From contig JALSOQ010000026.1 of NCBI GenBank assembly GCA_026986375.1, positions 1-64,000 on the forward strand: a stretch of DNA of 64,000 nucleotides. Direction: 5' to 3'. Of this stretch, positions 1 to 64,000 are shown one piece after another. Origin of the DNA: Archaeoglobaceae archaeon. GTDB lineage: Archaea > Halobacteriota > Archaeoglobi > Archaeoglobales > Archaeoglobaceae. Numbering within the stretch: position 1 is the first letter of the stretch; every line of letters begins with the position of its first letter. The position numbers and the translations under genes are program-made. Under the pieces are notes generated by a model, which was not told the origin of the DNA, searched no databases, and was given only the letters and a program-made list of their open reading frames with translations.

Positions 1-70
1 CCAGACAGTATTTAAACAAAAGAGTAATTCAGAAACATTTATATGGCTAAAAACCCACAAAACATACACA
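1..70 (+). promoter_or_regulatory. CRISPR leader (3' part)
   Basis: AT-rich stretch directly before the first intact repeat at 71. It has two TATA-like elements (about 8-17, TATTTAAA; about 37-44, TTTATATG). The array decays at its right end and the repeats end in ATTGAAAG, the usual crRNA 5' handle, so transcription should run rightwards from here. The leader probably continues left of the window. Its end (GCTAAAAACCCACAA, 46-60) recurs at 305-318. Confidence 0.6.
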
Positions 71-303
71 GTTAAAATCAGACTAATATAGGATTGAAAG
101 ACTCCTACACAACCCGAACCCGAAACCGGAACCGAAAGTTAAAATCAGACTAATATAGGATTGAAAGTTGTAAGTGGGAATGTCAATCTCGATGGGTTGT
201 GAAAGTGTTAAAATCAGACTAATATAGGATTGAAAGTCAGAATACTTGAAAACCGCGTATTCGTTGCAACAATGTTAAAATCAGACTAAATAAAGACTAT
301 TAT
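71..303 (+). CRISPR. Short CRISPR array, three intact 30-bp repeats and a decayed fourth
   Basis: Identical 30-base repeats lie at 71-100, 138-167 and 207-236. Each begins GTTAAAATCAGAC and ends GGATTGAAAG. Spacers are 37, 39 and 37 bases (101-137, 168-206, 237-273). The fourth unit (274-303) matches the first 16 bases only, then diverges. That is typical of the leader-distal end, so the leader is on the left. The repeat 3' end fits archaeal type I systems. No cas gene is in the window; any cas operon would lie further left or elsewhere. I saw no spacer match inside this window. Confidence 0.9.
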
Positions 304-406
304 CGCTAAAACCCACAATAGACACTGTCCGAAGGTTAAAATCAGATAGTTGTTGGCTCTCCTCTTCTTGAGTAAAGCCAGACTAAAATTTTAAAATCGA
401 ATTAAA
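304..406 (+). repeat. Relic leader-repeat junction and degenerate repeat pieces
   Basis: Positions 305-318 read GCTAAAACCCACAA, nearly the same as the leader end at 46-60. They are followed after 16 bases by a partial repeat (335-346, GTTAAAATCAGA). Further fragments that resemble the repeat (CAGACTAAAA near 379; TTAAAATCGA near 391) follow. This looks like a decayed second leader and repeat set rather than random sequence, but the pieces are short. Confidence 0.5.
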
Positions 407-410
407 GTAT

Positions 411-463
411 CCTCAGGACTCTCCCTCTCTTCACGAATCAGATCGCCCATCATTCATCATCGG
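411..463 (-). ncRNA. Candidate C/D box sRNA overlapping the end of the DUF2298 gene
   Basis: Read on the minus strand: C box ATGATGA (460-454), a 12-base guide (453-442), D' CTGA (441-438), a 3-base spacer, C' GTGAAGA (434-428), an 11-base guide (427-417) and D box CTGA (416-413). Box order and about 12-base guide lengths are those of archaeal 2'-O-methylation guide RNAs (partners L7Ae, Nop5, fibrillarin). The C box contains the stop codon of the DUF2298 gene on the same strand, so the sRNA may be processed from the 3' end of that mRNA. The terminal stem is weak. Confidence 0.65.
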
Positions 464-2415
464 CGTAGGGCTTTGGACTTCTCTGTTAAAAACGTTACCT
501 CATATATTTCAACTCTGCCGTCGTCGTATATTTTCTTCAGTTTCTCGAACTTTTGTAGGGATTCGGGAGGATAGTGCTTCTTTTCGAGGTATCCGACGTA
601 AATGTATCTCACGTGATATTTTTCGATTAAACCCATGATGTCCTTAAGGTCTTTCGCCTCGTAAATTCTGTTAACGTCTTTCCACCTTTCGTAGAGCAAG
701 GGTATCGTCGATTTGTTGAAGTAACGCCAAAATAACTCATGCCCGCCCCTTACGATGACGCTCTGCAGACCAGTGAATGCTGAAACCCTTCCGGCGTATG
801 TGTAAGATTCGAACGGACTCTTCCCCGGATATTCTACAATAACACCATTCGGACATTGTTGAAGAAATCTGAGGGCATCGTATTCTCCGTAGGATTTCGT
901 GTATGCCATCCCGTCTATCGTTCCCTTGAAGTGTAACGTCGTTAAGAATCCAGCGGGATATATCCAGAGTATCGCCAGTAGTATCAGGACGGCTTTTTTG
1001 TTCCTTACGTCCTTCAAAATGAAGGAGGCTACGAAAGACAGCATTATCCAAACCTGAACGTATGTTTTGAATACAGTGTTCAGCCTTTCGAATTTTCCCG
1101 TATAGGGATCGTTCACGTAGAATATCTCGACGAGTAGTAAGGTGAGGGTCGCTATGAAAAGCGTAATCCACTTGAAATCTCCCTCGCGTAACTTTAAGAG
1201 AGCTATCACCGTCACCGGGAAAAGGAGAGGAAGTAGCTGGAAGTTCAACAGAAGAGCTACGGGAATTGTCGGGACGCACAATGCAAGAAACTTCCTCCAA
1301 TCTTTGAGAGCTATGTAGATGAGCGGTATCAAAAATAGGGGCTGAGCTACCAGAAAGTTCGGAAGGGCGGTTCGGAATTCCACTACACCTATACCTTTCA
1401 CGGCCTCGGGGTGAAGCTTGATCGCGTAAGGAAGGAACAACAGTGCTATAGGCAAAAACTTCAGATCTTTGAAACGTCTTAGAGATAAAATCGTAACGGT
1501 CAGAAGGGCGGCATATGTTGGAAGTTCCCAAGAGTTCACGGTAAACATGAACCCCAAAAGGAAGGAGAGAAAAGCTACTATCTTACCATCCCCCAGCCTT
1601 ACGTATTCGAACAGCATTATGAGAAACAGAATCTGAAAGGGTATGTCCATTAGGTGGGGATGCAGGTCCCTAAAGGTCAGAGTCGCGAACGGAAATTCGT
1701 TGATGGTTCCCGGAATTATCCTCGTGACAGTCCAGAAGTCGAAAGCCTTCCCGGGATTGAGATCCATATGGATTAAACCCAAACTCTGTAATCCGCATCC
1801 AAGGAGAACGACTAAGGGAGCGAGATTCCCCGCGAGCAGTAGGAATGGCAGGGTCTTCGTTCCGTTTCTTAGAGAGAATTCCACAGCCAAAGACACTGCC
1901 AATGCGAAGAAGGTTGCGAGCCCCAAGTTGTATGCAACTCCTATTGGTGTTCCGGTTAAAACAGTTAGAGTCGCAACGATGAGATATCCCATGTAGTAGT
2001 AGCAGTCGAACCTGAAGAACGCCAGATTTACATCCAACGGTGGCATTCCCTTACTTCGCAAAATCCCGCTCAGAACCCCTACATCCATCATCTTCTCTCC
2101 GCCGAATATGTCAGGGTTGAATGCGGTGTATAAAACGTAAAGGGAGAAGAGGATTGCGAAAGTTATCTCGAACCTGAGGATTTTTCTGAAATTGCACTTC
2201 TTCAAAAACGGCGTGCAGATGACAAATTGCAAAATTAAACCTAACACGCTTGCAATTTTGAACGGCATGAAGTTCGCCAAAATCCAGACGATATAAGCGA
2301 GTAGAATCAAACCCAACGGCTTGGAAGAGTAGGGAATTCGGAGTCCTTCGGCTAATGGTAAAGCCGTTAGAGATATTATTATCAATAAGCCAAGCCAGAG
2401 ACAAAGGTGTATCAT
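457..2415 (-). CDS. DUF2298 (Chlor_Arch_YYY) multi-pass membrane protein
   Basis: A 652-residue protein of the DUF2298 or 'YYY' family, a group of large archaeal and chloroflexi membrane proteins, some of which resemble lipid-linked glycosyltransferases. What is seen: a hydrophobic N-terminus, the segment GGEKMMDVGVLSGILRSKGM followed by FRFDCYYYMGY (the YYY motif), then many predicted membrane helices and a soluble C-terminal part from about residue 520. The ATG overlaps the stop of the upstream gene (ATGA, 2412-2415), so the two are co-transcribed. Two stop codons in a row close the gene and form part of a C/D box sRNA. A role in surface glycan or lipid modification is inference only. Confidence 0.8.
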   Translation of the reverse strand: MIHLCLWLGLLIIISLTALPLAEGLRIPYSSKPLGLILLAYIVWILANFMPFKIASVLGLILQFVICTPFLKKCNFRKILRFEITFAILFSLYVLYTAFNPDIFGGEKMMDVGVLSGILRSKGMPPLDVNLAFFRFDCYYYMGYLIVATLTVLTGTPIGVAYNLGLATFFALAVSLAVEFSLRNGTKTLPFLLLAGNLAPLVVLLGCGLQSLGLIHMDLNPGKAFDFWTVTRIIPGTINEFPFATLTFRDLHPHLMDIPFQILFLIMLFEYVRLGDGKIVAFLSFLLGFMFTVNSWELPTYAALLTVTILSLRRFKDLKFLPIALLFLPYAIKLHPEAVKGIGVVEFRTALPNFLVAQPLFLIPLIYIALKDWRKFLALCVPTIPVALLLNFQLLPLLFPVTVIALLKLREGDFKWITLFIATLTLLLVEIFYVNDPYTGKFERLNTVFKTYVQVWIMLSFVASFILKDVRNKKAVLILLAILWIYPAGFLTTLHFKGTIDGMAYTKSYGEYDALRFLQQCPNGVIVEYPGKSPFESYTYAGRVSAFTGLQSVIVRGGHELFWRYFNKSTIPLLYERWKDVNRIYEAKDLKDIMGLIEKYHVRYIYVGYLEKKHYPPESLQKFEKLKKIYDDGRVEIYEVTFLTEKSKALRR

Positions 2416-3164
2416 CCCTTCAGCGAAACCTTCCCCCTCTTAATCTTGACCACATCTACCTCCTCGAGGCATTCGAGCACAGCCTCCAAAGCTTCTCTTG
2501 TAGCCCTGAGTTCAACCTTCTCTCCGAACTCGAATTTACCCCCGCTCAAAAGCTCCTCAATATCCGTCTTACCTTCGGCGAGCTTTTCGAGCAACCTCTT
2601 GGCTACTTCAGCAATCATGAGCAATCCCAGAATCTCGTCGTGCTTCTCGCACAACTTCGCGATCTTTTCGTTGAATATTGCCCCCTCCAAATCCGCAAAG
2701 ACGTCGTAAAAGACGTCCGCTATTACGACGAGTCTCTCCTTTAAATCCAACTTCTTGGCCTTATCCTCGTCGGTCTCGTAAGGAAACCTTATGATCGGAT
2801 CCTCCGGAGGATCCTTAACTTCGTTACCATCTACCATTCCGTTCAGTTCAAGCATATCGTATAGAATACCCAAAACCCATTTCTCCCCCGTCTTTTCCTC
2901 TACGAGCTTCTCGAACTCCTCCAAAGTCTCGACTTCTTTGGCGAGATCGAGGTAACCCTTCCACTTCCTTATCTCATCTATCAGTTCGGTTTCCTCGTAT
3001 TTGTTCCTGAGCTCGCTGAACCTTCCTTCAACGAAGAACATCGGAAAGAACATGAGTTCTACATACCTCCTAACTTCCACGCCCACTCCAGCCGATTTCA
3101 AAGCCTTTACTATTTCGGACGAAGACTTCTCGTCGAAGCTTCCGATCTTTACCTTCATGACCAT
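2412..3164 (-). CDS. Unknown soluble protein, partner of the DUF2298 gene
   Basis: A protein of about 250 residues that I do not recognise. It starts MVMKVKIGSFDEKSS and is mostly helical and highly charged, with no signal peptide or membrane segment and no clear catalytic motif. The C-terminal 60 residues (GKFEFGEKVELRATREALEA onward) could form a small alpha/beta unit. I placed the start at the ATG at 3164 (or 3158) because the open frame further upstream runs into the divergent asd gene. Its last codon overlaps the DUF2298 start by four bases, so the two products probably act together. It may be specific to Archaeoglobales. Confidence 0.65.
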   Translation of the reverse strand: MVMKVKIGSFDEKSSSEIVKALKSAGVGVEVRRYVELMFFPMFFVEGRFSELRNKYEETELIDEIRKWKGYLDLAKEVETLEEFEKLVEEKTGEKWVLGILYDMLELNGMVDGNEVKDPPEDPIIRFPYETDEDKAKKLDLKERLVVIADVFYDVFADLEGAIFNEKIAKLCEKHDEILGLLMIAEVAKRLLEKLAEGKTDIEELLSGGKFEFGEKVELRATREALEAVLECLEEVDVVKIKRGKVSLKG

Positions 3165-3208
3165 AAGAAACCCCAAAGTATTATTAACGATTCGTATTGC
3201 TTTGCCAC

Positions 3209-4243
3209 ATGAGGTTAAAGGTTGCGATTTTGGGAGCAACCGGCATGGTCGGCCAGAAGTTCGTTCAACTTCTCGCGGATCACCCTTGGTTCGAAATAAC
3301 GACTTTGATGGCCTCCGAAAGGAGGGTAGGGAAGAGATACGGCGATGAGGTGGAGTGGATAGTCTCATCGGACGTCCCCGAAAATGTCAGGGACATAGAG
3401 ATGGCCCCCATGGATCCGAAGCACTGCGATGCGGATATAGTCTTTTCCGCCCTTCCTTCGGATGTGGCTAAGAAGGTCGAGCCTGAATTCGCCAAGGAGG
3501 GATTCGTGGTCGCGAGCAACGCTTCAGCATTCAGAATGGAAGAAGATGTGCCCTTGGTTATTCCGGAGGTGAATCCGGATCATCTAAAGCTTATCGATGT
3601 TCAGAAGCGTAAGAGGGGTTGGGACGGGTTCATAGTTACGAATCCGAACTGCACGACGATAATGCTCGTAATAACCCTAAAACCTCTCATGGATTTAGGA
3701 CTTAGGAGGGTGACGGTTGCTACGATGCAGGCTTTGAGTGGTGCGGGATATCCGGGAGTTCCCTCTTTAGCCATAATGGACAACGTCATACCTTTCATAA
3801 AGGGGGAGGAGGAGAAGGTCGAGACTGAACCTCTAAAGCTCTTGGGGAAGTTCGACGGGGAGAAGATAGTTCCGGCAAACTTGAAGATCTCCGCATCTTG
3901 CCACAGGGTTCCGGTTATAGACGGGCATCTTGAGGCGGTGTGGGTTGAATTCGATAGAAACGTGGAGCTGGAGGAGGTCAGGAAGGCTTTCGAATCTCTC
4001 AAGCCTTTAGACCTTCCGACCTCTCCGAAGAAGGTCATAATCGTCAGGAATGAGCCCGACAGGCCTCAGCCCCGCTTAGATAGGGATGCGGGAAACGGGA
4101 TGAGCGTGGTGGTTGGAAGGCTCAAGAAAGTCGAGGGCAGTGTGATTAGATACATCGTCTTAGGACACAATACGGTTAGAGGGGCGGCGGGAGCGAGCGT
4201 TCTAAACGCGGAGTTGATGGTTAAGGAAGGATATATAAAATAG
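3209..4243 (+). CDS. asd: Aspartate-semialdehyde dehydrogenase
   Basis: Reduces aspartyl phosphate to aspartate semialdehyde, the branch point to lysine, threonine and methionine. The 344-residue protein has the N-terminal NADP-binding motif GATGMVGQ (residues 9-16), the catalytic cysteine in NPNCTTI (Cys148) and the long archaeal/fungal-type insert. The ATG at 3209 ([12 protein letters not shown]) begins at the usual family position; an in-frame TTG at 3197 would add only four residues. It diverges from the unknown gene at 3164 with only 44 bases between the starts. It converges on glyA with a one-base gap. Confidence 0.95.
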
Positions 4244-4244
4244 T

Positions 4245-5513
4245 TCAGCAAATCTCCGGGAAATCGTATGCAGGGCACTCCTCGAAAGTGAACTTAACGG
4301 TGTTGAACTCGGACTTGAACTCCCCTATCTCCTTCCTTATCTCTTTCTCGCTCTTTTTCTCCTTTATTGCCATATCTATGAATTCCGCTATCCTCTCCAT
4401 CTCATCCTCCTTCATTCCTATCCTCGTCACCTCCTGCACTCCTATCCTTATTCCAGATGGATTGTCCGCATTTTTCACATCGTCCCAAGGCAGGAGGTTC
4501 TTGTTTAGAATTATTCCTACCCTCTCAAGCTTCTTCGCGATTTTGTCTCCGCCACCAAGCTTGGAAACATCCACCGCTATCTGATGGGATTCCGTGAATC
4601 CCAGTTCGGGACACACGACGTCGTATCCCAAATCGTGCAATGCGTTGGCTAAGGCCTTGGCATTTCTAACTATCTGCCTCGCGTAATCCCTGCCGAACTC
4701 GAGCATCTCTATGCATGTAGCTACGTAACCCGCCAAGCTGTGGATGTGGTGGTTGCTAACGACTCCGGGGAAAATTCCTCTATCTATCTTCTTAGCCAAC
4801 TCCCTCCTGCACATCACGACCGCCCTCTGAGGGCCGGGGAAGGTCTTGTGAGTCGAAGCGGTAACTACATCCGCCCCCTCCCTAATAGGATCCTGAAATT
4901 CCTTTCCAGCTATAAGGCCCAAAACGTGACTTGCATCGTAAACGACCTTTGCATCAACTTCGTTGGCAATCTCCGCTATTTCCCTCACCGGATGCGGGAA
5001 CAGAAAGAGGCTCGCTCCAAGAACGAAAACCTTCGGCTTATCCTCCAACTTCTCGACCTTCCTCCTCGTCGCGTCGACATCTATGTTGAACGACTCGAAG
5101 TCGAACTCGTAGTGCTCCACCTTAAGCCCTCTCAATCCCGCGGCCGAAAATTTATCGTGGGATATGTGCCCGCCGTGAGGAACGGACAGTGACATTATAG
5201 TATCACCCGGATTCGTTAAGGCGAAAAACGCCGCCATGTTAGCTACCGTTCCAGATATCGGCTGAACGTTGACGTGCTCAGCGTTGAACAACTTTTTAGT
5301 TAGATCTATCGCCAAAGCTTCGAGCTCGTCCACGAACTGGCAACCCTGATAGAACCTCTTCCCAATCCAGCCCTCCGCATATCTGTGTCCGAAGTCGCTA
5401 AGGTAGAACCTTCTCACGAAATAACTCGTCACGTTCTCGCTTGCTATTAGCGGAATCGAGTTCTTGTAGAATTCGTGGTGTTTTCGGGTGATCCCCATGA
5501 GTTTTTCGAGCAT
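4245..5513 (-). CDS. glyA: Serine hydroxymethyltransferase
   Basis: PLP enzyme of 422 residues that interconverts serine and glycine with a tetrahydropterin one-carbon carrier; in this lineage probably tetrahydromethanopterin. Seen: LIASENVTS near the N-terminus, HRYAEG, the HGGHISHD block and the PLP-binding lysine in TASTHKTFPGPQ (Lys223). A TATA box (5531-5541 on the minus strand) sits about 25 bases before the ATG at 5513, so the mRNA is probably leaderless. It converges with asd, one base apart. Confidence 0.96.
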   Translation of the reverse strand: MLEKLMGITRKHHEFYKNSIPLIASENVTSYFVRRFYLSDFGHRYAEGWIGKRFYQGCQFVDELEALAIDLTKKLFNAEHVNVQPISGTVANMAAFFALTNPGDTIMSLSVPHGGHISHDKFSAAGLRGLKVEHYEFDFESFNIDVDATRRKVEKLEDKPKVFVLGASLFLFPHPVREIAEIANEVDAKVVYDASHVLGLIAGKEFQDPIREGADVVTASTHKTFPGPQRAVVMCRRELAKKIDRGIFPGVVSNHHIHSLAGYVATCIEMLEFGRDYARQIVRNAKALANALHDLGYDVVCPELGFTESHQIAVDVSKLGGGDKIAKKLERVGIILNKNLLPWDDVKNADNPSGIRIGVQEVTRIGMKEDEMERIAEFIDMAIKEKKSEKEIRKEIGEFKSEFNTVKFTFEECPAYDFPEIC

Positions 5514-5530
5514 GAAACCTCTTTGGAAGT

Positions 5531-5563
5531 CCCTTTAAAATAGTTTGCGTTTAGCTTAAATAT
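5531..5563. promoter_or_regulatory. Divergent TATA boxes for glyA and the LEA14-like lipoprotein gene
   Basis: CTATTTTAAAGG (minus strand, 5532-5543) lies about 25 bases before the glyA ATG. CTTAAATAT (plus strand, 5555-5563) lies about 24 bases before the lipoprotein ATG at 5583. Both spacings predict transcripts that start at or next to the start codon. Confidence 0.6.
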
Positions 5564-5582
5564 CAGCCGACCAACTTCCTCT

Positions 5583-6446
5583 ATGAGAAGGCTCATCTTA
5601 TTGATGATAGCCCTTCTTCTACTAGGATGCGTCGGAAAGCCTGAAATAAAGAAGATAACTTACAAGTGGGGTGAAGTTAACGAATCGACTACCGAAATAC
5701 TCGTAAACGTCGACGTTTTCAATCCAAACCCCTTCCCGATCCCTCTGAAGGATGTCGTGTTGAACATATATATGAACGGGATTGAGATGGGAAAAGGACA
5801 TGCGATAAAGGCAGAAATACCTGCAAATTCGGAATCCAACATCGTCATCGCTGTCTACTTGGACAACGATAAGATTCCCGAGTGGTGGGTCAGTCACATA
5901 AAGAATGGGGAAACAACGAAGGTGGACATAAAGGGAGATCTGATATTCGACCTAAAACTGTTTCAGTTCAAATATCCCATTGAGTTCACGAACACCATTA
6001 GGACGAACATACTTTCCATAGAAAGCAGACCCGAAAAGATATCAATAGACGGCGTTGAGTTGGACGTTAGATCTGTCGAGTCCCACTGGGGCAAAGTGAA
6101 CGAAAAGGAGACGGAAATAATAACCGTCGCCGACGTTTTCAATCCGAATCCGTTCCCGATTCCAGTGATCAGCTTCGATTACATTATAAGAATGAACGGG
6201 ATAATAGTAGGGAGAGGAAGTGAGGATGTCAACACGGTAATATCTCCAAACTCAGACGCAAAGCTTACGTTGATAACGAAAATAGAGAACTACAAGCTCA
6301 AGGAGTGGTGGGTAAGTCACATAAGGAACGGAGAGAAAACGATCGTGGACGTCGAAATAATGCCGAAGATCAAGCTCTTCGGGAAGGAGATCAAGTTCAA
6401 GCTTTTGGAAAGGAAGTTTGAAATAAGGACAAGGTTTTTGGGTTAA
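5583..6446 (+). CDS. LEA14-like (WHy domain) lipoprotein with two tandem repeats
   Basis: A 287-residue lipoprotein. The signal sequence MRRLILLMIALLLLGC ends in a lipobox, with lipidation expected at Cys16. The rest is two copies of a WHy/LEA14 beta-sandwich (about residues 22-150 and 155-287). Each copy contains VFNPNPFPIP near its start and EWWVSHI(K/R)NGE near its end, so the gene arose by internal duplication. WHy domains occur in desiccation-response LEA14 proteins and in archaeal surface proteins; binding partners are unknown. Transcribed alone from a TATA box at 5555-5563. Confidence 0.8.
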   Translation: MRRLILLMIALLLLGCVGKPEIKKITYKWGEVNESTTEILVNVDVFNPNPFPIPLKDVVLNIYMNGIEMGKGHAIKAEIPANSESNIVIAVYLDNDKIPEWWVSHIKNGETTKVDIKGDLIFDLKLFQFKYPIEFTNTIRTNILSIESRPEKISIDGVELDVRSVESHWGKVNEKETEIITVADVFNPNPFPIPVISFDYIIRMNGIIVGRGSEDVNTVISPNSDAKLTLITKIENYKLKEWWVSHIRNGEKTIVDVEIMPKIKLFGKEIKFKLLERKFEIRTRFLG

Positions 6447-6450
6447 TTTT

Positions 6451-6996
6451 TTATTCTTTTCTGTCGAAGAACGGATTCTTGCCCGTGCAGGCCAGAGGGA
6501 TTCCCAAAACTACGTCCGCTTTGGATATTCCCAGCATTTTAGCGACGACGCCTATCCTGTAAATTATTCTGTTGTCGACGTTTATAACGCTCGCGAGCTT
6601 GACGGCGGAACCCAAGGCTATTCCCAAGTCGAGAATCTTGAACACGCAGTTTGGGCCGATATAGTCTTTTTCCTTCCTTTCCATTTTCTTGAATTCGTCG
6701 CAGTTGAACCCGCACGCACCGCAGTTCAATCCTAAGGGTTTGCTTCCTCTTACGCCTATTATTAATATCCCTTCAGCCTTCTTCACGCTTTCTCCGTCCC
6801 TTTTCCACCCCTTTCCCCTCTCCTTTGCGAGTTCTATCATCTTTTCCGCAATCCTATCCTTATCCTCCCCATCCACGTAGGTTATCTCGACGTCGTCCTC
6901 TCCTTTAGATTTCGGAGCGGTTCTCGCGGATATCGCCATCAGATAGGCGGCGAACTTGACAGCATCCCTCCTGAAGTCCTCCTCCCTAAGAATCAT
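6451..6996 (-). CDS. DUF2148 ferredoxin-like domain protein
   Basis: A 181-residue protein of the DUF2148 family (COG4739). Four cysteines, Cys92, Cys95, Cys99 (GLNCGACGFNC) and Cys117 (GPNCVFK), fit a bound iron-sulfur cluster. The C-terminal part (LGIALGSAVKLASV, then GIPLACTGKNPFFDR) is the conserved tail of the family. It is cytoplasmic, with no known reaction. The ATG at 6996 is about 25 bases from the TATA box TTAAATAG (minus strand, near 7022), so probably leaderless. Confidence 0.8.
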   Translation of the reverse strand: MILREEDFRRDAVKFAAYLMAISARTAPKSKGEDDVEITYVDGEDKDRIAEKMIELAKERGKGWKRDGESVKKAEGILIIGVRGSKPLGLNCGACGFNCDEFKKMERKEKDYIGPNCVFKILDLGIALGSAVKLASVINVDNRIIYRIGVVAKMLGISKADVVLGIPLACTGKNPFFDRKE

Positions 6997-7031
6997 AAAG
7001 CGATATTCGTGACTACCTATTTAACGTTTCT

Positions 7032-7874
7032 CTAAAATGCTCCCAAAAGGAATCCTATCAATCCGAAAAGCAGGGCCACGAGAGTTTCCTTCCTAAACCT
7101 CCGAACGTCTCTGTTTCCATGCAAAAGCTCTAGGGAAATCCTAACGAGCATGAAATCCGTTATCAGCACGGGTATTAGATATTTAAAATCGAACTCGTAA
7201 CCTTCCAGCGCGAGGAAGGGTATGAAGCTCAGAATAACGGCCAGCAGGAACAGAAGTGAGGAAAGCTTTGAGGCGAAGTCTACTCCTTTAACTCTCGCTA
7301 CCGTTCTGACGTTTCTCAAGGCGTCCCCTTCGACGTCCTCTATCCCCTTCATTACCTCCCTCGCCACTCCAGCCAAAAACGCTATCGTAGAAAGAACAGC
7401 TATTTGGGGAGTTATGGAATTCTTAGCGACGATACTTCCGAATATGAAGGGTGTAGCCATGGAGAACGCTATGTATACGTTTCCGATTATTCCGAACTCC
7501 TTTAACTTCAGGTCGTAGATGTAGCCCAGCAAGGTTATGACCAGCGCTAAAAGGAAAGCGTTGGTTGATATCATGAACGCGGAAACGAATCCTAAAGGAG
7601 CCAATACAAGGCCTGTAATCAAAGCTGTTCTTCTGCTCAAATCCCCTCGGACGAGAGGTCTGTCCTTTCTTCTGTTAGCAAGATCTACTTCGTAGTCGAA
7701 GTAGTCGTTGAGGGCGAATGCTGAAGCTTGGCAGAACACCGCGGTAAGCATTCCTAAAACTAAGTTCTTCGGATCGAAGTTCACACCTGCGGACACCACT
7801 ATACCAACGACAACACCCAAACCGTACATCAATCCGTGTTCGAGCCTCAAAAGGTCCCAGAAAGCCTTGATCAT
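7032..7874 (-). CDS. Digeranylgeranylglyceryl phosphate synthase (UbiA family)
   Basis: Integral membrane prenyltransferase of 280 residues that should add the second geranylgeranyl chain to GGGP, forming the second ether bond of archaeal lipids. Seen: the UbiA motif NDYFDYEVD (residues 56-64, Mg-prenyl diphosphate binding), [13 protein letters not shown], and about eight membrane helices. The function is fixed by context: its ATG overlaps the stop of the GGGP synthase gene (ATGA), the enzyme for the first ether bond. Other UbiA proteins make quinones or heme o; a separate heme o synthase is at 36.7 kb. Confidence 0.9.
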
Positions 7875-8557
7875 GGAATTGTCTCCAGAAACCTTTCTAT
7901 CCCCTGCTCGTATATGACGTTTCCAACCACTATCATGTCCGCGTATTTCAGCATCTCCATGGCCTTTTCCCTGCTGTCTATTCCTCCGCCGTATATGAGC
8001 ACGGCCTTATCCAACACCTCCTTCACCGCCTTGACGACTTCTGGATCTCCGAAAGTTCCGCTGTATTCGATGTATATTGCGGGCAACTTGTATATCCTTT
8101 CCCCCACCACCGCATAGCTCGCGGCCTGCTTCGGAGTTAGGTCTGTTTTAGCCTTCGTAACGATTCCGACAGCGGAATTCGGGTTCAGAACGATGTAACC
8201 TTCGAAAACAGTCCTGTCAATTATACCGTAGAATTCTTCGAGCTTTTCGAAGTTCATCTCTACCCACTTCGCATGTTTCCCTGTTATCCACTCTCCATCC
8301 GCAGAATTCAATACGGTAGGAACGAACAGATAATCTCCGTCGTATATGACGTTCGTAGGGTCAGATGGCTCCACCACGGTTGGAATTCCGTATTGCTTGA
8401 CCTCCTCGAGCAACGCCTTGGCCTTTTCGAGCGTCACGTTCTGCGTTCCAGAAATCATTACGGCATCAGTCCCGCTTTCAACGACAGCTTTTACGAGTTC
8501 TGGAGGATTCGGTCTGTCCGGATCGAGCTTAGTTATATGCCTCCATCTCCTCCACAT
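7871..8557 (-). CDS. Geranylgeranylglyceryl phosphate synthase
   Basis: TIM-barrel enzyme (PcrB/GGGPS family) that joins sn-glycerol-1-phosphate to geranylgeranyl diphosphate, the committed step of archaeal lipid synthesis. The 228-residue protein has [44 protein letters not shown], the substrate loop YIEYSGTFG and the phosphate-binding YGGGIDS, close to the Archaeoglobus enzyme. The ATG at 8557 ([10 protein letters not shown]) matches the family start; the open frame continues upstream across the LysE promoter and is not used. It is the first gene of a two-gene lipid operon. Confidence 0.96.
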
Positions 8558-8606
8558 CGATGCTACGTCGGTGACAAAATTTTTAAAGTTATGCCGAATT
8601 TCGACT

Positions 8607-9215
8607 ATGGATCTTAGTTTCGCTCTGACCGTGATTCTCATATCCCTCAGCGGTGTAATCGCTCCCGGACCATTATTTGCCGCTACGATTGCGGAAGGCA
8701 GGAAAAACGAATTCGTGGGAGCTTTGATTTCTCTGGGCCACGCTACGGTCGAAATTCCGATAATACTTTCTCTATACCTCTTCGGAACTTTCATAGCAAC
8801 GGATTTCGTTAAGGCTGTTGTAGGAATCATGGGTGGTATAGTTTTGCTATATCTGGCTTATCTGGAGCTTAGGAGTGGGGAGGCGGAGGTCAGGCCAGCT
8901 AAGGGATATGTGACGGGTATCGTTATGAGCTTCTTCAACCCCTACTTCATAATATGGTGGCTGACCGTAGGTTTTACGCTCATAATGAAGTCCCTCGAAT
9001 ACGGTTTACTCGGCCTCTTGGTCTTCATATTCCTTCACGAGATGTGCGACTTCTCTTGGCTAACGTTCGTATCCCTGTCTTCAAACAGAGCGTCGGGAAT
9101 TTGGGGCAGGAAAGCCCAAATGACGTTAACGGCAGTATCCGTTACTATACTAATCGTATTCGGAATTTGGTTCCTCGTTTCCGGCACGACAACCCTTTTA
9201 AGAATTTACGGATAG
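8607..9215 (+). CDS. LysE-family amino acid exporter
   Basis: A 202-residue membrane protein with about six helices. It has the LysE/RhtB family features: a hydrophobic N-terminus with [17 protein letters not shown] (the conserved PGP), GHATVEIP, and [10 protein letters not shown]. It probably exports an amino acid or a similar small molecule; the substrate cannot be read from sequence. The ATG at 8607 lies about 24 bases after the TATA-like TTTTTAAAG (8578-8586), so the transcript is probably leaderless. The signal peptidase gene follows after six bases and is probably in the same operon. Confidence 0.85.
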
Positions 9216-9221
9216 AGATAT

Positions 9222-9911
9222 ATGATGATAGAGTTGATAAGTCTGCTCGCGATCCCCCTAATTATATACGCATATTTCAGAGTTAAAGGTTACAGAATAT
9301 CGTTTTTGGAGAGATTGAGGATAGCCGTCGAGAGAAATGAAAGAAGGAGGATCGTTCAGACGAGGGTTGAGAGCTTTAAGAGAAAGGATAAACCTGTCCT
9401 TAGAACTTTCGCCGTTTTGGGTTTCGTCGTTTTACTCCTCACGCTGGCTTACACGCACAAGCTTTTCTGGGCGATCGTAGTTTCGGACAGCATGTTTCCC
9501 ACTATGAAGAGAGGGGATATAATACTCGTCCAATCCATCTACATAAATCCGCACGTAGGAGACATAATAATGTTCAAGAGACCTGACACATACCTTCCAA
9601 TCACGCACAGAATTTTAAAGATAGAGGGAGATCTGATATATACTGGTGGAGACGCCTCCGGACCAGATCCTTGGGTGATAACGAAGAAGGACATAATAGC
9701 TCAGGCGGTGATGATCGGCGGGAAACCCGTTGTTATTCCCGGAATCGGCAAATACTTCATTCTAAACGCTCAGGAGTTGAGGTCGATAGGTCCTTTTGGT
9801 GAGGAGTATCTCTTCTACAAGCATCTAATAAAGGCGTTCAAGAGCTACGCCCTCGCGATAGTAATAATCTGCTCGGCTTTGTATGTCTACTTGGAGTTAG
9901 GCAGGCATTAA
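9222..9911 (+). CDS. Signal peptidase I, archaeal/ER (S26B) type
   Basis: Membrane serine protease of 229 residues that removes signal peptides from exported proteins. Seen: an N-terminal helix, a second helix at about residues 62-78, the nucleophile in VVSDSMFPTM (Ser90), and a histidine in ITHRI (His129) in place of the bacterial lysine, which places it with the ER SEC11-like group. GGDASGPDP carries the conserved aspartates. There is a C-terminal membrane segment. Its 3' end overlaps the convergent aroA gene by 15 bases. Confidence 0.92.
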   Translation: MMIELISLLAIPLIIYAYFRVKGYRISFLERLRIAVERNERRRIVQTRVESFKRKDKPVLRTFAVLGFVVLLLTLAYTHKLFWAIVVSDSMFPTMKRGDIILVQSIYINPHVGDIIMFKRPDTYLPITHRILKIEGDLIYTGGDASGPDPWVITKKDIIAQAVMIGGKPVVIPGIGKYFILNAQELRSIGPFGEEYLFYKHLIKAFKSYALAIVIICSALYVYLELGRH

Positions 9912-11147
9912 CTTCGCTCCAATCCTTTTGAGCACTTCGAAGTAACCGGGAAAGGAGACCGAAACGACCTCCGCATTTCTGACAAGAACTCCTTTCTTGG
10001 AAATCAAACCTAAAAGGGAAAATGCCAAAGCCATCCTGTGATCCCCGAAGGAATCGACGACTCCACCATCGATCTCCCCTCCGACAATTTCGAGTCCGTC
10101 CTTCCTTTTCTCGACTCTAACCCCCAATCCTTTCAGGTTTCTATATATACCCTCAATCCTGTCTATTTCCTTAAACCTCAAATGCTCGGCGTTCCTGATT
10201 ACAGTCCTACCCCTCGCAACGCTCGCCAAAACTGCGATCGTTGGGACTAAATCCGGAATATCTCCAGCATCGACTTCTATACCTTCAAGTTCGGACTTCT
10301 CCGCTACTATTACTCCTCTCTCCACATCCCACCTTATCCTGCCTCCCATCTCCCTAACTATTTCGACTATTTTCTTGTCACCTTGCTTGGAGTCGAAAGC
10401 CCTCTCCACTATCACCTTTCCGGCCAGAATCCCTGCCGCTATTAGATAGCTCGCGGAAGAAAAGTCCGATGGAACGTAGAACTTTCTCAAATTGAATTCC
10501 TGTTCTCCATCGATGTAGAAAGTGTCGTTTTCCCTTTCTATCTCGATTCCGCTCTCTTCAAGAACGTGGAGCGTTATATCTATGTATGGCTTGGATTTTA
10601 CATCTAAAACGTTCAGAACGGAATCACCCTTGGCGAGGGGGAGGGTGAAGAGTAGTGAAGAGACGAATTGGGAGCTCTTGGCCTTCAAATTTACCTCTCC
10701 TCCCTTAACGATTCCTCTAATCCAAACCGGAGCCTCCATTTTTCCGGAACCCCTAACTACGGCACCCAACTCCTTTAGAGCCATTGCGAGCTCGTAGTTG
10801 GGTCTCTTCCTCAAGGAATCGTCCCCGTCCAAGACGGATCTCTCCTTGGAAAGCGATAGAATTCCCAAAAACAGCCTTAGAGTAGTCCCAGAATTGGAAC
10901 AGTAGAAGTATTTTCCACCCTCTATCTCGTCACAACCTCTGAAGACGAGTCCTTTCCTTTTAACCGCCCTCGCTCCGATTAGCATGCAACACCTCAGTGT
11001 GGCTAATGTATCGTCCGAAATTAGAGGGTTATGAACGACGGATGATCTTGAAAGGGAAGAGGCCAGAAAGGCGCGATGGGTGTAGCTCTTAGAGGGGGGA
11101 GGTGTTGCCCTTCCATTTACTTCACTCCTCTCGACGATAATATCCAT
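9897..11147 (-). CDS. aroA: 3-phosphoshikimate 1-carboxyvinyltransferase (EPSP synthase)
   Basis: Sixth step of the shikimate pathway: transfers enolpyruvate from PEP to shikimate-3-phosphate. The 416-residue protein has PPSKSYTHRA near the N-terminus, NSGTTLRL (phosphate binding), SSQFVSSLL, FSSASYLIAAG, LRFKEIDRI and DSFGDHRMAM-like DSFGDHRMALA, all typical. The start at 11147 (MDIIVERSEV) agrees with the family; upstream in-frame codons run under the divergent promoter. aroC lies separately at 19.3 kb, so the pathway is split. Confidence 0.95.
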   Translation of the reverse strand: MDIIVERSEVNGRATPPPSKSYTHRAFLASSLSRSSVVHNPLISDDTLATLRCCMLIGARAVKRKGLVFRGCDEIEGGKYFYCSNSGTTLRLFLGILSLSKERSVLDGDDSLRKRPNYELAMALKELGAVVRGSGKMEAPVWIRGIVKGGEVNLKAKSSQFVSSLLFTLPLAKGDSVLNVLDVKSKPYIDITLHVLEESGIEIERENDTFYIDGEQEFNLRKFYVPSDFSSASYLIAAGILAGKVIVERAFDSKQGDKKIVEIVREMGGRIRWDVERGVIVAEKSELEGIEVDAGDIPDLVPTIAVLASVARGRTVIRNAEHLRFKEIDRIEGIYRNLKGLGVRVEKRKDGLEIVGGEIDGGVVDSFGDHRMALAFSLLGLISKKGVLVRNAEVVSVSFPGYFEVLKRIGAKLMPA

Positions 11148-11167
11148 AGCTAAGCCATGACATAACA

Positions 11168-11178
11168 TTATATAAAAT
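11168..11178 (+). promoter_or_regulatory. TATA box of the ADP-ribosylglycohydrolase gene
   Basis: TTATATAAAA is centred about 25 bases before the ATG at 11197, which predicts a leaderless mRNA. The same AT-rich segment separates the gene from divergent aroA (ATG at 11147). Confidence 0.6.
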
Positions 11179-11196
11179 TTGACGCAAGTGGTTACG

Positions 11197-12105
11197 ATGA
11201 TCGGTAAGTTCAGAGGTGCGATCTTGGGATTCGCCATAGGTGACGCTCTGGGAATGCCAGTTGAAGGGATGAGTAGAGACGAGATAGGGAGAAGATACGG
11301 GGTCGTTGAAGATTTTATGCCATCTCCTTACAGAGACCTCGATTCTGGGGAATGGACGGACGACACTGAGCAGATGATTGCCTTATCCGAATCGATATTG
11401 AAGACGGTCTATTTCAGTCCCGAAGATTTCGCCGAAAGGCTCAAGCTCATTAAAAGTCACAGAATCGGCCCAACCACGAGAACGGCCCTAAAGAATCTGG
11501 CTTTCGATGTTCACTGGAGTAAGGCGGGAGTAGAATCCGAAACGTGCGGTTCGGCTGTTAGGGTTCTGCCGATCGGACTGGTTTACTCCTTCAGCTTGGA
11601 CTTGGTGGAAAAATACGCTCTCTTCTCCTCCATAGTAACCCATAAAGGCCCGGCTATAGGCGGAGCAGTAGCGGTGGCTGTCGCAGTAGCGTGCATCCTC
11701 AACGGTTTTAATGAGGAGGAGATGCTTGAGGAAGTCGTCGGAAGGGTGAAGAAATACGACGAGCTAATTGCGGATAAAATAGATACGGCATATGAGATTT
11801 CCGATAGGAACTTGGATTATGCCATAGAAAGGCTTGGAAATTCCGTATCTGTCTACGAGTCCGTTCCTTTCGCATTTTACTGCTACTTCTCCTCCTCCAG
11901 CTTTAAGGAGTGTGCTTTAAAAGCAGTTAATGCCGGAGGAGATGCCGATTCTATTGCAGCCATGGTTTGCGGGATGAAGGGATGCGAGTTGGGTGTGAAT
12001 TCGATACCGAAGGAGTGGATTTCGAAGTTGAAGGATTGCGATTTGCTGTTGACTCTTGCCGACAGACTTTACGATCTCTACATCACGATATCGACAATAG
12101 GCTGA
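11197..12105 (+). CDS. ADP-ribosylglycohydrolase family protein
   Basis: A 302-residue all-helical hydrolase of the DraG/ARH family, which removes ADP-ribose from proteins or nucleic acids using two Mg ions. Metal ligands are visible in GEWTDDTEQM (near residue 50) and in GGDADSIAAM near residue 248; GDALGMPVEG lies at the N-terminus. The ATG at 11197 is preferred over the upstream TTG because of the TATA spacing. No DraT-like ADP-ribosyltransferase is nearby, so the target is unknown. The last 23 bases overlap the convergent phosphate transporter gene. Confidence 0.88.
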   Translation: MIGKFRGAILGFAIGDALGMPVEGMSRDEIGRRYGVVEDFMPSPYRDLDSGEWTDDTEQMIALSESILKTVYFSPEDFAERLKLIKSHRIGPTTRTALKNLAFDVHWSKAGVESETCGSAVRVLPIGLVYSFSLDLVEKYALFSSIVTHKGPAIGGAVAVAVAVACILNGFNEEEMLEEVVGRVKKYDELIADKIDTAYEISDRNLDYAIERLGNSVSVYESVPFAFYCYFSSSSFKECALKAVNAGGDADSIAAMVCGMKGCELGVNSIPKEWISKLKDCDLLLTLADRLYDLYITISTIG

Positions 12106-13018
12106 TGAGATAGCACGTCGCAAAGCTTAACAGAGGTGTTAGGATCCAGCTGAGCATTATCCTCTTGAGAAGGTCGAATCTAACTGTTTCAACTCCCTTA
12201 AGAATCCCAACGCCCATTATTCCTCCTATTATGCAGTAGGTCGTAGATACAGGCATTCCAAGCGTCGTGAATATAAGAACGTTCATTCCGGCGCTGAATT
12301 GGGCCGAAAATCCGGAAAACGCATCCAAGCTCGTTATACCCTTTCCGACCGTTTCTATCACTCTGCTACTCAAACACATCGCTCCGAGCCATAGCATGAG
12401 CGTTCCTACTGCAACTGCCTCTATGGGTGTGAGAATGCCGTAGTAAACGATCGGTCCTAAAGCGGTTGCAAGTTCGTTCGCTCCCGTGTTGTATGCTATT
12501 ATCATTCCGTTCAAAAGCAGAAGGGTTCGAAGGATCCTTTCGACCTTGAACAGAGGCATACGCCTGAACAGAATTTCGCAGATGCTGTAAACTACCATGG
12601 CCAGAAGCATGGATCCCAGCGGAGATATTATCCAAGACTCTATTATTTTAAGGAGGGTGTCGTATCTGACGGAAGCTCCCAGAGCCATTCCCGCTCCAAC
12701 GAGGCTACCTATTATCGCCTGATGGCTCGAAACCGGCAGCCTCTTCCAATTGGCGAATACTATCATGAATGCCGAAACCAGAAGAGCTATGGATAGTATG
12801 AGGACGTTTATCGAAACGAGCTCCCTGCCGACGGTCTTCATTACGTTCTTTCCCTGAAGGATACCCCCTATGAAGACGAAGACTCCCAAGAGGTATACCG
12901 CCCTCCTGAAGGTTATTATTCCTGCCCCTATACATATTCCGAAAGCGTTGGATGTGTCGTTTGATCCTATGCTGAAGGCTATGAGAATGCATGCGATCAG
13001 TGGTAGAACTTCGAGCAT
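12083..13018 (-). CDS. Inorganic phosphate transporter (PiT family)
   Basis: A 311-residue membrane protein with about ten helices. Two inverted repeats each carry a PiT signature: GSNDTSNAFG (residues 18-27) and NTGANELATALG in the second half. It should import phosphate with protons or sodium. It is the last gene of a five-gene minus-strand run (CBS-ParB, hisE, SRP19, trmG10, pit), four bases after trmG10, so it is probably read as part of that operon. Confidence 0.9.
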   Translation of the reverse strand: MLEVLPLIACILIAFSIGSNDTSNAFGICIGAGIITFRRAVYLLGVFVFIGGILQGKNVMKTVGRELVSINVLILSIALLVSAFMIVFANWKRLPVSSHQAIIGSLVGAGMALGASVRYDTLLKIIESWIISPLGSMLLAMVVYSICEILFRRMPLFKVERILRTLLLLNGMIIAYNTGANELATALGPIVYYGILTPIEAVAVGTLMLWLGAMCLSSRVIETVGKGITSLDAFSGFSAQFSAGMNVLIFTTLGMPVSTTYCIIGGIMGVGILKGVETVRFDLLKRIMLSWILTPLLSFATCYLISLLSIS

Positions 13019-13022
13019 AATC

Positions 13023-13994
13023 CTACCTCTTTCTGCAAACGAAAAACCTTCTAACGAGGCTCTTGTGAACCCTCTGGTAGAACTTCCCCTCTATTTCGAA
13101 GAATCGACCGAAAATTTCGTCCGCGTCGAAGTTTATGACTAAAACCGCCCTGCATCCCCTCTTGAGAACTCTGCAGATTTCTTCCGTAGCTCTCTCGTAT
13201 AGATCTTCACCGTAACTCCTCGTAGCTCTCAGATAAGGGAAATCCGTAACAACTGCATCGAAACTCTCATCTTTAAAAGGTATTCTTCTCGCATCCCCCC
13301 ATACGACGTTCACTGGCAGTCCGAAGTGTCTGAGGTTTTTCGCACATCCCAAGACTACCTTTCTGAAAGCGTCTATCCCCGCGAACTTCACGCCCATAAG
13401 CCCCGCTTCTATCAGAAAGGTTCCCGTTCCGCACATCGGATCGAGCATGATCCCCCTAACTCCGGTAACGTTTACGAGAGCCTTCGCGAATCTCGGAACT
13501 ATGACGCTCGGCATGAAGAATGGCCTTCTATTCGGTCTCCTTTCCAAAAACTGTTTAGTATTCGTCCTGTGAATTACAATCCCGACGTATGCTTTCTCCG
13601 CCAAATAAACCCTAATAACGTGATCCGGCTTAGAAACGCTTATCTTTGCCCCTCTCCTCCAAAGAATCGCTCCCAAAGACCTCTCAAGCTCCAACGAGTT
13701 TACTTTCTCCCATCTCTTACCTATCTTTCTCACCCTGACGCATAAAAATCCGCTTGGAATCGAAATTTCTCTAAAAACAGATTCGAGCTCCTCGAAATCG
13801 CAACTCGCCAAGAACTCCGAAACCTCGTGAGTTAACGCCAAGCGTTCGAAGGGTCTGACACCTTCGAAGTCCGCAACGAGAATTTGATCGTCCTCCTCGA
13901 CCTTCTCTATTCTTCCGTAACTGCTGAGGAGTCCCAAAACTTCCTCCTTCGCGAGTTCTTGATGCTCTCCCGAGAGGAAAAATATCAGCTTCAT
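13023..13994 (-). CDS. tRNA (guanine-N2) methyltransferase, TrmG10 type
   Basis: A 323-residue protein with an N-terminal THUMP-like RNA-binding region and a C-terminal Rossmann methyltransferase domain. Seen: the SAM motif LDPMCGTGTFLIEAGL (about residues 185-200), GIDAFRKVV, and the catalytic motif TDFPYLRAT, a variant of the (D/N)PPY motif used for exocyclic amino groups. The archaeal family forms m2G/m2,2G at tRNA position 10. The ATG at 13994 overlaps the SRP19 stop (ATGA). Confidence 0.85.
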   Translation of the reverse strand: MKLIFFLSGEHQELAKEEVLGLLSSYGRIEKVEEDDQILVADFEGVRPFERLALTHEVSEFLASCDFEELESVFREISIPSGFLCVRVRKIGKRWEKVNSLELERSLGAILWRRGAKISVSKPDHVIRVYLAEKAYVGIVIHRTNTKQFLERRPNRRPFFMPSVIVPRFAKALVNVTGVRGIMLDPMCGTGTFLIEAGLMGVKFAGIDAFRKVVLGCAKNLRHFGLPVNVVWGDARRIPFKDESFDAVVTDFPYLRATRSYGEDLYERATEEICRVLKRGCRAVLVINFDADEIFGRFFEIEGKFYQRVHKSLVRRFFVCRKR

Positions 13995-14278
13995 TTCTTC
14001 CTCTTGCTCTCCCTCAACTCGGCAATCTTCCTCGCTAAATCGATCATGATCCGAATCTTCGACTTCGTCTTGGGAACTACCACCCTCCCTCCTTCCTCCC
14101 ACCAGCACTTCGGATACTTCTTCTCCTCAACTTCGAACTCCAATCCGAGAGCCTTGCAAGCTTCGACGAGTTCCGCCAGTCTTACGTTCGGAACTGCGAA
14201 TTTTAGGGAAATTTTTCTGCCCTCGCTCCTCGTCTTTCTGCTGTCCAAATTTACCGTCCAGATCACGCACCTCTTCAT
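13991..14278 (-). CDS. Signal recognition particle 19 kDa protein
   Basis: A 95-residue RNA-binding protein that helps assemble archaeal SRP by clamping helices 6 and 8 of 7S RNA. Seen: WTVNLDSRKTRSEGRKI (the strand and loop that contact RNA), PKCWWEEGGRVVVPKTKSK and a lysine-rich tail. The ATG at 14278 overlaps the hisE stop by four bases, and its own stop overlaps the trmG10 start, which fixes the start; a longer in-frame version would run deep into hisE. Confidence 0.9.
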   Translation of the reverse strand: MKRCVIWTVNLDSRKTRSEGRKISLKFAVPNVRLAELVEACKALGLEFEVEEKKYPKCWWEEGGRVVVPKTKSKIRIMIDLARKIAELRESKRKK

Positions 14279-14562
14279 CTTCTCCTCCTCTCCAACTCCC
14301 TCCAAATCTCTTCGAGCCTTATGTCCAGCTTCACGAACAGGACCATCATGTGGTATATGAGATCCGCCGCCTCGTATATTATTTCATCCTTGTTCCCGTC
14401 CTTCACCGCCAGTATGAGTTCCGTGCACTCCTCACCTATTTTTTCGAGGATCGCGTTTATCCCCTTCTCGTGATATAGGAGTTTTGACGTGTATGAACTC
14501 ACCTTGGGATTAAGCTTCCTGTCCATCAGAACATCGTAAAGCTCGTCCAGTATCATGCTCAT
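14275..14562 (-). CDS. hisE: Phosphoribosyl-ATP pyrophosphatase
   Basis: Second step of histidine synthesis: hydrolyses PR-ATP to PR-AMP. The 95-residue all-helical MazG-fold protein has KIGEECTELILAVKDG and EAADLIYHMMVL, the acidic metal-binding helices of the family. The ATG at 14562 follows a Shine-Dalgarno GGAGG by about five bases and overlaps the stop of the CBS-ParB gene (ATGA). No other his gene is in the window. Confidence 0.93.
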   Translation of the reverse strand: MSMILDELYDVLMDRKLNPKVSSYTSKLLYHEKGINAILEKIGEECTELILAVKDGNKDEIIYEAADLIYHMMVLFVKLDIRLEEIWRELERRRR

Positions 14563-15341
14563 CCCGTCCTCCTAAACGTTATCTCAACGAGGGGATGGTG
14601 TACGTTTTCGATAACCTCCACATCTTTCAGCGACTTTATCCCCTTCTTTCTGACGAGCTTCTCTATACCCAATTCAACGTTTTCCGGGACGTTGAGTATG
14701 TAGGCGTCGAGTTCCTTGACACCTATCCTCAAAGCCGCAACCGCTCTGTGGTGTCCGTCGACAAGATACAGCCTGTTATCCTTCCTTATTACGACTATCG
14801 GCTCCGCCAAACCCTTCCTCAACTCGTGAATTCTCCCCTTCAGCTCGTCTGCGTAGACCTTCGTTTGAGTTGGGATCAACCTGTCTATTTCCACCTTATC
14901 TCTTCCCACAGTTATCCTTACGCCGTGTATTTTCTCCAAGGTTCTCTTGAGCTTTTCAACTTTCTTGGGACTCGCCCTCTCTATCTGACTCCTTATTACG
15001 TCCGCGTTCGTTATTATACCTACGAGCCTTCCCTCCTCATCAACGACCGGTAGCTTCGAGTGTCCGGTTCTGAACATAACCCTCGCGGCATCCTTGAGAT
15101 CCATAAACTCCCTCGCAACGTAAAGTTCCTTGCTCATGACGTCCTTTATCTTCGTATTGGGATCCTTTCTCAGGAGGTCTATGGAGGAAACGTATCCTAT
15201 TAATCTCCTATTTTCGTCTACAACAGGAAAACCGTCGTGTCCCGTCTTTTCTATGAGGTTTATTGCGTCCTCGACAGTATCTTCTGGGGATAGAGTTATC
15301 ACGTTCTTGGTCATGTAATCCGCAACTCTAAGCTTTGCCAT
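14559..15341 (-). CDS. CBS-pair protein with C-terminal ParB/Srx-like domain
   Basis: A 260-residue protein with two CBS domains (residues about 5-60 and 68-120; MTKNVITLSPEDTVEDAI, GYVSSIDLL, GIITNADV), then a ParB-like domain (about 145-235) with the motif VDGHHRAVAAL. CBS pairs bind adenine nucleotides. The ParB/Srx fold binds or hydrolyses nucleotides or phosphorylates free serine in some archaea. What this fusion does is not known to me. First gene of the operon; a TATA-like TTAATATC lies about 25 bases upstream of the ATG. Confidence 0.85.
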   Translation of the reverse strand: MAKLRVADYMTKNVITLSPEDTVEDAINLIEKTGHDGFPVVDENRRLIGYVSSIDLLRKDPNTKIKDVMSKELYVAREFMDLKDAARVMFRTGHSKLPVVDEEGRLVGIITNADVIRSQIERASPKKVEKLKRTLEKIHGVRITVGRDKVEIDRLIPTQTKVYADELKGRIHELRKGLAEPIVVIRKDNRLYLVDGHHRAVAALRIGVKELDAYILNVPENVELGIEKLVRKKGIKSLKDVEVIENVHHPLVEITFRRTG

Positions 15342-15365
15342 CGAAGAGAATGGAAACCCAAGATA

Positions 15366-16010
15366 TTAAAATGTCTTCTTTAGCTGTTCTCTAACGAACA
15401 TTTCAATGGGTTTCGGAAGATGGATACCATCCGAATCTATGGTAAATTCGGCAAACTCCGGCTCTACGTAACCGAAAGTCTTCACGAGCTTTACGTATCT
15501 CGTAACTTTCCCTTCGAACTTTCTTTCGAGCTCGATTATGTTCGAAAACATCAAACTGACGGATGTTTCCGTATGCAAATCATGCGCGTTTTTAACGAGC
15601 GTGAATATCCCTGCCGCTTTATCGCTTTCAACTCTAACGAGCAGATTTCTCAAAAAGTGAACTACCCTTTGGGTGGCGTGATAGAGCAACAATCCAGATA
15701 TGGAATCGAAGGCGAGGAGATATTTTCCACCTACGAGATCGAGAACCCTACCTATGGCCAGACTAACTTCATTTAAGTTTATGGGATTGCTTACTATGAC
15801 GTCCTTTTCCGTATGCGTCGGTCTTCTAACCCAAGTGTGCGTATCCACTATCCACAAATCTAAGTCAAAATTCGATTCTACCGTTCTTCTTATAACTTCG
15901 GCACTCCTTATAGTCGTAATCCAAACGACCTTATCGAACTCCTGCAGAAACCTGAATATAAATCTAGTTTTTCCCGTTCCCGGCTCACCTATAACCAACA
16001 CATCGCCCAT
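15366..16010 (-). CDS. RecA-superfamily (KaiC/GvpD-like) ATPase
   Basis: A 214-residue single-domain ATPase. Walker A is GEPGTGKT (residues 8-15) and Walker B is YLLAFDSISG. The rest has the KaiC/RadA core layout, with no DNA-binding extension. Archaea have many such stand-alone proteins, some regulatory (GvpD, ArlH-like); the role here is unknown. GGAGGA lies just before the ATG at 16010. It lies apart from the downstream CBS-ParB gene by 24 bases and may have its own promoter. Confidence 0.7.
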   Translation of the reverse strand: MGDVLVIGEPGTGKTRFIFRFLQEFDKVVWITTIRSAEVIRRTVESNFDLDLWIVDTHTWVRRPTHTEKDVIVSNPINLNEVSLAIGRVLDLVGGKYLLAFDSISGLLLYHATQRVVHFLRNLLVRVESDKAAGIFTLVKNAHDLHTETSVSLMFSNIIELERKFEGKVTRYVKLVKTFGYVEPEFAEFTIDSDGIHLPKPIEMFVREQLKKTF

Positions 16011-16085
16011 TCCTCCACCCCTCGAACGTTTTGAGCATTATTTTTTCTGTATTTAAATTCTGCCCCATCTGGTGATCGATAGACG

Positions 16086-17237
16086 CTACACTCGACAACT
16101 TTCGAACGCAGATTCCATGAACCTTCTAAGCCTCTTCAGAAATTCCTCTATGTTCTTCAAAGATGTTGCGTAGCTAACCCTCACCCATTCCCTATACGTC
16201 GAACTGAAAGCTTCTCCGGGAGTTACGGCGACGAACTCCCTTTTCAGAAATTCCTCGCTGAATTTAGTTCCGTCCGTTCCGACGTTCATGAACAAGTAAA
16301 AAGCACCCTTCGGAGGGGCGAACTCGATGCCCAACTCCTTCAGACCCTTGACGAGCAAATCCCTCCTCCTCCTGAACTCCTCCACCATTTCCTTCACGAA
16401 GCTCTGGTCACCCTTCAAAGCTACAACTCCGGCGTATTGGACGAAGGAAGTAGGATGGCTTACAGAGTGAGACTGAATCTTGTTCATTTCCTTTATTACA
16501 TCCTCACTCGCGATTGCGTAACCCAAACGCCAGCCCGTCATCGAATACGCCTTCGAAAATCCGTTAACGGTTATCGTCCTTTCGAACATTCCGTCGAGGG
16601 AAGCTATGCTTACGTGTTCCCCTTCGAAAACTATCTTCTCGTAAATCTCGTCAGAAAGGACTATTAAATCGTGGTCGATCGCGATGTCCCTCACTTTCTT
16701 CAAGAATTCCTTAGGATAAACTACACCCAGCGGATTGTTCGGGGAATTGAGAATTATCATCTTCGTTTTTGACGTAACGAACTCTTCCAGAGGAGCGTCC
16801 TCGAAACCTTCAGCATGAGGAACTCTAACCGGCTTGCCTTCCGCCATTAAAATGCAAGGTTCGTAGCTCACCCAAGCGGGATCGAGCAGAATTACCTCGT
16901 CCCCCCTATCCACCGTCGCCATTATCGCCTCGAAAATCGCGAACTTGGCACCGGGCGTTACTATGACGTTCTTCTCCTCGGCCGGAATCCCGTTCTCCTT
17001 TCGAGCCTTTTCCGCTATAGCTTCCAGCAATTCCGGAATTCCTCTCGTGGGTGTGTAGAAGACCTTTCCCTCGTTCAGTGCCTTTATAGCCTCATCCACT
17101 ATGTGCTTGGGCGTAACGAAGTCCGGCTCTCCGGCGCTCATGTTGATTACAGGCTTACCTTGCTTCGCGAGCTCCTTGGCGATCGCTGAAATCCTAAGCG
17201 TTGCGGACGGCTTGATGTTTTCGAGTCTTTTGGGCAT
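16086..17237 (-). CDS. Class I/II aminotransferase (aspartate aminotransferase type)
   Basis: PLP-dependent transaminase of 383 residues. Seen: SAGEPDFVTPKHI, YTPTRGIPEL, NSPNNPLGVVYP, LSDEIYE and the PLP lysine in NGFSKAYSMTGWRLGY (Lys229). This is the aspartate aminotransferase Ib group, which also acts on aromatic or prephenate substrates; exact specificity cannot be read. TATA-like TTTTTATTCATAT sits about 25 bases before the ATG at 17237. Confidence 0.9.
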   Translation of the reverse strand: MPKRLENIKPSATLRISAIAKELAKQGKPVINMSAGEPDFVTPKHIVDEAIKALNEGKVFYTPTRGIPELLEAIAEKARKENGIPAEEKNVIVTPGAKFAIFEAIMATVDRGDEVILLDPAWVSYEPCILMAEGKPVRVPHAEGFEDAPLEEFVTSKTKMIILNSPNNPLGVVYPKEFLKKVRDIAIDHDLIVLSDEIYEKIVFEGEHVSIASLDGMFERTITVNGFSKAYSMTGWRLGYAIASEDVIKEMNKIQSHSVSHPTSFVQYAGVVALKGDQSFVKEMVEEFRRRRDLLVKGLKELGIEFAPPKGAFYLFMNVGTDGTKFSEEFLKREFVAVTPGEAFSSTYREWVRVSYATSLKNIEEFLKRLRRFMESAFESCRV

Positions 17238-17314
17238 GTTAAATTCGGATGGATCCGTATATGAATAAAAACCTTATCCTTTAATTAAATATAATATTGA
17301 AATATATTGTAAAA

Positions 17315-17749
17315 TTATTTTTTCTTCTTAGACTCGTATTCCCTCAACCTCCTGACCATCTTAACCGCGGCCTCTACAGCCCTTTTTGCGTAGTCCACCC
17401 TCTCCTGAGCGGCAAGCCTTCCCATTCCCGGCCCGGATATTCCGAGGGTAACGGGCTTGTTGAACTCCAAACTTAAATCCATTATCTTCCTCGCGGCATG
17501 TTGAGCTACGACTTCGTCGTGCTCCGTCTCTCCTTCTATGACGCACCCTATTGTAACTACGGCATCGACGTCTCCTTTTTCGAGGATCTTCTTAACCGCC
17601 AGCGGAACGTCGAAAGCTCCGGGCACTCTGATTACTTCTGTGATCTCCGCTCCTAAGAATTCCGCGTGCTCCTTCGCTAAAATCTCCATCATGTATGTTA
17701 TATCCCTGTTGAACTCCGCAACGACCATTCCGAGCTTTATCTTTTCCAT
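17315..17749 (-). CDS. ribH: 6,7-dimethyl-8-ribityllumazine synthase
   Basis: Penultimate step of riboflavin synthesis; also needed for the F420/FAD chemistry of this lineage. The 144-residue protein has [33 protein letters not shown] (with His77 the likely general base) and [19 protein letters not shown]. The length is normal for a subunit of the icosahedral or pentameric enzyme. A 77-base AT-rich gap separates it from aspC. Confidence 0.95.
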
Positions 17750-17789
17750 AATCGCAGATTCAAAATAGAGTATATTGATTTTTCGAAAA

Positions 17790-17942
17790 TCAGATTGCAG
17801 GAACCCTCTTCTTCAAAGCCGGAGGACGGGGTTTCATCAAAATCCTGCTACCGCACTTCGTGCACTGAATGAGATTTCTCTCCAAATCGACATCAACTTC
17901 CGCCCCGCAAACGAGGCAGATGTAGGTGCCCAATTCGGACAC
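17790..17942 (-). CDS. rpoP: RNA polymerase subunit P (Rpb12/RpoP)
   Basis: A 50-residue zinc protein of archaeal RNA polymerase, equivalent to eukaryotic Rpb12; it stabilises the assembly platform. It reads (V/M)[12 protein letters not shown], then [20 protein letters not shown], so two CxxC pairs hold the zinc, and it ends KKRVPAI. The start is a GTG at 17942, four bases after the rpl37A stop. The gene is too short for most gene callers. It forms an operon with rpl37A, an arrangement known from other archaea. Confidence 0.92.
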
Positions 17943-17946
17943 CCCC

Positions 17947-18195
17947 TTACCTTCCTATCTGCTCCAAGATCTTCGTTGCAACTGCCGGAACGTAACAGCC
18001 TCCGGCGAACTTGTAACCGCACGCCTTGCACTCCCATATTCCAGTTCCCACCCTTTTGACGGCCTTCTTTCCACACTTCCTGCAGACGTATTTCTGCCTC
18101 TGCAGTTCCTCGATCTTGACGATCATCCTCCTGACTCTCAGCCCGTATCTCGGTCCGAATCTTCCCGCCATCTTGACTTTTTTAGTTCTCGCCAT
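17947..18195 (-). CDS. rpl37ae: 50S ribosomal protein L37Ae (eL43)
   Basis: An 82-residue zinc-binding ribosomal protein of the large subunit. Seen: TKKVKMAGRFGPRYGLRVRR at the N-terminus and four cysteines in CRKC (38, 41) and CKAC (56, 59) that bind zinc. The stop is followed at once by rpoP on the same strand. Confidence 0.95.
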   Translation of the reverse strand: MARTKKVKMAGRFGPRYGLRVRRMIVKIEELQRQKYVCRKCGKKAVKRVGTGIWECKACGYKFAGGCYVPAVATKILEQIGR

Positions 18196-18267
18196 ACTGC
18201 AAATCCCCTCAAAGGAGAATTTAATACTTTCGTAAGCGTTTTAAATTAGATCGAGATCGTGAAGGAT

Positions 18268-19308
18268 ATGTTTCCTCTCATGTGTAAAGCCAACAGAGAA
18301 AATCGGACGATCGACATAGTGAAGAGGAGGGGTGTCATAACCGCCGACAGAGTCCACCTAAAGAAGTATCCGATGGACAATCCCGTCACGATATTCAACG
18401 CTTCTATCATGGTCGAAGAGGACGAGCTAATAGTCTACGGAAGAATTGTAATGGGATACTTCACATACGCGAGTGCGATCGCGGAGTTCAGAGTTCCGAT
18501 AAAGGATATCTTCAACAACCTCTTTACGTGCCACTACACGGCGGAGATAATCCTATACCCGGACAACAGGTTCGACCTATGGGGTGTCGAAGATCCGAGG
18601 GCCTACGAGATAGATGGAAAATGGCTAATAACCTACTGCGGAAGAACGGTCTACTACTTCGATCCATCCATCAGGGTGGAGAGAACCCTTCCGGTCACGG
18701 CCGTTCTCGACAAAGATGGATGGAGAAAGCTGTGCGTTTTCAGAATGCCTGAAAGTTTGAGGAACTTCGTGATAAGCGATAAGAACGCGTTTCTCATCAA
18801 GACAAAAAGAGGATACAAACTACTTCACAGGCTTCACATGAGAGATGAGAAGTTTTACCTGACTATAAGCGACGTTCCCGAAGATGTTCTGAACCTGAAG
18901 GAGTTCTGCGATGTTATCGTCGAAAACACAGCCCTCGTGATGGAGCACGCTAAGTTCGAGGACAAGATAGGATGGGGAACACCACCCATAAAGGTAGATG
19001 GAGAATACTTACTCCTCCTACACGGAGTGGATTCTGAAACGAAGGCCTACAAGGTCTTCGCCATCTTGATGAACGATGAGGGAATGGTAACCGCCGTTAC
19101 ACCCCACTACATAATGGAGCCGAAGGAATGCTACGAGATATACGGAGACAGACCCTTCACAGTATTCCCGTGCGGAGCCCAGTTGCTGGACGACAGCGTG
19201 ATAATATCATACGGAGCGGCCGATTCGGCGATAGGCATTGGGGAAATCGATCTTTCCGAAATAATGTCCATACTCGATTCTAACAGGATCGAATGCTACG
19301 GGGAATGA
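18268..19308 (+). CDS. GH130-like glycoside phosphorylase/hydrolase
   Basis: A 346-residue five-bladed beta-propeller protein of the GH130 family (beta-mannoside phosphorylases and related enzymes). Seen: [20 protein letters not shown] (the conserved ED pair and adjacent strand), DKNAFLI, a [15 protein letters not shown] block and [13 protein letters not shown] near the C-terminus. The substrate is unknown; a mannose or other sugar phosphorolysis role is inferred from the family. I chose the ATG at 18268 because TTTTAAATT (near 18240-18248) lies about 24 bases before it; a GTG at 18259 is possible. The 3' end overlaps aroC by 29 bases. Confidence 0.8.
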
Positions 19309-20383
19309 GACCCTGCATCATCATGCAATCGACGATTACCAGAGCTACCATAGATTCGAGCACCGGAATGGCACGGGGAACTATGCAGGGGTCGTGCCTT
19401 CCCCTAACTACGATCGTCTCCTCCTCCATCCTTCTGTAGTTAACCGTCCTCTGAGGTTTCGAAATCGAGGGCGTCGGCTTTATCGCCACCCTTACTACTA
19501 TATCCTCCCCGTTCGAAATTCCTCCCAAAATACCTCCGGCGTTGTTCGAGGCGAATCTGATTTTTCCATCCTTTATAACGATCGGATCGTTGTTCTCGCT
19601 CCCCCTCATCTTAGCCACCTTAAATCCCGCCCCTATTTCCACCCCCTTAACGGCCGGAACGCTCATGAGCGCGAAAGCAAGATATGCGTCGAGCTTTAGG
19701 AAAACCGGCTCTCCCAAGCCCGAAGGTGGATTTTCGACGACGATCTCCGCCACACCTCCGACGCTGTCCCCCTCCGTCTTAGCCTTGAGAATAGCCTCCT
19801 CCATTAGCTTCGCCTTCTCCTCATCCGGACACCTAACGGGATTTCTTTCCGCCCTCTCAATTATCTCGTCCGAACTCATTCCAGAGACATCGCAACTTAT
19901 CCCGGCGATTTCCTTGGTGTAGCCGAACACCCTAACTCCGAATTCGCTCAATATCTTCTTGGCTATTGCTCCGGCCATTACCCTTCCCACAGTCTCCCTC
20001 GCGGAGGCCCTTCCTCCCCCCCTCCAATCCCTTACCCCGAACTTGGCCCAGTATGTAAAGTCCGCATGCCCCGGTCTGAATAGATCCTTAATCTCCTCAT
20101 ACGGCTTGGAATTGACGTCAACGTTTTCGACCATCATGCATATCGGCGTTCCCAAAGTCTTGCCTTCGAAGACGCCCGAAAGTATTATCACCCTGTCCTT
20201 CTCCTTCCTCGGAGAAGAAAGTCTCCCTCCGGGTTTTCTCCTATCCAACTCCTTCTGAATGTCCTCCTCGCTCAACTCCAATCCTGCCGGACATCCGTCC
20301 ACGACGCATCCTACCGCTTTTCCGTGGCTCTCCCCCCAAGTGGTGACTCTGAAGAGATGGCCAAAGGTGTTTCCGATCATCAT
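19280..20383 (-). CDS. aroC: Chorismate synthase
   Basis: Last shikimate pathway step: converts EPSP to chorismate with reduced FMN. The 367-residue protein has [78 protein letters not shown] and the C-terminal [13 protein letters not shown]. Start at 20383 or 20380 (two ATGs in a row), with an AT-rich box (TTAAAAATG on the minus strand) about 25 bases upstream. It is divergent from truD with a 47-base gap. Confidence 0.97.
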
Positions 20384-20430
20384 CGGAAGTAGCTCTAAAA
20401 CATTTTTAAGCTTGCCGTAAAGGTAGGAAG

Positions 20431-21705
20431 GTGAACGTTGAGGAGAAAGTGGGAATAACAACATACGTTACGAAGACGGAGGGAATAGACGGGGACGTGA
20501 AGGTATCCCTCGAAGACTTCTATGTGGAAGAAATAGCCAAGCTGAAGATTGGAGAGGAGGGGAGATTCACGATAATAAGGGTCAAAAAGGTGAACTGGGA
20601 CACGATGAACTTCGTAAGGGCTTTGGCGAACGCTTTGAGGATAAGCCAGAAGAGAATCCATTATGCGGGAACTAAGGATAAGAAGGCTGTAACCGTCCAA
20701 CACTTCGCCATAAGCAGTTTAAGCGATGAAAAGATCGAGAGGTTGAAGAGTTTGAGAATAAAGGATGCGGAAATAGAGGTTCTGGGTAAATCGAATAGGG
20801 ACATTCAGTTGGGGGATCTGATAGGAAACAAGTTCAGAGTTGTCGTCAGGAACGCAAAAAACGGGGACAGAATTAGAAGGATCGAGGAGGAGTTGAGAGA
20901 GAAGGGGACGCCGAACTTCTTCGGCTTGCAGAGGTTCGGCTCCATCAGATTCATAACTCACGAAGTCGGTCTGCACATACTCAAGAGGGATTACGAAACA
21001 GCGTTCTGGACTTACGTCGCAAAGCCCTTCGAGGGAGAAAACGAGGAGGTGAGAAGGATCAGGGAAATTCTGTGGGAAACGAGGGACGCTAAGTTCGGGC
21101 TGAGGGAGTTGCCGAAATACCTTAGATACGAGAGAAATCTACTGCAAAAGCTTAGAGAGGGTAAGAGCGAAAGAGAGGCACTGCTCTCTCTTCCGAAAAA
21201 TCTCAAGATGATGTTCGTTCATGCGTATCAGTCCTACGTTTTCAACAGGGTTCTTTCCGCGAGGATAGAGGAGTTCGGGAATTTGAAGGATGTGGAGAAG
21301 GGGGACTGGGTGGATTTCGTGGAATTCGAGAACGGTTACTACCGCTTTGCGGAAGATTTCGTTAAAGTCGGAGATCACAACTTCAAGAGGGTGAAGTTTC
21401 TTGTGGAGAAGAGGAGAGCCTCCCTCGCGATTCCTCTGCCGGGTTACGAAACGAAGCTCGGCGATGACTGGACTTCGGAAAAGATCAGAGAGTTCTTGGA
21501 GGCGGACGGAATAAGCCTCGAAGATTTTAAGCACGAGTTCGATGAGTTCTCTTCGAAAGGAAGCTTCAGGGTGGCGGACATTCTGATAGAACACACGAAT
21601 CTAAACTTCGAAGCTGGAGATACTATTGTGTTCGAATTCTTTTTGCCTAAGGGTTGCTACGCCACGATATTCTTAAGGGAGTTCGTTAAAAAGCCTTTGA
21701 GCTAA
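20431..21705 (+). CDS. truD: tRNA pseudouridine synthase D
   Basis: Makes pseudouridine 13 in tRNA (archaeal TruD/Pus7, 424 residues). The catalytic aspartate is in [12 protein letters not shown] (Asp83), followed by [11 protein letters not shown] and [10 protein letters not shown], all family signatures. Archaeal TruD/Pus7 carries a large insertion (TRUD domain, about residues 150-320). The start is GTG at 20431 after a purine-rich AGGTAGGAAG, with no nearby ATG in frame. Confidence 0.95.
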
Positions 21706-21741
21706 CGACAACGATTTTATAATTTTCGTTAAAATCACAAT

Positions 21742-24354
21742 ATGGACGGAATTTCGAGGAGATCGAGTTGGATTGCAATTCTTTTCACCATCATGCTTAT
21801 TCTGACCTACTCCGCATCCTACATATACACCGAATACCTCTGGTTCGAATCCCTCGGATACGGAAATCTGTTTTTGTCCATGCTCATGTATAGGCTGAAG
21901 CTGTTCGCTTTGATCTTTTCGATTTCTCTTTCAATTCTGACGCTCAACGCTTTTATGATAAGGAGGACAATAAACGAGTTCTTAGGCGAGTCCGTTAGGT
22001 ATTACCATATCCTTGACATGTTCGTATCCATCGCGATCGCCTATGCCTTTTCGGAAAGATGGATCGATTTGGTTTATTTCGAAAACAGCGTTGAATTCGG
22101 ATTGAAAGATCCGATATTCGGTATGGACGTTTCATTTTACGTTTTCAAGCTACCCTTCATAAAGCTACTCCTAACGGCGGTATCGGTAACGCTGATATTC
22201 TGCGCGATCTTTGCGGTATCTTACTACGCTTACTTCTTCAGATGGGTGAAAAGCTTCGACGAATTCAAGGAGATATTCCCTCAGGCAGGCTACACTCACG
22301 TGGCAATTCTATCCGCAACAGTCTTCATCCTCATATCCGCCTATCTTTACGTCGCGAGGTTCGACCTCCTCACCTCCCAGCACGGAGTCGTTTCCGGAGC
22401 CGGCTGGACGGAAGTCAACGTTTTAATGCCCCTAATGCTTCTGCTTTCGGTAATCTCCTTAATATTCGCCGGAATCGTATTGCATTTTGGAAGAACGAGC
22501 TTTGAGAGGTTGGCTACGATATTCGTCGCTCTCGGCGTAATAGCGGTTTTCTGCTTGGGATTCGTTCCTTTCACGATCCAGAAGGTGAAAGTGGAACCGA
22601 ACGAGTTGAAAATGGAATGGAAGTTCATAGGATACAGCCTAAACTACACGAGGTTCGCATACGGCCTTTCGGACGTTAAGAGGGTAAGATACAACGTCTC
22701 TTGGAATCTGACGCTCGAAAAAATAGAGAGAGCGAAGGGGACGATCGAAAACATAAGGCTCTGGGATCACAGGCCGTTGAAGGATGTTTACAAGCAACTT
22801 CAGCAGATCAGGCCTTACTACGTCATTCACGATGTCGATGTGGATAGGTATCACATAGGGGGAAGATACGTCCAAGTCATGATCTCCGCAAGAGAACTTT
22901 CGACCGAATTACTGCCGAACGTCGCGAAAACTTGGGTAAACGTCCACCTCATATACACCCACGGATACGGCGTGGTAGCCTCTCCGGTGAACGCGATATC
23001 CAAGGAGGGTCTGCCGGAGTTCATAGTCGAGGACATTCCTCCTAAGGGTGAGATAGAGATAAAACAGCCCCGGATATACTTCGGAGAGATCACGAACGAC
23101 TACGTGATAGTCAACACGAAGCAGAAGGAGTTCGACTACCCGCTGGGGGAGAAAAACGTCTTTACCGAATACGAAGGAAAGGCCGGAGTTAGGCTCAGCG
23201 GAATAAACAGACTACTATTCGCCATGAGGTTCGGAGACTTCAACATAGTTCTGAGCAGATACGTAACTCCGGAAAGCAGAATACTCATCCACAGAAACAT
23301 AATGGATAGGGTTAAGACCATAGCTCCTTTCCTCAAGTTCGACGACGATCCTTATATTGCGGTGATAAACGGAAGGCTCTTCTGGATAATAGACGCATAC
23401 ACCACTCTCAACGACTTCCCATATTCGGCAGTTTACTCGACGAAGTTCGGAAACATAAACTACATCAGAAATCCCGTAAAGGTCTTCGTGGACGCTTACA
23501 ACGGGACTGTCGAGTTCTACATCGTTCAGAAGGAGCCGGTAATCGAGACTCTCGCAAAGGCATTTCCGATATTCAGGGAGAATATGAGCGAAGCTAAGAG
23601 GGAGCACGTTAGATATCCTATAAACCTCTTCGAGATTCAGGCGGAGGTTTATGCAGTGTATCATATGGAGAGTGTCGAGACCTTCTATAACAGAGAGGAC
23701 GTTTGGGATATTCCTCAGGAACTCTTCGAAGGGGTCAGGATCAAGATGGAACCCTACTACGTAATTCTTAGTTTAAACGAAAGGCCGGAATTCGTTTTAA
23801 TGCTACCGTTCACTCCGAAGGGAAGGGAAAACATGATAGCTTGGATGTGCGCGAGGTGCGACGGAAGGCATTACGGAGAGCTTCTGCTTTACGAGTTCCC
23901 GAAGGGTAAGCTAATATACGGGCCGATGCAGATAGAGGCGAGGATAGACCAGAATCCCGAAATTTCGAAGCTCTTCACGCTCTGGGGTCAGATGGGATCC
24001 AGAGTAATAAGGGGCAACCTCCTCGTGATTCCGATAGAGGGATCGATAATTTACGTCGAGCCGGTATATTTGAAGGCGGAGGAGGCCCACATTCCCGAGC
24101 TTAGAGGCGTTATAGTCGCATACAACGATTACCTCGTCATGAAGCCTACGCTGAAGGAGGCCCTTAGCGAGATATTCGGAAAGGAGAAGAGGGTGGTGAA
24201 AACGAAATCCTTGAAGGACATCGTGAGGGAATGCCTAAAAACTTACGAAAGGGCTATGGAAAGCGTTAAGTCCGGAAACTGGAGCGAGTTCGGAAGGATG
24301 CTCGAAAAACTCGGTCGGTTGCTCGAAGCGCTGAACGAGAGTGTCGGGAGATGA
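21742..24354 (+). CDS. UPF0182 family large membrane protein
   Basis: An 870-residue protein of the UPF0182 family (COG1615), found in actinobacteria, cyanobacteria and archaea with no proven function. Seen: about seven membrane helices in the first 290 residues, including YTEYLWFESLGYGNLFLSML and the conserved WTEVNVLMPLM, then a long extracellular region with DHRPLKDVYKQLQQIRPYY and MLPFTPKGRENMIAWM(C)A, both family hallmarks. It starts at the ATG at 21742 after a TATA-like TTTTATAATT. Its stop overlaps the MFS gene start (ATGA), so the two are co-transcribed. Confidence 0.9.
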   Translation: MDGISRRSSWIAILFTIMLILTYSASYIYTEYLWFESLGYGNLFLSMLMYRLKLFALIFSISLSILTLNAFMIRRTINEFLGESVRYYHILDMFVSIAIAYAFSERWIDLVYFENSVEFGLKDPIFGMDVSFYVFKLPFIKLLLTAVSVTLIFCAIFAVSYYAYFFRWVKSFDEFKEIFPQAGYTHVAILSATVFILISAYLYVARFDLLTSQHGVVSGAGWTEVNVLMPLMLLLSVISLIFAGIVLHFGRTSFERLATIFVALGVIAVFCLGFVPFTIQKVKVEPNELKMEWKFIGYSLNYTRFAYGLSDVKRVRYNVSWNLTLEKIERAKGTIENIRLWDHRPLKDVYKQLQQIRPYYVIHDVDVDRYHIGGRYVQVMISARELSTELLPNVAKTWVNVHLIYTHGYGVVASPVNAISKEGLPEFIVEDIPPKGEIEIKQPRIYFGEITNDYVIVNTKQKEFDYPLGEKNVFTEYEGKAGVRLSGINRLLFAMRFGDFNIVLSRYVTPESRILIHRNIMDRVKTIAPFLKFDDDPYIAVINGRLFWIIDAYTTLNDFPYSAVYSTKFGNINYIRNPVKVFVDAYNGTVEFYIVQKEPVIETLAKAFPIFRENMSEAKREHVRYPINLFEIQAEVYAVYHMESVETFYNREDVWDIPQELFEGVRIKMEPYYVILSLNERPEFVLMLPFTPKGRENMIAWMCARCDGRHYGELLLYEFPKGKLIYGPMQIEARIDQNPEISKLFTLWGQMGSRVIRGNLLVIPIEGSIIYVEPVYLKAEEAHIPELRGVIVAYNDYLVMKPTLKEALSEIFGKEKRVVKTKSLKDIVRECLKTYERAMESVKSGNWSEFGRMLEKLGRLLEALNESVGR

Positions 24355-25490
24355 GGCTGGCGGTCATATTCGGAATAACCCTCGTGGGGATCATAGGAGT
24401 TTCCATACTCTCTCCGGCCTTTCCCGAGATAAAGAGAGGTCTGGGGATTTCCGATTTCGAAGTTGCGATGATCGTGACCGCTTTCACCTTACCGGGAATT
24501 TTCTTGGCTCCGGTTGTGGGAATTTTGGCCGATAGATTCGGGAGGAAGAAGGTGGTGGTTCCCTGCCTATTTCTGTTCGGAATCGCCGGAAGCTGTTGCG
24601 CGTTCGTTGATTACAGATCGATGCTCTTTCTTAGGTTTCTGCAGGGAATAGGCGGATCGGCCCTTACCTCTCTGGCGGCGACGCTCATAGGGGACATATA
24701 CGAGGGGGTGGAGAGGGCGAAGGTTTTGGGATACAACGCCGGCGTTTTAAGCTTGGGATTAGCGGGATTTCCTTTTCTGGGAGGAATTTTGGCCGATCTG
24801 AACTGGAGACTGCCGTTTTTAATGTTTGCGATCGCAATTCCCGTTGGAATTATGGCGCTGAAAATCGATTACCCCGACGTCCCGAAGAACGACACGTTGG
24901 CGGGATATTTTTTGGAAAGCCTGAAACTTCTTAGGAGTAGGGAGGTTTTGCTCGGATTTCTGTCAGGATGCGCGGTGTTCGTTATTACTTACGGATCCGT
25001 AACCATATATCTATCATTTCTGCTCGAAGAGAGGTTCGGGTTAACACCGGGACAGAGGGGAATGATAATAGCTATGACTTTCGTTTTCGTAGCGATAATA
25101 GCATCGAACTTGGGCAGGTTCGTCGAAAGGTTGGGAGAAACGGCTACGGTTTCTATAGGTTTCCTCAGCTATTCTCTATCGTTGGCGATGGTTCCCCTTT
25201 CTCCGAACGTTCTATTCGTAGCTCTGGCGATGCTCGTCTTCGGATTCGGGCACGGAACGGTCCTTCCGGCTCTTCAGAATTTGGTCGTATCCATCGCTCC
25301 TACGAAGAACAGAGCTATGGTCACTTCCGCATACGGGTCCATGATTCGAATAGGGCAAACCATCGGCCCGATTTTTGCATCCGAAATAGCTTTGCTCTCA
25401 ATAGATTCCGTATTCTTCGCATCATCCCTCATAGCTCTAACCTTGGCTTTGGTGTGGGGGTGTGGGTATGTTCGTGGTGTTCAGGTGTAG
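24351..25490 (+). CDS. MFS transporter
   Basis: A 379-residue major facilitator protein with about twelve helices. The loop 2-3 motif is GILADRFGRKKVVVP (residues about 58-72), and RFLQGIGGSALTS is the helix 4/motif B segment of drug:H+ antiporters. The substrate is unknown. It overlaps UPF0182 upstream by four bases and the zinc ribbon gene downstream by 23 bases, so the three form one operon. Confidence 0.85.
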   Translation: MRLAVIFGITLVGIIGVSILSPAFPEIKRGLGISDFEVAMIVTAFTLPGIFLAPVVGILADRFGRKKVVVPCLFLFGIAGSCCAFVDYRSMLFLRFLQGIGGSALTSLAATLIGDIYEGVERAKVLGYNAGVLSLGLAGFPFLGGILADLNWRLPFLMFAIAIPVGIMALKIDYPDVPKNDTLAGYFLESLKLLRSREVLLGFLSGCAVFVITYGSVTIYLSFLLEERFGLTPGQRGMIIAMTFVFVAIIASNLGRFVERLGETATVSIGFLSYSLSLAMVPLSPNVLFVALAMLVFGFGHGTVLPALQNLVVSIAPTKNRAMVTSAYGSMIRIGQTIGPIFASEIALLSIDSVFFASSLIALTLALVWGCGYVRGVQV

Positions 25491-25671
25491 GAGATGCGGG
25501 CGTTTCCTTTACGCTAAAGTCGGAGTGAAGCATAGAACGTGCGTCTGCGGGTTCAAAAACGATTTGAGGAAGGTGAGGATTGTAGCGAGGGCCGAAGACG
25601 AAAGGATTGCGGGGGAGATCGTCAGGAAGTTGCAGGGAGAGGGAACGGAATTCAGGAGCTTAGCCCCATAG
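25468..25671 (+). CDS. DUF1922 zinc ribbon protein
   Basis: A 67-residue protein with a rubredoxin-like zinc ribbon: FRCRRCGR near the start and HRTCVCGFK about 20 residues on, followed by a basic helix (KVRIVARAEDERIAGEIVRK). DUF1922 proteins are small archaeal proteins without a known role. I take the ATG at 25468 because the family begins MFVVFRC; a GTG at 25462 is also in frame. The 3' end overlaps the convergent UPF0200/0201 gene by 12 bases. Confidence 0.8.
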   Translation: MFVVFRCRRCGRFLYAKVGVKHRTCVCGFKNDLRKVRIVARAEDERIAGEIVRKLQGEGTEFRSLAP

Positions 25672-26622
25672 GGAATCGACCTCCCTTATCGGCTTTCCGG
25701 CCTTCGTCGGAGGGGCGAGGTAGTCTATGAACTTTCCAATAGGAATTCCGTAAACCTTGAAAGTTACCCTTATTGGAGAGAGTATCGCATCCTCTTCAGC
25801 GAAGTTTATCTTGGAAACGTAGGCGGTCTGTTTGTTGAGCAGGATCGTTATCTCGTTGTCCGTTCTCCCTCTGAATAGTTCGGATCTCGCGGTATCCAGA
25901 ATTCTCTGAATTCTGAGCAACTCCCTGAACTTCCTCAAATCCCAAGCCCTCGCCTTAAGCCTTCCCTCCGAAATCTCCACGTCAGCATCTGGAAAAATGT
26001 TTCTTACCGCCTGAATTACCTTGTCGACGTCCTCGGTTGGATGGATGACGGTCTCTATCTCTATCTCGACCCTTTTGCAGAGTTGCTCCAAAACCGCTCT
26101 AACCTTCTCCTTGAACTCCTCAAGTCCCCCAACGTTCTCTATCGTTATGTTGGCCATTCTCATAGCCTCGCCCATGTTCCAAGAAAGCTCCCTCTCGTCC
26201 CTCGCCTTGAGCTCTTCGATCGTCCTTACATCATCGCTCCTCTTCCTCTTCAAAGCCCTCTGAAACCTGATTTCGAGCGGAGCTTCGATGTTTATCAGAA
26301 CGAAATCCTCCCCAAACTCCTTCTTGAACCTTTCCACTTCGGCGATCCCCCTTATACCGTCCACAACCACAACTCCCGTATCCTTTCCCTTCTCCCTTAT
26401 TATAGGAATGCACCTCTTGGCTATGGCGTCCATCCCCTCCTTCTTCCTCAACTCCTCGGCTATTCTCCCCAAGTTCTCGTCCGTCTGCGGGACTCCCCTC
26501 TTCTTAGCCTCCTCCCTAACCACATCTCCCATGCATACCACGGGAATCCCCATCTCCTTAGCTACGTTGGCGGCGGTGCTCTTACCGCTCAACGGCAAAC
26601 CCACGAACGCTATTACCCTCAT
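25660..26622 (-). CDS. UPF0200/UPF0201 fusion: P-loop nucleotide kinase-like plus UPF0201 domain
   Basis: A 320-residue two-domain protein. The N-terminal domain (about 1-180, UPF0200) is a dephospho-CoA/adenylate kinase-like P-loop with GLPLSGKSTAA, VVVVDGIRG and a lid rich in arginine (RFQRALKRKRSDD). The C-terminal domain (about 185-320, UPF0201) is a compact RNA-binding-like fold seen as a separate protein in most archaea. The same fusion occurs in Archaeoglobus fulgidus, which supports the order assignment. The start is the ATG at 26622 (MRVIAFVGLP). Confidence 0.85.
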   Translation of the reverse strand: MRVIAFVGLPLSGKSTAANVAKEMGIPVVCMGDVVREEAKKRGVPQTDENLGRIAEELRKKEGMDAIAKRCIPIIREKGKDTGVVVVDGIRGIAEVERFKKEFGEDFVLINIEAPLEIRFQRALKRKRSDDVRTIEELKARDERELSWNMGEAMRMANITIENVGGLEEFKEKVRAVLEQLCKRVEIEIETVIHPTEDVDKVIQAVRNIFPDADVEISEGRLKARAWDLRKFRELLRIQRILDTARSELFRGRTDNEITILLNKQTAYVSKINFAEEDAILSPIRVTFKVYGIPIGKFIDYLAPPTKAGKPIREVDSLWG

Positions 26623-26672
26623 GTTCATACGTAAACCGAAAGGGTATTTTTTTGTTGGCATAACCTATCAAC

Positions 26673-27185
26673 ATGAAGTTCGCATACAGACTGCTCCACC
26701 CGAAGGTCGCTTTTCTGCTCGTTACGAAGCACGAAGAAAGGACGAACATCATGACATTAGCTTGGCACACTCCCGTGGAATACGACGTCTTGGCGATAGC
26801 GATAGATAGGGAGAATTACAGCTACGAGCTTCTTTCGAAGTCGAAGGAGTTCACGCTCAACGTTTTGCCCATCAACAGGCTCGACGTGATCTGGAAAGCT
26901 GGAACCATGAGCGGGAGGGACGTGGACAAGATTTCGGAACTCAACATTAAGCTCGAAAGGGGCGTAAAAATCGAAACCCCGCACATAGAGGATGCTATCG
27001 CGTTTTTGGAATGCGCGGTGAGGGACGAGTTGAAGCTTAAAGAGCACTCGCTGATAGTTGCTAAGATAGTTTACGCTTGGGCTGACGGGAGATACTTCGA
27101 GGAGACTTGGAAGGAGGGTTGCGGGGTTCCGATGCACGTTGGAAAGAGGTACTTCACCACGAATTTGAAGCACTATGAGGTGTAA
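26673..27185 (+). CDS. Flavin reductase-like domain protein
   Basis: A 170-residue FMN-binding split-barrel protein of the flavin reductase-like family. Seen: the strand VAFLLVTKHEERTNIMTLAWHTPVEYDV and the segment ENYSYELLSKSKEFTLNVLP, the conserved FMN-binding core. Archaeal members reduce or simply bind FMN; the partner is unknown. AT-rich GGTATTTTTTTG (26642-26653) lies about 25 bases before the ATG at 26673. It overlaps the open frame of the following zinc ribbon gene only if that gene starts early. Confidence 0.8.
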   Translation: MKFAYRLLHPKVAFLLVTKHEERTNIMTLAWHTPVEYDVLAIAIDRENYSYELLSKSKEFTLNVLPINRLDVIWKAGTMSGRDVDKISELNIKLERGVKIETPHIEDAIAFLECAVRDELKLKEHSLIVAKIVYAWADGRYFEETWKEGCGVPMHVGKRYFTTNLKHYEV

Positions 27186-27189
27186 GGGG

Positions 27190-27432
27190 ATGGGTGTGAA
27201 GGATAAAATTCTCGCAAAGTTCAGGTGTCCGAAGTGCGGGAGCACGAGGGGAAGGGTAAAGAAGCTCGCCATGACCGGTGCGGGGCTGTTCGACAGGTGG
27301 ATGGACTGGCAGAGGAACAAATACTACTTCGTCTCGTGCACGAACTGCGGATACACGGAAGTTTACGATGCGGAGGTGCTGGATGGGAGGGATGACATAT
27401 CCGACCTTCTCGACCTGATCTTCGGTAGGTGA
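27190..27432 (+). CDS. Small zinc ribbon protein
   Basis: An 80-residue protein of the stand-alone zinc ribbon, nucleic-acid-binding group. Two CxxC knuckles are spaced by about 35 residues: FRCPKCGSTRGRVKKLAMTG and FVSCTNCGYTEVY. The C-terminus DLLDLIFGR is the acidic/hydrophobic tail common in this group. The ATG at 27190 has AAGGGG just upstream. It follows the flavin reductase-like gene after four bases, so the pair is probably co-transcribed. Function unknown. Confidence 0.75.
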   Translation: MGVKDKILAKFRCPKCGSTRGRVKKLAMTGAGLFDRWMDWQRNKYYFVSCTNCGYTEVYDAEVLDGRDDISDLLDLIFGR

Positions 27433-28161
27433 TCAGAGGATCATGCTTAAGAATTTTCTCGTCCTCTCGTGTTTCGGATTCGTGAATATCTCCTCGGGCG
27501 TCCCCTCCTCCACTATCTTCCCCTTGTCCATGAATATCACCCTGTCCCCCACCTCCCTCGCGAAACCCATCTCGTGGGTGACGACGATCATCGTCATTCC
27601 GTCCCTCGCGAGTTGCCTCATGACGTCCAAAACCTCCTTAACAAGTTCCGGATCGAGAGCGGACGTGACTTCGTCGAACAGCATGACTTCCGGATTCATG
27701 GCCAAAGCCCTCGCTATCGCCACTCTCTGCTGCTGACCACCGGAAAGCTGGTGGGGATAGTGGCTAGCCTTGTCCTCAAGCCCCACCTTCTTCAAAAACC
27801 TCATCGCAATCCTTTCCGCCTCCTCCTTCGGAATCTTCTTCACTACCCTAAGCGGTAGCGTTATGTTCTCTAAAGCGGTTAAATGTGAAAAGAGGTTGAA
27901 CTGCTGGAACACGATGCCTATCCTCTGCCTTATCTTGTTTATGTCCACCTTGGGATCGGTTATTTCCACCCCGTCCAGAATGACCTTGCCCTTCGTAGGC
28001 TCCTCCAGCCTGTTTATGCACCTCAGCAGAGTGGACTTACCACTGCCGGAAGGGCCGATTATTACGACTACCTCTCCCCTATCCACTTCCATGTTTATCC
28101 CTTTGAGCACGTGGAGGTTTCCGAACTTCTTGTGTAGGTCTATTATCTCAAGCAGACTCAT
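27433..28161 (-). CDS. Polar amino acid ABC transporter, ATPase (GlnQ/HisP type)
   Basis: A 242-residue ABC ATPase. Walker A is GPSGSGKST (about 36-44), the signature is [15 protein letters not shown] and Walker B is [12 protein letters not shown], with the switch histidine in VVTHEMGFA. The sequence is of the polar amino acid uptake class. It is the last gene of the operon binding protein - permease - ATPase, overlapping the permease stop by 14 bases. Confidence 0.95.
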
Positions 28162-28819
28162 GGCCGCCTATCCTCCTCTGAGCGTAATCCACGAGCCTAC
28201 TTAAAGGTAACGTCATCATGAGGTAGAAGAGGGCGACTCCTAACAGGGGAGTCCATGCGTTGAAAGTAACCGCGTATATCTGCATGCCCACCCTCGTAAG
28301 TTCGGCTATCGCTATGACTGAAAGTAGCGACGAGTCCTTTATCAAAGCTATGAACTCGTTACCCAAAGCTGGGAGTATGTTCCTGAAAGCCTGCGGGAGA
28401 ACGACGTATCTCATAGCCTGAACGTATGTCATTCCCAAGGATCTCGCCGCCTCCATCTGCCCCTTCGGGACGCTCTGAATTCCCGCCCTTATGATTTCCG
28501 CTATGTAAGCCCCGCTGTTTATGCTTAGGGCGAGGACTCCGGATATGTCGGGAGGGAGGGTGATTCCGGCCTGAGGAAGTCCGTAGTAAACTATCATTAT
28601 CTGGACGAGCAAAGGCGTTCCTCTTATGACTTCGACGTATGCCATTGATATCGCGTTGAGCACGGGATTTTTGACTATCCTGAATATTCCGAAGACCGTC
28701 CCTATTACGAGGCCAAAGAGCGTCGAGAGTATGGAGAACTTTAGAGTAACCAGAGCTCCGTAGGCCAAGTCAGGTAGTATCTTTAAAAATAGATGGGGAT
28801 CGAACTGGCCTATCGCCAT
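28148..28819 (-). CDS. Polar amino acid ABC transporter, permease (HisM/GlnP type)
   Basis: A 223-residue inner membrane protein with about five helices. Seen: [15 protein letters not shown] and the EAA loop [23 protein letters not shown], which contacts the ATPase. A single permease gene suggests a homodimer. It sits between the ATPase and the binding protein gene (one base after the binding protein stop). Confidence 0.94.
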
Positions 28820-28820
28820 G

Positions 28821-29612
28821 CTACTTCATTAGCAACGTCATGTTCGGCTTGGTTCCGAACCACTTCTCGTATATCTTCTCGTATGTTCCGTCCTCCATAA
28901 CTTCCTTCAGAGCCTTGTTTATCGCCTTCAAAAGGCCGGGGTTGTCCTTAGCGACGGCTATTCCGTAGAGCTCGTGGGTCAGCCTTTCGTTTATCACCTT
29001 GTAGTCTTCAGGACACTTCTTCGCCATCCACATCGCTATTCCGTTGTCTATTATTACGGCATCCAGCCTGCCCTCCTTCAGATCCATGAGTGCATCGGGA
29101 GTTGTCTTGTATCTCCTAAGCTTGAAGTGGATTCCCTCCTTCAGCAACTTTTCAGCAAAGAACTCTCCGGTCGTTCCAAGCTGGACTCCCACGACTTTTC
29201 CTTCCAGATCTTTAACCCCGTGAATCCTATTATCGTTCGCCCTGACCACTATGACTTGGCTCGCGACGAAGTAGGGTATGCTGAAGTTGACCTGCTTCGC
29301 TCTCTTGGGCGTTATTGTCATCGCACTGCATATGCAGTCGTATTTGTGGGCTATCAGCCCGGGTATTATCCCCTCCCAAGCGACGTTCTTGAACTCCACC
29401 TTCAACCCCATCCTCTCCGCTATCGCCTTCATCAGATCCACGTCGAATCCCTCGAACTTCTTGGTCGTCTCGTTGATGAACTCGAACGGTGGATAGGTTG
29501 CGTCCATTCCTACCGTAAGCACACCCGGCTTTACGAGTTTCATCTCTTGAGTCTTCTTTTCCTGAGAACAGCCGATCAGAATTAGACCCAAAACCAGCGC
29601 GATCAACCACAC
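28821..29612 (-). CDS. Amino acid ABC transporter, substrate-binding lipoprotein
   Basis: A family 3 solute-binding protein of 263 residues. It begins with a short hydrophobic signal ending LILIGC (lipobox, Cys15), then TVGMDATYPPFEFIN and GFDVDLMKAIAERMGL, typical for polar amino acid binders. ITPKRAKQVNFSIPY and the VGVQLGTTGE segment complete the two lobes. The start is uncertain: GTG at 29612 lies directly after GGAGG, and the TTG at 29606 has better spacing (about six bases). The operon probably imports glutamine, arginine, lysine or a similar amino acid. Confidence 0.92.
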   Translation of the reverse strand: MWLIALVLGLILIGCSQEKKTQEMKLVKPGVLTVGMDATYPPFEFINETTKKFEGFDVDLMKAIAERMGLKVEFKNVAWEGIIPGLIAHKYDCICSAMTITPKRAKQVNFSIPYFVASQVIVVRANDNRIHGVKDLEGKVVGVQLGTTGEFFAEKLLKEGIHFKLRRYKTTPDALMDLKEGRLDAVIIDNGIAMWMAKKCPEDYKVINERLTHELYGIAVAKDNPGLLKAINKALKEVMEDGTYEKIYEKWFGTKPNMTLLMK

Positions 29613-29692
29613 CCTCCTCAGCGTAAGGCATCATTGAATCCCGTCCGAAATAAAAATGATACGGTTAAATGCAGTTCTGCCCACTTACCTGC

Positions 29693-30412
29693 ATGGAGAT
29701 AGAGGTAGCGGGAAGAAAGTTCAGAGCGGACGTAAGGTGGGCCGAAGACTTGAAACCCGTTTTAGCGTTTCCTGAAGAACTAAAGGAGAATTTTCCGGCA
29801 TATTACATGTTCAGAGATCTCTACTACAGCAAGTCCGATCGTGAAAGGATTTTGGAGCACAGGCTGAGATTTGACCTTACCGTGATCCCCCCGGCTAAGA
29901 TAGGGAAGGAGTTCATAAAGACGTTCGGACACTACCATCCGATGGCGGAGGGAAACCTGAGCTACGCAGAGATATACGAAATCTTGGAAGGCGAAGCGAT
30001 ATACCTACTCCAGAAGGTCGAAAAGGGGAAAGTCGTGGATGTGTTGGCAGTTGAAGCTAAGAAGGGCGACAAGGTGATAATACCTCCGAACTACGGGCAC
30101 GTTACGATCAACCCGTCCAACAAGGAACTCAGAATGACTAATTGGGTGTGCAGAGATTTCAAATCGGACTACGAGCCTTACGAGAGACTAAGGGGAGCAT
30201 GCTACTACTACACCGAGGATGGGTGGATTAAGAACGAAAAATACGGCGAAGTTCCGGAAATAAGGTTCGTGAGACCCAAAATACCAAAGGAGCTTGGACT
30301 GAGGAAGAGTGAGGAAATGTACAAGCTCGTAAAGGATTTAAGCAAGCTCGAATTTCTGATAAAACCCTCCAAGCATCTCAACATCTTTGAGAATGCGTTT
30401 GAGGAGGTTTAG
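29693..30412 (+). CDS. pgiA: Glucose-6-phosphate isomerase, archaeal cupin type
   Basis: Converts glucose-6-phosphate and fructose-6-phosphate. The 239-residue metal-dependent cupin has the ligand motif GHYHP(M)AEGNLSYAEIYEILEGEA (His, His, Glu) and the second cupin motif IPPNYGHVTINPS (His). A TATA-like GGTTAAATG (29663-29671) is about 25 bases before the ATG at 29693, which I prefer over the ATG at 29669. This class is known from Archaeoglobus, Pyrococcus and methanogens. Confidence 0.92.
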   Translation: MEIEVAGRKFRADVRWAEDLKPVLAFPEELKENFPAYYMFRDLYYSKSDRERILEHRLRFDLTVIPPAKIGKEFIKTFGHYHPMAEGNLSYAEIYEILEGEAIYLLQKVEKGKVVDVLAVEAKKGDKVIIPPNYGHVTINPSNKELRMTNWVCRDFKSDYEPYERLRGACYYYTEDGWIKNEKYGEVPEIRFVRPKIPKELGLRKSEEMYKLVKDLSKLEFLIKPSKHLNIFENAFEEV

Positions 30413-30455
30413 AAGGGAGTAAACCTTAAATAACGATTCGGTGGGTTCGGAGTGG

Positions 30456-30944
30456 ATGAAACTGATACCTAAGAAGGTCTTCTTCACTTCGGGAGTCGGA
30501 AGTCACGAGGACGAGCTCGTTTCGTTCGAGTTAGCCCTCAGAGATGCTGGAATCGAGAAGTTCAACTTAGTGTATGTTAGCAGTATCTTCCCTCCGGGAT
30601 GCGAGATCGTTGAAAGAGAGGAGGGGCTGAAGCAACTAAGTCCGGGGCAGATAGTATTCTGCGTTATGGCCAAGATGTCGAGCAACGAGGCGGGAAGGAC
30701 TATATACGCGAGCATAGGTGTTGCTATACCCAAAGATGAAAATCTAAACGGCTACCTGACGGAATACTACGGATACTGCGATGAAAGGGAAGATGTGGGA
30801 AGGTATGCCGAGGAGAAGGCCGAATACATGCTCAAAACAGCATTCGGTATAGATCCCGCCAAGAAGTTCAACGTTACGAGGAAGGCCAAGGTTGAGGATG
30901 GCAAGTTTACCACCGTCGTAGCGACTGCAGTCTTTATCCTGTAA
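30456..30944 (+). CDS. pdaD: Pyruvoyl-dependent arginine decarboxylase
   Basis: Makes agmatine from arginine, the first step of archaeal polyamine synthesis and of agmatidine on tRNA-Ile2. The 162-residue proenzyme cleaves itself at the Ser-Ser bond in VYVSSIFPPGC (Ser42-Ser43) to give the pyruvoyl group. GVGSHEDELVSFELAL and GRTIYASIG also fit. The ATG at 30456 lies about 27 bases after CCTTAAATA (30424-30432), so the upstream GTG at 30441 is less likely. The 3' end overlaps the ABC permease by 11 bases. Confidence 0.93.
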   Translation: MKLIPKKVFFTSGVGSHEDELVSFELALRDAGIEKFNLVYVSSIFPPGCEIVEREEGLKQLSPGQIVFCVMAKMSSNEAGRTIYASIGVAIPKDENLNGYLTEYYGYCDEREDVGRYAEEKAEYMLKTAFGIDPAKKFNVTRKAKVEDGKFTTVVATAVFIL

Positions 30945-33171
30945 CCTCTTTCGTGACCTTCTCTATTTTCATCCTCGATATATATCTCATTCCCGGAAGG
31001 AGGGATAGAAGCACCGTTGCTATTATGATCGCGGTCGTTAACGCATACGTCTGGGGATAGATTACGAAGGGCATTTTGAATATCTCCCCCTCGTAAGTCG
31101 TTTCGAAAAACTTTAGAACGCCCAATACCATCGGAAATCCGAGCAAGATTCCGAAGAATCCCAAGATGAACGTTTCTATTAGTATGGACTCGCCTATCTC
31201 CCTAACAGTATATCCGAGCATTCTTAACGTTGCGATCTCCCGTCTTCTCTCCATTATATTTATAGTAACCGTGTTGAATATCATCGCAGATGCGAGGGTA
31301 ACACCGAAGAGAACGGAAAACGCGAAGAACTCGTTCATCATACTCATCATTTCTTCTACGTCCTTCCTAACATCCTTTATCGAAGTGACCCTCCCGAATC
31401 TCTTAAGCTCGTTCTCGTTTCCTCCCTTAACTATCACGTAGTTCGGCTTGAACCCCATCCTTTCGAGTTGATCGATGTTCGCGTAGCACGCTGGAAAGAG
31501 AGGTTGGGGAAAGATGTCGTAAACTTCGAACCTAACGACTCCTACCTTCGTGAAAGCCTTTATGACTTCCCCCTTCGAAACTCCAAGCTTCTTTGCCAAG
31601 TATTCGGGCAGAATTATCCCCTTAGGTGGAGGAAAATGCCTTCTACCCTTTAAATCGTATATGTTGTATAGATCCTGAACGGGTAACCCTATGAGCGTCG
31701 ACTCCTCGGTGATACCGTTCCTTTCGAACACTATCCATGTTTCAACTATTGGATACGCCTCTTTGACATCGTTCAACGCCCTTATACCCTTAACATTCGA
31801 GCACTCGACTTTGAAGTCGTATCCGTTTATCTTGTCGAACTGGACATGCATCATCTCGTTTACGGAGTCTATTAACGCAAGAGACGTCCCAACAAGCACC
31901 ACACCCATCGCTAATCCCAAAACCGTGTAGACCGTTCTCTTGGGATTTCTGAGAACGTTCTTTATAGCCATCCGCGTCATTATTGAGAACCTCTCGAATT
32001 TAACTCCAATAGTTCTCTCCACGGCAATTCCCTTCATTGCGACCGCTGGCTCGACTTCCGCCACGGACTTGACAGTGAAGGATCCGGCGATAATGGGGGC
32101 AAGCATTCCTATCGAAACCGAAACTAATGTAACGTTCGGATAGATCTTCGAAACGTAGTATGGGAGGTTAAGAACATCCACGTAGGACGAAGTCATCGCG
32201 GATGATATCCAGTAACCAGCAAATATTCCCGCAACAGTTCCCACCACCCCTATTAGGACGGGATACGTTAGATAGTGAAGGATGACGTCCGTCTTTGAAT
32301 ACCCGATAGCTCTCAAAACCGCTATCACGTTCATCTGACCCATGACCACTCTCGAAAGCATTACGTAAGTTGCCAAGGCGGCTATGATTATTAGCATGCT
32401 CGGGAACATCAGAGCGGTGTGTTCGAACCCTTTCAGATCCATTCTCAGAAGCTTGTATCCCGGCTGGTCTTTCTTCTTATACGCTTTTTTGATACCGTAA
32501 GGCTTGAATATGTTCTCGACTTTACTCATTACTTCGTCAACGTCCGAATAAACTTTGACATGAACCTCCGTTACCTTTCCCTTCAACCCCGTTATCTTCT
32601 CCATTACATTGTAGGGAACGAACAGGACTCCTGATCTCTTCGACATATCCCATATCAGGACGTATTCCGGACTGCACGCAGTTCCGGAAACTCTTAGAGT
32701 GTAAGTTCTGTTTCCAACCCTTAAGTTCAGCTTCTCTCCAATGCTGATACCGTATCTGTCCGAAAACTTCTTCAAAATCAAAGCTTCGTTGCCTTTGGGA
32801 TACACTCCCTCGACTATGTAAATCGAGTTGACTTTGGAGTTCTCCCTCGGAATCGAAACGAGCTTGACCATAATTTCCTTACCTCCGACCTCTACCGTTC
32901 CGTATGCGGTTATCCTACCGACTACCGCCTCCACTCCGTGTATCCTTCTGATTTTTTCGAGGAGTCTTTTCGGGGCGGGATTTACGAAGAGTCCGAAGTC
33001 TTCGAAGTTCGTTTCGGAATAAAATTTCTCATAAGTCGCCTTTATGTTGAGATAGGAAGAATACAGCCCGGTAAAGAGCGAAACTCCTAAGAAGACCAAA
33101 AACGTTACCGCCAGAAACTGCCACTTCTGCGCCCTCAAATCCCTAAAATTCTTGAGGACGAGCGTTCTCAT
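30934..33171 (-). CDS. ABC transporter permease, MacB/FtsX type
   Basis: A 745-residue membrane protein with an N-terminal helix, a large periplasmic-type region (residues about 45-260), three helices (about 270-390), a second extracellular region, and a second FtsX core (about 625-745; AMIFNTVTINIMERRREIATLRMLGYT). Two FtsX halves are fused, so one gene supplies the whole membrane part. ATG and the ATPase stop overlap as TAATG. It probably exports or acts on a lipid, peptide or other hydrophobic compound, under the control of the TetR protein upstream. Confidence 0.88.
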   Translation of the reverse strand: MRTLVLKNFRDLRAQKWQFLAVTFLVFLGVSLFTGLYSSYLNIKATYEKFYSETNFEDFGLFVNPAPKRLLEKIRRIHGVEAVVGRITAYGTVEVGGKEIMVKLVSIPRENSKVNSIYIVEGVYPKGNEALILKKFSDRYGISIGEKLNLRVGNRTYTLRVSGTACSPEYVLIWDMSKRSGVLFVPYNVMEKITGLKGKVTEVHVKVYSDVDEVMSKVENIFKPYGIKKAYKKKDQPGYKLLRMDLKGFEHTALMFPSMLIIIAALATYVMLSRVVMGQMNVIAVLRAIGYSKTDVILHYLTYPVLIGVVGTVAGIFAGYWISSAMTSSYVDVLNLPYYVSKIYPNVTLVSVSIGMLAPIIAGSFTVKSVAEVEPAVAMKGIAVERTIGVKFERFSIMTRMAIKNVLRNPKRTVYTVLGLAMGVVLVGTSLALIDSVNEMMHVQFDKINGYDFKVECSNVKGIRALNDVKEAYPIVETWIVFERNGITEESTLIGLPVQDLYNIYDLKGRRHFPPPKGIILPEYLAKKLGVSKGEVIKAFTKVGVVRFEVYDIFPQPLFPACYANIDQLERMGFKPNYVIVKGGNENELKRFGRVTSIKDVRKDVEEMMSMMNEFFAFSVLFGVTLASAMIFNTVTINIMERRREIATLRMLGYTVREIGESILIETFILGFFGILLGFPMVLGVLKFFETTYEGEIFKMPFVIYPQTYALTTAIIIATVLLSLLPGMRYISRMKIEKVTKEVTG

Positions 33172-33866
33172 TACCAGCTCAACTCCTCGGGATCTATAGG
33201 GTTGGAGTTTATCTCCACTCCGAACACCCTCCCGTCTCTGAAGTGAATGATTTTATCCGCTATCCTCGATATAGCGGTGTTGTGCGTGACAATCAAAAAG
33301 GTCGTTCCCATCTTCTCGTTTATTTCCTTCATAACTTTCAGAACTTTTTTTCCCGTTTCGAAGTCCAAGTTTCCCGTTGGTTCATCTCCTAAAATTATAT
33401 CTGGTCTTTTTACCAGAGCTCTCGCGATGGCAACTCTCTGCTGTTCACCTCCGCTCATTTCGAACGGAAAGTGGTTGGCCCTGTGTTTCAGTCCTACCAT
33501 CTCCAGAACTTCGTCCACATCCATCGGATCATCCACGAGCTCCGCGGCGAGTTGAACGTTCTCCTTCGCAGTCAAAGTCGGAACGAGGTTGAAGAATTGA
33601 AATACAAATCCTACGTGATTTCTACGAAAATCCGTCAATCCCTTTTCATCGAACGACGATATCTCCAGATCCTTGAAGAAGACCCTTCCCCTCGTCGGTC
33701 GGTCTATGCCACCCGCTATGTTGAGCATCGTTGTCTTTCCACTTCCCGAAGGACCGAGAACGACCACAAACTCCCCTTCCCCAACCTCCAAACTGACATC
33801 TCTAAGAGCGACCACATCCACCCTTCCCATCCTGTATACCTTCCAGACCCCTTCGAATCGAAGCAT
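33171..33866 (-). CDS. ABC transporter ATPase, MacB/LolD type
   Basis: A 231-residue ABC ATPase with Walker A GPSGSGKTT, signature [16 protein letters not shown] and Walker B IILGDEPTGNLD, the last being characteristic of the LolD/MacB/FtsE class. I set the start at the ATG at 33866 (MLRFEGVWKVYRMG) because AAGGAGGT lies just before it; a longer start at 33887 would overlap the upstream gene. It is fused in operon with the FtsX permease (TAATG). Confidence 0.92.
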   Translation of the reverse strand: MLRFEGVWKVYRMGRVDVVALRDVSLEVGEGEFVVVLGPSGSGKTTMLNIAGGIDRPTRGRVFFKDLEISSFDEKGLTDFRRNHVGFVFQFFNLVPTLTAKENVQLAAELVDDPMDVDEVLEMVGLKHRANHFPFEMSGGEQQRVAIARALVKRPDIILGDEPTGNLDFETGKKVLKVMKEINEKMGTTFLIVTHNTAISRIADKIIHFRDGRVFGVEINSNPIDPEELSW

Positions 33867-33868
33867 CG

Positions 33869-35254
33869 CTACCTCCTTCTCAACCATACTGCTATTCCAA
33901 CCAAAGCCAACAGCACCACCGCTATTAGGGGAACGTAATTTTCCGAGGGAAAGACGTATACCGTAAAGTTTTGGGTGATCTCGTGCTCTTTAAACATCGG
34001 ATCGAGGTAGGTTATTATCGCGGTTACCTCGTACTTCCCCTCCTTCAAAGCTTTCAAGTCGAAAGACGATGTGGCGGAGTCTCCAGATTCTATGGTTCCC
34101 AAAAAGTATGTATCCTTACCCACCAAACCTTCGGGAAGTTTCAGGTGAACTCTCACAGCTCTCGCCTTTACCTTCCCGCAGTTCTCCACCGCCAGATTTA
34201 ACGTGAAAACGTCTCCCGCATTCACCTTCCTCGGAATGGTGTAAACCCCAGCTATATCCAAGTGGATCGGATCGTATGGAAACACGTATAGCTCGAGCGT
34301 CGAGTTGAATATTCCACCACTACACTTAATATCTACCGGTATGCGCAGGTTTCCGGTTACGTTTCCCGTTTTTAGCTCGAATTCGGTCGAAACGACTTTT
34401 CCTCTTTTTATGTCTCCTAAGAATGCCAAATTTTCACCCTCGACGCTTTTCGGAAGTTCCAGCAATACGCTGACGTTTTTCGCATCGTCCTTGCCTACGT
34501 TCTCAACTATTATGCTAAGAGTGAAGTTGGAGTCGGGATGTATTATGGCCGGGTTTGTGCTGGCCTTAGACACGATGAGTTTCGGACTTCCAACTATGGA
34601 AACGCTGAACGGCAGTTCGAAAGAGTACGTCCTATCGAATTCGTCCGAACACTCCACTTCAAGCTTGACTCGTCTTTCTCCAACGGATGCGTCACTTTCG
34701 GCGAAAACTGTGAATGTCAAGTTCTTTTTCTCTCCCTTCCTCCATGATTCGAAGAACTTCTTCGCATCCTTGCACGTCATTCCCTTAAAATTCACGATGA
34801 TGTTTTTCGCGTTCCCCCCTTCGTTCACCAATATGAGGGTGATACTCCCACTTTCTCCCGGTTCTATCTTTCCGAAAACGTTTAAAATCTCGAATTTCGG
34901 TTTTTCCGTCACTACGATCTCCTTACGACACGTTACGTATCCGCTTTCGGGAGTTCCGTTAACAACTTCAACGTAGTTTAGCCTCACGTTCACATCGTAT
35001 ATTCCCGCCCTCTCTACGGTTGCCTTGAAGTCTAAGGACGTTTCTCCCGTAAAGTCTCCTATGCTCATAGCTTCGTTAATCAATCCTGAGATGTAGAGGT
35101 TAGCGTTATGTATGGGATTTTGGGAGCTAATATCTACCCTAACGACGAATTCGCCGACTGTGGGGTTTTCGGGAACGGTTTTAACGGAAACACTAACTGC
35201 ATTGACGCAATTAATTGCGAGAATCAGAAGGACTATTGTTGCAATCCATCTCAT
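33869..35254 (-). CDS. Secreted surface protein with CARDB/NEW3-like domains, membrane anchored
   Basis: A 461-residue protein with an N-terminal signal peptide (MRWIATIVLLILAINCVNA), three or four beta-sandwich domains of the NEW3/CARDB or COG1361 type (recurring pattern: GESGSITLILVNEGG, DSNFTLSIIVENVGKD, AGDVFTLNLAVENCGK) and a C-terminal helix YVPLIAVVLLALVGIAVW ending in RRR. It should face the cell exterior, tethered to the membrane. In this operon it probably works with the ABC exporter as an extracellular partner. Its start overlaps the TetR gene by 44 bases. Confidence 0.8.
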   Translation of the reverse strand: MRWIATIVLLILAINCVNAVSVSVKTVPENPTVGEFVVRVDISSQNPIHNANLYISGLINEAMSIGDFTGETSLDFKATVERAGIYDVNVRLNYVEVVNGTPESGYVTCRKEIVVTEKPKFEILNVFGKIEPGESGSITLILVNEGGNAKNIIVNFKGMTCKDAKKFFESWRKGEKKNLTFTVFAESDASVGERRVKLEVECSDEFDRTYSFELPFSVSIVGSPKLIVSKASTNPAIIHPDSNFTLSIIVENVGKDDAKNVSVLLELPKSVEGENLAFLGDIKRGKVVSTEFELKTGNVTGNLRIPVDIKCSGGIFNSTLELYVFPYDPIHLDIAGVYTIPRKVNAGDVFTLNLAVENCGKVKARAVRVHLKLPEGLVGKDTYFLGTIESGDSATSSFDLKALKEGKYEVTAIITYLDPMFKEHEITQNFTVYVFPSENYVPLIAVVLLALVGIAVWLRRR

Positions 35255-35753
35255 CCTCCTTCAACCCCCTCAAAGCTTTCAAAACGAATTTCTCGAACTT
35301 GTCGTAGTCCACATCTATATACATAGAATACATGGCAATTCCGTCGAGCAGTGCGTGAAGAAATATGGCCACATCTTTCGAATTTTCGAATCCTTCCTTT
35401 TCAAGCAACTCAGAAACCCTTTTGAAAGACTTTTTTGTTAATTCTCTTATGAATCCCGGGTCGTTTTTGCTCAGGTTGTCTATTAACGCGTAGGTCATCC
35501 TTGCCAGACCGGGAACGCGCTTCATAGCTTCGAATCTCTTCCTTATCGCCTCTTCGAGCCTTTCTTCACCCCAAGGTGTGAACCTGCGTATGGCGTAAAT
35601 TAAAAGTTCTTTTTCGAGCTCTTTCTTGTTCTTGAAGTGATAAAATACTGTGCTTTTAGAAATTCCTGCTTCTTCGGCGACTTCACTTACTGTGGCCTTC
35701 GGATTTCTTAGATACACTCTTAAAGCATGCTCGAGCAACTCTTCCTTTCTCAT
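35211..35753 (-). CDS. TetR-family transcriptional regulator
   Basis: A 180-residue regulator with an N-terminal helix-turn-helix (residues about 5-50; ATVSEVAEEAGISKSTVFYHFKNKKELEKELL). The C-terminal ligand domain has no recognised ligand. It is the first gene of a four-gene operon (regulator, surface protein, ABC ATPase, FtsX permease). A near-perfect 14-bp palindrome lies between its TATA box and its ATG, so it probably represses its own operon until an exported compound binds. Confidence 0.9.
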   Translation of the reverse strand: MRKEELLEHALRVYLRNPKATVSEVAEEAGISKSTVFYHFKNKKELEKELLIYAIRRFTPWGEERLEEAIRKRFEAMKRVPGLARMTYALIDNLSKNDPGFIRELTKKSFKRVSELLEKEGFENSKDVAIFLHALLDGIAMYSMYIDVDYDKFEKFVLKALRGLKEDEMDCNNSPSDSRN

Positions 35754-35755
35754 AT

Positions 35756-35780
35756 ACCGACTAGTCAGTCAAAATATAAA
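35756..35780 (-). promoter_or_regulatory. Promoter and likely TetR operator of the export operon
   Basis: On the minus strand, TTTATATTTT (35771-35780) lies about 23 bases before the ATG at 35753. Between them sits ACCGACTAGTCAGT (35756-35769), a palindrome with one mismatched pair around the perfect core GACTAGTC (35759-35766). A repressor there would block the start of transcription directly. Confidence 0.65.
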
Positions 35781-35842
35781 GCATTTTTGGGGCGGACTAA
35801 GTGTTCGAAAAATATTTGAAAAATTATTTCAAATTTTCGACT

Positions 35843-36193
35843 ATGGTGAAGGCCATAATTCTGTGCTGTAACAACATTAGAGATAGGTTCTGCATAGGGT
35901 GTGAAAGGTGTTTGACTGCCGCAAGAGAGAGGAAGGGAAATTTCGAGAAGTTCGACAGCGTAGAAATCGTCGGAATAGTTAGCTGTGGCGGATGTCCGGG
36001 ATACGTGGTTCCGAGGCTAAAGCTTTTTAACAAATGGATAGAGGGATTCGACGAATACGATGTGGTGTTCATAGGGAACTGCATGAAGGCGGCGATAAAC
36101 TTGGGCGGTTGCCCGCTCGACTTGGACAAGGTCGTCGAAAACGTTAAAAAGGTTACGGGTAAGGAGGTAGTGGTAGGGACCCATCCATGGTAG
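35843..36193 (+). CDS. CGGC domain protein (copy 1)
   Basis: A 116-residue protein of the CGGC family, named for the motif seen here as VSCGGCPGYVVPRLKL. Other cysteines: CCNNIRDRFCIGCERC near the start and CMKAAINLGGCPLD, so a metal or iron-sulfur site is likely. It is cytoplasmic with no known reaction. The ATG at 35843 is about 28 bases after AAAATATTTG (leaderless pattern). Its stop overlaps the next gene by seven bases. A second copy lies at 50582. Confidence 0.8.
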   Translation: MVKAIILCCNNIRDRFCIGCERCLTAARERKGNFEKFDSVEIVGIVSCGGCPGYVVPRLKLFNKWIEGFDEYDVVFIGNCMKAAINLGGCPLDLDKVVENVKKVTGKEVVVGTHPW

Positions 36194-36750
36194 ACCTGAA
36201 GGCGAAGAGAAAGGATATTCTGAAGGCTTGGCTAAACCATTTTTTGGACAGGTATCCAATAAAGCCACCTTTCGAAATTACCGACTTCTTTGAAGAATGT
36301 CTATCCGGAATTTTAGACAAGCTGATCGAATTCTACGACGGCGGAAGTTTGAAGGGAGTTGAGGAACACTTGGATAATCTGGCGAGATATCTGGCAAGCG
36401 ATCCTAAGCTCTCCGCCGGAGGGAGTATGGCATCCGTATTTTACCTAAAAAAAATTCTTCTCGATTTATTCCCTAAAATGAGTAAGGAGGAATTCATTAA
36501 GATAAACGAGGCGGTGGACATTCTGATATGCAAGGCGTTCGACCACTTCATGTCTTCTAGAGAAAAGCTGATCGAGCTCAAGTATAGGGAGAGAGAAAAC
36601 AGACTCAGAATGGAGATGAAGGCCTATGAGTTCTGCATGAAGAAGTGTCCATACGTTCAGAAAGCGAGAGAGTTGGGTATAGATCCGTGGGATCTGCCAA
36701 TGGAGGAAATAGACAGACTGTTAGCCGAAAAAAGATCCAAAGAGAAATAG
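36187..36750 (+). CDS. Helical protein resembling the RsbRD N-terminal domain
   Basis: A 187-residue soluble, nearly all-helical protein. The opening (DILKAWLNHFLDRYPIKPPF, then a helical bundle with DNLARYLASDPKLSAGGSMAS) resembles the RsbRD N-terminal sensor domain, which in sulfate reducers often occurs as a stand-alone gene; this match is tentative. The C-terminal part has CMKKCPYVQKARELGIDPWD. Its start overlaps the CGGC gene by seven bases, so the two are co-expressed. The 3' end overlaps the heme o synthase-like gene by 30 bases. Confidence 0.55.
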   Translation: MVDLKAKRKDILKAWLNHFLDRYPIKPPFEITDFFEECLSGILDKLIEFYDGGSLKGVEEHLDNLARYLASDPKLSAGGSMASVFYLKKILLDLFPKMSKEEFIKINEAVDILICKAFDHFMSSREKLIELKYRERENRLRMEMKAYEFCMKKCPYVQKARELGIDPWDLPMEEIDRLLAEKRSKEK

Positions 36751-37578
36751 GATGTATACAGTCCCGAGAGTTAGGCTCGCGAGTTTATACATTACCTTTG
36801 CGTTTTCTTTACTCGGAGATCTGGCGAACCTTATTGCACGGCACAGGAAGTATCCTGTCACTATCAGGGATACAGCCAGATAGACTGGATCCAAATCCGC
36901 TATCACGTAGACGGTCGGAATGAGGAACATCATAAGAATAGTGCTGAAGACTATCGCCCAAGATGCCTTTTCCATTCCCACCACAAGCGGGAACATCGGT
37001 ATTTTTGCCCTTCTGTAGTCCTCCTCGTAGTGCATCGATATATACCATATATGGGCAGGAATCCAAAGCAGAACTATGGTCGCGAGTATCAGCCCGCCCA
37101 AAACGTCCCCTCCCCTCACTGCAACCCATCCGGCCAAGGCGGGCATAGCTCCCGCGAAACCACCTAAGATTATCGAATACGGGCTTCTCCTCTTAAGCAG
37201 TATGGAGTAAACTACTATGTCGAAGAACAAACCCAAGAATAGGACGATCGGTAGATAGATGTTAACTGAGAATCCCAAGAGAAATCCGGCCAAGAAAAGC
37301 GCCGAACCGTACACCGCGCAAATCTTGAGACTGAGTCTTCCAGACGGAAGAGGTCTGTCCTTAGTTCTGCCCATTAACGCGTCTATGTCGCAGTCTATAC
37401 ACATATTCAAGGCGGTCGTTCCGGCTATGGCAAGAGAAGTAGCCAAGCATGTGATTGCAAAGCGATCCAAGTCCAACGTTTTACCCGATGCGACGAGATA
37501 TGAAACCACACAGGTTACCATCAGCAACAAAGTCTGCTTGGGCTTTGTGACTTCCACAAACGCTTTCGGATCGGACAC
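36721..37578 (-). CDS. ctaB: Protoheme IX farnesyltransferase (heme o synthase), UbiA family
   Basis: A 285-residue membrane prenyltransferase with about eight helices. Seen: NMCIDCDIDALMGRTKDRPLPSGRL (NxxxDxxxD, then the heme o synthase RT..RPLPSG), GAMPALAGW(V) and LWIPAHIWYISMHYEEDYRRAKIPM, a good match to the W-PxHFW-xL and DY..A..PMLPV blocks. It makes heme o for a terminal oxidase or other heme protein. No oxidase gene is near it here. A different UbiA enzyme would be the alternative, but the second half is specific. Confidence 0.82.
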   Translation of the reverse strand: MSDPKAFVEVTKPKQTLLLMVTCVVSYLVASGKTLDLDRFAITCLATSLAIAGTTALNMCIDCDIDALMGRTKDRPLPSGRLSLKICAVYGSALFLAGFLLGFSVNIYLPIVLFLGLFFDIVVYSILLKRRSPYSIILGGFAGAMPALAGWVAVRGGDVLGGLILATIVLLWIPAHIWYISMHYEEDYRRAKIPMFPLVVGMEKASWAIVFSTILMMFLIPTVYVIADLDPVYLAVSLIVTGYFLCRAIRFARSPSKENAKVMYKLASLTLGTVYILFLFGSFFG

Positions 37579-37615
37579 GGGAGAATGTTGGTCGGAAGAT
37601 AGATCAAACTTTCGA

Positions 37616-38275
37616 TCATATCCTCCTACCCTTCACCCTGTTCATGTCGAACTTCGCCTTCTCGCTGACATGCATCACCGCAAGGGTTCCGGCCATTACG
37701 GGATCGCTAACTACGAGATCCGAAACCTTAGGAACGGAGCCGAACATGTTGAGCGAGATCACCGGAATGCCCTGCTTTCTAAGTTTCTTGACCTCTTCCG
37801 CTATCCTTCCTCCCATCAGACCACCGGCCAAAACCAAAACCTCCGCCCGGTGCAACCTCGCAACGGCCCTTACAGCTTCGGCCAACTCCTCCTCACCTAC
37901 TATGGGCATGGTATCCACGCTTATCCTCTCCCCCCTGAGGTTGTGCCTGTCCGCCTCGCTTATGGCACCCAAAGCAACTTGAGAAACCAAAGCTCCCCCT
38001 CCGAATATCAGAACCCTCTTGCCGAAAACCTTCTCGAAAGGCTTTTCCTCCTCAGCTTCTATAACCGTTTCGAGCTTTCTCACGTCTTCGAGCATTGCCT
38101 CAAAATCTCCTCCTTCGATTTCCAAGTATATTAGGGCGTTTCCGGCGTTTTCGCCGTGCTTTATTATGAAACTCTGGGAGTATGTTATGTTCCCTCCGTG
38201 CTTCGCTATTATCGTAGTTACATCCCTGAGCACACCTATTTCATTCTTTGCTATTATTTGAATCGCCCTAAGCAT
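37616..38275 (-). CDS. ACT domain protein with DUF5612-like C-terminus
   Basis: A 219-residue protein. The N-terminal ACT domain (about 1-75; KNEIGVLRDVTTIIAKHGGNITYSQSF) is an amino acid or small-molecule sensor. The C-terminal part (about 90-215; GKRVLIFGGGALVSQVALGA, LVLAGGLMGGRIAEEV, VVSDPVMAGTLAVMHVSEKA) is a Rossmann-like regulatory unit found in methanogens and Archaeoglobales. The role is unknown. I prefer the ATG at 38275 over the TTG at 38323 because it lies about 30 bases from the shared TATA element at 38301-38312. Confidence 0.75.
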   Translation of the reverse strand: MLRAIQIIAKNEIGVLRDVTTIIAKHGGNITYSQSFIIKHGENAGNALIYLEIEGGDFEAMLEDVRKLETVIEAEEEKPFEKVFGKRVLIFGGGALVSQVALGAISEADRHNLRGERISVDTMPIVGEEELAEAVRAVARLHRAEVLVLAGGLMGGRIAEEVKKLRKQGIPVISLNMFGSVPKVSDLVVSDPVMAGTLAVMHVSEKAKFDMNRVKGRRI

Positions 38276-38300
38276 GTCCTCTCTACTTTGACCTTTCAGA

Positions 38301-38312
38301 ATTTTAATATTA
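38301..38312. promoter_or_regulatory. Shared bidirectional TATA element, ftr and the ACT protein gene
   Basis: ATTTTAATATTA is centred about 27 bases from the ftr ATG (38333, plus strand) and about 31 from the ACT gene ATG (38275, minus strand). It is the only good TATA-like stretch between the two starts, which are 57 bases apart. Confidence 0.55.
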
Positions 38313-38332
38313 CCTTCCTCCAAACTAACAAT

Positions 38333-39217
38333 ATGGAAGTGGAGGACACGTTCTGCGAAGCTTTCGACGGAATATACGTCAGACTAATAGTTACGGCCAA
38401 GCATCGCTGGCTTTTGGAAAAGGCGGTTTACGGTGCTACAGCCCTACCTTCGACGGTTTTCGGAGAATCCGAGGCTGGTGTGGAGAGGTGGCTCAGTCCA
38501 AGAGAAACCCCAGACGGAAGGATCGGGGCGATAATCCAGATATGGGTTCCTAAGACGAAGAAGTTCATGGACGTTCTGATGAGGGAGACGGGCAAAAGAA
38601 TAAGGCAGGGGATATTGGTAGTTCCGACCACCCGGGTTTTCAACGCTTGCGAGAGCGATAGCAAGATCGATGCGGAAACAAACGTCGGGAGGTGCGGAGA
38701 CGGATACGAATGGGAGGAGGAGAGGTGGGGTAGGAGGATGATCATAGTGCCTATAATGTTCGGAGAATTCGCGATCGAGAGGTTTTTAGGCTACGCCGAA
38801 GGTGTTGCCGGAGGAAACGTGTGGTTCTTCTGCGACAGCGAGGAATCAGCGTTGGAGGTTGGGGAGAGGGCGGTCGAGGCTTTGAAAGATGTAGAGGGAG
38901 TCATCACACCTTTCGACATATGCTCCGCTGGTTCGAAGCCGGAAACGAAGTTTCCGGAAATAGGCCCGACTACGAACCATCCGTTCTGTCCGAGCCTGAA
39001 GGGGAAGATTCCGGATTCTAAGGTGCCCGAAGGGGTTAAGGCGATTCCGGAGATAGTTATCAACGGCGTGAGCTTGGAAGCTGTAAAGAAGGCGATGGCG
39101 ATCTGCATAAAGGTCGGAAGCGAAGTGGACGGAGTTCTGAAGATCTCGGCAGGCAACTACGGAGGTAGGTTGGGTAAATACAGGATTCCCCTGAAAGAGC
39201 TTGTGGACATGGATTAA
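38333..39217 (+). CDS. ftr: Formylmethanofuran:tetrahydromethanopterin formyltransferase
   Basis: Transfers the formyl group between methanofuran and H4MPT, a cytoplasmic step of the methanogenic C1 pathway; in Archaeoglobales it runs in the oxidative or reductive acetyl-CoA direction. The 294-residue protein matches Ftr in length and sequence: FCEAFDGIYVRLIVTAK, ERWLSPRETPDGR, GRCGDGYEWEEERWGR, GPTTNHPFCPSLK and SAGNYGGRLGKYRI. The ATG at 38333 is about 27 bases from the shared TATA element; the open frame upstream is not used. Confidence 0.96.
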   Translation: MEVEDTFCEAFDGIYVRLIVTAKHRWLLEKAVYGATALPSTVFGESEAGVERWLSPRETPDGRIGAIIQIWVPKTKKFMDVLMRETGKRIRQGILVVPTTRVFNACESDSKIDAETNVGRCGDGYEWEEERWGRRMIIVPIMFGEFAIERFLGYAEGVAGGNVWFFCDSEESALEVGERAVEALKDVEGVITPFDICSAGSKPETKFPEIGPTTNHPFCPSLKGKIPDSKVPEGVKAIPEIVINGVSLEAVKKAMAICIKVGSEVDGVLKISAGNYGGRLGKYRIPLKELVDMD

Positions 39218-39444
39218 GAATACATGGGCAAGAAGTAATTTCCAAGGAAATTTACACGGTCGCTGAAGATTACGAAAGGGTTGGAGAAAAGTCGATCCGT
39301 TTAATCGTGTCTCTACGTATACCCCTAACCTACCAAAGTCAAGCGTTAGTGCGTGTGAAAAACATTTAGCCTACTCCTTTTTTGAATCCGAGCTCGCTAA
39401 GGCTTTGATTTTAGCGAATAGGGGGATATACCCCGCCTCCATCA
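39218..39444. other. Non-coding gap between ftr and tRNA-Gly
   Basis: No gene is seen. Two inverted repeats are present: AATTTCC/GGAAATT at 39237-39252 with a two-base loop just after ftr, perhaps a terminator, and TCGCTAA/TTAGCGA at 39394-39417 with a ten-base loop. A G-rich/C-rich pair GGGG..CCCC (39422-39434) lies next to the tRNA 3' end. Confidence 0.4.
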
Positions 39445-39517
39445 TGCGGCCGCCGGGATTTGAACCCGGGCAACGGGCTCGGGAGGCCCGCGTCCTGCCA
39501 GGCTAGACTACGACCGC
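39445..39517 (-). tRNA. tRNA-Gly (anticodon CCC)
   Basis: Folds on the minus strand as a full cloverleaf: acceptor GCGGTCG with CGGCCGC, D arm GTC/GAC, anticodon stem CGGGC/GCCCG around loop CTCCCGA (anticodon CCC), a four-base variable loop, and T arm CCGGG-TTCAAAT-CCCGG. It is 73 bases with discriminator A. CCA is not encoded, and there is no intron. A TATA element (39539-39547) lies about 26 bases upstream and may serve the thioredoxin gene in the other direction too. Confidence 0.96.
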
Positions 39518-39538
39518 TCGAAGTGATTAGAGAAAACC

Positions 39539-39547
39539 TAAATATAT
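39539..39547. promoter_or_regulatory. Shared TATA element, tRNA-Gly and thioredoxin gene
   Basis: TAAATATAT is centred 26 bases from the 5' end of the tRNA (39517, minus strand) and 24 from the ATG of the thioredoxin gene (39567, plus strand). No second TATA box is seen between them. Confidence 0.55.
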
Positions 39548-39566
39548 CGCTTTCGGTCGAAAGGTT

Positions 39567-39842
39567 ATGGACTTTTCGGAGGGAAAGTTCATCCTCGAAT
39601 TCTATTCTGAGAGATGCGCAGCCTGCAAAGTCGTTGGGGAGATCGTAGAAAAGCTGATTGAAAGACACGAGGACGTAAGGCTCGTAAAGATCGACGTTCG
39701 CAAGAATAGGGATCTCGCCAAAAAGTTCGGAGTGATCTCTCTGCCCGTTCTGGTATTCGTCAAGGACGGTGTAGAGGTCGATAGGATTAAAGGTTTGAAG
39801 ACCGAAAGAGAGATAGAAGAATTCATAGAGAGGAACGGGTGA
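39567..39842 (+). CDS. Thioredoxin-like protein
   Basis: A 91-residue thioredoxin fold with the active site SERCAACKVV (CxxC with Ala-Ala between the cysteines) and the cis-proline loop GVISLPVLVFVKDG. It probably reduces disulfides in the cytoplasm. The CAAC active site is unusual beside the CGPC of classical thioredoxins and could shift its redox potential. It is four bases from the following EhaR-like gene, so probably co-transcribed. Confidence 0.88.
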   Translation: MDFSEGKFILEFYSERCAACKVVGEIVEKLIERHEDVRLVKIDVRKNRDLAKKFGVISLPVLVFVKDGVEVDRIKGLKTEREIEEFIERNG

Positions 39843-39846
39843 TTCC

Positions 39847-40794
39847 ATGTTCTTCACGGACTGGGAGGGCCCTTGGGTTCTGACCGATTTCGCTTACGAG
39901 GTCGCGATAGCCTTCTTCAACAACCACGAGTTCTTCGAAAGGCTCAGTCAATACGACGATTACTTGGTTCTGGTCGAAAAGAGGAAAGATTACGACGCGG
40001 GAGATACACTGAGACTTCTCGCACCTTTTTTAGTAGCTTTGGGAATAGATTCGAAAGATCTGCTTGATTTGGCGGAGAACGTTCTATCATATACGCCGGA
40101 TGCGGAAGAATCCATTGGCAGACTCCTAAAAAAGGGTTTCGAGCCTGTCGTGATCTCCACCGCATACGAGCAGTTCTTGGAAGTTTCAGCAAAACCGCTG
40201 GGGATAAAAAAGATCCACTGCACCCGTTTCAATCCGGAAAAATATAGCCTGCCTAAAGATCTCAGGGAGTTCATACTCGAATCCGTCGAGATAATAGCAT
40301 CCCTGCCGGAGATAGAGATCGACGGAAGTTCGGAAGAATCGGTGAGGTGGCTGAACGAGTTCTTCTGGAAAAAGCTCGCAAAAAGCGAAGCTGGAAGGAT
40401 TCTGGAGGAAGTTAAGGCCGTGGGCGGTGGGAGGAAGCTTGAGGTCGTAAGGAGTTACGGTGTTGAATCTCCTCTGGTGATAGGGGACAGCATATCCGAT
40501 TACGCGATGCTTTCTTGGGCGAAGGAAAGGGGATTGGCGGTATCCTTCAACGGAAACGAGTTCGCGGTTAGAAACTCCAACTTGGCCATAATTAGCGACA
40601 CAACATTTTCTGAAGCTTACGTCGTCGAGGCTTACCTGAGGGAGGGGATTGAGGGAGTTAAAAAATTAGTGGAATCCGATTCGGTCGTAAATGCCGAATT
40701 TTATTGGATCGACGAATCGAACGTCGAATACGTCATCGAAAAATCGAAGAGCATGAGGAGAAGGCTGAGGGGTTTGGCCGGATCCTTAAGCTAA
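39847..40794 (+). CDS. EhaR-like HAD superfamily protein
   Basis: A 315-residue protein of the archaeal HAD-like group COG4030, sometimes annotated as energy-converting hydrogenase A subunit R. Seen: MFFTDWEGPW at the N-terminus (the nucleophile aspartate position), VISTAYEQFLEV (motif II) and VIGDSISDYAMLSWAKE (motif III/IV, the Mg-binding aspartates). A phosphatase reaction is plausible; the substrate is unknown. No hydrogenase genes are near, so the EhaR name may be inherited from synteny in methanogens. Confidence 0.75.
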   Translation: MFFTDWEGPWVLTDFAYEVAIAFFNNHEFFERLSQYDDYLVLVEKRKDYDAGDTLRLLAPFLVALGIDSKDLLDLAENVLSYTPDAEESIGRLLKKGFEPVVISTAYEQFLEVSAKPLGIKKIHCTRFNPEKYSLPKDLREFILESVEIIASLPEIEIDGSSEESVRWLNEFFWKKLAKSEAGRILEEVKAVGGGRKLEVVRSYGVESPLVIGDSISDYAMLSWAKERGLAVSFNGNEFAVRNSNLAIISDTTFSEAYVVEAYLREGIEGVKKLVESDSVVNAEFYWIDESNVEYVIEKSKSMRRRLRGLAGSLS

Positions 40795-40825
40795 TTTTTT
40801 ATTCAGGAACTCGTTAAGTTTTCCC

Positions 40826-41953
40826 ATGATCCTCGAAAAGATCGAACCACTCACTCCGGGACAGAAGGAGATAGTCGAGGCTTTGAATGACGATTACGAC
40901 ATCGTAGGTATATTCGGACCTACCGGAACTGGCAAGTCCCTCTTCAGCTTAGCTTACGGTATAGACGACGTTTTGGAAGGAAATCACAGGAGGTTCATAG
41001 TGGTAAAGCCGATAATAGACGTCGTGACCGGAGAAGAGCTCACGATGGCTGAGGCGGGCGAGGAGTTCCTCAGGCTGGCGAAGGAATACGTCAGAGACGT
41101 CATAGGGGAGTTCGTTGAGTGGAACAAAATTGAGGAGCTCATGGAAGGGGGAAGGCTCGTGTTCGTCGATTCCCACTACCTGAAGGGAAGAACTTTCGAC
41201 GATGCGGTGATCTTCCTCGATGAAGTTCAGGCTCTTAAGCCGGAGAGCCTCATAGAAGTTCTGGTGAGGGTCGGGAGGAACAGCAGGCTGATAGTTGCCG
41301 GAGATCCGGTTTTCCAGTCTTTGAGAGCGGTTGAGAACGACCCCGCAACGCTGATAAGAGACGTTCTGGTCAGCGAAGAGAACACCAAGGTCATAGATTT
41401 GGGAGTTAAGGACATAGTCAGAGAGGGGGCGAAGAGGGGACTGAGGTTGCTCATAGAATACAGGATGAGGTCGAGGAAGCTCAGCGAGGAAGAGGAGGAA
41501 ATACTGGAGATAGCCAAGGTTCATTCTCCGGATGCCGACATAATAACCGTCGTGGAGTTCACGGAGGAGAAGGAGAAGTTCGAAATAAGGTCGGAGCACA
41601 CTCCGGACGTGCTCATAATAGTGAAGCAGGGACACTTCGGAAGATTAGTCGGGAAGGGAGGAGAGAGGATAAACGCGATAGAGGAGGAGACAGAAAAGAA
41701 GATAAGGGGCGTAGAACTGAACTTGGACTTCAAAGAGCTCATAAGAGCTATTCATCCGGTTTCTTGGATATGGAAGCACATAGAGGATGTAGATTTCATC
41801 GGTCCGACGCTCGCGGTTAAGGTTAACGAGAGCGCTTTCGGAGCTTTCGTGGGGCAGAAAGGAAACCACGTTAGATTCGTGGACGCGGTTTTAAGAAAGC
41901 TGATGGGTGTGGGCGTTAAGGCGATAGAGGTGAAGGGGAAGAGGAGGAGGTAA
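40826..41953 (+). CDS. PhoH-like ATPase with two C-terminal KH domains
   Basis: A 375-residue protein. The N-terminal PhoH/superfamily 1 helicase-like ATPase has Walker A GPTGTGKS (31-38), TMAEAGEEF and Walker B VIFLDEVQAL. Two KH RNA-binding domains follow, with GxxG loops in FGRLVGKGGERINAIEEET (near 275) and FGAFVGQKGNHVRFVD (near 345), arranged like NusA/Csl-type KH pairs. It is likely to act on RNA. PIN-PhoH proteins are common in bacteria; the KH form is archaeal. No promoter stands out in the 31-base gap before it. Confidence 0.85.
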   Translation: MILEKIEPLTPGQKEIVEALNDDYDIVGIFGPTGTGKSLFSLAYGIDDVLEGNHRRFIVVKPIIDVVTGEELTMAEAGEEFLRLAKEYVRDVIGEFVEWNKIEELMEGGRLVFVDSHYLKGRTFDDAVIFLDEVQALKPESLIEVLVRVGRNSRLIVAGDPVFQSLRAVENDPATLIRDVLVSEENTKVIDLGVKDIVREGAKRGLRLLIEYRMRSRKLSEEEEEILEIAKVHSPDADIITVVEFTEEKEKFEIRSEHTPDVLIIVKQGHFGRLVGKGGERINAIEEETEKKIRGVELNLDFKELIRAIHPVSWIWKHIEDVDFIGPTLAVKVNESAFGAFVGQKGNHVRFVDAVLRKLMGVGVKAIEVKGKRRR

Positions 41954-42004
41954 TTCGACGATAGTTGAATGAAATTTTTTATATCTTCTAAGTTGCCGTT
42001 CGGT

Positions 42005-43189
42005 ATGAGAGACGTGGCGGTGCTGGGAGTGGGACAGACCAAGTTCGGCAAGCATCCCGATAAAACCCTGCCCGAACTATTCGCGGAAGCATTCTTCGAG
42101 GCTTTCGATTCCTCCAACATAGAGCTTAGGGAAATAGAGGCGATATACTTCGGAAACTTCGTAGGGGAGATTACCGACGGAGCGGCAAACTTAGGCGGTT
42201 TCATAGCTGACGAGATAGGTCTGGCTGGAATTCCGGCTTACAGGTTCGAAGGGGCTTGCGCCTCCTCATCGGTGGCGTTTAGGGAGGCATATCTGGCGGT
42301 AAAGCACGGGATATACGACTGCGTTTTGGTGGGAGGTGCGGAGAAGCTTTACTCGGCGGGAACGCCGATAGGAACGAGGGCACTGGCTACGGCTTTAGAC
42401 TCCGCATACGAGGTGAATTCCGGCCTAACCTTCCCCGGAGTTTTCGCGTTGATAGCGAGGTTGTATGCCAAAGCTTACGACATCCCGCTCGAAAAGCTGA
42501 GGGAGAAGATAGCGCACGTTTCGATTAAGAACCACAAATACGGGGCGAAGAATCCCAAAGCTCAGTTCTACGACAAGCTTGGAAATTTGAAGGTCGAGGA
42601 CGTTCTTAATTCCAAAATGATATGCTCACCTCTGACGTTGTTGGACTGCTGTCCGATGACCGACGGAGCTTCCGCGGTTATAATAGCTCATGCGGATTTT
42701 GCGGAGGAAAGGGTGGACGAGCCGATATACGTCAGGGGGACGGGGCAAGCGTCTGCCGGAAGTTTGTTCAGGCAGAAGTGGGACATCGTAAAGGCTTTGC
42801 CGAGGAAGAAATCGGCGGAAATGGCTTACAGAGAAGCTGGAATAACGCCGAAAGATGTGGATGTCGCTTTCGTCCACGACTGCTTCACCATTGCGGAAGT
42901 GATAGCGAGCGAAGCTTTAGGGTTCTTCGAATACGGTAAAGGGGCGGATGCTGTGGAGGAGGGACTAACTTGGATAGACGGAGACATTCCGATAAACCCC
43001 GACGGAGGTTTAATAGGAAAGGGACATCCCGTAGGAGCAACGGGAACAGCCCAGATCTATTCAGCCGTAAAGCTCCTCAGAGGAGAGTTGGATTTCGTTA
43101 AAGTCGATGCGGAGATAGCCTTAACTGACACCCTCGGCGGGGATTTCGGGACTCTCGTGAACGTAATTTTGAGCGTCCACAGGAGGTGA
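42005..43189 (+). CDS. Thiolase family protein (SCPx-like acetyl-CoA acetyltransferase)
   Basis: A 394-residue condensing enzyme of the archaeal thiolase group. Seen: GACASSSVAFREAY with the active-site cysteine, KNHKYGAKNP, VDVAFVHDCFTIAEV with the histidine, and NPDGGLIGKGHPVGATG with the second histidine and glycine block. Archaeal forms act with a DUF35 protein in the mevalonate pathway (acetoacetyl-CoA synthesis). The ATG at 42005 is about 24 bases after TTTTTTATAT (41975-41984). The downstream gene at 43194 is the DUF35 partner. Confidence 0.88.
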   Translation: MRDVAVLGVGQTKFGKHPDKTLPELFAEAFFEAFDSSNIELREIEAIYFGNFVGEITDGAANLGGFIADEIGLAGIPAYRFEGACASSSVAFREAYLAVKHGIYDCVLVGGAEKLYSAGTPIGTRALATALDSAYEVNSGLTFPGVFALIARLYAKAYDIPLEKLREKIAHVSIKNHKYGAKNPKAQFYDKLGNLKVEDVLNSKMICSPLTLLDCCPMTDGASAVIIAHADFAEERVDEPIYVRGTGQASAGSLFRQKWDIVKALPRKKSAEMAYREAGITPKDVDVAFVHDCFTIAEVIASEALGFFEYGKGADAVEEGLTWIDGDIPINPDGGLIGKGHPVGATGTAQIYSAVKLLRGELDFVKVDAEIALTDTLGGDFGTLVNVILSVHRR

Positions 43190-43193
43190 TCGG

Positions 43194-43592
43194 ATGTTTA
43201 AGGAGTTCTTCTCCGAGCTTTTGGAAGGGAATCTCATCGGAGCCAAGTGCAAAGAATGCGAAAAGATACTCTGCCCTCCGAAATCCGCATGCGACTGCGG
43301 GAGCAGGATTTTGGAGAAAATAAAGCTTTCGGGAAAGGGGAAGATCGTGAGCTACACCGTAACCTACGTCGCTCCGATCGGTTACGATAAAGAGGTTCCA
43401 TACGTCGTCGCGATGGTCGAGCTCGACGAAGGGCCTTGGATTGTCGGAAGGCTGGAAGTGGACGCGGAGAGAGCCGAGAAGGAGGACTTGATCGGGAAGA
43501 GAGTAGAGGTTTACGGGAAGGAGTTCCCGACGGAGCAGTTCTATCCAGACAAGCAGAGGAGGGTTGTTCCGATGTTCAGAATAATCGAATGA
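43194..43592 (+). CDS. DUF35 OB-fold zinc ribbon protein
   Basis: A 132-residue partner protein: rubredoxin-like zinc knuckle CKECEKILCPPKSACDCG (four cysteines) and an OB-fold (about 45-130; GKIVSYTVTYVAPIGYD). In archaea, DUF35 proteins bind the thiolase (and HMG-CoA synthase) and hold the acyl-CoA substrate tunnel. It follows the thiolase by four bases. The HMG-CoA synthase gene usually found in the same cluster is not here. Confidence 0.85.
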   Translation: MFKEFFSELLEGNLIGAKCKECEKILCPPKSACDCGSRILEKIKLSGKGKIVSYTVTYVAPIGYDKEVPYVVAMVELDEGPWIVGRLEVDAERAEKEDLIGKRVEVYGKEFPTEQFYPDKQRRVVPMFRIIE

Positions 43593-43655
43593 TTTCAAAA
43601 TAATAAAAATAAACTATAAAATTAAAATTATTTTAAATTTTAAGGTAACGAAGTT

Positions 43656-43865
43656 CTACTCTATAACTTCCGCAAAAGCGAACTTCCTCAAAACTTTCGT
43701 TATCCTCACTTTCACAACGTCGTTCAGATTCGTTCCCGGAACGAATACGACGTATCCTCTTATCTTCGCTATTCCGTCTCCTCCACTTCCCAAAGCTTCT
43801 ATTCTAACTTCCCTAACGTCTCCAACATTTACGGGTGGTTTTCTATCCAAATTCGGCACCTCCAA
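43656..43865 (-). CDS. TRAM domain RNA-binding protein
   Basis: A protein of about 65-70 residues made of a single TRAM beta-barrel (VNVGDVREVRIEALGSGGDGIAKIRGYVVFVPGTN). Stand-alone TRAM proteins are archaeal RNA chaperones, the counterpart of bacterial cold-shock proteins. The start is uncertain: a TTG at 43865 opens the frame, but GGAGGTG lies about six bases before an in-frame TTG at 43850, which would be favoured by ribosome binding. TATA box TTTATATAAT (minus strand, 43891-43900). Confidence 0.85.
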   Translation of the reverse strand: MEVPNLDRKPPVNVGDVREVRIEALGSGGDGIAKIRGYVVFVPGTNLNDVVKVRITKVLRKFAFAEVIE

Positions 43866-43962
43866 GTCGATTTCCCAAGTTGATCCTTAAATTATATAAA
43901 TCTTTTGTCGCTAAAATCTATCGATTCGATAATTTTATTAACTTCCGTTCAGATGATACCGC

Positions 43963-44712
43963 ATGAGATATTACGGAGCCTCGTTTATTTTCGCCGTCGG
44001 TGTTGGTCTTTTAGTTCTGGGTCTCTTTCTGATTCTGTTCTTTCAGCTTCATTACGGTTCCGAACCTTTCAAAGTGAAAGTTACCTTCACGATAATCGGT
44101 ATCGCGGTTCCTATAATGGTTTACGGCTTAAGCCAGATGTTGAGCAAGAAGAAGGGTTCCATGATCATAGCGACGTGCGGATTCGCCTTATCGGTGTTCG
44201 CAGTCTTGCTGTTCGACTACTACTATCCTCGGGACTGGTTCTACCCCAACGTAACTTACGTGGCAATAATCTACGCTTCGGGACTGATAACGCTGTTCGG
44301 CAGTTCTTTTGCGGATGCGGTGGAGAGGATAATAGAGAGTTCGAGCAGGACGATAATGAAGATAATCCACCACGAGGCGAAGGAGGAGCAGAAGAAGAAG
44401 GTGGAAGAGCTTCCACCCTTGGATGCGAAGTTCGCTTTCCCCACTAAGGCTGAAGGGCCGAGCATAGAGGTGAAGGACATTCAGATGCCTCCGGATTTAA
44501 AGCCGGGAAAGGTTTTCGAGAGACCGAGGGTGGGTAAGATCGTAAGGGTCAAGGACGAAGTGGGTAAGGATGCGGAAAGTCTCGTTAGGGTTAGGAAGGG
44601 TGAGTTGAAGGTTAAGAAGTCGGATTCCGACATTTTGGACGTTACAAAAGCTTTAAAGTCTATGGAGGAAAAGATGGGGAAGGAGGATAAGAAAAAGGTT
44701 TTTGGGGGTTGA
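43963..44712 (+). CDS. Membrane protein with charged cytoplasmic tail, partner of the actin-like ATPase
   Basis: A 249-residue protein I do not recognise. The N-terminal half has about four membrane helices (residues 5-30, 40-58, 65-83, 96-115). The tail (about 130-249) is rich in Lys/Glu and probably helical, ending SMEEKMGKEDKKKVFGG. The start at 43963 is about 27 bases after ATTTTATTA (43932-43940). The next ATG (actin-like) follows three bases after its stop, so the two are surely co-transcribed. A membrane anchor for the filament or ATPase is the simplest guess. Confidence 0.7.
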   Translation: MRYYGASFIFAVGVGLLVLGLFLILFFQLHYGSEPFKVKVTFTIIGIAVPIMVYGLSQMLSKKKGSMIIATCGFALSVFAVLLFDYYYPRDWFYPNVTYVAIIYASGLITLFGSSFADAVERIIESSSRTIMKIIHHEAKEEQKKKVEELPPLDAKFAFPTKAEGPSIEVKDIQMPPDLKPGKVFERPRVGKIVRVKDEVGKDAESLVRVRKGELKVKKSDSDILDVTKALKSMEEKMGKEDKKKVFGG

Positions 44713-44715
44713 TGT

Positions 44716-45693
44716 ATGGCGAAGGGACTCGATGTCGGAACTATGAATATAGTCTGCGCGGAGATGGAAGGAGAAAATGTCGTATTCGTCCAGCAGAGGA
44801 ACGCGTTCTTGGAGCTCGACTACAACGACATAACGAAGATGATGCTCGACAACGCGAACGTCCAGTATGTGATAAAGGGGGACAAGATATACGTTTTGGG
44901 AGACGACGCGATGAAGTTCGCGACCGTCTTCAGAAAGAGCACGAGAAGGCCGATGAAGACCGGAATTCTCAGCCCGGAGGAAAAGGAGGCTGTTCCGATA
45001 ATAAAGCTCATCGTTGAGAAGGTCTTGGGTGAGCCGAACTACGAGAACGAGATAGTCTGCATATCCTCTCCGGCAAATCCGATCGATTCCGACATAGAGA
45101 CGACCTACCACAGAAAGACGATGGAAGCTCTCGTCAGAAAGCTGGGATACAGTCCCTTCACGATCGATGAGGGTCTCGCTATTGTGTATTCCGAACTGGC
45201 GGACAACAGCTTCACCGGAATAGGAATCAGCTTCGGAGCGGGAATGACGAACGTCACCGCCGCTTACTTCGCCGCACCGATCGTTTCCTTCAGCATAGCG
45301 AGGGGTGGGGATTGGATAGACGAGAACGTCGCGAAGGCCACGGGAACTCCGAAGGAGCAGGTCTGTGCGATAAAGGAGAACAACTTCGAACTGAAGTATG
45401 AGGTCGAACTGGGTAGCGTCGAAGGAGCTCTCGCGATATACTACGATTACCTCATCACATACGTCGTGGAAAACCTCAAGAGAAAGCTGACCGAGGTCAC
45501 ACCCCCGCAGGTGGACTTTCCGATAGTGCTCGCCGGAGGAACCTCAAAGCCGAGAGGATTCAAGAGGGTTTTCGAGGAGAAGATATCCCAAGTCGGGTTG
45601 CCCGTGGACGTCTCTCAGATAAGGATGGCGAGGGATCCGCTCTTCAGCGTTGCGAGAGGCTGTCTTATAGCGGCGAAAACCAAGGAAGAATAG
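44716..45693 (+). CDS. Actin-like ATPase (MreB/Hsp70 fold)
   Basis: A 325-residue ATPase of the actin superfamily. Phosphate 1 loop GLDVGTMNIVCAE (residues 5-17), phosphate 2 region GIGISFGAGMTNVTAAY, a MreB-like IARGGDWIDENVAKATG and the adenosine motif IVLAGGTSKPRGF. It has no signal or membrane segment. It may polymerise or act as a switch, but this cannot be read from sequence. It lies between a membrane protein gene and the AMA ATPase gene. It is unlike crenactin, FtsA and DnaK in length and motifs. Confidence 0.85.
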   Translation: MAKGLDVGTMNIVCAEMEGENVVFVQQRNAFLELDYNDITKMMLDNANVQYVIKGDKIYVLGDDAMKFATVFRKSTRRPMKTGILSPEEKEAVPIIKLIVEKVLGEPNYENEIVCISSPANPIDSDIETTYHRKTMEALVRKLGYSPFTIDEGLAIVYSELADNSFTGIGISFGAGMTNVTAAYFAAPIVSFSIARGGDWIDENVAKATGTPKEQVCAIKENNFELKYEVELGSVEGALAIYYDYLITYVVENLKRKLTEVTPPQVDFPIVLAGGTSKPRGFKRVFEEKISQVGLPVDVSQIRMARDPLFSVARGCLIAAKTKEE

Positions 45694-45766
45694 TTTTTTA
45701 TAATTCTTTATCTATTTTGTGGGTGACAGCATAAGGGATATTAATAACCTACTCTAACGATATAGC

Positions 45767-46843
45767 GTGAACAGGTATAAGAGGAACAGCGAACAGCCGA
45801 GGGTTGGAGAAGTTAGGTATCTCGTGTTGAGACCCTTGGGATATCCCCTCAAGGCGAGCTATCACGAGTATCCGGTAGTGGACAATCCGAGGGTCTTCGA
45901 GAAATACGCGAAGGATCAGTGGAAGGGAGAATACGTTTCGAAGGGGAAGCTTTTGTTCGACTACAGGATGTTCCCCGACTTCGCGTTCGAAGTGGTAAGT
46001 GCGGAGCCCGACGGAATAATCACCGACTCCACTATAATACTGGTGGAAAATCCTTCGAGAGTGATAGAGACGGAGATCGTGAAGGACGTAAGGCTCAGCG
46101 ATGTGGTAGGGCAGGAGGATGCCAAGAGGAAGGTCAAGGTCATCTTGGAATACCTCAGGAATCCTGAGAAGTTCGGAAAGTGGGCTCCGAAGAACGTCCT
46201 CTTCTACGGCCCACCGGGAACGGGGAAGACGATGATGGCGAAGGCGCTGGCGAACGAGGCGGATGTTCCGTTCCTTTCGGTTAAGTCCACCAAGCTCATA
46301 GGAGAGCACGTGGGAGACGGGGCGAGGAGGATCCACGAGCTATACGAAAAGGCGAGGCAGGTTGCCCCTTGCGTGGTTTTCCTCGACGAGTTCGATTCAA
46401 TAGCTCTGGACAGGAGCTATCAGGATTTGAGAGGGGACGTCAGCGAGGTCGTCAACGCTCTGCTCACGGAGTTGGACGGAATTCAAAAGAACGAGGGGAT
46501 ATGCACGATAGCGGCAACGAACAGGATAGAGATGCTCGACCCTTCGATTAGAAGCAGGTTCGAGGAGGAGATTGAGTTCAAGCTTCCGAACTACGAGGAA
46601 AGACTGCAGATTCTGAAGAACAACCTAAGAGACTTCCCGCTAAAGGTTAGGGCGAACTTGGACGTCGTGGCGAAGAACACGGAAGGTTTTTCCGGAAGGG
46701 ACTTGGTCGAGAAGGTGATAAAGTCCGCTCTGCACAAGGCGATTGCAGAGGGGAAGGAAGTAATAGAGACGGACGATTTTATGAACGTCGTGGAGAGAAT
46801 TAAAACTCCCTCGAAGCAACCGCCGAAGCACATGTTCTTATGA
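45767..46843 (+). CDS. AMA-type AAA ATPase
   Basis: A 358-residue hexameric AAA ATPase. The N-domain contains LRPLGYPLKASYH with the GYPL motif (residues 25-28) that marks AMA proteins of methanogens and Archaeoglobus. The AAA module has Walker A GPPGTGKT (148-155), Walker B VVFLDEFDSIAL (Asp207, Glu208) and ATNRIEMLDPSIRSRFE with the arginine finger. Such ATPases unfold or remodel proteins; the partner is unknown. The start is a GTG at 45767, about 24 bases after GATATTAATAAC (45737-45748). It follows the actin-like gene after 73 bases with its own promoter. Confidence 0.88.
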   Translation: MNRYKRNSEQPRVGEVRYLVLRPLGYPLKASYHEYPVVDNPRVFEKYAKDQWKGEYVSKGKLLFDYRMFPDFAFEVVSAEPDGIITDSTIILVENPSRVIETEIVKDVRLSDVVGQEDAKRKVKVILEYLRNPEKFGKWAPKNVLFYGPPGTGKTMMAKALANEADVPFLSVKSTKLIGEHVGDGARRIHELYEKARQVAPCVVFLDEFDSIALDRSYQDLRGDVSEVVNALLTELDGIQKNEGICTIAATNRIEMLDPSIRSRFEEEIEFKLPNYEERLQILKNNLRDFPLKVRANLDVVAKNTEGFSGRDLVEKVIKSALHKAIAEGKEVIETDDFMNVVERIKTPSKQPPKHMFL

Positions 46844-47001
46844 AAATCAAATCTCATACTGGATACCGGGAGGACTTACAAAATATTTTAAAAAATTCGA
46901 ACTTCGTCGCCTAAGATTAGTTTCACAACGGATGTTCTTACATGATTTGGGGAATTCGAAGTTGTCGAAATTGGAACGAAAGGGTCCATACGATTTTGGA
47001 A

Positions 47002-47060
47002 CGATCAGTCGACATCCCTGTCATCATCCTCCGTCAGACCCGATGGGTTTCATCACCGTC
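47002..47060 (-). ncRNA. Candidate C/D box sRNA A
   Basis: Minus strand: C box GTGATGA (47056-47050), guide of 12 bases (47049-47038), D' CTGA (47037-47034), a six-base spacer, C' ATGATGA (47027-47021), guide of 12 bases (47020-47009), D CTGA (47008-47005). Both guides are the standard 12 bases. A TATA-like CTTTTATTCT (minus strand, 47079-47088) would start transcription at about 47060, four bases before the C box. The flanks ACG and CGT can pair. Confidence 0.75.
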
Positions 47061-47089
47061 GGAATTACTCCACGATAGAATAAAAGTGT

Positions 47090-47147
47090 TGTGTCAGTCC
47101 CGCGCACGTCATCATTGAATCAGTCCGGGTCGACATCATCATCCGAA
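47090..47147 (-). ncRNA. Candidate C/D box sRNA B
   Basis: Minus strand: C box ATGATGA (47142-47136), guide of 12 bases (47135-47124), D' CTGA (47123-47120), a four-base spacer, C' ATGATGA (47115-47109), guide of 11 bases (47108-47098), D CTGA (47097-47094). All four boxes match the consensus. The promoter is less clear: an AAATTGAATA stretch lies about 26 bases upstream on the minus strand. Confidence 0.75.
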
Positions 47148-47177
47148 ACGTTTTAGTCTCGGAGGTGTATTCAATTT

Positions 47178-47235
47178 GGCGGATGATGACGTCCGGCCCT
47201 TCCGATTAGTGAGGAAACGTTTTAGGTCTGACGCC
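47178..47235 (+). ncRNA. Candidate C/D box sRNA C
   Basis: Plus strand: 5' stem GGCG (47178-47181), C box ATGATGA (47183-47189), guide of 12 bases (47190-47201), D' CCGA (47202-47205, variant), C' GTGAGGA (47209-47215, variant), guide of 12 bases (47216-47227), D CTGA (47228-47231), 3' stem CGCC (47232-47235). The end stem pairs perfectly. TTTTAG (47151-47156) lies about 25 bases upstream. Confidence 0.72.
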
Positions 47236-47290
47236 GATGACGAACTTGCCCTTCTCTGAGCGGTGATGAAAACCCAGGGCACTCCGAGGC
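47232..47290 (+). ncRNA. Candidate C/D box sRNA D, sharing bases with sRNA C
   Basis: Plus strand: stem GCC (47233-47235), C box ATGACGA (47237-47243), guide of 12 bases (47244-47255), D' CTGA (47256-47259), C' GTGATGA (47263-47269), guide of about 14 bases (47270-47283), D CCGA (47284-47287, variant), stem GGC (47288-47290). Its 5' stem is the 3' stem of sRNA C, so the two cannot both be complete from one transcript. Confidence 0.65.
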
Positions 47291-47296
47291 GAAAGA

Positions 47297-47305
47297 TTTT
47301 AAATT
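47297..47305 (+). promoter_or_regulatory. TATA box of sRNA E
   Basis: TTTTAAATT lies about 27 bases before the 5' stem of sRNA E (47327), the correct distance for an archaeal promoter. Confidence 0.55.
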
Positions 47306-47326
47306 CCCGCCGTTCTACCGATTAAA

Positions 47327-47382
47327 GCCCGATGAAGAAAAAACAGTTCTGACAAATGATGAATTTGCCGATTACCGAGGGC
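47327..47382 (+). ncRNA. Candidate C/D box sRNA E
   Basis: Plus strand: stem GCCC (47327-47330), C box ATGAAGA (47332-47338), guide of 10 bases (47339-47348), D' CTGA (47349-47352), C' ATGATGA (47356-47362), guide of 12 bases (47363-47374), D CCGA (47375-47378, variant), stem GGGC (47379-47382). The stem pairs perfectly and the gene has its own TATA box. The second guide is complementary to TCGGCAAAT, which I remember as part of a conserved archaeal 23S rRNA segment; not verified. Confidence 0.72.
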
Positions 47383-47433
47383 CATTTGAACGTCCGATCG
47401 GTGCAAAAATAATTGAAGGTGTAATAAAATGGT

Positions 47434-47757
47434 TTAGCCGAACAGAGCTCCAAGCCCTTCCAGAGCCTCCTCTTCTGCCTTCTCTTCCTCCTCTTCCTTC
47501 TTTTCCTCTTCCTCCTTCTTCTCCTCTCCCGCTGCAGCTTCCGCGGTAGCGGCTGCCGGAGCGGGTGCGGCCACCGCAGGAATTGCCGCCTTCGAAATCG
47601 CCTCGTCTATGTCGATTCCTTCCAGAGCCGCGACGAGCGCTTTGACCCTCGCCTCGTCCACTTCCACACCTGCCGCTTCGAGCACCGCCTTAACGTTCTC
47701 CTCGTTTATCTCCTTACCCGCAGCGTGCAACAACAACGCCGCATACACATACTCCAT
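47434..47757 (-). CDS. rpl12: 50S ribosomal protein P1 (L12 type)
   Basis: A 107-residue stalk protein that recruits elongation and initiation factors. The N-terminal dimerisation part is helical ([20 protein letters not shown]). An Ala/Pro hinge follows ([20 protein letters not shown]), then a Lys/Glu run and the tail [11 protein letters not shown] that contacts translation factors. The ATG at 47757 is chosen because GGAGGTG lies about seven bases upstream; ATG at 47763 is too close to it. It is the last gene of the L1-P0-P1 operon. Confidence 0.94.
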
Positions 47758-47772
47758 ACCCATCACCTCCGA

Positions 47773-48786
47773 TTAGCCGAAGAGAGCACCCAAACCTTCC
47801 AAAGCCTCTTCCTCTCCACTCTCTTCCTCCTCTTCCTTCTCCTCCTCTTCCTCCTTCTTCTCCTCTACCTTTTCTTCAACCTTGGCCTCGACCTTCAACC
47901 CCGAAATCCTACCCTTCAAATCTTCATCCAAAGCCTCATCCGGCAACAAAGATGCCAAAGCGAGCATTTCCGCGTAAGCCTTCGAAAGGATCTCCGGCAT
48001 TACATCCTTCTCGAATATTCCGGCGTTTATCGCCAAGTTCTTCGCGTCCATCACGGCCTTCATTATGAGTATCTCCGCGGTCTCCTCCGTAACGTATGCG
48101 GCGTTTACAGCTAAGTTCAAGGCCTTCTGGAAAGCTTCCGCTATCTGTCCCTTCATCGCCTCCTCATCTATCGCCAGAACGTCCGGAGTGAGAATGACTC
48201 CGCTGTCGTATATTGCCCTTACGTCCAAACCTATCTTTATCGGCTTTATGTCCAGCTTCTCCAAAGCCCTCGCAACTTCCGGCCTAACGACCTCTCCAGC
48301 TTTGACTACGGTTACAGTCTCTTTTATTACTATCTTTCCCTTCTCTATCGCCGCCGGAAGTCCAGCAGCCTGTAGCTCACCGATTATGGGGCCCGGTGGG
48401 AACGGCGTGGGTCCCTTCTCCACCACCACATCCACCGGAGAAACTTGGCCGGGTTTCAATGGGGAAGGGATTTTAGTCTCCTCAAGCATCTTGTAGAGCT
48501 TGAAGGGATTTATGTCCGTCGCAACTATCGCCGTCTGATCGTATATGAACTCCTTGAGCTTCTCGAAGTCACCGCCCAAAGCGTCTATCGCCTTCTCAAG
48601 TAACGTATTCTTGACGACCTTTATCACCGCCTTACCCCTGAAGTCCCTCCTTATCCTCTGCATCTGATTTGAAGGAACGCCCCTAAAACAGACGATCGCT
48701 ATTACGGGATAACTCGAAAATATCCTCCTTATCTCCTCAACCGCCTCGACCTTCCACTTGGGAGGAGCTCCCCTTACAGCCGCCAT
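47773..48786 (-). CDS. rplP0: 50S ribosomal protein P0 (L10)
   Basis: The 337-residue stalk base protein. The rRNA-binding domain is N-terminal (KVEAVEEIRRIFSSYPVIAI, GVPSNQMQRIRRDFRGKA). The insertion domain and the spine helices that bind P1 dimers follow. The C-terminus is acidic and ends [11 protein letters not shown], the same as P1, as is usual. It sits between L1 and P1 on one strand. Confidence 0.95.
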   Translation of the reverse strand: MAAVRGAPPKWKVEAVEEIRRIFSSYPVIAIVCFRGVPSNQMQRIRRDFRGKAVIKVVKNTLLEKAIDALGGDFEKLKEFIYDQTAIVATDINPFKLYKMLEETKIPSPLKPGQVSPVDVVVEKGPTPFPPGPIIGELQAAGLPAAIEKGKIVIKETVTVVKAGEVVRPEVARALEKLDIKPIKIGLDVRAIYDSGVILTPDVLAIDEEAMKGQIAEAFQKALNLAVNAAYVTEETAEILIMKAVMDAKNLAINAGIFEKDVMPEILSKAYAEMLALASLLPDEALDEDLKGRISGLKVEAKVEEKVEEKKEEEEEKEEEEESGEEEALEGLGALFG

Positions 48787-48787
48787 T

Positions 48788-49435
48788 TCAAATCACCCTC
48801 ACAGCGGGACCCATAGTTGTCTTAACGTATATGGACTTTATATTCTGGGCGGGGTTCTCATACTTGTTCTCCACCACCTTCAGTATCTCCAAAGCGTTTT
48901 CCGCCAGCTTCTCCGGATCCATATTCCTCTTTCCTATGGGTGCGTGGAAAGTCGGCTTGTCCCTCGTTCTTATCTTTACCGACTTCTTGAGCTTGTCTAT
49001 CATCGGCTTGGGATCCGCCAAAGGTGGGATCGGCTGAGGCATCTTACCCCTCGGCCCGAGTATGGGACCGAGCTTCCTACCTATTTCGGGCATCAGCGTT
49101 GCTTCCGCTATGAAGAAGTCCATCTGCTTCGCCAGCTTCTTGGCCTGCCTCTTGTTCTTTGCAAGCTCATCTATGTCCTCCGGTCCCAAAACGATGTCCG
49201 CTCCCGCCTCCTTCGCCTTTAAGGCCGTTTCACCTCTCGCGAAAACCCCCACCTTCCTCGGCTTGCCCAGTCCGTGTGGCAACGTTACTATTGCGTCTAT
49301 TCTATTTTCCGGCCTTCTCATATCGACGTTCTTCAGGTTTACAGCCATCTCTACCGTTTCTAAGAACTTCCTCGGTTTCGCCTTCTGAATCGCCTCGCTT
49401 ATAGCTTCGACGAGCCTTTCCTTTTCCACGATCAC
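48788..49435 (-). CDS. rpl1: 50S ribosomal protein L1
   Basis: A 215-residue two-domain protein of the L1 stalk that binds 23S rRNA and, in archaea, often its own mRNA. Seen: MAVNLKNVDMRRPENRIDA, PHGLGKPRKVGVFA, LMPEIGRKLGPILGPRGKMPQP and the KSVKIRTRDKPTFHAPIG strand. The start is one of three GTGs (49444, 49435, 49429). I prefer 49435 because GGTGAT lies about four bases before it. It is the first gene of the operon. Confidence 0.94.
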   Translation of the reverse strand: MIVEKERLVEAISEAIQKAKPRKFLETVEMAVNLKNVDMRRPENRIDAIVTLPHGLGKPRKVGVFARGETALKAKEAGADIVLGPEDIDELAKNKRQAKKLAKQMDFFIAEATLMPEIGRKLGPILGPRGKMPQPIPPLADPKPMIDKLKKSVKIRTRDKPTFHAPIGKRNMDPEKLAENALEILKVVENKYENPAQNIKSIYVKTTMGPAVRVI

Positions 49436-49444
49436 GCAGATCAC

Positions 49445-49510
49445 CCCGTAGTCCCAACGGCCTTCGGCCTCCTACGGACTCCTCCCATGCCTTCGCCAAG
49501 ATATTTTAAG
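49445..49510 (-). promoter_or_regulatory. Leader of the L1-P0-P1 operon with L1-site-like hairpin
   Basis: On the minus strand, a TATA box CTTAAAATAT (49501-49510) predicts a start near 49480. The leader then folds with CCGTAG (49477-49472) pairing CTACGG (49451-49446), and an inner stem GGCC/GGCC, leaving an asymmetric loop of GA against GTTGGGA. The hairpin ends just before the ribosome site GGTGAT. This fits L1 feedback control of its own operon, as in methanogens. Confidence 0.55.
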
Positions 49511-49557
49511 TTATCGCTGGATGCGGAACACCGCGTTTGAACACCACACTAACCTTT

Positions 49558-50394
49558 TTATTCGATCAAAACCCTAATTAAGTCTTTATCGTTCACCATT
49601 CCTATCAGCCTTTCGTTCTCGTCCAAAACGGGCATGTGATCTACGTCGTGCTTAACCATCAGCTTAGCGCATCTACTCACCGAAGTCTGGGGGTAGACGG
49701 AAACCGCATCCTTCATGAAGATCTTTACTGGCTCCTTAGGAAGCTTGACTACGCTTATTTCGAAGTACTTTATCGTGTAATCTCTGATTCCATCCCAAGT
49801 CCAAGCGTCGTCGGTATCGCTTGAGGAAGAATACTGGGTTTGCTCCAAAAATTCCTCTATGAGCGTTTCGGTGAGCATGATCTTTTCGTCTATCAAACCC
49901 ACGAGTTGGGCGTTGGAATCTATGACCGGACATATTTCGGAATTGCTCAGCCTCATAATCTCCCCCACGACGTTTAACGGCGTTTCCTCCCAGACGCATA
50001 CCATCGAATAACTCATGTAATTCTTAACGGGTTTGTCTATATCCAAGCTCGCGATCAGCTTGATCAGGTCCTTGACAGTAACTATTCCGACGAGCTTTCC
50101 ATCCCTAACCACGGGAAGTCTGTGGAAGGGGTTGTTCAGAAATATTTCAACGACCTTCTCTACCGGATCGTCCTCATTAACCGTAACCGGATTTGGAGTC
50201 ATCAACAAAGCCAGCTGATCCTCCTCTATCTTTCTGAGAATGTCCTTCCTCGTCACTATTCCAACTACCTTCCCGTCCTTCAGAACGGGGACAGCTGATA
50301 TTCCGTGTTTTTTGAACAGTTCGAGAACAAACCTCCTGTTGTTCGGAAGCGTCACGTATATGACGTTTTTTGTCATTATCTCCTTAACCTTCAT
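49558..50394 (-). CDS. Protein with four CBS domains
   Basis: A 278-residue protein of two CBS pairs and nothing else: units at about 5-55, 65-120, 125-190 and 220-275 (MTKNVIYVTLPNNRRFVLEL, GIVTVKDLIKLI, GLIDEKIML, GMVNDKDLIRVLI). Such proteins sense adenine nucleotides or metals and regulate partner proteins, which are unknown here. The ATG at 50394 (MKVKEIMTKN) is preferred to a TTG at 50406. A TATA-like GGTATATATCT (minus strand) lies about 20 bases upstream. Confidence 0.85.
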   Translation of the reverse strand: MKVKEIMTKNVIYVTLPNNRRFVLELFKKHGISAVPVLKDGKVVGIVTRKDILRKIEEDQLALLMTPNPVTVNEDDPVEKVVEIFLNNPFHRLPVVRDGKLVGIVTVKDLIKLIASLDIDKPVKNYMSYSMVCVWEETPLNVVGEIMRLSNSEICPVIDSNAQLVGLIDEKIMLTETLIEEFLEQTQYSSSSDTDDAWTWDGIRDYTIKYFEISVVKLPKEPVKIFMKDAVSVYPQTSVSRCAKLMVKHDVDHMPVLDENERLIGMVNDKDLIRVLIE

Positions 50395-50507
50395 CGGTAT
50401 TGGCAAAGATATATACCGATAAATACTTTTTGTCGAAAACTTGGCAAAAAATCCGTTTAGAGATAATTTGAATTTGTATTTAAATAAATTTTAAAGATTA
50501 TAATGTA

Positions 50508-50568
50508 TATTGGTAGGTCGTAAAAGTTTTCATAAAATATTCATACAAATCCTTAAATATTACCAATA
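50508..50568. promoter_or_regulatory. Inverted repeat and TATA box before CGGC copy 2
   Basis: TATTGGTA (50508-50515) and its complement TACCAATA (50561-50568) flank the promoter TTAAATATT (50553-50561) of the gene that starts at 50582. The right arm sits directly downstream of the TATA box, so a regulator could bind there. The arms are 45 bases apart. Confidence 0.4.
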
Positions 50569-50581
50569 CAAACGATGCATT

Positions 50582-50926
50582 ATGAAAGCAGTTATACTTG
50601 CGTGCGATAAAATTAGGGACAATACCAGGATCGGATGCTTGAAATGTCTCAAAGCGATATCGGAGAAAAGCGGTAAGTTCGAAGGAATTAAAGGTTTGGA
50701 AATCGTCGCTTGGACTAGTTGCGGAGGTTGCCCGGGATTCCCCATCGCAAGACTTAAGCTCATAAGGGAGATGCTCAACGCCGAAAACAGGGACTTCGAT
50801 ACGGTCTTTCTGGCTGGATGTATTCTCATGGCAAACAAGAACTTCTGTCCGATGGATCTCGACGAGCTCGAAAACAAGATTAGAAAGACTTTCGGTGTGG
50901 AGGTTATAAGGGGTACACACCCCTAA
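50582..50926 (+). CDS. CGGC domain protein (copy 2)
   Basis: A 114-residue paralogue of the protein at 35843. Shared: MKA(V/I)IL(A/C)C, IRD...IGC.(K/R)CL, SCGGCPGF with the CGGC motif, a Cys in the middle (LAGCILMA), and CPMDLDELE...GTHP at the end. All cysteine positions except those at the start agree, so the metal site is conserved. It is alone in its transcript, and the 3' end overlaps nth by four bases. Function unknown. Confidence 0.8.
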   Translation: MKAVILACDKIRDNTRIGCLKCLKAISEKSGKFEGIKGLEIVAWTSCGGCPGFPIARLKLIREMLNAENRDFDTVFLAGCILMANKNFCPMDLDELENKIRKTFGVEVIRGTHP

Positions 50927-51573
50927 CATTTTTTAGGACATTTTTCGGCGAAAGGACACTCCCCGCAAAGGGGTTTTATCGGCTTACATACGGTCTGCCC
51001 GAAACCGACGAAAGGCCTGTTGATCCTGTGCCAAAGATTTTTGGGAACTACCTTCATTAGCTCCTTTTCCGTTTCCTCCGGTCTCTTGGTGTCCACTATT
51101 CCCATGCGGTTCGCTATCCTGTGGACGTGGGTGTCCACGGCTATGGCCGGTTTTCCGAAAGCGTTCGCCAGAACTATGTTCGCGACCTTCCTACCCACTC
51201 CGGGCAACTTCAGAAGGTCATCGATGTTGTCGGGAACCTTGGAACCGTATTTTTCCACGAGGATTTTAGAGAGCTTCACTATGTTCTTGGCCTTAGTCCT
51301 ATGAAATCCCACGCCCCTAATCATCTCGGCGAGTTTTTCCTCGCCCATCCTCAAAACGTCTCTCGGTTCACGGACTTCCTTAAACAGCCTCTCGCTGACC
51401 TTTATCGTCTGCTCGTCCCTCGTCCTCGTGCTCAAAATCGCGGATATCAGTATTTGGAAGGGATTCCTGTTGCCTTTGAAAGAATAGACCGGCGCATTCC
51501 TCTTTTTAGCTTCTCTCTCCATCGATTCGAGCAGTTCCTCCCAGCTTAAATCTGCGATAGCAGTTCCTCGCAT
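50923..51573 (-). CDS. nth: Endonuclease III (DNA glycosylase/AP lyase)
   Basis: Removes oxidised pyrimidines in base excision repair. The 216-residue protein has the helix-hairpin-helix LPGVGRKVAN with the catalytic lysine (Lys129), the catalytic aspartate in AVDTHVHRIANRMG (Asp147), and the C-terminal [4Fe-4S] cysteines CKPIKPLCGECPFAEKC. The start at 51573 overlaps rpoL by 28 bases; a later start near MEREAKKR is possible. It is in the minus-strand run METTL5 - csl4 - rpoL - nth. Confidence 0.94.
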   Translation of the reverse strand: MRGTAIADLSWEELLESMEREAKKRNAPVYSFKGNRNPFQILISAILSTRTRDEQTIKVSERLFKEVREPRDVLRMGEEKLAEMIRGVGFHRTKAKNIVKLSKILVEKYGSKVPDNIDDLLKLPGVGRKVANIVLANAFGKPAIAVDTHVHRIANRMGIVDTKRPEETEKELMKVVPKNLWHRINRPFVGFGQTVCKPIKPLCGECPFAEKCPKKC

Positions 51574-51809
51574 GCTTTGATTATCTTCTCGTTCGCCTCC
51601 TTTATAGCTTCGAGCGGACTCTTACTTCCGTCAGTCCTAACGAAAAGCTCCGGTTCTCCGGTTAGAGGGTGGGGTATGTGGTATTTCGCTATGACTACGC
51701 TCTCATCTTCCAAGAGGTAATGCTGAAGCAGGTTTAGATACGTGTGATCTTCCCCCTTCACGAGCAACTTGACGTAGTTTTCACCCATTTCGAGAACCTT
51801 TACCTCCAT
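51546..51809 (-). CDS. rpoL: RNA polymerase subunit L (Rpb11 type)
   Basis: An 87-residue assembly subunit that pairs with RpoD. Seen: GEDHTYLNLLQHYLLEDESVVIA and YHIPHPLTGEPELFVRTDG, the alpha-motif of the family, then a helix. The ATG at 51809 has GGGAGGTG about five bases upstream. Its 5' end lies inside the csl4 gene (29-base overlap) in another frame. Confidence 0.94.
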   Translation of the reverse strand: MEVKVLEMGENYVKLLVKGEDHTYLNLLQHYLLEDESVVIAKYHIPHPLTGEPELFVRTDGSKSPLEAIKEANEKIIKACEELLSQI

Positions 51810-52335
51810 TGCAACACCTCCCGTAATCTGCGGAGATCTTCCTGCTCTCAACATTCCCGCACTTCGGACATTTAAGCTTATCTCCATCCAAAACGAGGTC
51901 GTTTCCGCATTTGCACTTGGCCTTCACGACTCCCAAATCCTCACCCTTAATCGAAAGCTTGAGATCTTCGACTATCTTCGCTTTCACTACGTCTCCAAAT
52001 CCGACCGCATCCTCCATGTTCTTCAAAAATTCGTCGGTAACGTTCGAAACGTGCAGAACACCTACGAAGCTTTTGGCCAGAGCCCTCTCCTGACCGACCT
52101 TCCTTTCGAATCTTATCAAAGCTATCGATCCCCTAACGTCTATCACCCTTCCTATTATCACGTCCCCATTCCTCAACTCCGGAATTTTATTCGCGGGCTC
52201 GATTTTAACCCTCTTTCCCTCGAAAACGACCTTTCCCGCTACGCTCGCGTAAAGTTCTCCGTTTTCCTCGTAAACACCTTCTCCAGCTTCGAACTCCTCT
52301 ATGCACCTTATCCTATCTCCGGGCAGGACGAACAT
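51781..52335 (-). CDS. csl4: Exosome subunit Csl4
   Basis: A 184-residue cap protein of the archaeal RNA exosome: an N-terminal domain (VLPGDRIRCIEEFEAGEGVY), an S1 domain (about 55-130; RNGDVIIGRVIDVRGSIALIRF, SFVGVLHVSNV) and a zinc ribbon CKCG...CPKCG near the C-terminus. Csl4 recruits DnaG and directs RNA to the Rrp41/42 core. The ATG at 52335 has GAGGAGG about six bases upstream and overlaps the METTL5 stop (TGATG). Confidence 0.93.
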   Translation of the reverse strand: MFVLPGDRIRCIEEFEAGEGVYEENGELYASVAGKVVFEGKRVKIEPANKIPELRNGDVIIGRVIDVRGSIALIRFERKVGQERALAKSFVGVLHVSNVTDEFLKNMEDAVGFGDVVKAKIVEDLKLSIKGEDLGVVKAKCKCGNDLVLDGDKLKCPKCGNVESRKISADYGRCCNGGKGSRNG

Positions 52336-52925
52336 CACAACCTCCTCAGCCTATAGACCTCTACGGCTATCCACTTAAATTCCTTTTCGTGGAAAGAATA
52401 GGTTCTCTTGAGCGGGATTTTGAACTTCCAGAGGTGAGTCACTTCGAAACCCCTTTCTTCGCAAACCTTCCTCACGAACCTCTCGCTTCCGGCAGAATGG
52501 ATCGTGTATATGGTTTCTGCAATCTCCGTCGCCTTGAAGAGGAAGGGTCTGTCCGCGTGCCTTCTCTTTATTCCGAACGGCGGGTTCATTATGACGGTGC
52601 ACCTACGCTTTACCTCCACACACCTAACGTCGCTCAGAACGAAGTCCACGTTCACACCGATTCTTTCCGCGTTCTTCCTCGCAATCTTAAGGGCATCCAA
52701 GTCGATGTCGAAGCCTACAGCCCTTGCACCCAGCAATGCAGATGCTATCGCCAGAATACCCGTCCCGCAACCCAAATCTACTACGAAATCCAAGTCTCCC
52801 ATCAGCTTAGCCGTAACCACGATTTCGGAAGCTAAAGCTGGAGGAGTGACGTATTGCTCAAGCTCCACCTTCGGATTCCTGAATCCCTCCAACCTCTCCA
52901 AGATCATTGACAGTTCCTTTTTCAT
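52335..52925 (-). CDS. METTL5-like N6-adenine methyltransferase
   Basis: A 196-residue Rossmann methyltransferase. Seen: [14 protein letters not shown], the SAM motif [18 protein letters not shown] (about 50-66), GFDID and the catalytic [16 protein letters not shown] (NPPF at 113-116) that methylates N6 of adenine. The archaeal METTL5 orthologues modify small subunit rRNA. It lacks a separate target-recognition domain. It is the first gene of the run with csl4 and rpoL. Confidence 0.88.
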
Positions 52926-53192
52926 CTACTCTAATTTTATTTTACTATTAGTATTAAATTCTTTAATATATTCCTTGCAGAAGCAGTATAATGGTTCATT
53001 GATATCAATGTATTTATTTTCATTATTTTTATCTAAGTAATTCTTGCAAGCTTTATAAAGTTCATATCTAAGTTGCTTAATCTCCACAATTTCTGGCCGT
53101 TTAATGTAATAACGAATACCTTCACGCACCAATTCGCGAATACCTTCAGAGACAGCTAAATTTAACAATTTTAACAATACAGTTAGACCCAT
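52926..53192 (-). CDS. Short hypothetical protein in an AT-rich island
   Basis: An 88-residue open frame starting MGLTVLLKLLNLAVSEGIRE, mostly helical, with a Lys/Asn-rich C-terminal half. No family is recognised. Base and codon use are much more AT-rich than in the neighbours, which suggests gain by transfer or a decaying gene. It starts at ATG 53192 and is flanked by a run of about 110 AT-rich bases upstream. Expression is uncertain. Confidence 0.4.
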   Translation of the reverse strand: MGLTVLLKLLNLAVSEGIRELVREGIRYYIKRPEIVEIKQLRYELYKACKNYLDKNNENKYIDINEPLYCFCKEYIKEFNTNSKIKLE

Positions 53193-53302
53193 GTGTGATA
53201 TTTTTGGAATTCCATATTTATATACCTTATGATACCTTATGTGTATCTAAAACTTATGTTTTAATTTATATTTATTTATTTCTATAAAATATTTTTATAA
53301 TT
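53193..53302. repeat. AT-rich spacer with short tandem repeat
   Basis: The stretch 53193-53302 is strongly AT-rich. It contains a tandem pair TACCTTATGA/TACCTTATGT (near 53221-53241). No inverted terminal repeat, transposase or tRNA end was seen next to it. Confidence 0.35.
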
Positions 53303-54478
53303 TTATTTAACAACATCGTTCGAGCGGGGAACGTATATGCATCTCGGCTCGGCGGCGAGGTAATCTCCGGTCATCGCGTATGCCCTCGCCCTACTCCCCC
53401 CACATATGAACCTGAACTCGCACTTCCCACACTTCCCCTTAAGCCTGTTAGGATCCTTCAGATCCCTGAATATCGGCGAGTCCATGTAGATTTCCTTCAA
53501 GCTCCTCTCCCTTACGTTTCCGGCCACTATTGGCAAGAAACCGCTCGGATAGACCTCCCCGATGTGACTTATGAAGAACATCCCCCTACCGTCTGTGATC
53601 CCGACCATCCTCCTTATCCCGTCCGCCAAGCTCCTTCCGTGCGCTCCGGCCACTATCTTCTCGTCCTTCCTGTAACCAACCAATCCCAACTTCCTCTTCA
53701 CCTCTTCGAGCTTCTCCCTAAGCGTGTAGTAAGTCTCGCCCAGCTTCAGATCGTATATGCCTTTGTCCCTCATGTATTCTATCCTCCTGAGGTGGCAGGC
53801 TGCGGAGCTCTTGACGTTAAGCGGAGTTTCCCTGCTGACGTCGTATAGCCAGCAGAGGATGTCTTCGAACTCCTGAGAGGACGGCATCATCTCTGCCTTC
53901 GCCCTCCCGGTGGGAACGACGAAGAACACGTCCCACAAAACGACCCCCTTCTCTATGCAGATCTTCAGTATGTTCGGTAAGTCGAATATGTTGTGAGTTG
54001 TCACGGTGGTGTTTATCTGAGCGGGGATACCCACCTCCTTGGCGTAATCCAAGATCTTAAGACTCGTTTCGAACGTTCCAGTCCTTCCCCTGAAGTGATC
54101 GTGAATCTCGGGATTGCTACCGTCCAAGCTTATCGCTATCCTCGCAACGCCCACTTCTTTCAATTTCTCTATCTTCTCCTTGGTGGCGAGTTTCGTCCCG
54201 CTGAAAGCTATCGCTATCCTCAAACCCTTAGATATCGCGTAATCGAGTATTTCGAAGAGATCCTTCCTCATCAAAGGATCCCCGCCCGTTACTATAACGA
54301 GGGGGTAGGGTTTTCCGAACTCTATTATCTGATCCACCACCCTAAAAGCTTCCTCGGTCGTGAGCTCGTTGGGATGGGGTTTTGTTTGAGCCTTAGCCCT
54401 GCAGTGCTTGCAAGCTAACATGCACGCTCTCGTGAGCTCCCAGAAGATTATGAAAGGTCTCTCCATAAGGTTTTGCAT
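53303..54478 (-). CDS. Radical SAM/SPASM protein, AhbD/TIGR04053-like
   Basis: A 391-residue radical SAM enzyme. CMLACKHC (Cys19, 23, 26) binds the SAM cluster. The SPASM region ends with CGKCEFRFICGGSRARAYAMTGD and a final Cys, binding an auxiliary cluster. The fold is closest to heme synthase AhbD, but the segment GRGMFFISHIGEVYPSGFLP lacks the cysteines that AhbD has there, so a relative (TIGR04053 group) fits better. The ATG at 54478 is about 25 bases after TATTTTTTAATC (minus strand), so the mRNA is probably leaderless. Confidence 0.78.
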   Translation of the reverse strand: MQNLMERPFIIFWELTRACMLACKHCRAKAQTKPHPNELTTEEAFRVVDQIIEFGKPYPLVIVTGGDPLMRKDLFEILDYAISKGLRIAIAFSGTKLATKEKIEKLKEVGVARIAISLDGSNPEIHDHFRGRTGTFETSLKILDYAKEVGIPAQINTTVTTHNIFDLPNILKICIEKGVVLWDVFFVVPTGRAKAEMMPSSQEFEDILCWLYDVSRETPLNVKSSAACHLRRIEYMRDKGIYDLKLGETYYTLREKLEEVKRKLGLVGYRKDEKIVAGAHGRSLADGIRRMVGITDGRGMFFISHIGEVYPSGFLPIVAGNVRERSLKEIYMDSPIFRDLKDPNRLKGKCGKCEFRFICGGSRARAYAMTGDYLAAEPRCIYVPRSNDVVK

Positions 54479-54510
54479 GGATGAAGCTCTGGCGGAGATT
54501 AAAAAATAGG

Positions 54511-56019
54511 TTACGCTAAGAACTCGCAACTTATTCCCGGCTCTATCTGAACCACTACGTCCGCTATCTTTCCCCTCTTCACACCTCCCCTAACGACGGT
54601 GAAGCTGTTGAAGTAGAGGACCCTCACATCCTCGACATCCTCATCCCTCGCCCCATACCTCTTCGCCTCCCACCTCACCCTCTCCTTAGCCATCTCGACG
54701 AACTCCTCGTCCTCCGGGAAGGGCTTACCGAACTTCTCCACGTCTCCGTTGAAAACCGCGACACCCTTCTCCGTATCGAACCTCGCGTAGAGTGTAAGGC
54801 TTATCTTCGAAACCGCGACTCCTATCGCGTTTACGGCCTCGCTGTGCTCTGGAACGACGTAACTGACTCTGGCCCTCTTGGCTATCATCGGAATCAGGAA
54901 CTTCGCAAGGTATCCGGTTCCTACAATCTTATCGCATTCAGTCGCCCTTATGCTTTCAGCCACCATGGACACGTAATCCTCTACTACGCTCTCGGCATCC
55001 TCTAAACTTCCGAAAACCTCCCTACCCTTCTCTCTCGAAGCTTTGTAATTTCCGATTTCGAATCCCATGCAGTTCAGAGCGTCCGTTAAAGTGAAGAACT
55101 TCCCTCCGAAAGCTATCGGCCTGTCCATTCTCTTATGCCTCAGCTTCCCGTTCTCAACGACGGAATCCCCGCCGAAAGGAATCGAGAACGATTCGACGCA
55201 CCTTATCAGCGTTTTCATTCCGGCAATTTCCACCTTTTCGACGATCTTAGGTCTTCCGTCTTCGAGCTGAACGAAATCGGTGGTAGTTCCGCCTATATCA
55301 ACAACGAGCGCGTTCTTCTCTCCAGTCAAAAAGAACGCTCCAACCGCAACGGAAGCGGGGCTGGAGTTGTATAGAAGGGAGGGGTTGTCCAAGGCTATCC
55401 CGTATGGAACTATTCCCCCGTCCCCCTTGTAGTAGAAGAAGTCCTTGGAATACCTCCTAACGAGCTTCGTCAGTTCGCAGACCGTCCTCTTTATCTTAGC
55501 ATTCAGAACGGTGGTGTTTATCCTCAGTGGATAGTTGAGCTCGGGTATGTGAAAGCTCAGCGCCATCCCTTCGTATCCGTAGTAATCCGCAACTATCTTG
55601 GCCGTCTTCAGTTCGAGCAAAGGGTTCCTGACGGAAAACTTCGAAGCGATGGCAACGTTGTTGTATCTACTTTTATTCTTCTCCAGAATCTCTCTAATCT
55701 CTTCCTCGTCTATGTCCTCCACGACGTCTCCACGATGGTTTACCGCCCCCTTCAGAACGAAACCATAGCTCTCATAATTCAACCCCGGACCGGGAAATAA
55801 GAGTGTGAGCGTTGGAAATTCATCGAACCTGCTTATGAGGAGGTTGAGAGGAAGGGAAGTGCTTACGATAAGCCTCTCCTTTTCCAAATCGACTTTTTCA
55901 CCGATCCTCTTAAGTATCTCTCCAATTCCCAACTCGTTAGGAACCTTAAACGTGATTATCTCCTCACCAACGATGGCTCCGTCCGTGTTGGTTCCGCCTA
56001 TGTCTATCCCGACGGTCAT
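54511..56019 (-). CDS. Hydantoinase/oxoprolinase family protein
   Basis: A 502-residue protein of the HyuA family (ASKHA ATPase fold). N-terminal DIGGTNTDGAI (residues 5-15) and the second VDIGGTTTDFVQ near 275 are the two nucleotide-binding loops. Family members hydrolyse cyclic amides such as hydantoins or 5-oxoproline with ATP, but many archaeal members have unknown substrates. No HyuB partner is next to it. The ATG at 56019 is about 23 bases from TTTTTATTC (minus strand). Confidence 0.82.
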   Translation of the reverse strand: MTVGIDIGGTNTDGAIVGEEIITFKVPNELGIGEILKRIGEKVDLEKERLIVSTSLPLNLLISRFDEFPTLTLLFPGPGLNYESYGFVLKGAVNHRGDVVEDIDEEEIREILEKNKSRYNNVAIASKFSVRNPLLELKTAKIVADYYGYEGMALSFHIPELNYPLRINTTVLNAKIKRTVCELTKLVRRYSKDFFYYKGDGGIVPYGIALDNPSLLYNSSPASVAVGAFFLTGEKNALVVDIGGTTTDFVQLEDGRPKIVEKVEIAGMKTLIRCVESFSIPFGGDSVVENGKLRHKRMDRPIAFGGKFFTLTDALNCMGFEIGNYKASREKGREVFGSLEDAESVVEDYVSMVAESIRATECDKIVGTGYLAKFLIPMIAKRARVSYVVPEHSEAVNAIGVAVSKISLTLYARFDTEKGVAVFNGDVEKFGKPFPEDEEFVEMAKERVRWEAKRYGARDEDVEDVRVLYFNSFTVVRGGVKRGKIADVVVQIEPGISCEFLA

Positions 56020-56095
56020 CGCCTTTTGTTGTGCAGTGTGAATAAAAACGTTAGGCAAGGAAACGCTTAAGTATTTGATAATTATTATAACTATT

Positions 56096-56809
56096 ATGAA
56101 GCTTGTCAAATTCATGGCGGTGCCTATCACGATAATGTTGCTTACCCAACCGATAATAGCACCCGACTCTCCACTCTATCCGCTAAAGAAGATCATCGAA
56201 GAGCTCGATATCCTGCTAACGTTCGACGACGTTTCTAAGGCAAGTAAGTTACTCAAATACGCGAGGGAAAGGTTAGAGGACGCCGAAATTATGGTGAGGA
56301 AAGGTAAATACGATTACGTCAAGGGATTGCTAAAAGACTACAACGACTATATCGAAAGGGTCGTGAGTCTGATCGAATCGGGGAAGAACTCGGAAAAGAT
56401 AGCCGGAATGCTCATAAACGAAACTTTGTCTGACATCAAGATACTGCTAAAACTCGGATACGAGGATGAAGCTTTAAAAACGATAAAGATGGACGAAAAA
56501 GCCGTTAAAATCATCAAAAACGAGAACCCATCGAAAGCCTGCAAACTGAACCTCGAACTCGTCAAAGGCATTCTCGAAGTCTCCAACGGTAGAAAATCGT
56601 TACTCGAGGAATGCGACAGAATGATGAAAGAATCGCTCAAGATTAAAAGTAAAAGCAAGGATTTGTTCGAAACGATCAAAGAGATAATAGACGAGGCGAC
56701 GAACCTGTCCCTAATCGAGAAACCCGAGGATAGAAACGTCACAACGGACATAATCGAAAAAGGTTTGGAGATCTACAAAAAACTCGGAGTCGATAGCTTT
56801 ATCAGATGA
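56096..56809 (+). CDS. Secreted or anchored DUF5667-like helical protein
   Basis: A 237-residue protein with a short N-terminal hydrophobic segment ([20 protein letters not shown]), then [21 protein letters not shown], a hallmark of DUF5667, followed by repeated helices rich in Lys and Glu. It probably lies outside the membrane. The start at the ATG 56096 is about 25 bases from CTTAAGTATTT (56067-56077). Function unknown. The end overlaps the convergent reductase gene by eight bases. Confidence 0.7.
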
Positions 56810-57971
56810 TGAAATCCTTCAGATCCCAGAGGAGCTTGGGGTGCTTCTTTATCAGAGCCTTCAGTATCGCCCTTACGCTTATCTCCTCAAGCCTGCATTC
56901 GGCAAGCGTGTGCATTATCTTGTTCAGCGTTTCGTCGTCCATTTTAACTAACTTCTGCTGAATCTTTCTCTTTTTGGCCAAATCCTTTCCGAAGTCGTTC
57001 TTCCAGCGCTCGTCGTATTTCCTAAGGGTCTTCGCCGAGCAATCCCCTTTCTCTATCGCTTCCGCAGCCGTTACTCCCGCGTAATACCCCGCTTTCATCG
57101 CGTTGGCTATTCCTCCGCCGGTTATCGGATCCGCATGCCTCGCAGCATCTCCTACGAGCATGACGTTGTCAGCAACTGCTGTCTCAATCTCCCCCTTCAC
57201 GGGAACAGCCCCAGCCACTACTTCCACGATTCTTCCTTTCCCGTAATTCCTTTCCACGAACTCGTCCAGAAAATCTTTGGGCGGTTTCTTAGCCAGAGAA
57301 GGCATGACTCCCACTCCGACGTTCGCGGAAGAGTTCCCCTTCGGAAAGAGCCAAACGTAACCTCCCGGAGCTATCTTATTTCCGAACCAGAAGTGGCAGT
57401 ATTCCGGATCGAAGTCTATACCCGTCATTAAATATTGAACGCAACTCTCTATCTCGTCCAACTTCAGTGTGGTGTCTATACCCGCCCACTTCCCAACTCT
57501 GCTCTCAACACCGTCGGCACCTATGACTATACTGCACTCGACTTCGAACTCCTCCCCCATCCTCCTGAGCTTTACCTTCACCCCTCCATCCTTCTTCTCC
57601 ATTCCTACAGCGGAAGTCTTTACCATCACGTCCGCTCCGGCGTTTGCCGCGAGCTTCGCGAGATACCTGTCGAAAACCTTCCTCTCCAAAACGTATCCGA
57701 CTTCGTTTCCGGCCATCTCCTCCGTTAGTGTTATTTCCGTCCCGTCTGGAGCGTATATCTTCGCTCCCACGACTTCTGCGGCTATGAACTTCTTCTTCGG
57801 CTCCACGAACCTCTCCAAATCCTTCTTTCCTATTCCTTCGGCACACCTAACAGGTGCTCCAATTTCCTGCCTCTTCTCAACAAGCAAAACGCTCAATCCC
57901 TTTTCCGCACATGTCTTCGCTGCTACGCTCCCCCCCGGCCCGGCTCCTATCACTACCACGTCGTATCTCAT
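56802..57971 (-). CDS. Digeranylgeranylglycerophospholipid reductase
   Basis: A 389-residue FAD enzyme (GGR family) that saturates the geranylgeranyl chains of archaeal membrane lipids. FAD motif [20 protein letters not shown] (residues 6-25), the second motif [19 protein letters not shown] and a C-terminal tail KHPKLLWDL typical of the archaeal enzyme. It belongs with the GGGPS/DGGGPS pair at 7.0-8.6 kb. The ferredoxin gene upstream overlaps its start by four bases and could supply electrons. Confidence 0.93.
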
Positions 57972-58150
57972 GAAACCACCTCTAAGGCGTTCATCGGACA
58001 AACCTTAACGCAAATTCCGCAACCGTTGCACTTCTCCTCGTCTATTACGAGAAACGTTTCCACGAGTTCGTTCGCGTTGAACTTGCACACCGCAACGCAT
58101 GCACCGCAGTATGCGCATCTGTATCTGTTCACCACAACCTTCTTGGCCAT
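57968..58150 (-). CDS. 2[4Fe-4S] ferredoxin
   Basis: A 60-residue ferredoxin. Eight cysteines are in two CxxCxxCxxxC sets (Cys12, 15, 18, 22 and Cys41, 44, 47, 51), so two [4Fe-4S] clusters. The stop overlaps the start of the geranylgeranyl reductase gene (ATGA). The likely role is electron donor to that reductase, which needs a low-potential reductant. Confidence 0.93.
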
Positions 58151-58173
58151 GAGAGATCATCGGCGTTCGAACT

Positions 58174-58674
58174 TTAAGCCCTTTCTATTCTGCAACCCTT
58201 GCAGTGGAGTATTTCAAGGTAGGCTATCAGAATCCTCTTGGCCATCTCCACCTTCTCCTCAGGAACCTCCTTCCACTCCAACTTAACGTCCCTCGAAGGA
58301 ATAGCATTTCTCCCTTTCCCTATGACTTCTCCGGTGTACGTGTCCATAACCGTCGCATCCTTCCAGTCAGTCGCTATCGCAATTGGAGCGTTCAAAACCC
58401 TCGCACACGCCAGAGCCAATCTCTCGTATGGAACGAGAGTGGAAGGGGGAGCGCACATTATGACGATAGCGTTCTTCCCCTCCAACCTTATCAGCAGATC
58501 CACGGTAGCCTTAGCTATTCCCTCCGGAATTCTGACGTCGAACTCGTAATCCACCAAGATCTCTTCGGGTGAAAAGCCCTTCTCCTCCACTAAAAACCTC
58601 TCTACGTTCTGCCTAACCCTCTCCTTCGGCGTATCCCAAAAGGCAAGACCCGTTATGTAATCCCGGACGAACAT
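58174..58674 (-). CDS. Orphan HSDR_N-like (PD-(D/E)xK fold) protein, catalytic motif degenerate
   Basis: A 166-residue protein resembling the N-terminal domain of type I restriction R subunits. The fold pattern is visible: VRQNVERFLVEEKGFSPEEI, then DYEFDVRIPEGIAKATVDLLI (the aspartate strand), then the strand IVIMCAPPS where an active enzyme would have ExK. The helicase part, HsdM and HsdS are all absent. It might have a non-nuclease role, for example binding nucleic acids. It is not in an operon with other restriction genes. Confidence 0.7.
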   Translation of the reverse strand: MFVRDYITGLAFWDTPKERVRQNVERFLVEEKGFSPEEILVDYEFDVRIPEGIAKATVDLLIRLEGKNAIVIMCAPPSTLVPYERLALACARVLNAPIAIATDWKDATVMDTYTGEVIGKGRNAIPSRDVKLEWKEVPEEKVEMAKRILIAYLEILHCKGCRIERA

Positions 58675-58696
58675 AAACGTATATCGAAAGAGGACT

Positions 58697-59659
58697 TTAA
58701 GGTTTCTTCGGAACCTCCACTTCCTTCAAAACGTCCTCCACGACCTTCTCGGCCCTAACCCCCTCTATCGCGTATTCTACATCCAAAATTATCCTGTGAG
58801 CCAAGGCCTCCTTCGCAACCCTCTTCACGTCATCCGGAATGACGAAGTCCCTCCCGTCCATGCAAGCCAAAGCCCTCGAAAGCTTGAGCAAGGCCAGACC
58901 GCCCCTCGGACTCGAACCTATCTCGACCATCTCATGCCTCCTTGTCGCTCTGACTATCTCCGCTATATACCTAAGAATGCTCTCATCCACGTAGATCCTC
59001 TCCACCACGTCTTGCATCCTCCTGAACTCCTCAAGGCTAACCACCGGCCTTATGTCGTCGGTGGGATCGTCCTTCATCCATGCCATCCTCCTCCTCAGTA
59101 TCTCCATCTCATCCTCAACATCCTTCGGATAGCCGGGGCTCATCCTTATCAGAAATCTGTCCAGCTGAGCTTCCGGAAGGGGATAGGTTCCCTCCTGCTC
59201 TATCGGGTTCTGGGTGGCTATGACGAAGAACGGCCTTTCGAGTTTGAAAGTCTCGCCTTCAATGGTAACCTGCTTCTCCTCCATAGCCTCAAGAAGTGCC
59301 GCCTGAGTTTTTGGAGGACTTCTGTTTATTTCGTCCGCGAGCAGAACGTGCGTAAATATGGGCCCCTTGACGAGCTCGAATCCGCCCCCTCTCCACACCT
59401 TAGTCCCGATTATATCCGCTGGTAGAAGGTCGGGGGTGAACTGAACTCTCTTGTAGTCGGCTCCTATAACTTTCGCGAAGGCTTTGGCGAGCAGAGTCTT
59501 CCCCAATCCCGGGTAGTCCTCGAAGAGGACGTTTCCGTTGCAGAGGCAGGCGGCGAGCATCTTCTCGACTATATCCCTATCCCCGACGTAAACCTCGCAT
59601 ACCGCGGACACTATCTCATCGCACTTCCTTCCGAACGTCTCAAGATCCAAACTCAACAC
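58697..59659 (-). CDS. MoxR-family AAA ATPase
   Basis: A 320-residue ATPase. Walker A GLGKTLLAKAF, Walker B VLLADEINRSPPKTQAALLEAM and FVIATQNPIEQEGTYPLPEAQLDRF are all canonical MoxR motifs. MoxR ATPases help mature or assemble protein complexes, often with DUF58 and transglutaminase proteins. It is the third gene of an operon with a membrane protein and a transglutaminase. The start is a GTG at 59659, overlapping the upstream gene by 20 bases. Confidence 0.92.
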   Translation of the reverse strand: MLSLDLETFGRKCDEIVSAVCEVYVGDRDIVEKMLAACLCNGNVLFEDYPGLGKTLLAKAFAKVIGADYKRVQFTPDLLPADIIGTKVWRGGGFELVKGPIFTHVLLADEINRSPPKTQAALLEAMEEKQVTIEGETFKLERPFFVIATQNPIEQEGTYPLPEAQLDRFLIRMSPGYPKDVEDEMEILRRRMAWMKDDPTDDIRPVVSLEEFRRMQDVVERIYVDESILRYIAEIVRATRRHEMVEIGSSPRGGLALLKLSRALACMDGRDFVIPDDVKRVAKEALAHRIILDVEYAIEGVRAEKVVEDVLKEVEVPKKP

Positions 59660-60635
59660 CCTCCCGTTTCAAATATTTTTCAAGATTTTTTATAACTTCC
59701 AATCTTCTCTTTTTGTTTCTCCTCTCTATTAGCCTCCTCTCCCAGCCGAAGGAAAGCTTCGGAACTTTATCATCCTCGTGAGATACTATGAACGATATGA
59801 CCTTTGCAACTTCGTCGAGCTTCCATCCGGAGGAAAGCAGAACGTGGGCGATGACAGCTATTAGGGGAGATTTTATCCCCTTATCGACGAACAACCTCTT
59901 AGCCTTCTCCGCGCTCTCTATTATTTCGTCCTTTCTCAGCGTTTCTTTGAACTCGTGAACTTTCACGACCTCACTCTCATCAACGACCATCGACCTTCTC
60001 AGAATTGACGAAGCTTTGAAGAATATTCCCGCAACGATGAGCCAGTCCACAAAGTTCTTCAATCCGGGCGTAAGAATTGGACGGACGAATACGTAATAGG
60101 CGGAAACTATCAGGGTTGAGGTGACAAGAAAGGATCTAACTTTTCTCAGGAACTCGAATTTCGAGTGGATTGCAGGTAGTATGATGGTTACAGCGAGCAG
60201 AGCCATAAGGATCGCAAATATAATGCCAACCTCCTCAGATCCCTTAATGGGCAGTAATGTGATCAATTGGTATCCGAAAAAGGCTGAGAGGATTAGGCCG
60301 ACTGTGGTTACGACCGGCTGGTATCTGAATGGCAATTCGAATTTGACGAGAGCGAGGGAGAATAGGAATGGAAGGAGGACTGGCTCGATAGGTGCAAGAT
60401 ACAACGCAAAGTATGGAACGTTTGCTGAAATCGCCTTTAAAGCCAAGTAAATCGTCAGAGCGACGACGAAAGGGCGGAAGGATGAGATTATCTTGTGAAA
60501 CTCCATAAGCTCGTATGCCAAGTAGAGTATGTATGTGGCTATTAGGTATTCGAGACCACTGATGCGATAGAACTGACCGCCAATGAGAGCTATTAGTAGT
60601 AGAATCGTCGCGAGAATTACGCCGATCGCACGCAC
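59640..60635 (-). CDS. Multi-pass membrane protein of the MoxR operon
   Basis: A 331-residue protein with about nine or ten membrane helices in its first 230 residues (IGVILATILLLIALIGG onward) and a charged helical C-terminal third (about 225-331). I know no family match. It lacks the DUF58 signature, so it is not the usual partner. The GTG at 60635 follows GGAGGTG by about five bases. It overlaps the transglutaminase gene by 19 bases and MoxR by 20. Confidence 0.75.
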   Translation of the reverse strand: MRAIGVILATILLLIALIGGQFYRISGLEYLIATYILYLAYELMEFHKIISSFRPFVVALTIYLALKAISANVPYFALYLAPIEPVLLPFLFSLALVKFELPFRYQPVVTTVGLILSAFFGYQLITLLPIKGSEEVGIIFAILMALLAVTIILPAIHSKFEFLRKVRSFLVTSTLIVSAYYVFVRPILTPGLKNFVDWLIVAGIFFKASSILRRSMVVDESEVVKVHEFKETLRKDEIIESAEKAKRLFVDKGIKSPLIAVIAHVLLSSGWKLDEVAKVISFIVSHEDDKVPKLSFGWERRLIERRNKKRRLEVIKNLEKYLKREGVEFGS

Positions 60636-63154
60636 GAAGACACCTCCTTAAAAGCTTCCACGAAATCTTTCCTTTCGAAACCTCTCCTGTTCCCATATTT
60701 GTAGAGCTCGAAAATTCTTAGGAGGATTCTGCTGTTGCAGTTCGAAAGTCTCATGATCTCCCTCGGAGTTGCATCTTTCAAATTTAAACCTCTCATCCCC
60801 TCAATTCTGCGAACGAAATCGTTGAATATCTCCGCTATAGCCCTACCGTAATCGTCAACTATTCTAATTTTTATTTCCTTAACTTTACCGTCCCTTTCAA
60901 CCCTCAAAACGTGCTCCCCCACTTCGTCGAACGCAATACAGTTACCATCCACGGGCTTCCCATCCGCGAAGACCCTATATGGTCCTTTGCATATAACTTT
61001 AAACCTTATTTTCTCACCTCTCTTCCATATCAAAGGCATTCCCTCTATCTCCGTCTCAACGACGATATTCAACTCCTCCCTTCTCCAGATGAAGTAGGCG
61101 ATCGGAATAAGGCCCAGAGGTAGAAGGATCCAGAAAGGAAATCCTCTTTCGTAAACCGCTCTTGCGGGAGGGTGAAACTCGTCACCTGGATAGTATATTT
61201 CGAACTTCGAGCCCGAAACCTTCACTTCCGCAACGCCGTTTTCGAGCTTGCACGTTTTCCCGTTCACGATCACCTTCCCGCTGAGCCTGTTGCCCAACTC
61301 ATCCTCAACTATAATCTTAAGAACTCCGTTTTCGTAATCGGCCGAAATTCTAACACCGGCAATCGCCTTCAAAAAAACGAGCTTTCCGTATCCCAACACC
61401 TCGAACTCCAGCGGAATTTTTCCCACATTTTTGGGCTCTATCTTGAACCTCACGAAACCCCTTCCATCCGTTCTAAGATAGACGGCCTTTCCAGAATACA
61501 CCACGCGAACGCTCTGATTTTTCAGAGGTTTTCCGTTGAAAAGAACTGCGAAAACGACTTCGTTCTCCTTCCCAGCCCAAACGGTTGAATTTAGAAGTAT
61601 GACATCTACCTCCCCCGCCTCCACCCTCTTCCGATATTTAACAGGAAGTACGAATTTCGATCCGGGATAGAAGAGTTCTACATCGTGCTCTCCCTTGGAA
61701 AGCCTTAGAAAGACTACAAAGCTCCCGTTAGAATCCGTTCTCACCTCATCGTAAATCCTCCCGTCCACCTTCACGAAAACGATCGCATTGGGTATTCCCG
61801 TTCCGTTGTAGTTCAAGAGCTTACCTCTTATCGTAAAGTTCGTGGAAACCCTATCCGGTATCTTCACGTCGAAACGCGGCATCCCCAGAATCTTCACGAT
61901 CGGATCGCTCCAAGAAGGAAGGTATGTAAAGCTTCCCACATAATGTGCCACTACGTGGTACTTTCCAACCAAATCCGGTGCCTTAACAGATACATTAAAA
62001 CGTCCGTTTTCGAAACGAACGAGCTTCAGCAGAATACCCTTTTCATCTTTCCTCTTCTTAAGATATATCTCGACGTATCCGCTGACGGGCTTTCCGTCCT
62101 TGGTCCTAACCGTCCCCTCAACCGTGAAGTTTTTGCCCACCAAAACGACCTCATCCACCCTTACTATTCTCGTAATCGTGGGAATCCTCTTAGCTGACGG
62201 AGTGGGATCGAACTCAACCCATCCCTCCTTAAACCTGACCTCCGCCCAAGCGTGGTATTGGGACGCGAAGACCGTCTGATTCTCCGGGGTAGGCTTTGCG
62301 AGATAACCTACGACGAGCCTTGCAGGAAGTCCTATCGCATTGCACATTATTACGAATGCAGACGCGAACTCCTTACACACTCCCCTCTTCTCCTTAAACA
62401 GGAACCAGTAAACGGGATCTACGTTAGGAGGTGGAAGTTCGTATGTAGGAGAGTATTCGTAATTCTTCTTCAAAAACCTCTCTATCATTAAGGCTTTTTC
62501 GTAATCGTTCCTCGCGTTCTTAGTTATCTCCTCCGCCAGTCTCTTTATCGCCTCGTATTCGGCGGGGTCCATCTCTATTTTTGCGAATCCCTTATCATCG
62601 GCCTGTTTCGGATTCATCCCGTGGGCGGTCGAGACGGCGAAGTATGGCCTATCGCACCTTTCTACGATAAAAGTCCCAGTGCTTTTGTTGAACTTCGCGT
62701 CGATCGAAACGTAGCACGTGTCCTTGGAAACGGGAATGTGTCCTTCGAACGGAATTATTGGCGTAACCTTATACCTCGTTAAATGAGTGGAGATCGTTAT
62801 CTCCGGTTTGTCGCTGTAGCTGACGTTGTCTTCCCTCCATACTCCGTTTACGTATGTGGAAGAAGTATACAGCCTCATGTGGTTCGTGTATGCGTTCAGA
62901 CCTTCGACGAAGTATATGGGAAGCTGGGGAGGATTGCTGAATTTTCTAAGATTGCATTCGTTCGAAATTTTCAGATTCGCTGGAAGGAATTTAGTCTCCT
63001 CCCACTTGTGCTTGCCCTCACCCGCGTGTCCCTGAAATGGGCCGGCACCTATAAATCCTTCCAAACCGGTTTTACTGAAGTCGAGAGATGAGATGAAGGA
63101 GAGAAGGAACGCGAGACCTAAGATCACGAGTGCAAAGCCAACGATTTTCTTCAT
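60617..63154 (-). CDS. Transglutaminase-domain membrane protein with Ig-like repeats
   Basis: An 845-residue surface protein. A signal/anchor helix at residues 4-22, then a transglutaminase core with the triad in GVCKEFASAF (Cys260), YHAWAEV (His301) and WVEFDPTP (Asp316). From about 345 to 655 there are three or four Ig-like beta domains, then a membrane helix (FPFWILLPLGLIPIAYFIW, near 670). A cytoplasmic tail of about 150 residues follows, ending in a DUF4129-like pattern. The core may cross-link, cleave or hydrolyse surface protein bonds. First gene of the MoxR operon. Confidence 0.85.
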   Translation of the reverse strand: MKKIVGFALVILGLAFLLSFISSLDFSKTGLEGFIGAGPFQGHAGEGKHKWEETKFLPANLKISNECNLRKFSNPPQLPIYFVEGLNAYTNHMRLYTSSTYVNGVWREDNVSYSDKPEITISTHLTRYKVTPIIPFEGHIPVSKDTCYVSIDAKFNKSTGTFIVERCDRPYFAVSTAHGMNPKQADDKGFAKIEMDPAEYEAIKRLAEEITKNARNDYEKALMIERFLKKNYEYSPTYELPPPNVDPVYWFLFKEKRGVCKEFASAFVIMCNAIGLPARLVVGYLAKPTPENQTVFASQYHAWAEVRFKEGWVEFDPTPSAKRIPTITRIVRVDEVVLVGKNFTVEGTVRTKDGKPVSGYVEIYLKKRKDEKGILLKLVRFENGRFNVSVKAPDLVGKYHVVAHYVGSFTYLPSWSDPIVKILGMPRFDVKIPDRVSTNFTIRGKLLNYNGTGIPNAIVFVKVDGRIYDEVRTDSNGSFVVFLRLSKGEHDVELFYPGSKFVLPVKYRKRVEAGEVDVILLNSTVWAGKENEVVFAVLFNGKPLKNQSVRVVYSGKAVYLRTDGRGFVRFKIEPKNVGKIPLEFEVLGYGKLVFLKAIAGVRISADYENGVLKIIVEDELGNRLSGKVIVNGKTCKLENGVAEVKVSGSKFEIYYPGDEFHPPARAVYERGFPFWILLPLGLIPIAYFIWRREELNIVVETEIEGMPLIWKRGEKIRFKVICKGPYRVFADGKPVDGNCIAFDEVGEHVLRVERDGKVKEIKIRIVDDYGRAIAEIFNDFVRRIEGMRGLNLKDATPREIMRLSNCNSRILLRIFELYKYGNRRGFERKDFVEAFKEVSSCVRSA

Positions 63155-63182
63155 GACAAGATGACTTATCGACTATCGAATA

Positions 63183-64000
63183 TCAACTTTGCGCCCCGGA
63201 ATTCCTGGCCTTCGTAATTACCGTTTCGCAACTCAGTCCCTCTTCCTTAAAAAACGATTTAAGCGATCTCTCCACATCCTTAGCGTTGGAATCGGTTACC
63301 ACGTAAACTGCCGGACCAGTGGAACTCATTCCTACTGCATATCCCTCAACCGCTTCGAACGCTCTCCATATCAAAGTTCCGTATCTGTCTATCTCCGCCC
63401 TCTTAAATCCCAACTTCTGAATTCTCCTTATAGCGTATCCGAATTCGTCCAAATCTTCCTCAGCAATAGCGGGAAGGAGCTTCATTAGAATCACGTGGCA
63501 GAGCTCCCTTACCTCATCCAAAGGAATCGGGCAGACTTCCTTAAACAGGTTGACCTCCTTAACGCCGTAAAAACCCCTCAACTCGGGAATTGCAAGAACT
63601 ACTTTCCAGTCGGGGAAGTCGAGCCTCGCTATTAAGGGTGCGGGTTTCGCCTTACTCGCTGATGAGGGTAAAAACTCTGGTTTTTCCTTTCTCGAATGTC
63701 CTCCGTCAACTACGAATCCTCCGAATTCGAAGACCGCAACGCCTATTCCAGAAGTCCCTCCCCTGCCGACTAAGTGAGCGAGCTCCCTAACGCTGAAACC
63801 CAAGTCGTAGATGTCGTTGAACGCCTTCGCAACAGCCAAACTTATCTGCGTTCCACTTCCCAATCCTACGTGTGCCTTGTAATCCGACTTGACCTCGATC
63901 TCTATTCCTCTTCCGAATCTGCTCGCCAAATAGCTTGCAACCCTTCTGAATCTATCGGCGTTATGGCATCTTCCCTTTACGACCACCTCATCACTCTCTT
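63183..64000 (-). CDS. Beta-ribofuranosylaminobenzene 5'-phosphate synthase, partial
   Basis: The C-terminal 272 residues of a GHMP-fold enzyme whose start lies beyond the right edge of the window. Seen: AHVGLGSGTQISLAVAKA (the glycine-rich GHMP motif), GRGGTSGIGVAVFEFGGFVVDGG, and MSSTGPAVYVVTD at the C-terminus, as in beta-RFAP synthase. This enzyme joins PRPP to 4-hydroxybenzoate or p-aminobenzoate in the first specific step of methanopterin synthesis, matching the C1 pathway shown by ftr. Confidence 0.88.
   Translation of the reverse strand, partial: ESDEVVVKGRCHNADRFRRVASYLASRFGRGIEIEVKSDYKAHVGLGSGTQISLAVAKAFNDIYDLGFSVRELAHLVGRGGTSGIGVAVFEFGGFVVDGGHSRKEKPEFLPSSASKAKPAPLIARLDFPDWKVVLAIPELRGFYGVKEVNLFKEVCPIPLDEVRELCHVILMKLLPAIAEEDLDEFGYAIRRIQKLGFKRAEIDRYGTLIWRAFEAVEGYAVGMSSTGPAVYVVTDSNAKDVERSLKSFFKEEGLSCETVITKARNSGAQS

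Follow-up and report, generated by a model that had tools for sequence, protein, structure and literature searches.

A family-wide archaeal C/D box guide RNA with a predicted promoter inside the coding sequence of the DUF2298 gene whose stop codon lies in its C box

C/D box sRNA genes that overlap the 3′ ends of protein-coding genes have been described before. In a review (PMC7994747) that covers the work of Tripp et al. 2017, 25% of C/D sRNA genes are reported to have such a 3′ overlap, the C box contains the stop codon in almost half of these 3′-overlapping genes, just 20% of the C/D sRNA genes studied carry a TATA-like motif, and most C/D sRNA genes, including gene-overlapping ones, are said to belong to longer transcripts. 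Given that the overlap of an ORF end with a stop codon in the C box is described in that review, the arrangement itself is already known (PMC7994747). With regard to the targets, Dennis et al. (PMC4644070) describe helices 90–93 of domain V as a methylation hotspot and state that both targets of one sRNA often lie less than 100 nt apart.

Here we analyse an arrangement of this kind in a stretch of 64,000 nucleotides from an Archaeoglobaceae archaeon (GCA_026986375.1, contig JALSOQ010000026.1), to which we refer in full as the window. In an earlier sequence-only reading of this DNA, a complete minus-strand box set with guides of 12 and 11 bases had been noticed at 411–463, together with a C box that contains the stop codon of a gene for a DUF2298 membrane protein, and the sRNA had been proposed to be cut from the 3′ end of the mRNA of this gene. 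Direct reading of the sequence confirms the box set and both guide lengths (Table 1), and the ORF agrees with the claim on the stop codon: the TGA that ends the DUF2298 gene (459–457) and the in-frame TGA that follows it (456–454) are both part of the C box (460–454). The interval given there ends at 463; the sRNA as read here spans 411–464, and the C box itself starts at 460.

Table 1. Features at the start of the window, in window coordinates.
Feature	Position	Strand	Basis or remark
CRISPR-type repeats, three intact and one degenerate	70-303	plus	adjoin the sRNA
C/D box sRNA (ends GCC...GG)	411-464	minus	sequence; Rfam RF01152, 49.6 bits; family homologues
sRNA 5′ end, GCC, then G	464-462, then 461	minus	sequence read
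C box ATGATGA	460-454	minus	sequence read; two tandem TGA codons inside
D′ guide, 12 nt	453-442	minus	conserved core TGATGGGCGA; best site LSU C2651, next SSU C1382
D′ box CTGA	441-438	minus	sequence read
Spacer TTC between D′ and C′ boxes	437-435	minus	sequence read
C′ box GTGAAGA	434-428	minus	most relatives: GTGATGA or similar
D guide, 11 nt	427-417	minus	best site LSU C2605 (own numbering)
D box CTGA	416-413	minus	followed by GG 412-411
Predicted promoter (BRE + box A, AGGTAACGTTTTTAA)	486-500	minus	-36 to -22 of the sRNA
DUF2298 membrane protein gene, 652 aa	457-2415	minus	ORF; Pfam PF10060, E = 4e-76

The element has the layout of archaeal C/D sRNAs (that is, C, D′, C′ and D boxes in this order with guides of about 12 nt) and in a search of the window it matches the Rfam family sR1 (RF01152) above the gathering threshold (49.6 bits versus 45; E = 2.2e-9), although the same sRNA scored only 35.8, under the cut-off, in a separate search of the whole genome. 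A box pattern matched the 1.46-Mb genome 30 times, versus 0 times with the pattern reversed. By DNA search, homologues were found in 47 of the 55 genomes of the family and in 12 of its 13 genera; three of the eight genomes without a match are at least 90% complete. Both guides are conserved among these homologues while the gene contexts vary, as is expected of a conserved RNA: the core of the D′ guide and the CTGA of the D′ box are each kept in 46/47, with the same sole exception (G019). In this exception (L063), the D′ guide is changed, the D′ box reads CCGA and the D guide is altered, and this homologue may be decaying. A second match in G035 (L062) is a different sRNA, the guides of which match C18:29968-30015 of the genome of the window, and was excluded from every homologue count and matrix. 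Judged by sequence, the element at 411–464 is a real gene for an ordinary archaeal C/D box 2′-O-methylation guide sRNA that is conserved throughout the family.

The DUF2298 gene is itself widespread (48/55 genomes of the family), but it lies immediately upstream of the sRNA in only eight of the 47 genomes (that is, all five of the genus of the window and all three of genus g4); in the remaining 39, the sRNA is not behind DUF2298. These two genera are sisters with a support of 1.000 in an LSU tree of 20 genomes, in which the genus of the window is represented by a single genome. Seen from the gene, such an sRNA is absent within 400 nt of the stop codon at 23 of the 30 DUF2298 loci checked out of 60 (the gene ends of five further named loci, L011–L015, repeat those of genomes that had already been counted); in one of these 23, L097, the reading frame is interrupted by a stop codon, which hides the true end of the gene. 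Relatives that have the gene and no boxes are what the sequence-only reading had itself listed as speaking against its proposal. Among the eight genomes in which gene and sRNA are paired, the stop codon precedes the GCC of the sRNA by 1–11 bases in seven and falls in the C box only in that of the window. On these counts, gene and sRNA are associated within a single clade only, and they share the stop codon in a single genome.

The protein also differs at its end. Past a conserved IYEV-like motif, the DUF2298 protein of the window has 12 further residues and those of its four congeners have nine, and the tails of the other DUF2298 proteins examined are mostly shorter (one, L109, likewise has nine). 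We suggest that in the genome of the window an earlier stop codon just before the sRNA was lost, and that the TGA of the C box now terminates translation; the tail may be protein sequence read off the promoter of the sRNA. As the stop codon is located within the C box, the mRNA must extend at least into the first bases of the sRNA.

On its other side, the sRNA borders on CRISPR-type repeats (70–303), and its previously noted position between a CRISPR array and the gene is correct. The array as a whole (70–347) has degenerate repeats at the end that faces the sRNA, and its other end is at the contig start; the window begins at contig base 1, and the array thus runs to the end of the contig. In the other four congeners and the three genomes of the sister genus, inspection by eye of the 210 nt that follow the sRNA showed no such repeat, and given these seven relatives a link between sRNA and array was rejected: the CRISPR neighbour looks incidental.

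The guides were matched to the rRNA of the same genome, a check that had been proposed along with the earlier claims. The best fits are LSU C2605 for the D guide and LSU C2651 for the D′ guide, 46 nt apart; a pair of LSU sites no more than 60 nt apart is rare with shuffled guides (joint p = 0.005), whereas each guide by itself fits no better than its shuffles (p = 0.125 and 0.161). In Escherichia coli numbering, C2605 and C2651 are near 2512 and 2558. These best-fitting predicted targets lie close to the peptidyl transferase centre of the 23S rRNA. The D′ guide fits 16S C1382 almost equally (8.4 versus 8.8 for LSU C2651); its second base from the D′ box is an A in 47/47 homologues, and this base is paired at the LSU site but mismatched at the SSU site; 16S C1382 is the second choice of predicted D′ target. 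The LSU target sites hardly vary across the loci compared: both are present in 21 of 22, one LSU (G050) has a one-base difference in the D′ site, and the exception (G054) is bacterial-like. This last LSU (L145) reads as bacterial-like at the target region and is probably contamination of the assembly. A change is visible in the spacing of the D guide, in which the motif GAGAG is separated from the D box by two bases in all eight paired genomes (g1 and g4; for example, L016, L017 and L018) and by one base in 37 of the 39 others; the pattern missed the remaining two, of which G050 also has one base and G019 has a changed guide. Under the fifth-position rule, the extra base would shift the predicted site from U2606 to C2605 on the g1/g4 branch.

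Comparison of the gene contexts brings out a putative promoter. At the 39 loci without DUF2298, the sequence upstream of the sRNA is A-rich at -34 to -31 and T/A-rich at -29 to -22, as in archaeal promoters with a BRE and a TATA box. With a matrix made from these 39 loci, the site in the window scores 7.48 (chance of approximately 0.007 over five offsets), and another site in this genome, located approximately 20 nt farther upstream, scores slightly higher (7.7). With an independent matrix made from tRNA promoters of the genome itself (30 of 44 tRNA matches used), the highest-scoring site among the 60 nt that precede the sRNA is 486–500, and its score of 13.1 lies within the range of the tRNA promoters themselves and is reached at 8e-5 of window positions (12.2 when the matrix was rerun without L065 and L073). 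At 32 of the other 39 loci, the best site under the tRNA matrix begins between -39 and -35; in genus g4 the site is weaker (2.1 in G015 and G017, and -1.3 at the same place in G016). An sRNA processed from mRNA should have no promoter of its own; at the level of sequence, the score of 13.1 at 486–500 suggests that this one does.

This predicted promoter falls in the coding sequence of DUF2298, over the codons for EVTFLT. The codons GTA ACG TTT TTA are the same in all five congeners, and every other stretch of unchanged codons in the gene is shorter; of 348 invariant residues, only 19.5% are encoded by one and the same codon throughout these genomes. An embedded promoter explains both the constant distance to the sRNA and the frozen codons. 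A literature search listed no report of a guide-RNA promoter located in coding sequence, which speaks only weakly for novelty.

Other candidate sRNAs of this genome likewise overlap the end of a gene. At seven of the 30 places that fit the box pattern, a sense ORF (100 aa or longer) ends inside the sRNA or at its edge (stop codon at +2 to +34), and at three of the 30 this stop codon lies in the C box. Five of the seven overlapping genes were tested against Pfam and are supported by it (methionyl-tRNA synthetase, pyruvate kinase, a radical SAM protein, a TPD-motif protein and DUF2298). The promoter score of the window sRNA is the second-highest of the 30 matches, and the scores at the synthetase (-9.8), the kinase (-10.4) and the radical SAM gene (-3.8) are negligible; these three overlaps are better candidates for sRNAs derived from mRNA ends. 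At the first of them (C18:22645-22692, L175), the C box holds the stop codon of the synthetase gene and no box A is visible. Elsewhere in the window, two tandem C/D-box-like sRNAs are found on the minus strand at 47005–47055 and 47094–47141 (L181 and L182), and Rfam reports neither at its gathering threshold.

Taking these observations together, we consider it probable that this conserved C/D guide sRNA, the C box of which supplies the stop codon of DUF2298, has two LSU targets and its own embedded promoter. RNA polymerase would start at approximately 462–466 from a BRE/TATA promoter in the last DUF2298 codons, L7Ae, Nop5 and fibrillarin would assemble on the boxes, and the guides would direct 2′-O-methylation of two nearby 23S rRNA positions. 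Some sRNA may be trimmed from DUF2298 mRNA that reads through, which need not be the main source. The original proposal, in which cleavage or trimming of the 3′ end of the DUF2298 mRNA releases the sRNA and one transcript gives both protein and guide, draws on the shared strand, the stop codon within the C box and the stop codons at -1 to -11 in seven relatives; moreover, maturation is reported to withstand changes in the flanking sequence and most genes of this kind to lie in longer transcripts (PMC7994747), and other sRNAs of the genome, such as C18:22645-22692, suit the proposal better. Against it stand a conserved BRE/TATA element whose distance from the sRNA is constant across unrelated gene contexts, its tRNA-like score, the synonymous constraint on the embedded promoter and the location of the sRNA away from DUF2298 in 39/47 genomes, and we therefore do not favour this origin and regard it as unlikely.

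A combination of both routes is conceivable, in which the main product comes from the sRNA’s own promoter, a share comes from read-through, and termination of translation in the C box competes with L7Ae. The mRNA must indeed enter the C box to hold its stop codon, and a predicted promoter is present; yet the stop codon is in the C box in just one of eight paired genomes, which implies that there is no conserved coupling, and we give this version little credence. The same slender prospects apply to the more far-reaching idea that the promoter of the RNA gene is in effect translated as the tail of DUF2298 (TFLT... in this genus) and that, in the genome of the window, termination inside the k-turn could compete with sRNP assembly on read-through transcripts, such that synthesis of a membrane protein would be coupled to the supply of a guide RNA. 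That the box motifs arose by chance and yield no RNA is practically ruled out by the Rfam match, the conservation in 47/55 genomes and 12/13 genera, and the absence of matches to the reversed pattern.

If transcription from an embedded promoter is the correct explanation, the locus cleanly illustrates that an sRNA can overlap the end of a gene without having to be processed from mRNA. A promoter hidden in coding sequence, seen as synonymous constraint, is revealed here by comparison of gene contexts, and other archaeal guide RNAs that overlap genes could be sorted in the same manner into those driven by a promoter and those derived from mRNA.

Compared with known systems, the sRNA shares its box layout and length with Rfam sR1 (RF01152) and differs from it in the guides: those of the sR1 consensus fit LSU 12 and LSU 444/638 and not 2605/2651 (a rough comparison, made with consensus letters only). 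As these consensus guides fit other places in the rRNA, the match looks driven by the boxes rather than by orthology of the guides, and sR1 is doubtful as a true orthologue label for the window sRNA. With the overlapping sRNAs of Tripp et al., as presented in the review (PMC7994747), it has in common a stop codon supplied by the C box, a compact sRNA and two guides; unlike most of the sRNAs described there, it has a well-placed predicted promoter, and this promoter lies in coding sequence.

Follow-up and report, generated by a model that had tools for sequence, protein, structure and literature searches.

Five predicted box C/D guide RNA genes clustered on two strands, two of them sharing a stem strand, in an Archaeoglobaceae genome

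Within the window analyzed here, a stretch of 64,000 nucleotides from a heat-loving archaeon (contig JALSOQ010000026.1, positions 1 to 64,000), the 590-base gap between an AAA ATPase gene and a ribosomal P1 gene contains five box C/D sRNA units. These units, here called sR1 to sR5, lie within ∼390 bp and on both strands, sR1 and sR2 on the minus strand and sR3, sR4, and sR5 on the plus strand. A volactin-family actin homologue (PF25216) is encoded at 44716-45693, upstream of the ATPase gene.

Box C/D units in the ATPase–P1 gap

The features of the locus are as follows; rRNA sites are given in the numbering of this genome's own rRNAs.

45767-46843, AAA ATPase gene, PRS2-type by Pfam
47001-47061, minus strand, sR1 C/D sRNA (box C to box D 47005-47056; C 47050-47056, D′ 47034-47037, C′ 47021-47027, D 47005-47008); guides AACCCATCGGGT and CAGGGATGTCGA, predicted sites 23S G2150 and C2122
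47079-47086, minus strand, TATA-like box CTTTTATT of sR1, 26 nt before box C
47090-47147, minus strand, sR2 C/D sRNA (box C to box D 47094-47142; C 47136-47142, D′ 47120-47123, C′ 47109-47115, D 47094-47097); guides TGTCGACCCGGA and CGTGCGCGGGA, weak candidate sites 16S G1433 and G423
47149-47156, plus strand, weak TATA-like box CGTTTTAG of sR3-sR4, 30 nt before box C of sR3
47178-47235, plus strand, sR3 C/D sRNA (box C to box D 47183-47231; C 47183-47189, D′ 47202-47205, C′ 47209-47215, D 47228-47231); closing stem GGCG 47178-47181 with CGCC 47232-47235; guides CGTCCGGCCCTT and AACGTTTTAGGT, predicted sites 16S G472 and A543
47232-47235, plus strand, shared CGCC, 3′ strand of the sR3 stem and 5′ strand of the sR4 stem
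47232-47291, plus strand, sR4 C/D sRNA (box C to box D 47237-47287; C 47237-47243, D′ 47256-47259, C′ 47263-47269, D 47284-47287); closing stem CGCC 47232-47235 with GGCG 47288-47291; guides ACTTGCCCTTCT and AAACCCAGGGCACT, predicted sites 23S G1426 and C1749
47297-47304, plus strand, TATA box TTTTAAAT of sR5, 31 nt before box C
47327-47382, plus strand, sR5 C/D sRNA (box C to box D 47332-47378; C 47332-47338, D′ 47349-47352, C′ 47356-47362, D 47375-47378); closing stem GCCC 47327-47330 with GGGC 47379-47382; guides AAAAACAGTT and ATTTGCCGATTA, predicted sites 23S G1893 and C1799
47434-47766, minus strand, ribosomal P1 gene

The units were located with a box scanner written for this analysis, which requires C, D′, C′, and D in this order. 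In the 64-kb window it returned exactly the five cluster units, the same five ordered sets as in the original prediction, and one further unit (minus strand, 413-460); among 200 simulated 64-kb sequences it fired once. All five units carry the ordered C (RTGATGA), D′, C′, and D (CTGA) boxes of archaeal C/D sRNAs, with box C of sR4 and of sR5 one base off RTGATGA and with CCGA replacing CTGA at three D or D′ positions of the cluster. Each has two guides of about 10–14 nt adjoining D′ and D, and the lengths measured by the scanner (12/12 nt in sR1, 12/11 in sR2, 12/12 in sR3, 12/14 in sR4, and 10/12 in sR5) agree with the spacers noted originally, which were mostly 11–12 nt with others of 10 and about 14.

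Terminal k-turn stems of 4 bp are present in sR3, sR4, and sR5. Two of the three stems proposed earlier, GGCG/CGCC in sR3 and GCCC/GGGC in sR5, are those found here; the third, given there as GCC/GGC, is CGCC/GGCG in sR4. Both sR1 and sR2 are without a clear stem. In the C/D sRNAs of Methanopyrus terminal stems are often missing or too short (PMC3695527), so that the lack of one does not by itself disqualify the two. In an Rfam scan of the window, none of the five cluster members reached the gathering score of any family. The sole Rfam C/D family match there is RF01152 (sR1 in Rfam), whose member is the sixth C/D sRNA of the window (411-464, minus strand).

A TATA-like box precedes box C of sR1 by 26 nt and that of sR5 by 31 nt; the original prediction had noted a TATA box for two units. 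The sR1 box is also present in two genomes of the genus, G035 and G038, where the position of the sR5 box is occupied by TTTTATGA. The weak box of sR3-sR4 reads GTTTTTAA in relatives, clearer than here. The promoter of sR2 is likewise weak here, and the 35-bp region between sR2 and sR3 has the look of a divergent promoter in relatives.

Conservation and the stem strand shared by sR3 and sR4

The original prediction had tied its validity to conservation of the boxes in related Archaeoglobales, and all five units, with boxes and guides retained, recur in all four congeneric genomes compared (G035, G036, G037, and G038). At 79% identity in G035 and G037, the block keeps its boxes and guides, and drift is seen in the linkers that precede sR1 and sR2 and in the one from sR4 to sR5. 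The ATPase gene precedes the block in G035, G037, and G038 as it does here. P1, the other flanking gene named originally, adjoins the cluster in this genome only and is carried on other contigs in the relatives, which marks it as an accidental neighbor. A decayed cupin gene between the ATPase gene and sR1 was suspected from the intact cupin found there in relatives and was discarded, as only a 12-residue trace is present. In G038, an insertion between sR1 and sR2 (L088:5488-6332) carries a UPF0175 gene and a second ORF with an in-frame stop; judged by eye, the two are probably a toxin-antitoxin pair in which the second ORF is the PIN-like partner.

Single units can also be followed into other genera. 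In genus g4, orthologues of sR1 and sR4 are adjacent and divergent, and sR5 orthologues are found in g4 and g13. In genus g7 the D guide of sR5 is paired with a different D′ guide; guide exchange between sRNAs has been documented in other archaea (PMC4644070). Elsewhere in the present genome, two C/D RNAs lie 11 nt apart (L252:194-308; G000:C16:42043-42157). The second bears the sR5 guide TTGCCGATT at a position 3 nt off with respect to its D box and would therefore modify a neighboring 23S base.

The closing stems of sR3 and sR4 overlap on one CGCC, a feature absent from the original prediction, which treated the two as separate genes. The sR3 D box and the sR4 C box are just 5 nt apart (CTGA-CGCC-G-ATGACGA). 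Because both GGCG strands compete for the same CGCC, the two stems are mutually exclusive. The shared strand is retained in G035 and G037, with stems GGCG/CGCC and GCC/GGC. In G036 the middle strand reads CGCCC and the downstream strand GGGG, a compensated variant that preserves both stems. The junction measures 5–6 nt in four of the five genomes; in the fifth, G038, sR3 and sR4 each have their own copy of GCC and are split by an AT-rich insert of ∼600 bases. This insert (L088:6420-7020) sits exactly between the two units, with GCC flanking both sides. A search for TATA boxes upstream of the units in this genome and its relatives revealed none for sR4 except in G038, where CTTTAAAG lies 33 nt before its box C. 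As sR4 lacks a TATA box of its own unless it stands alone, we infer a single transcript carrying both sR3 and sR4.

Predicted rRNA targets and the working of the cluster

Targets were searched in the 16S and 23S rRNAs of this genome and in its tRNAs (Rfam tRNA coordinates) according to the N+5 rule, by which the target nucleotide is the one that faces the fifth base of the guide upstream of D or D′. Eight of the ten guides have rRNA targets with a paired N+5 base, which supports at the sequence level the initial idea that the guides modify rRNA or tRNA; the two guides of sR2 do not rise above chance. In sR1, both helices have 9 Watson-Crick pairs (23S G2150 and C2122). The sR3 guides form 10 pairs and one wobble at 16S G472 (D′) and 9 pairs and two wobbles at A543, and those of sR4 form 10 pairs and one wobble at 23S G1426 (D′) and 12 and one at C1749 (D). 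For sR5, 11 pairs at 23S C1799 (D) are accompanied by a short helix of 7 pairs and one wobble at G1893 (D′). Approximate E. coli equivalents of the sites in the cluster are 410, 500, 572, and 1462 in 16S and 1303, 1623, 1672, 1776, 2020, and 2048 in 23S.

In each of sR1, sR3, and sR5, both sites lie less than 100 nt apart on one rRNA, which was equaled by none of 400 shuffled pairs in any of the three cases. Moreover, guide bases within the helices are constant across species; variation occurs at the base adjoining the D box, mostly outside the helix. Conservation of the 23S targets was examined in other genera, the assemblies of the congeners being without 23S. The two sites of sR4 fall on complementary 23S segments, AGGGCA (1425-1430) and UGCCCU (1747-1752), predicted to form a helix. 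The E. coli counterparts, GACCA and UGGUC, are also complementary, so that changes on both sides have preserved the pairing. The helix proposed for sR4 was not recovered when the 23S stretch was folded thermodynamically, and the claim of a helix is one of complementarity together with the paired changes relative to E. coli. Taken together, sR1, sR4, and sR5 would act on 23S and sR3 on 16S.

The targets of sR2 are weaker, with 8 pairs at 16S G1433 and 8 pairs and one wobble at G423, and its guides did no better than shuffled ones (56/150 and 63/150). These matches at chance level would suit an orphan or tRNA guide, a status that might extend to the D′ guide of sR5, and the D guide of sR2 forms 9 Watson-Crick pairs with one tRNA gene (G000:C19:6864-6936) at its 3′ end. 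However, the acceptor end is an unusual site, and the positions at which the sR2 guides vary in four genomes fall largely outside the predicted 16S helices. As this variation largely follows the helices, it is the best support for the 16S sites; we therefore regard sR2 as probably acting on 16S and place the orphan or tRNA reading clearly short of an even chance. Apart perhaps from sR2, tRNA targets are not needed. Another reading would be a TIGR-Tas type array directed against DNA, in which guides with two spacers likewise lie in tandem between C- and D-like motifs (PMC12045711). TIGR arrays differ in their motifs, their DNA targets, and their Tas protein. A Pfam scan found no such Nop-domain protein among the seven neighboring proteins of the window, the boxes here are canonical and come with k-turn stems, and the genes occupy two strands rather than a regular head-to-tail array. 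With guides that match the genome's own rRNA rather than foreign DNA, this explanation is extremely improbable. Much the same holds for box-like motifs arisen by chance in intergenic DNA: the motifs are short and partly of low complexity, but a model trained on the gap itself expects ∼0.003 units in its 590 bases, and the conservation in four genomes, the survival of the stems through the change in G036, and the complementarity to rRNA leave coincidence hardly any room.

Based on the boxes, guides, targets, conservation, and shared strand present in the sequence, we read the gap as a compact nest of five C/D guide RNA genes, with four promoters and two directions, that would encode rRNA guides including an sR3-sR4 chain (probability about 0.92). 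The four putative promoters would drive expression of sR1 and of sR2 leftwards and of sR3-sR4 and of sR5 rightwards. Each unit is expected to bind L7Ae, Nop5, and fibrillarin and to pair with rRNA through its two guides, so that a 2′-O-methyl group would be placed on the N+5 nucleotide of each rRNA target. The guides of sR4 would occupy both strands of one predicted 23S helix, for which reason we propose a chaperone role: sR4 probably also holds this helix open during assembly. The sR3-sR4 transcript would carry four guides in a chain, with both closing stems in competition for the single CGCC strand.

Chained and nested guides and relation to known systems

A C/D sequence model (E up to 1) matched 43 places in this genome, at least 17 of which lie within 200 bases of another. 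The earlier view of archaeal C/D sRNA genes as usually dispersed is thus only partly right, since groups of two or three have been described (PMC7994747) and many have neighbors in this genome. A pattern for chains of at least three guides matched 8 of 59 Archaeoglobi genomes, including all five of this genus, and a reversed control pattern gave no match in the 59. The matches in G003, G010, and G012, from other genera, proved to be single units, as did one of the two in G036. Two loci of this genome have nested units:

L275:1606-1712 (G000:C13:100060-100166), minus strand, nested family A; orthologues L277, L278, L290, L280, and L281
L297:1500-1606 (G000:C16:103003-103109), plus strand, nested family B; orthologues L276, L291, L292, L279, and L283

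Both families have the architecture C-12-D-6-C-12-D-3-C-12-D-6-C-12-D, where the last junction was read with the C box that yields a 12-nt guide (13 in some relatives). In every sequence of both, the first and third junctions form a 5-bp helix. In family B two of its pairs are changed on both sides (CG to UA and GC to AU), and 30 of 30 cells pair, compared with at most 60% in slid controls. Observed covariation was reached in 32 of 500 shuffles, a control that is less decisive with six sequences, as expected. All cells also pair in family A, where one pair alone varies and stem covariation by itself is weak. The g4 orthologue of family B is an ordinary two-guide RNA with the outer guides only and a 3-nt D′-C′ loop (L305:145-194, L306:151-200). 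This outer RNA on its own indicates that the inner unit sits in the D′-C′ loop, where it was inserted or lost; as a free-standing RNA the inner unit was not found in the family. The rRNA matches fit this arrangement. The outer guides of family A match 23S C370 and C426, and its four guides differ from those of family B, whose best matches are in 16S for the outer and in 23S for the inner guides, although 23S offers an equally good match for the outer D′ guide of family B (8 pairs and one wobble). Among the openly readable papers searched, none was found to describe nested C/D RNAs. A three-guide chain with 3-nt junctions is found at L250:288-362 (G000:C10:52987-53061); it looks like a fusion, as relatives have two adjacent RNAs with partly different guides.

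We suggest, with odds a little short of even, that the genus builds composite C/D RNAs that act as single four-guide particles. These would comprise the tandem sR3-sR4, with its stem strand switching between two particles, and the two nested loci, where back-to-back k-turns on the shared 5-bp helix would couple two methylation particles, in one case perhaps on 16S and 23S. The composite architecture has good sequence support; the RNA itself is a prediction. For sR3 and sR4, there is a slightly better than even chance that they are ordinary abutting dual guides, with a shared transcript that is cut back to a single RNA of 50–60 nt, either sR3 or sR4, and never serves as a four-guide RNA. Both have complete boxes and a stem of 3–4 bp in every genome, both are intact in G038 where the ∼600-bp insert parts them, and trimming around assembled RNPs is the accepted route of maturation (PMC7994747). 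On the other hand, with 5 nt from D to C and a shared strand, full-ended sR3 and sR4 cannot come from one transcript, and the junction is held at 5–6 nt in four of five genomes.

In published accounts C/D sRNAs are separate RNAs with two guides each, encoded singly or by twos or threes. The conserved cluster and the nested RNAs show how guide units get added, fused, and inserted, and the outer RNA that is alone in one genus and nested in another offers a concrete case of how C/D genes move. A natural four-guide RNA, as predicted here, would be suited to testing the proposal that C/D particles join distant rRNA segments.

The cluster resembles described archaeal box C/D sRNAs (PMC4644070, PMC7994747) in its C/D′/C′/D order, guides of 10–14 nt, D′-C′ loops of 3–6 nt, short closing stems (in sR3, sR4, and sR5), N+5 rRNA targets, pairs of targets within 100 nt, and reshuffling of guides. 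The placement of the sR4 guides on opposite strands of one rRNA helix has a counterpart in sR15 and sR17 of Nanoarchaeum equitans, which address 16S helices 28 and 30 (PMC4644070), whereas the predicted helix of sR4 lies in 23S, near E. coli 1303/1623; for sRNAs that take both strands of a helix, Dennis et al. (2015) proposed a chaperone role (PMC4644070). In contrast to the described groups of two or three, five units here share 390 bp on two strands, and two of them have a common stem strand that would link them into a four-guide chain. Thus, the cluster belongs to a known class, yet it is denser than the groups described, two-stranded, and equipped with a shared stem strand.
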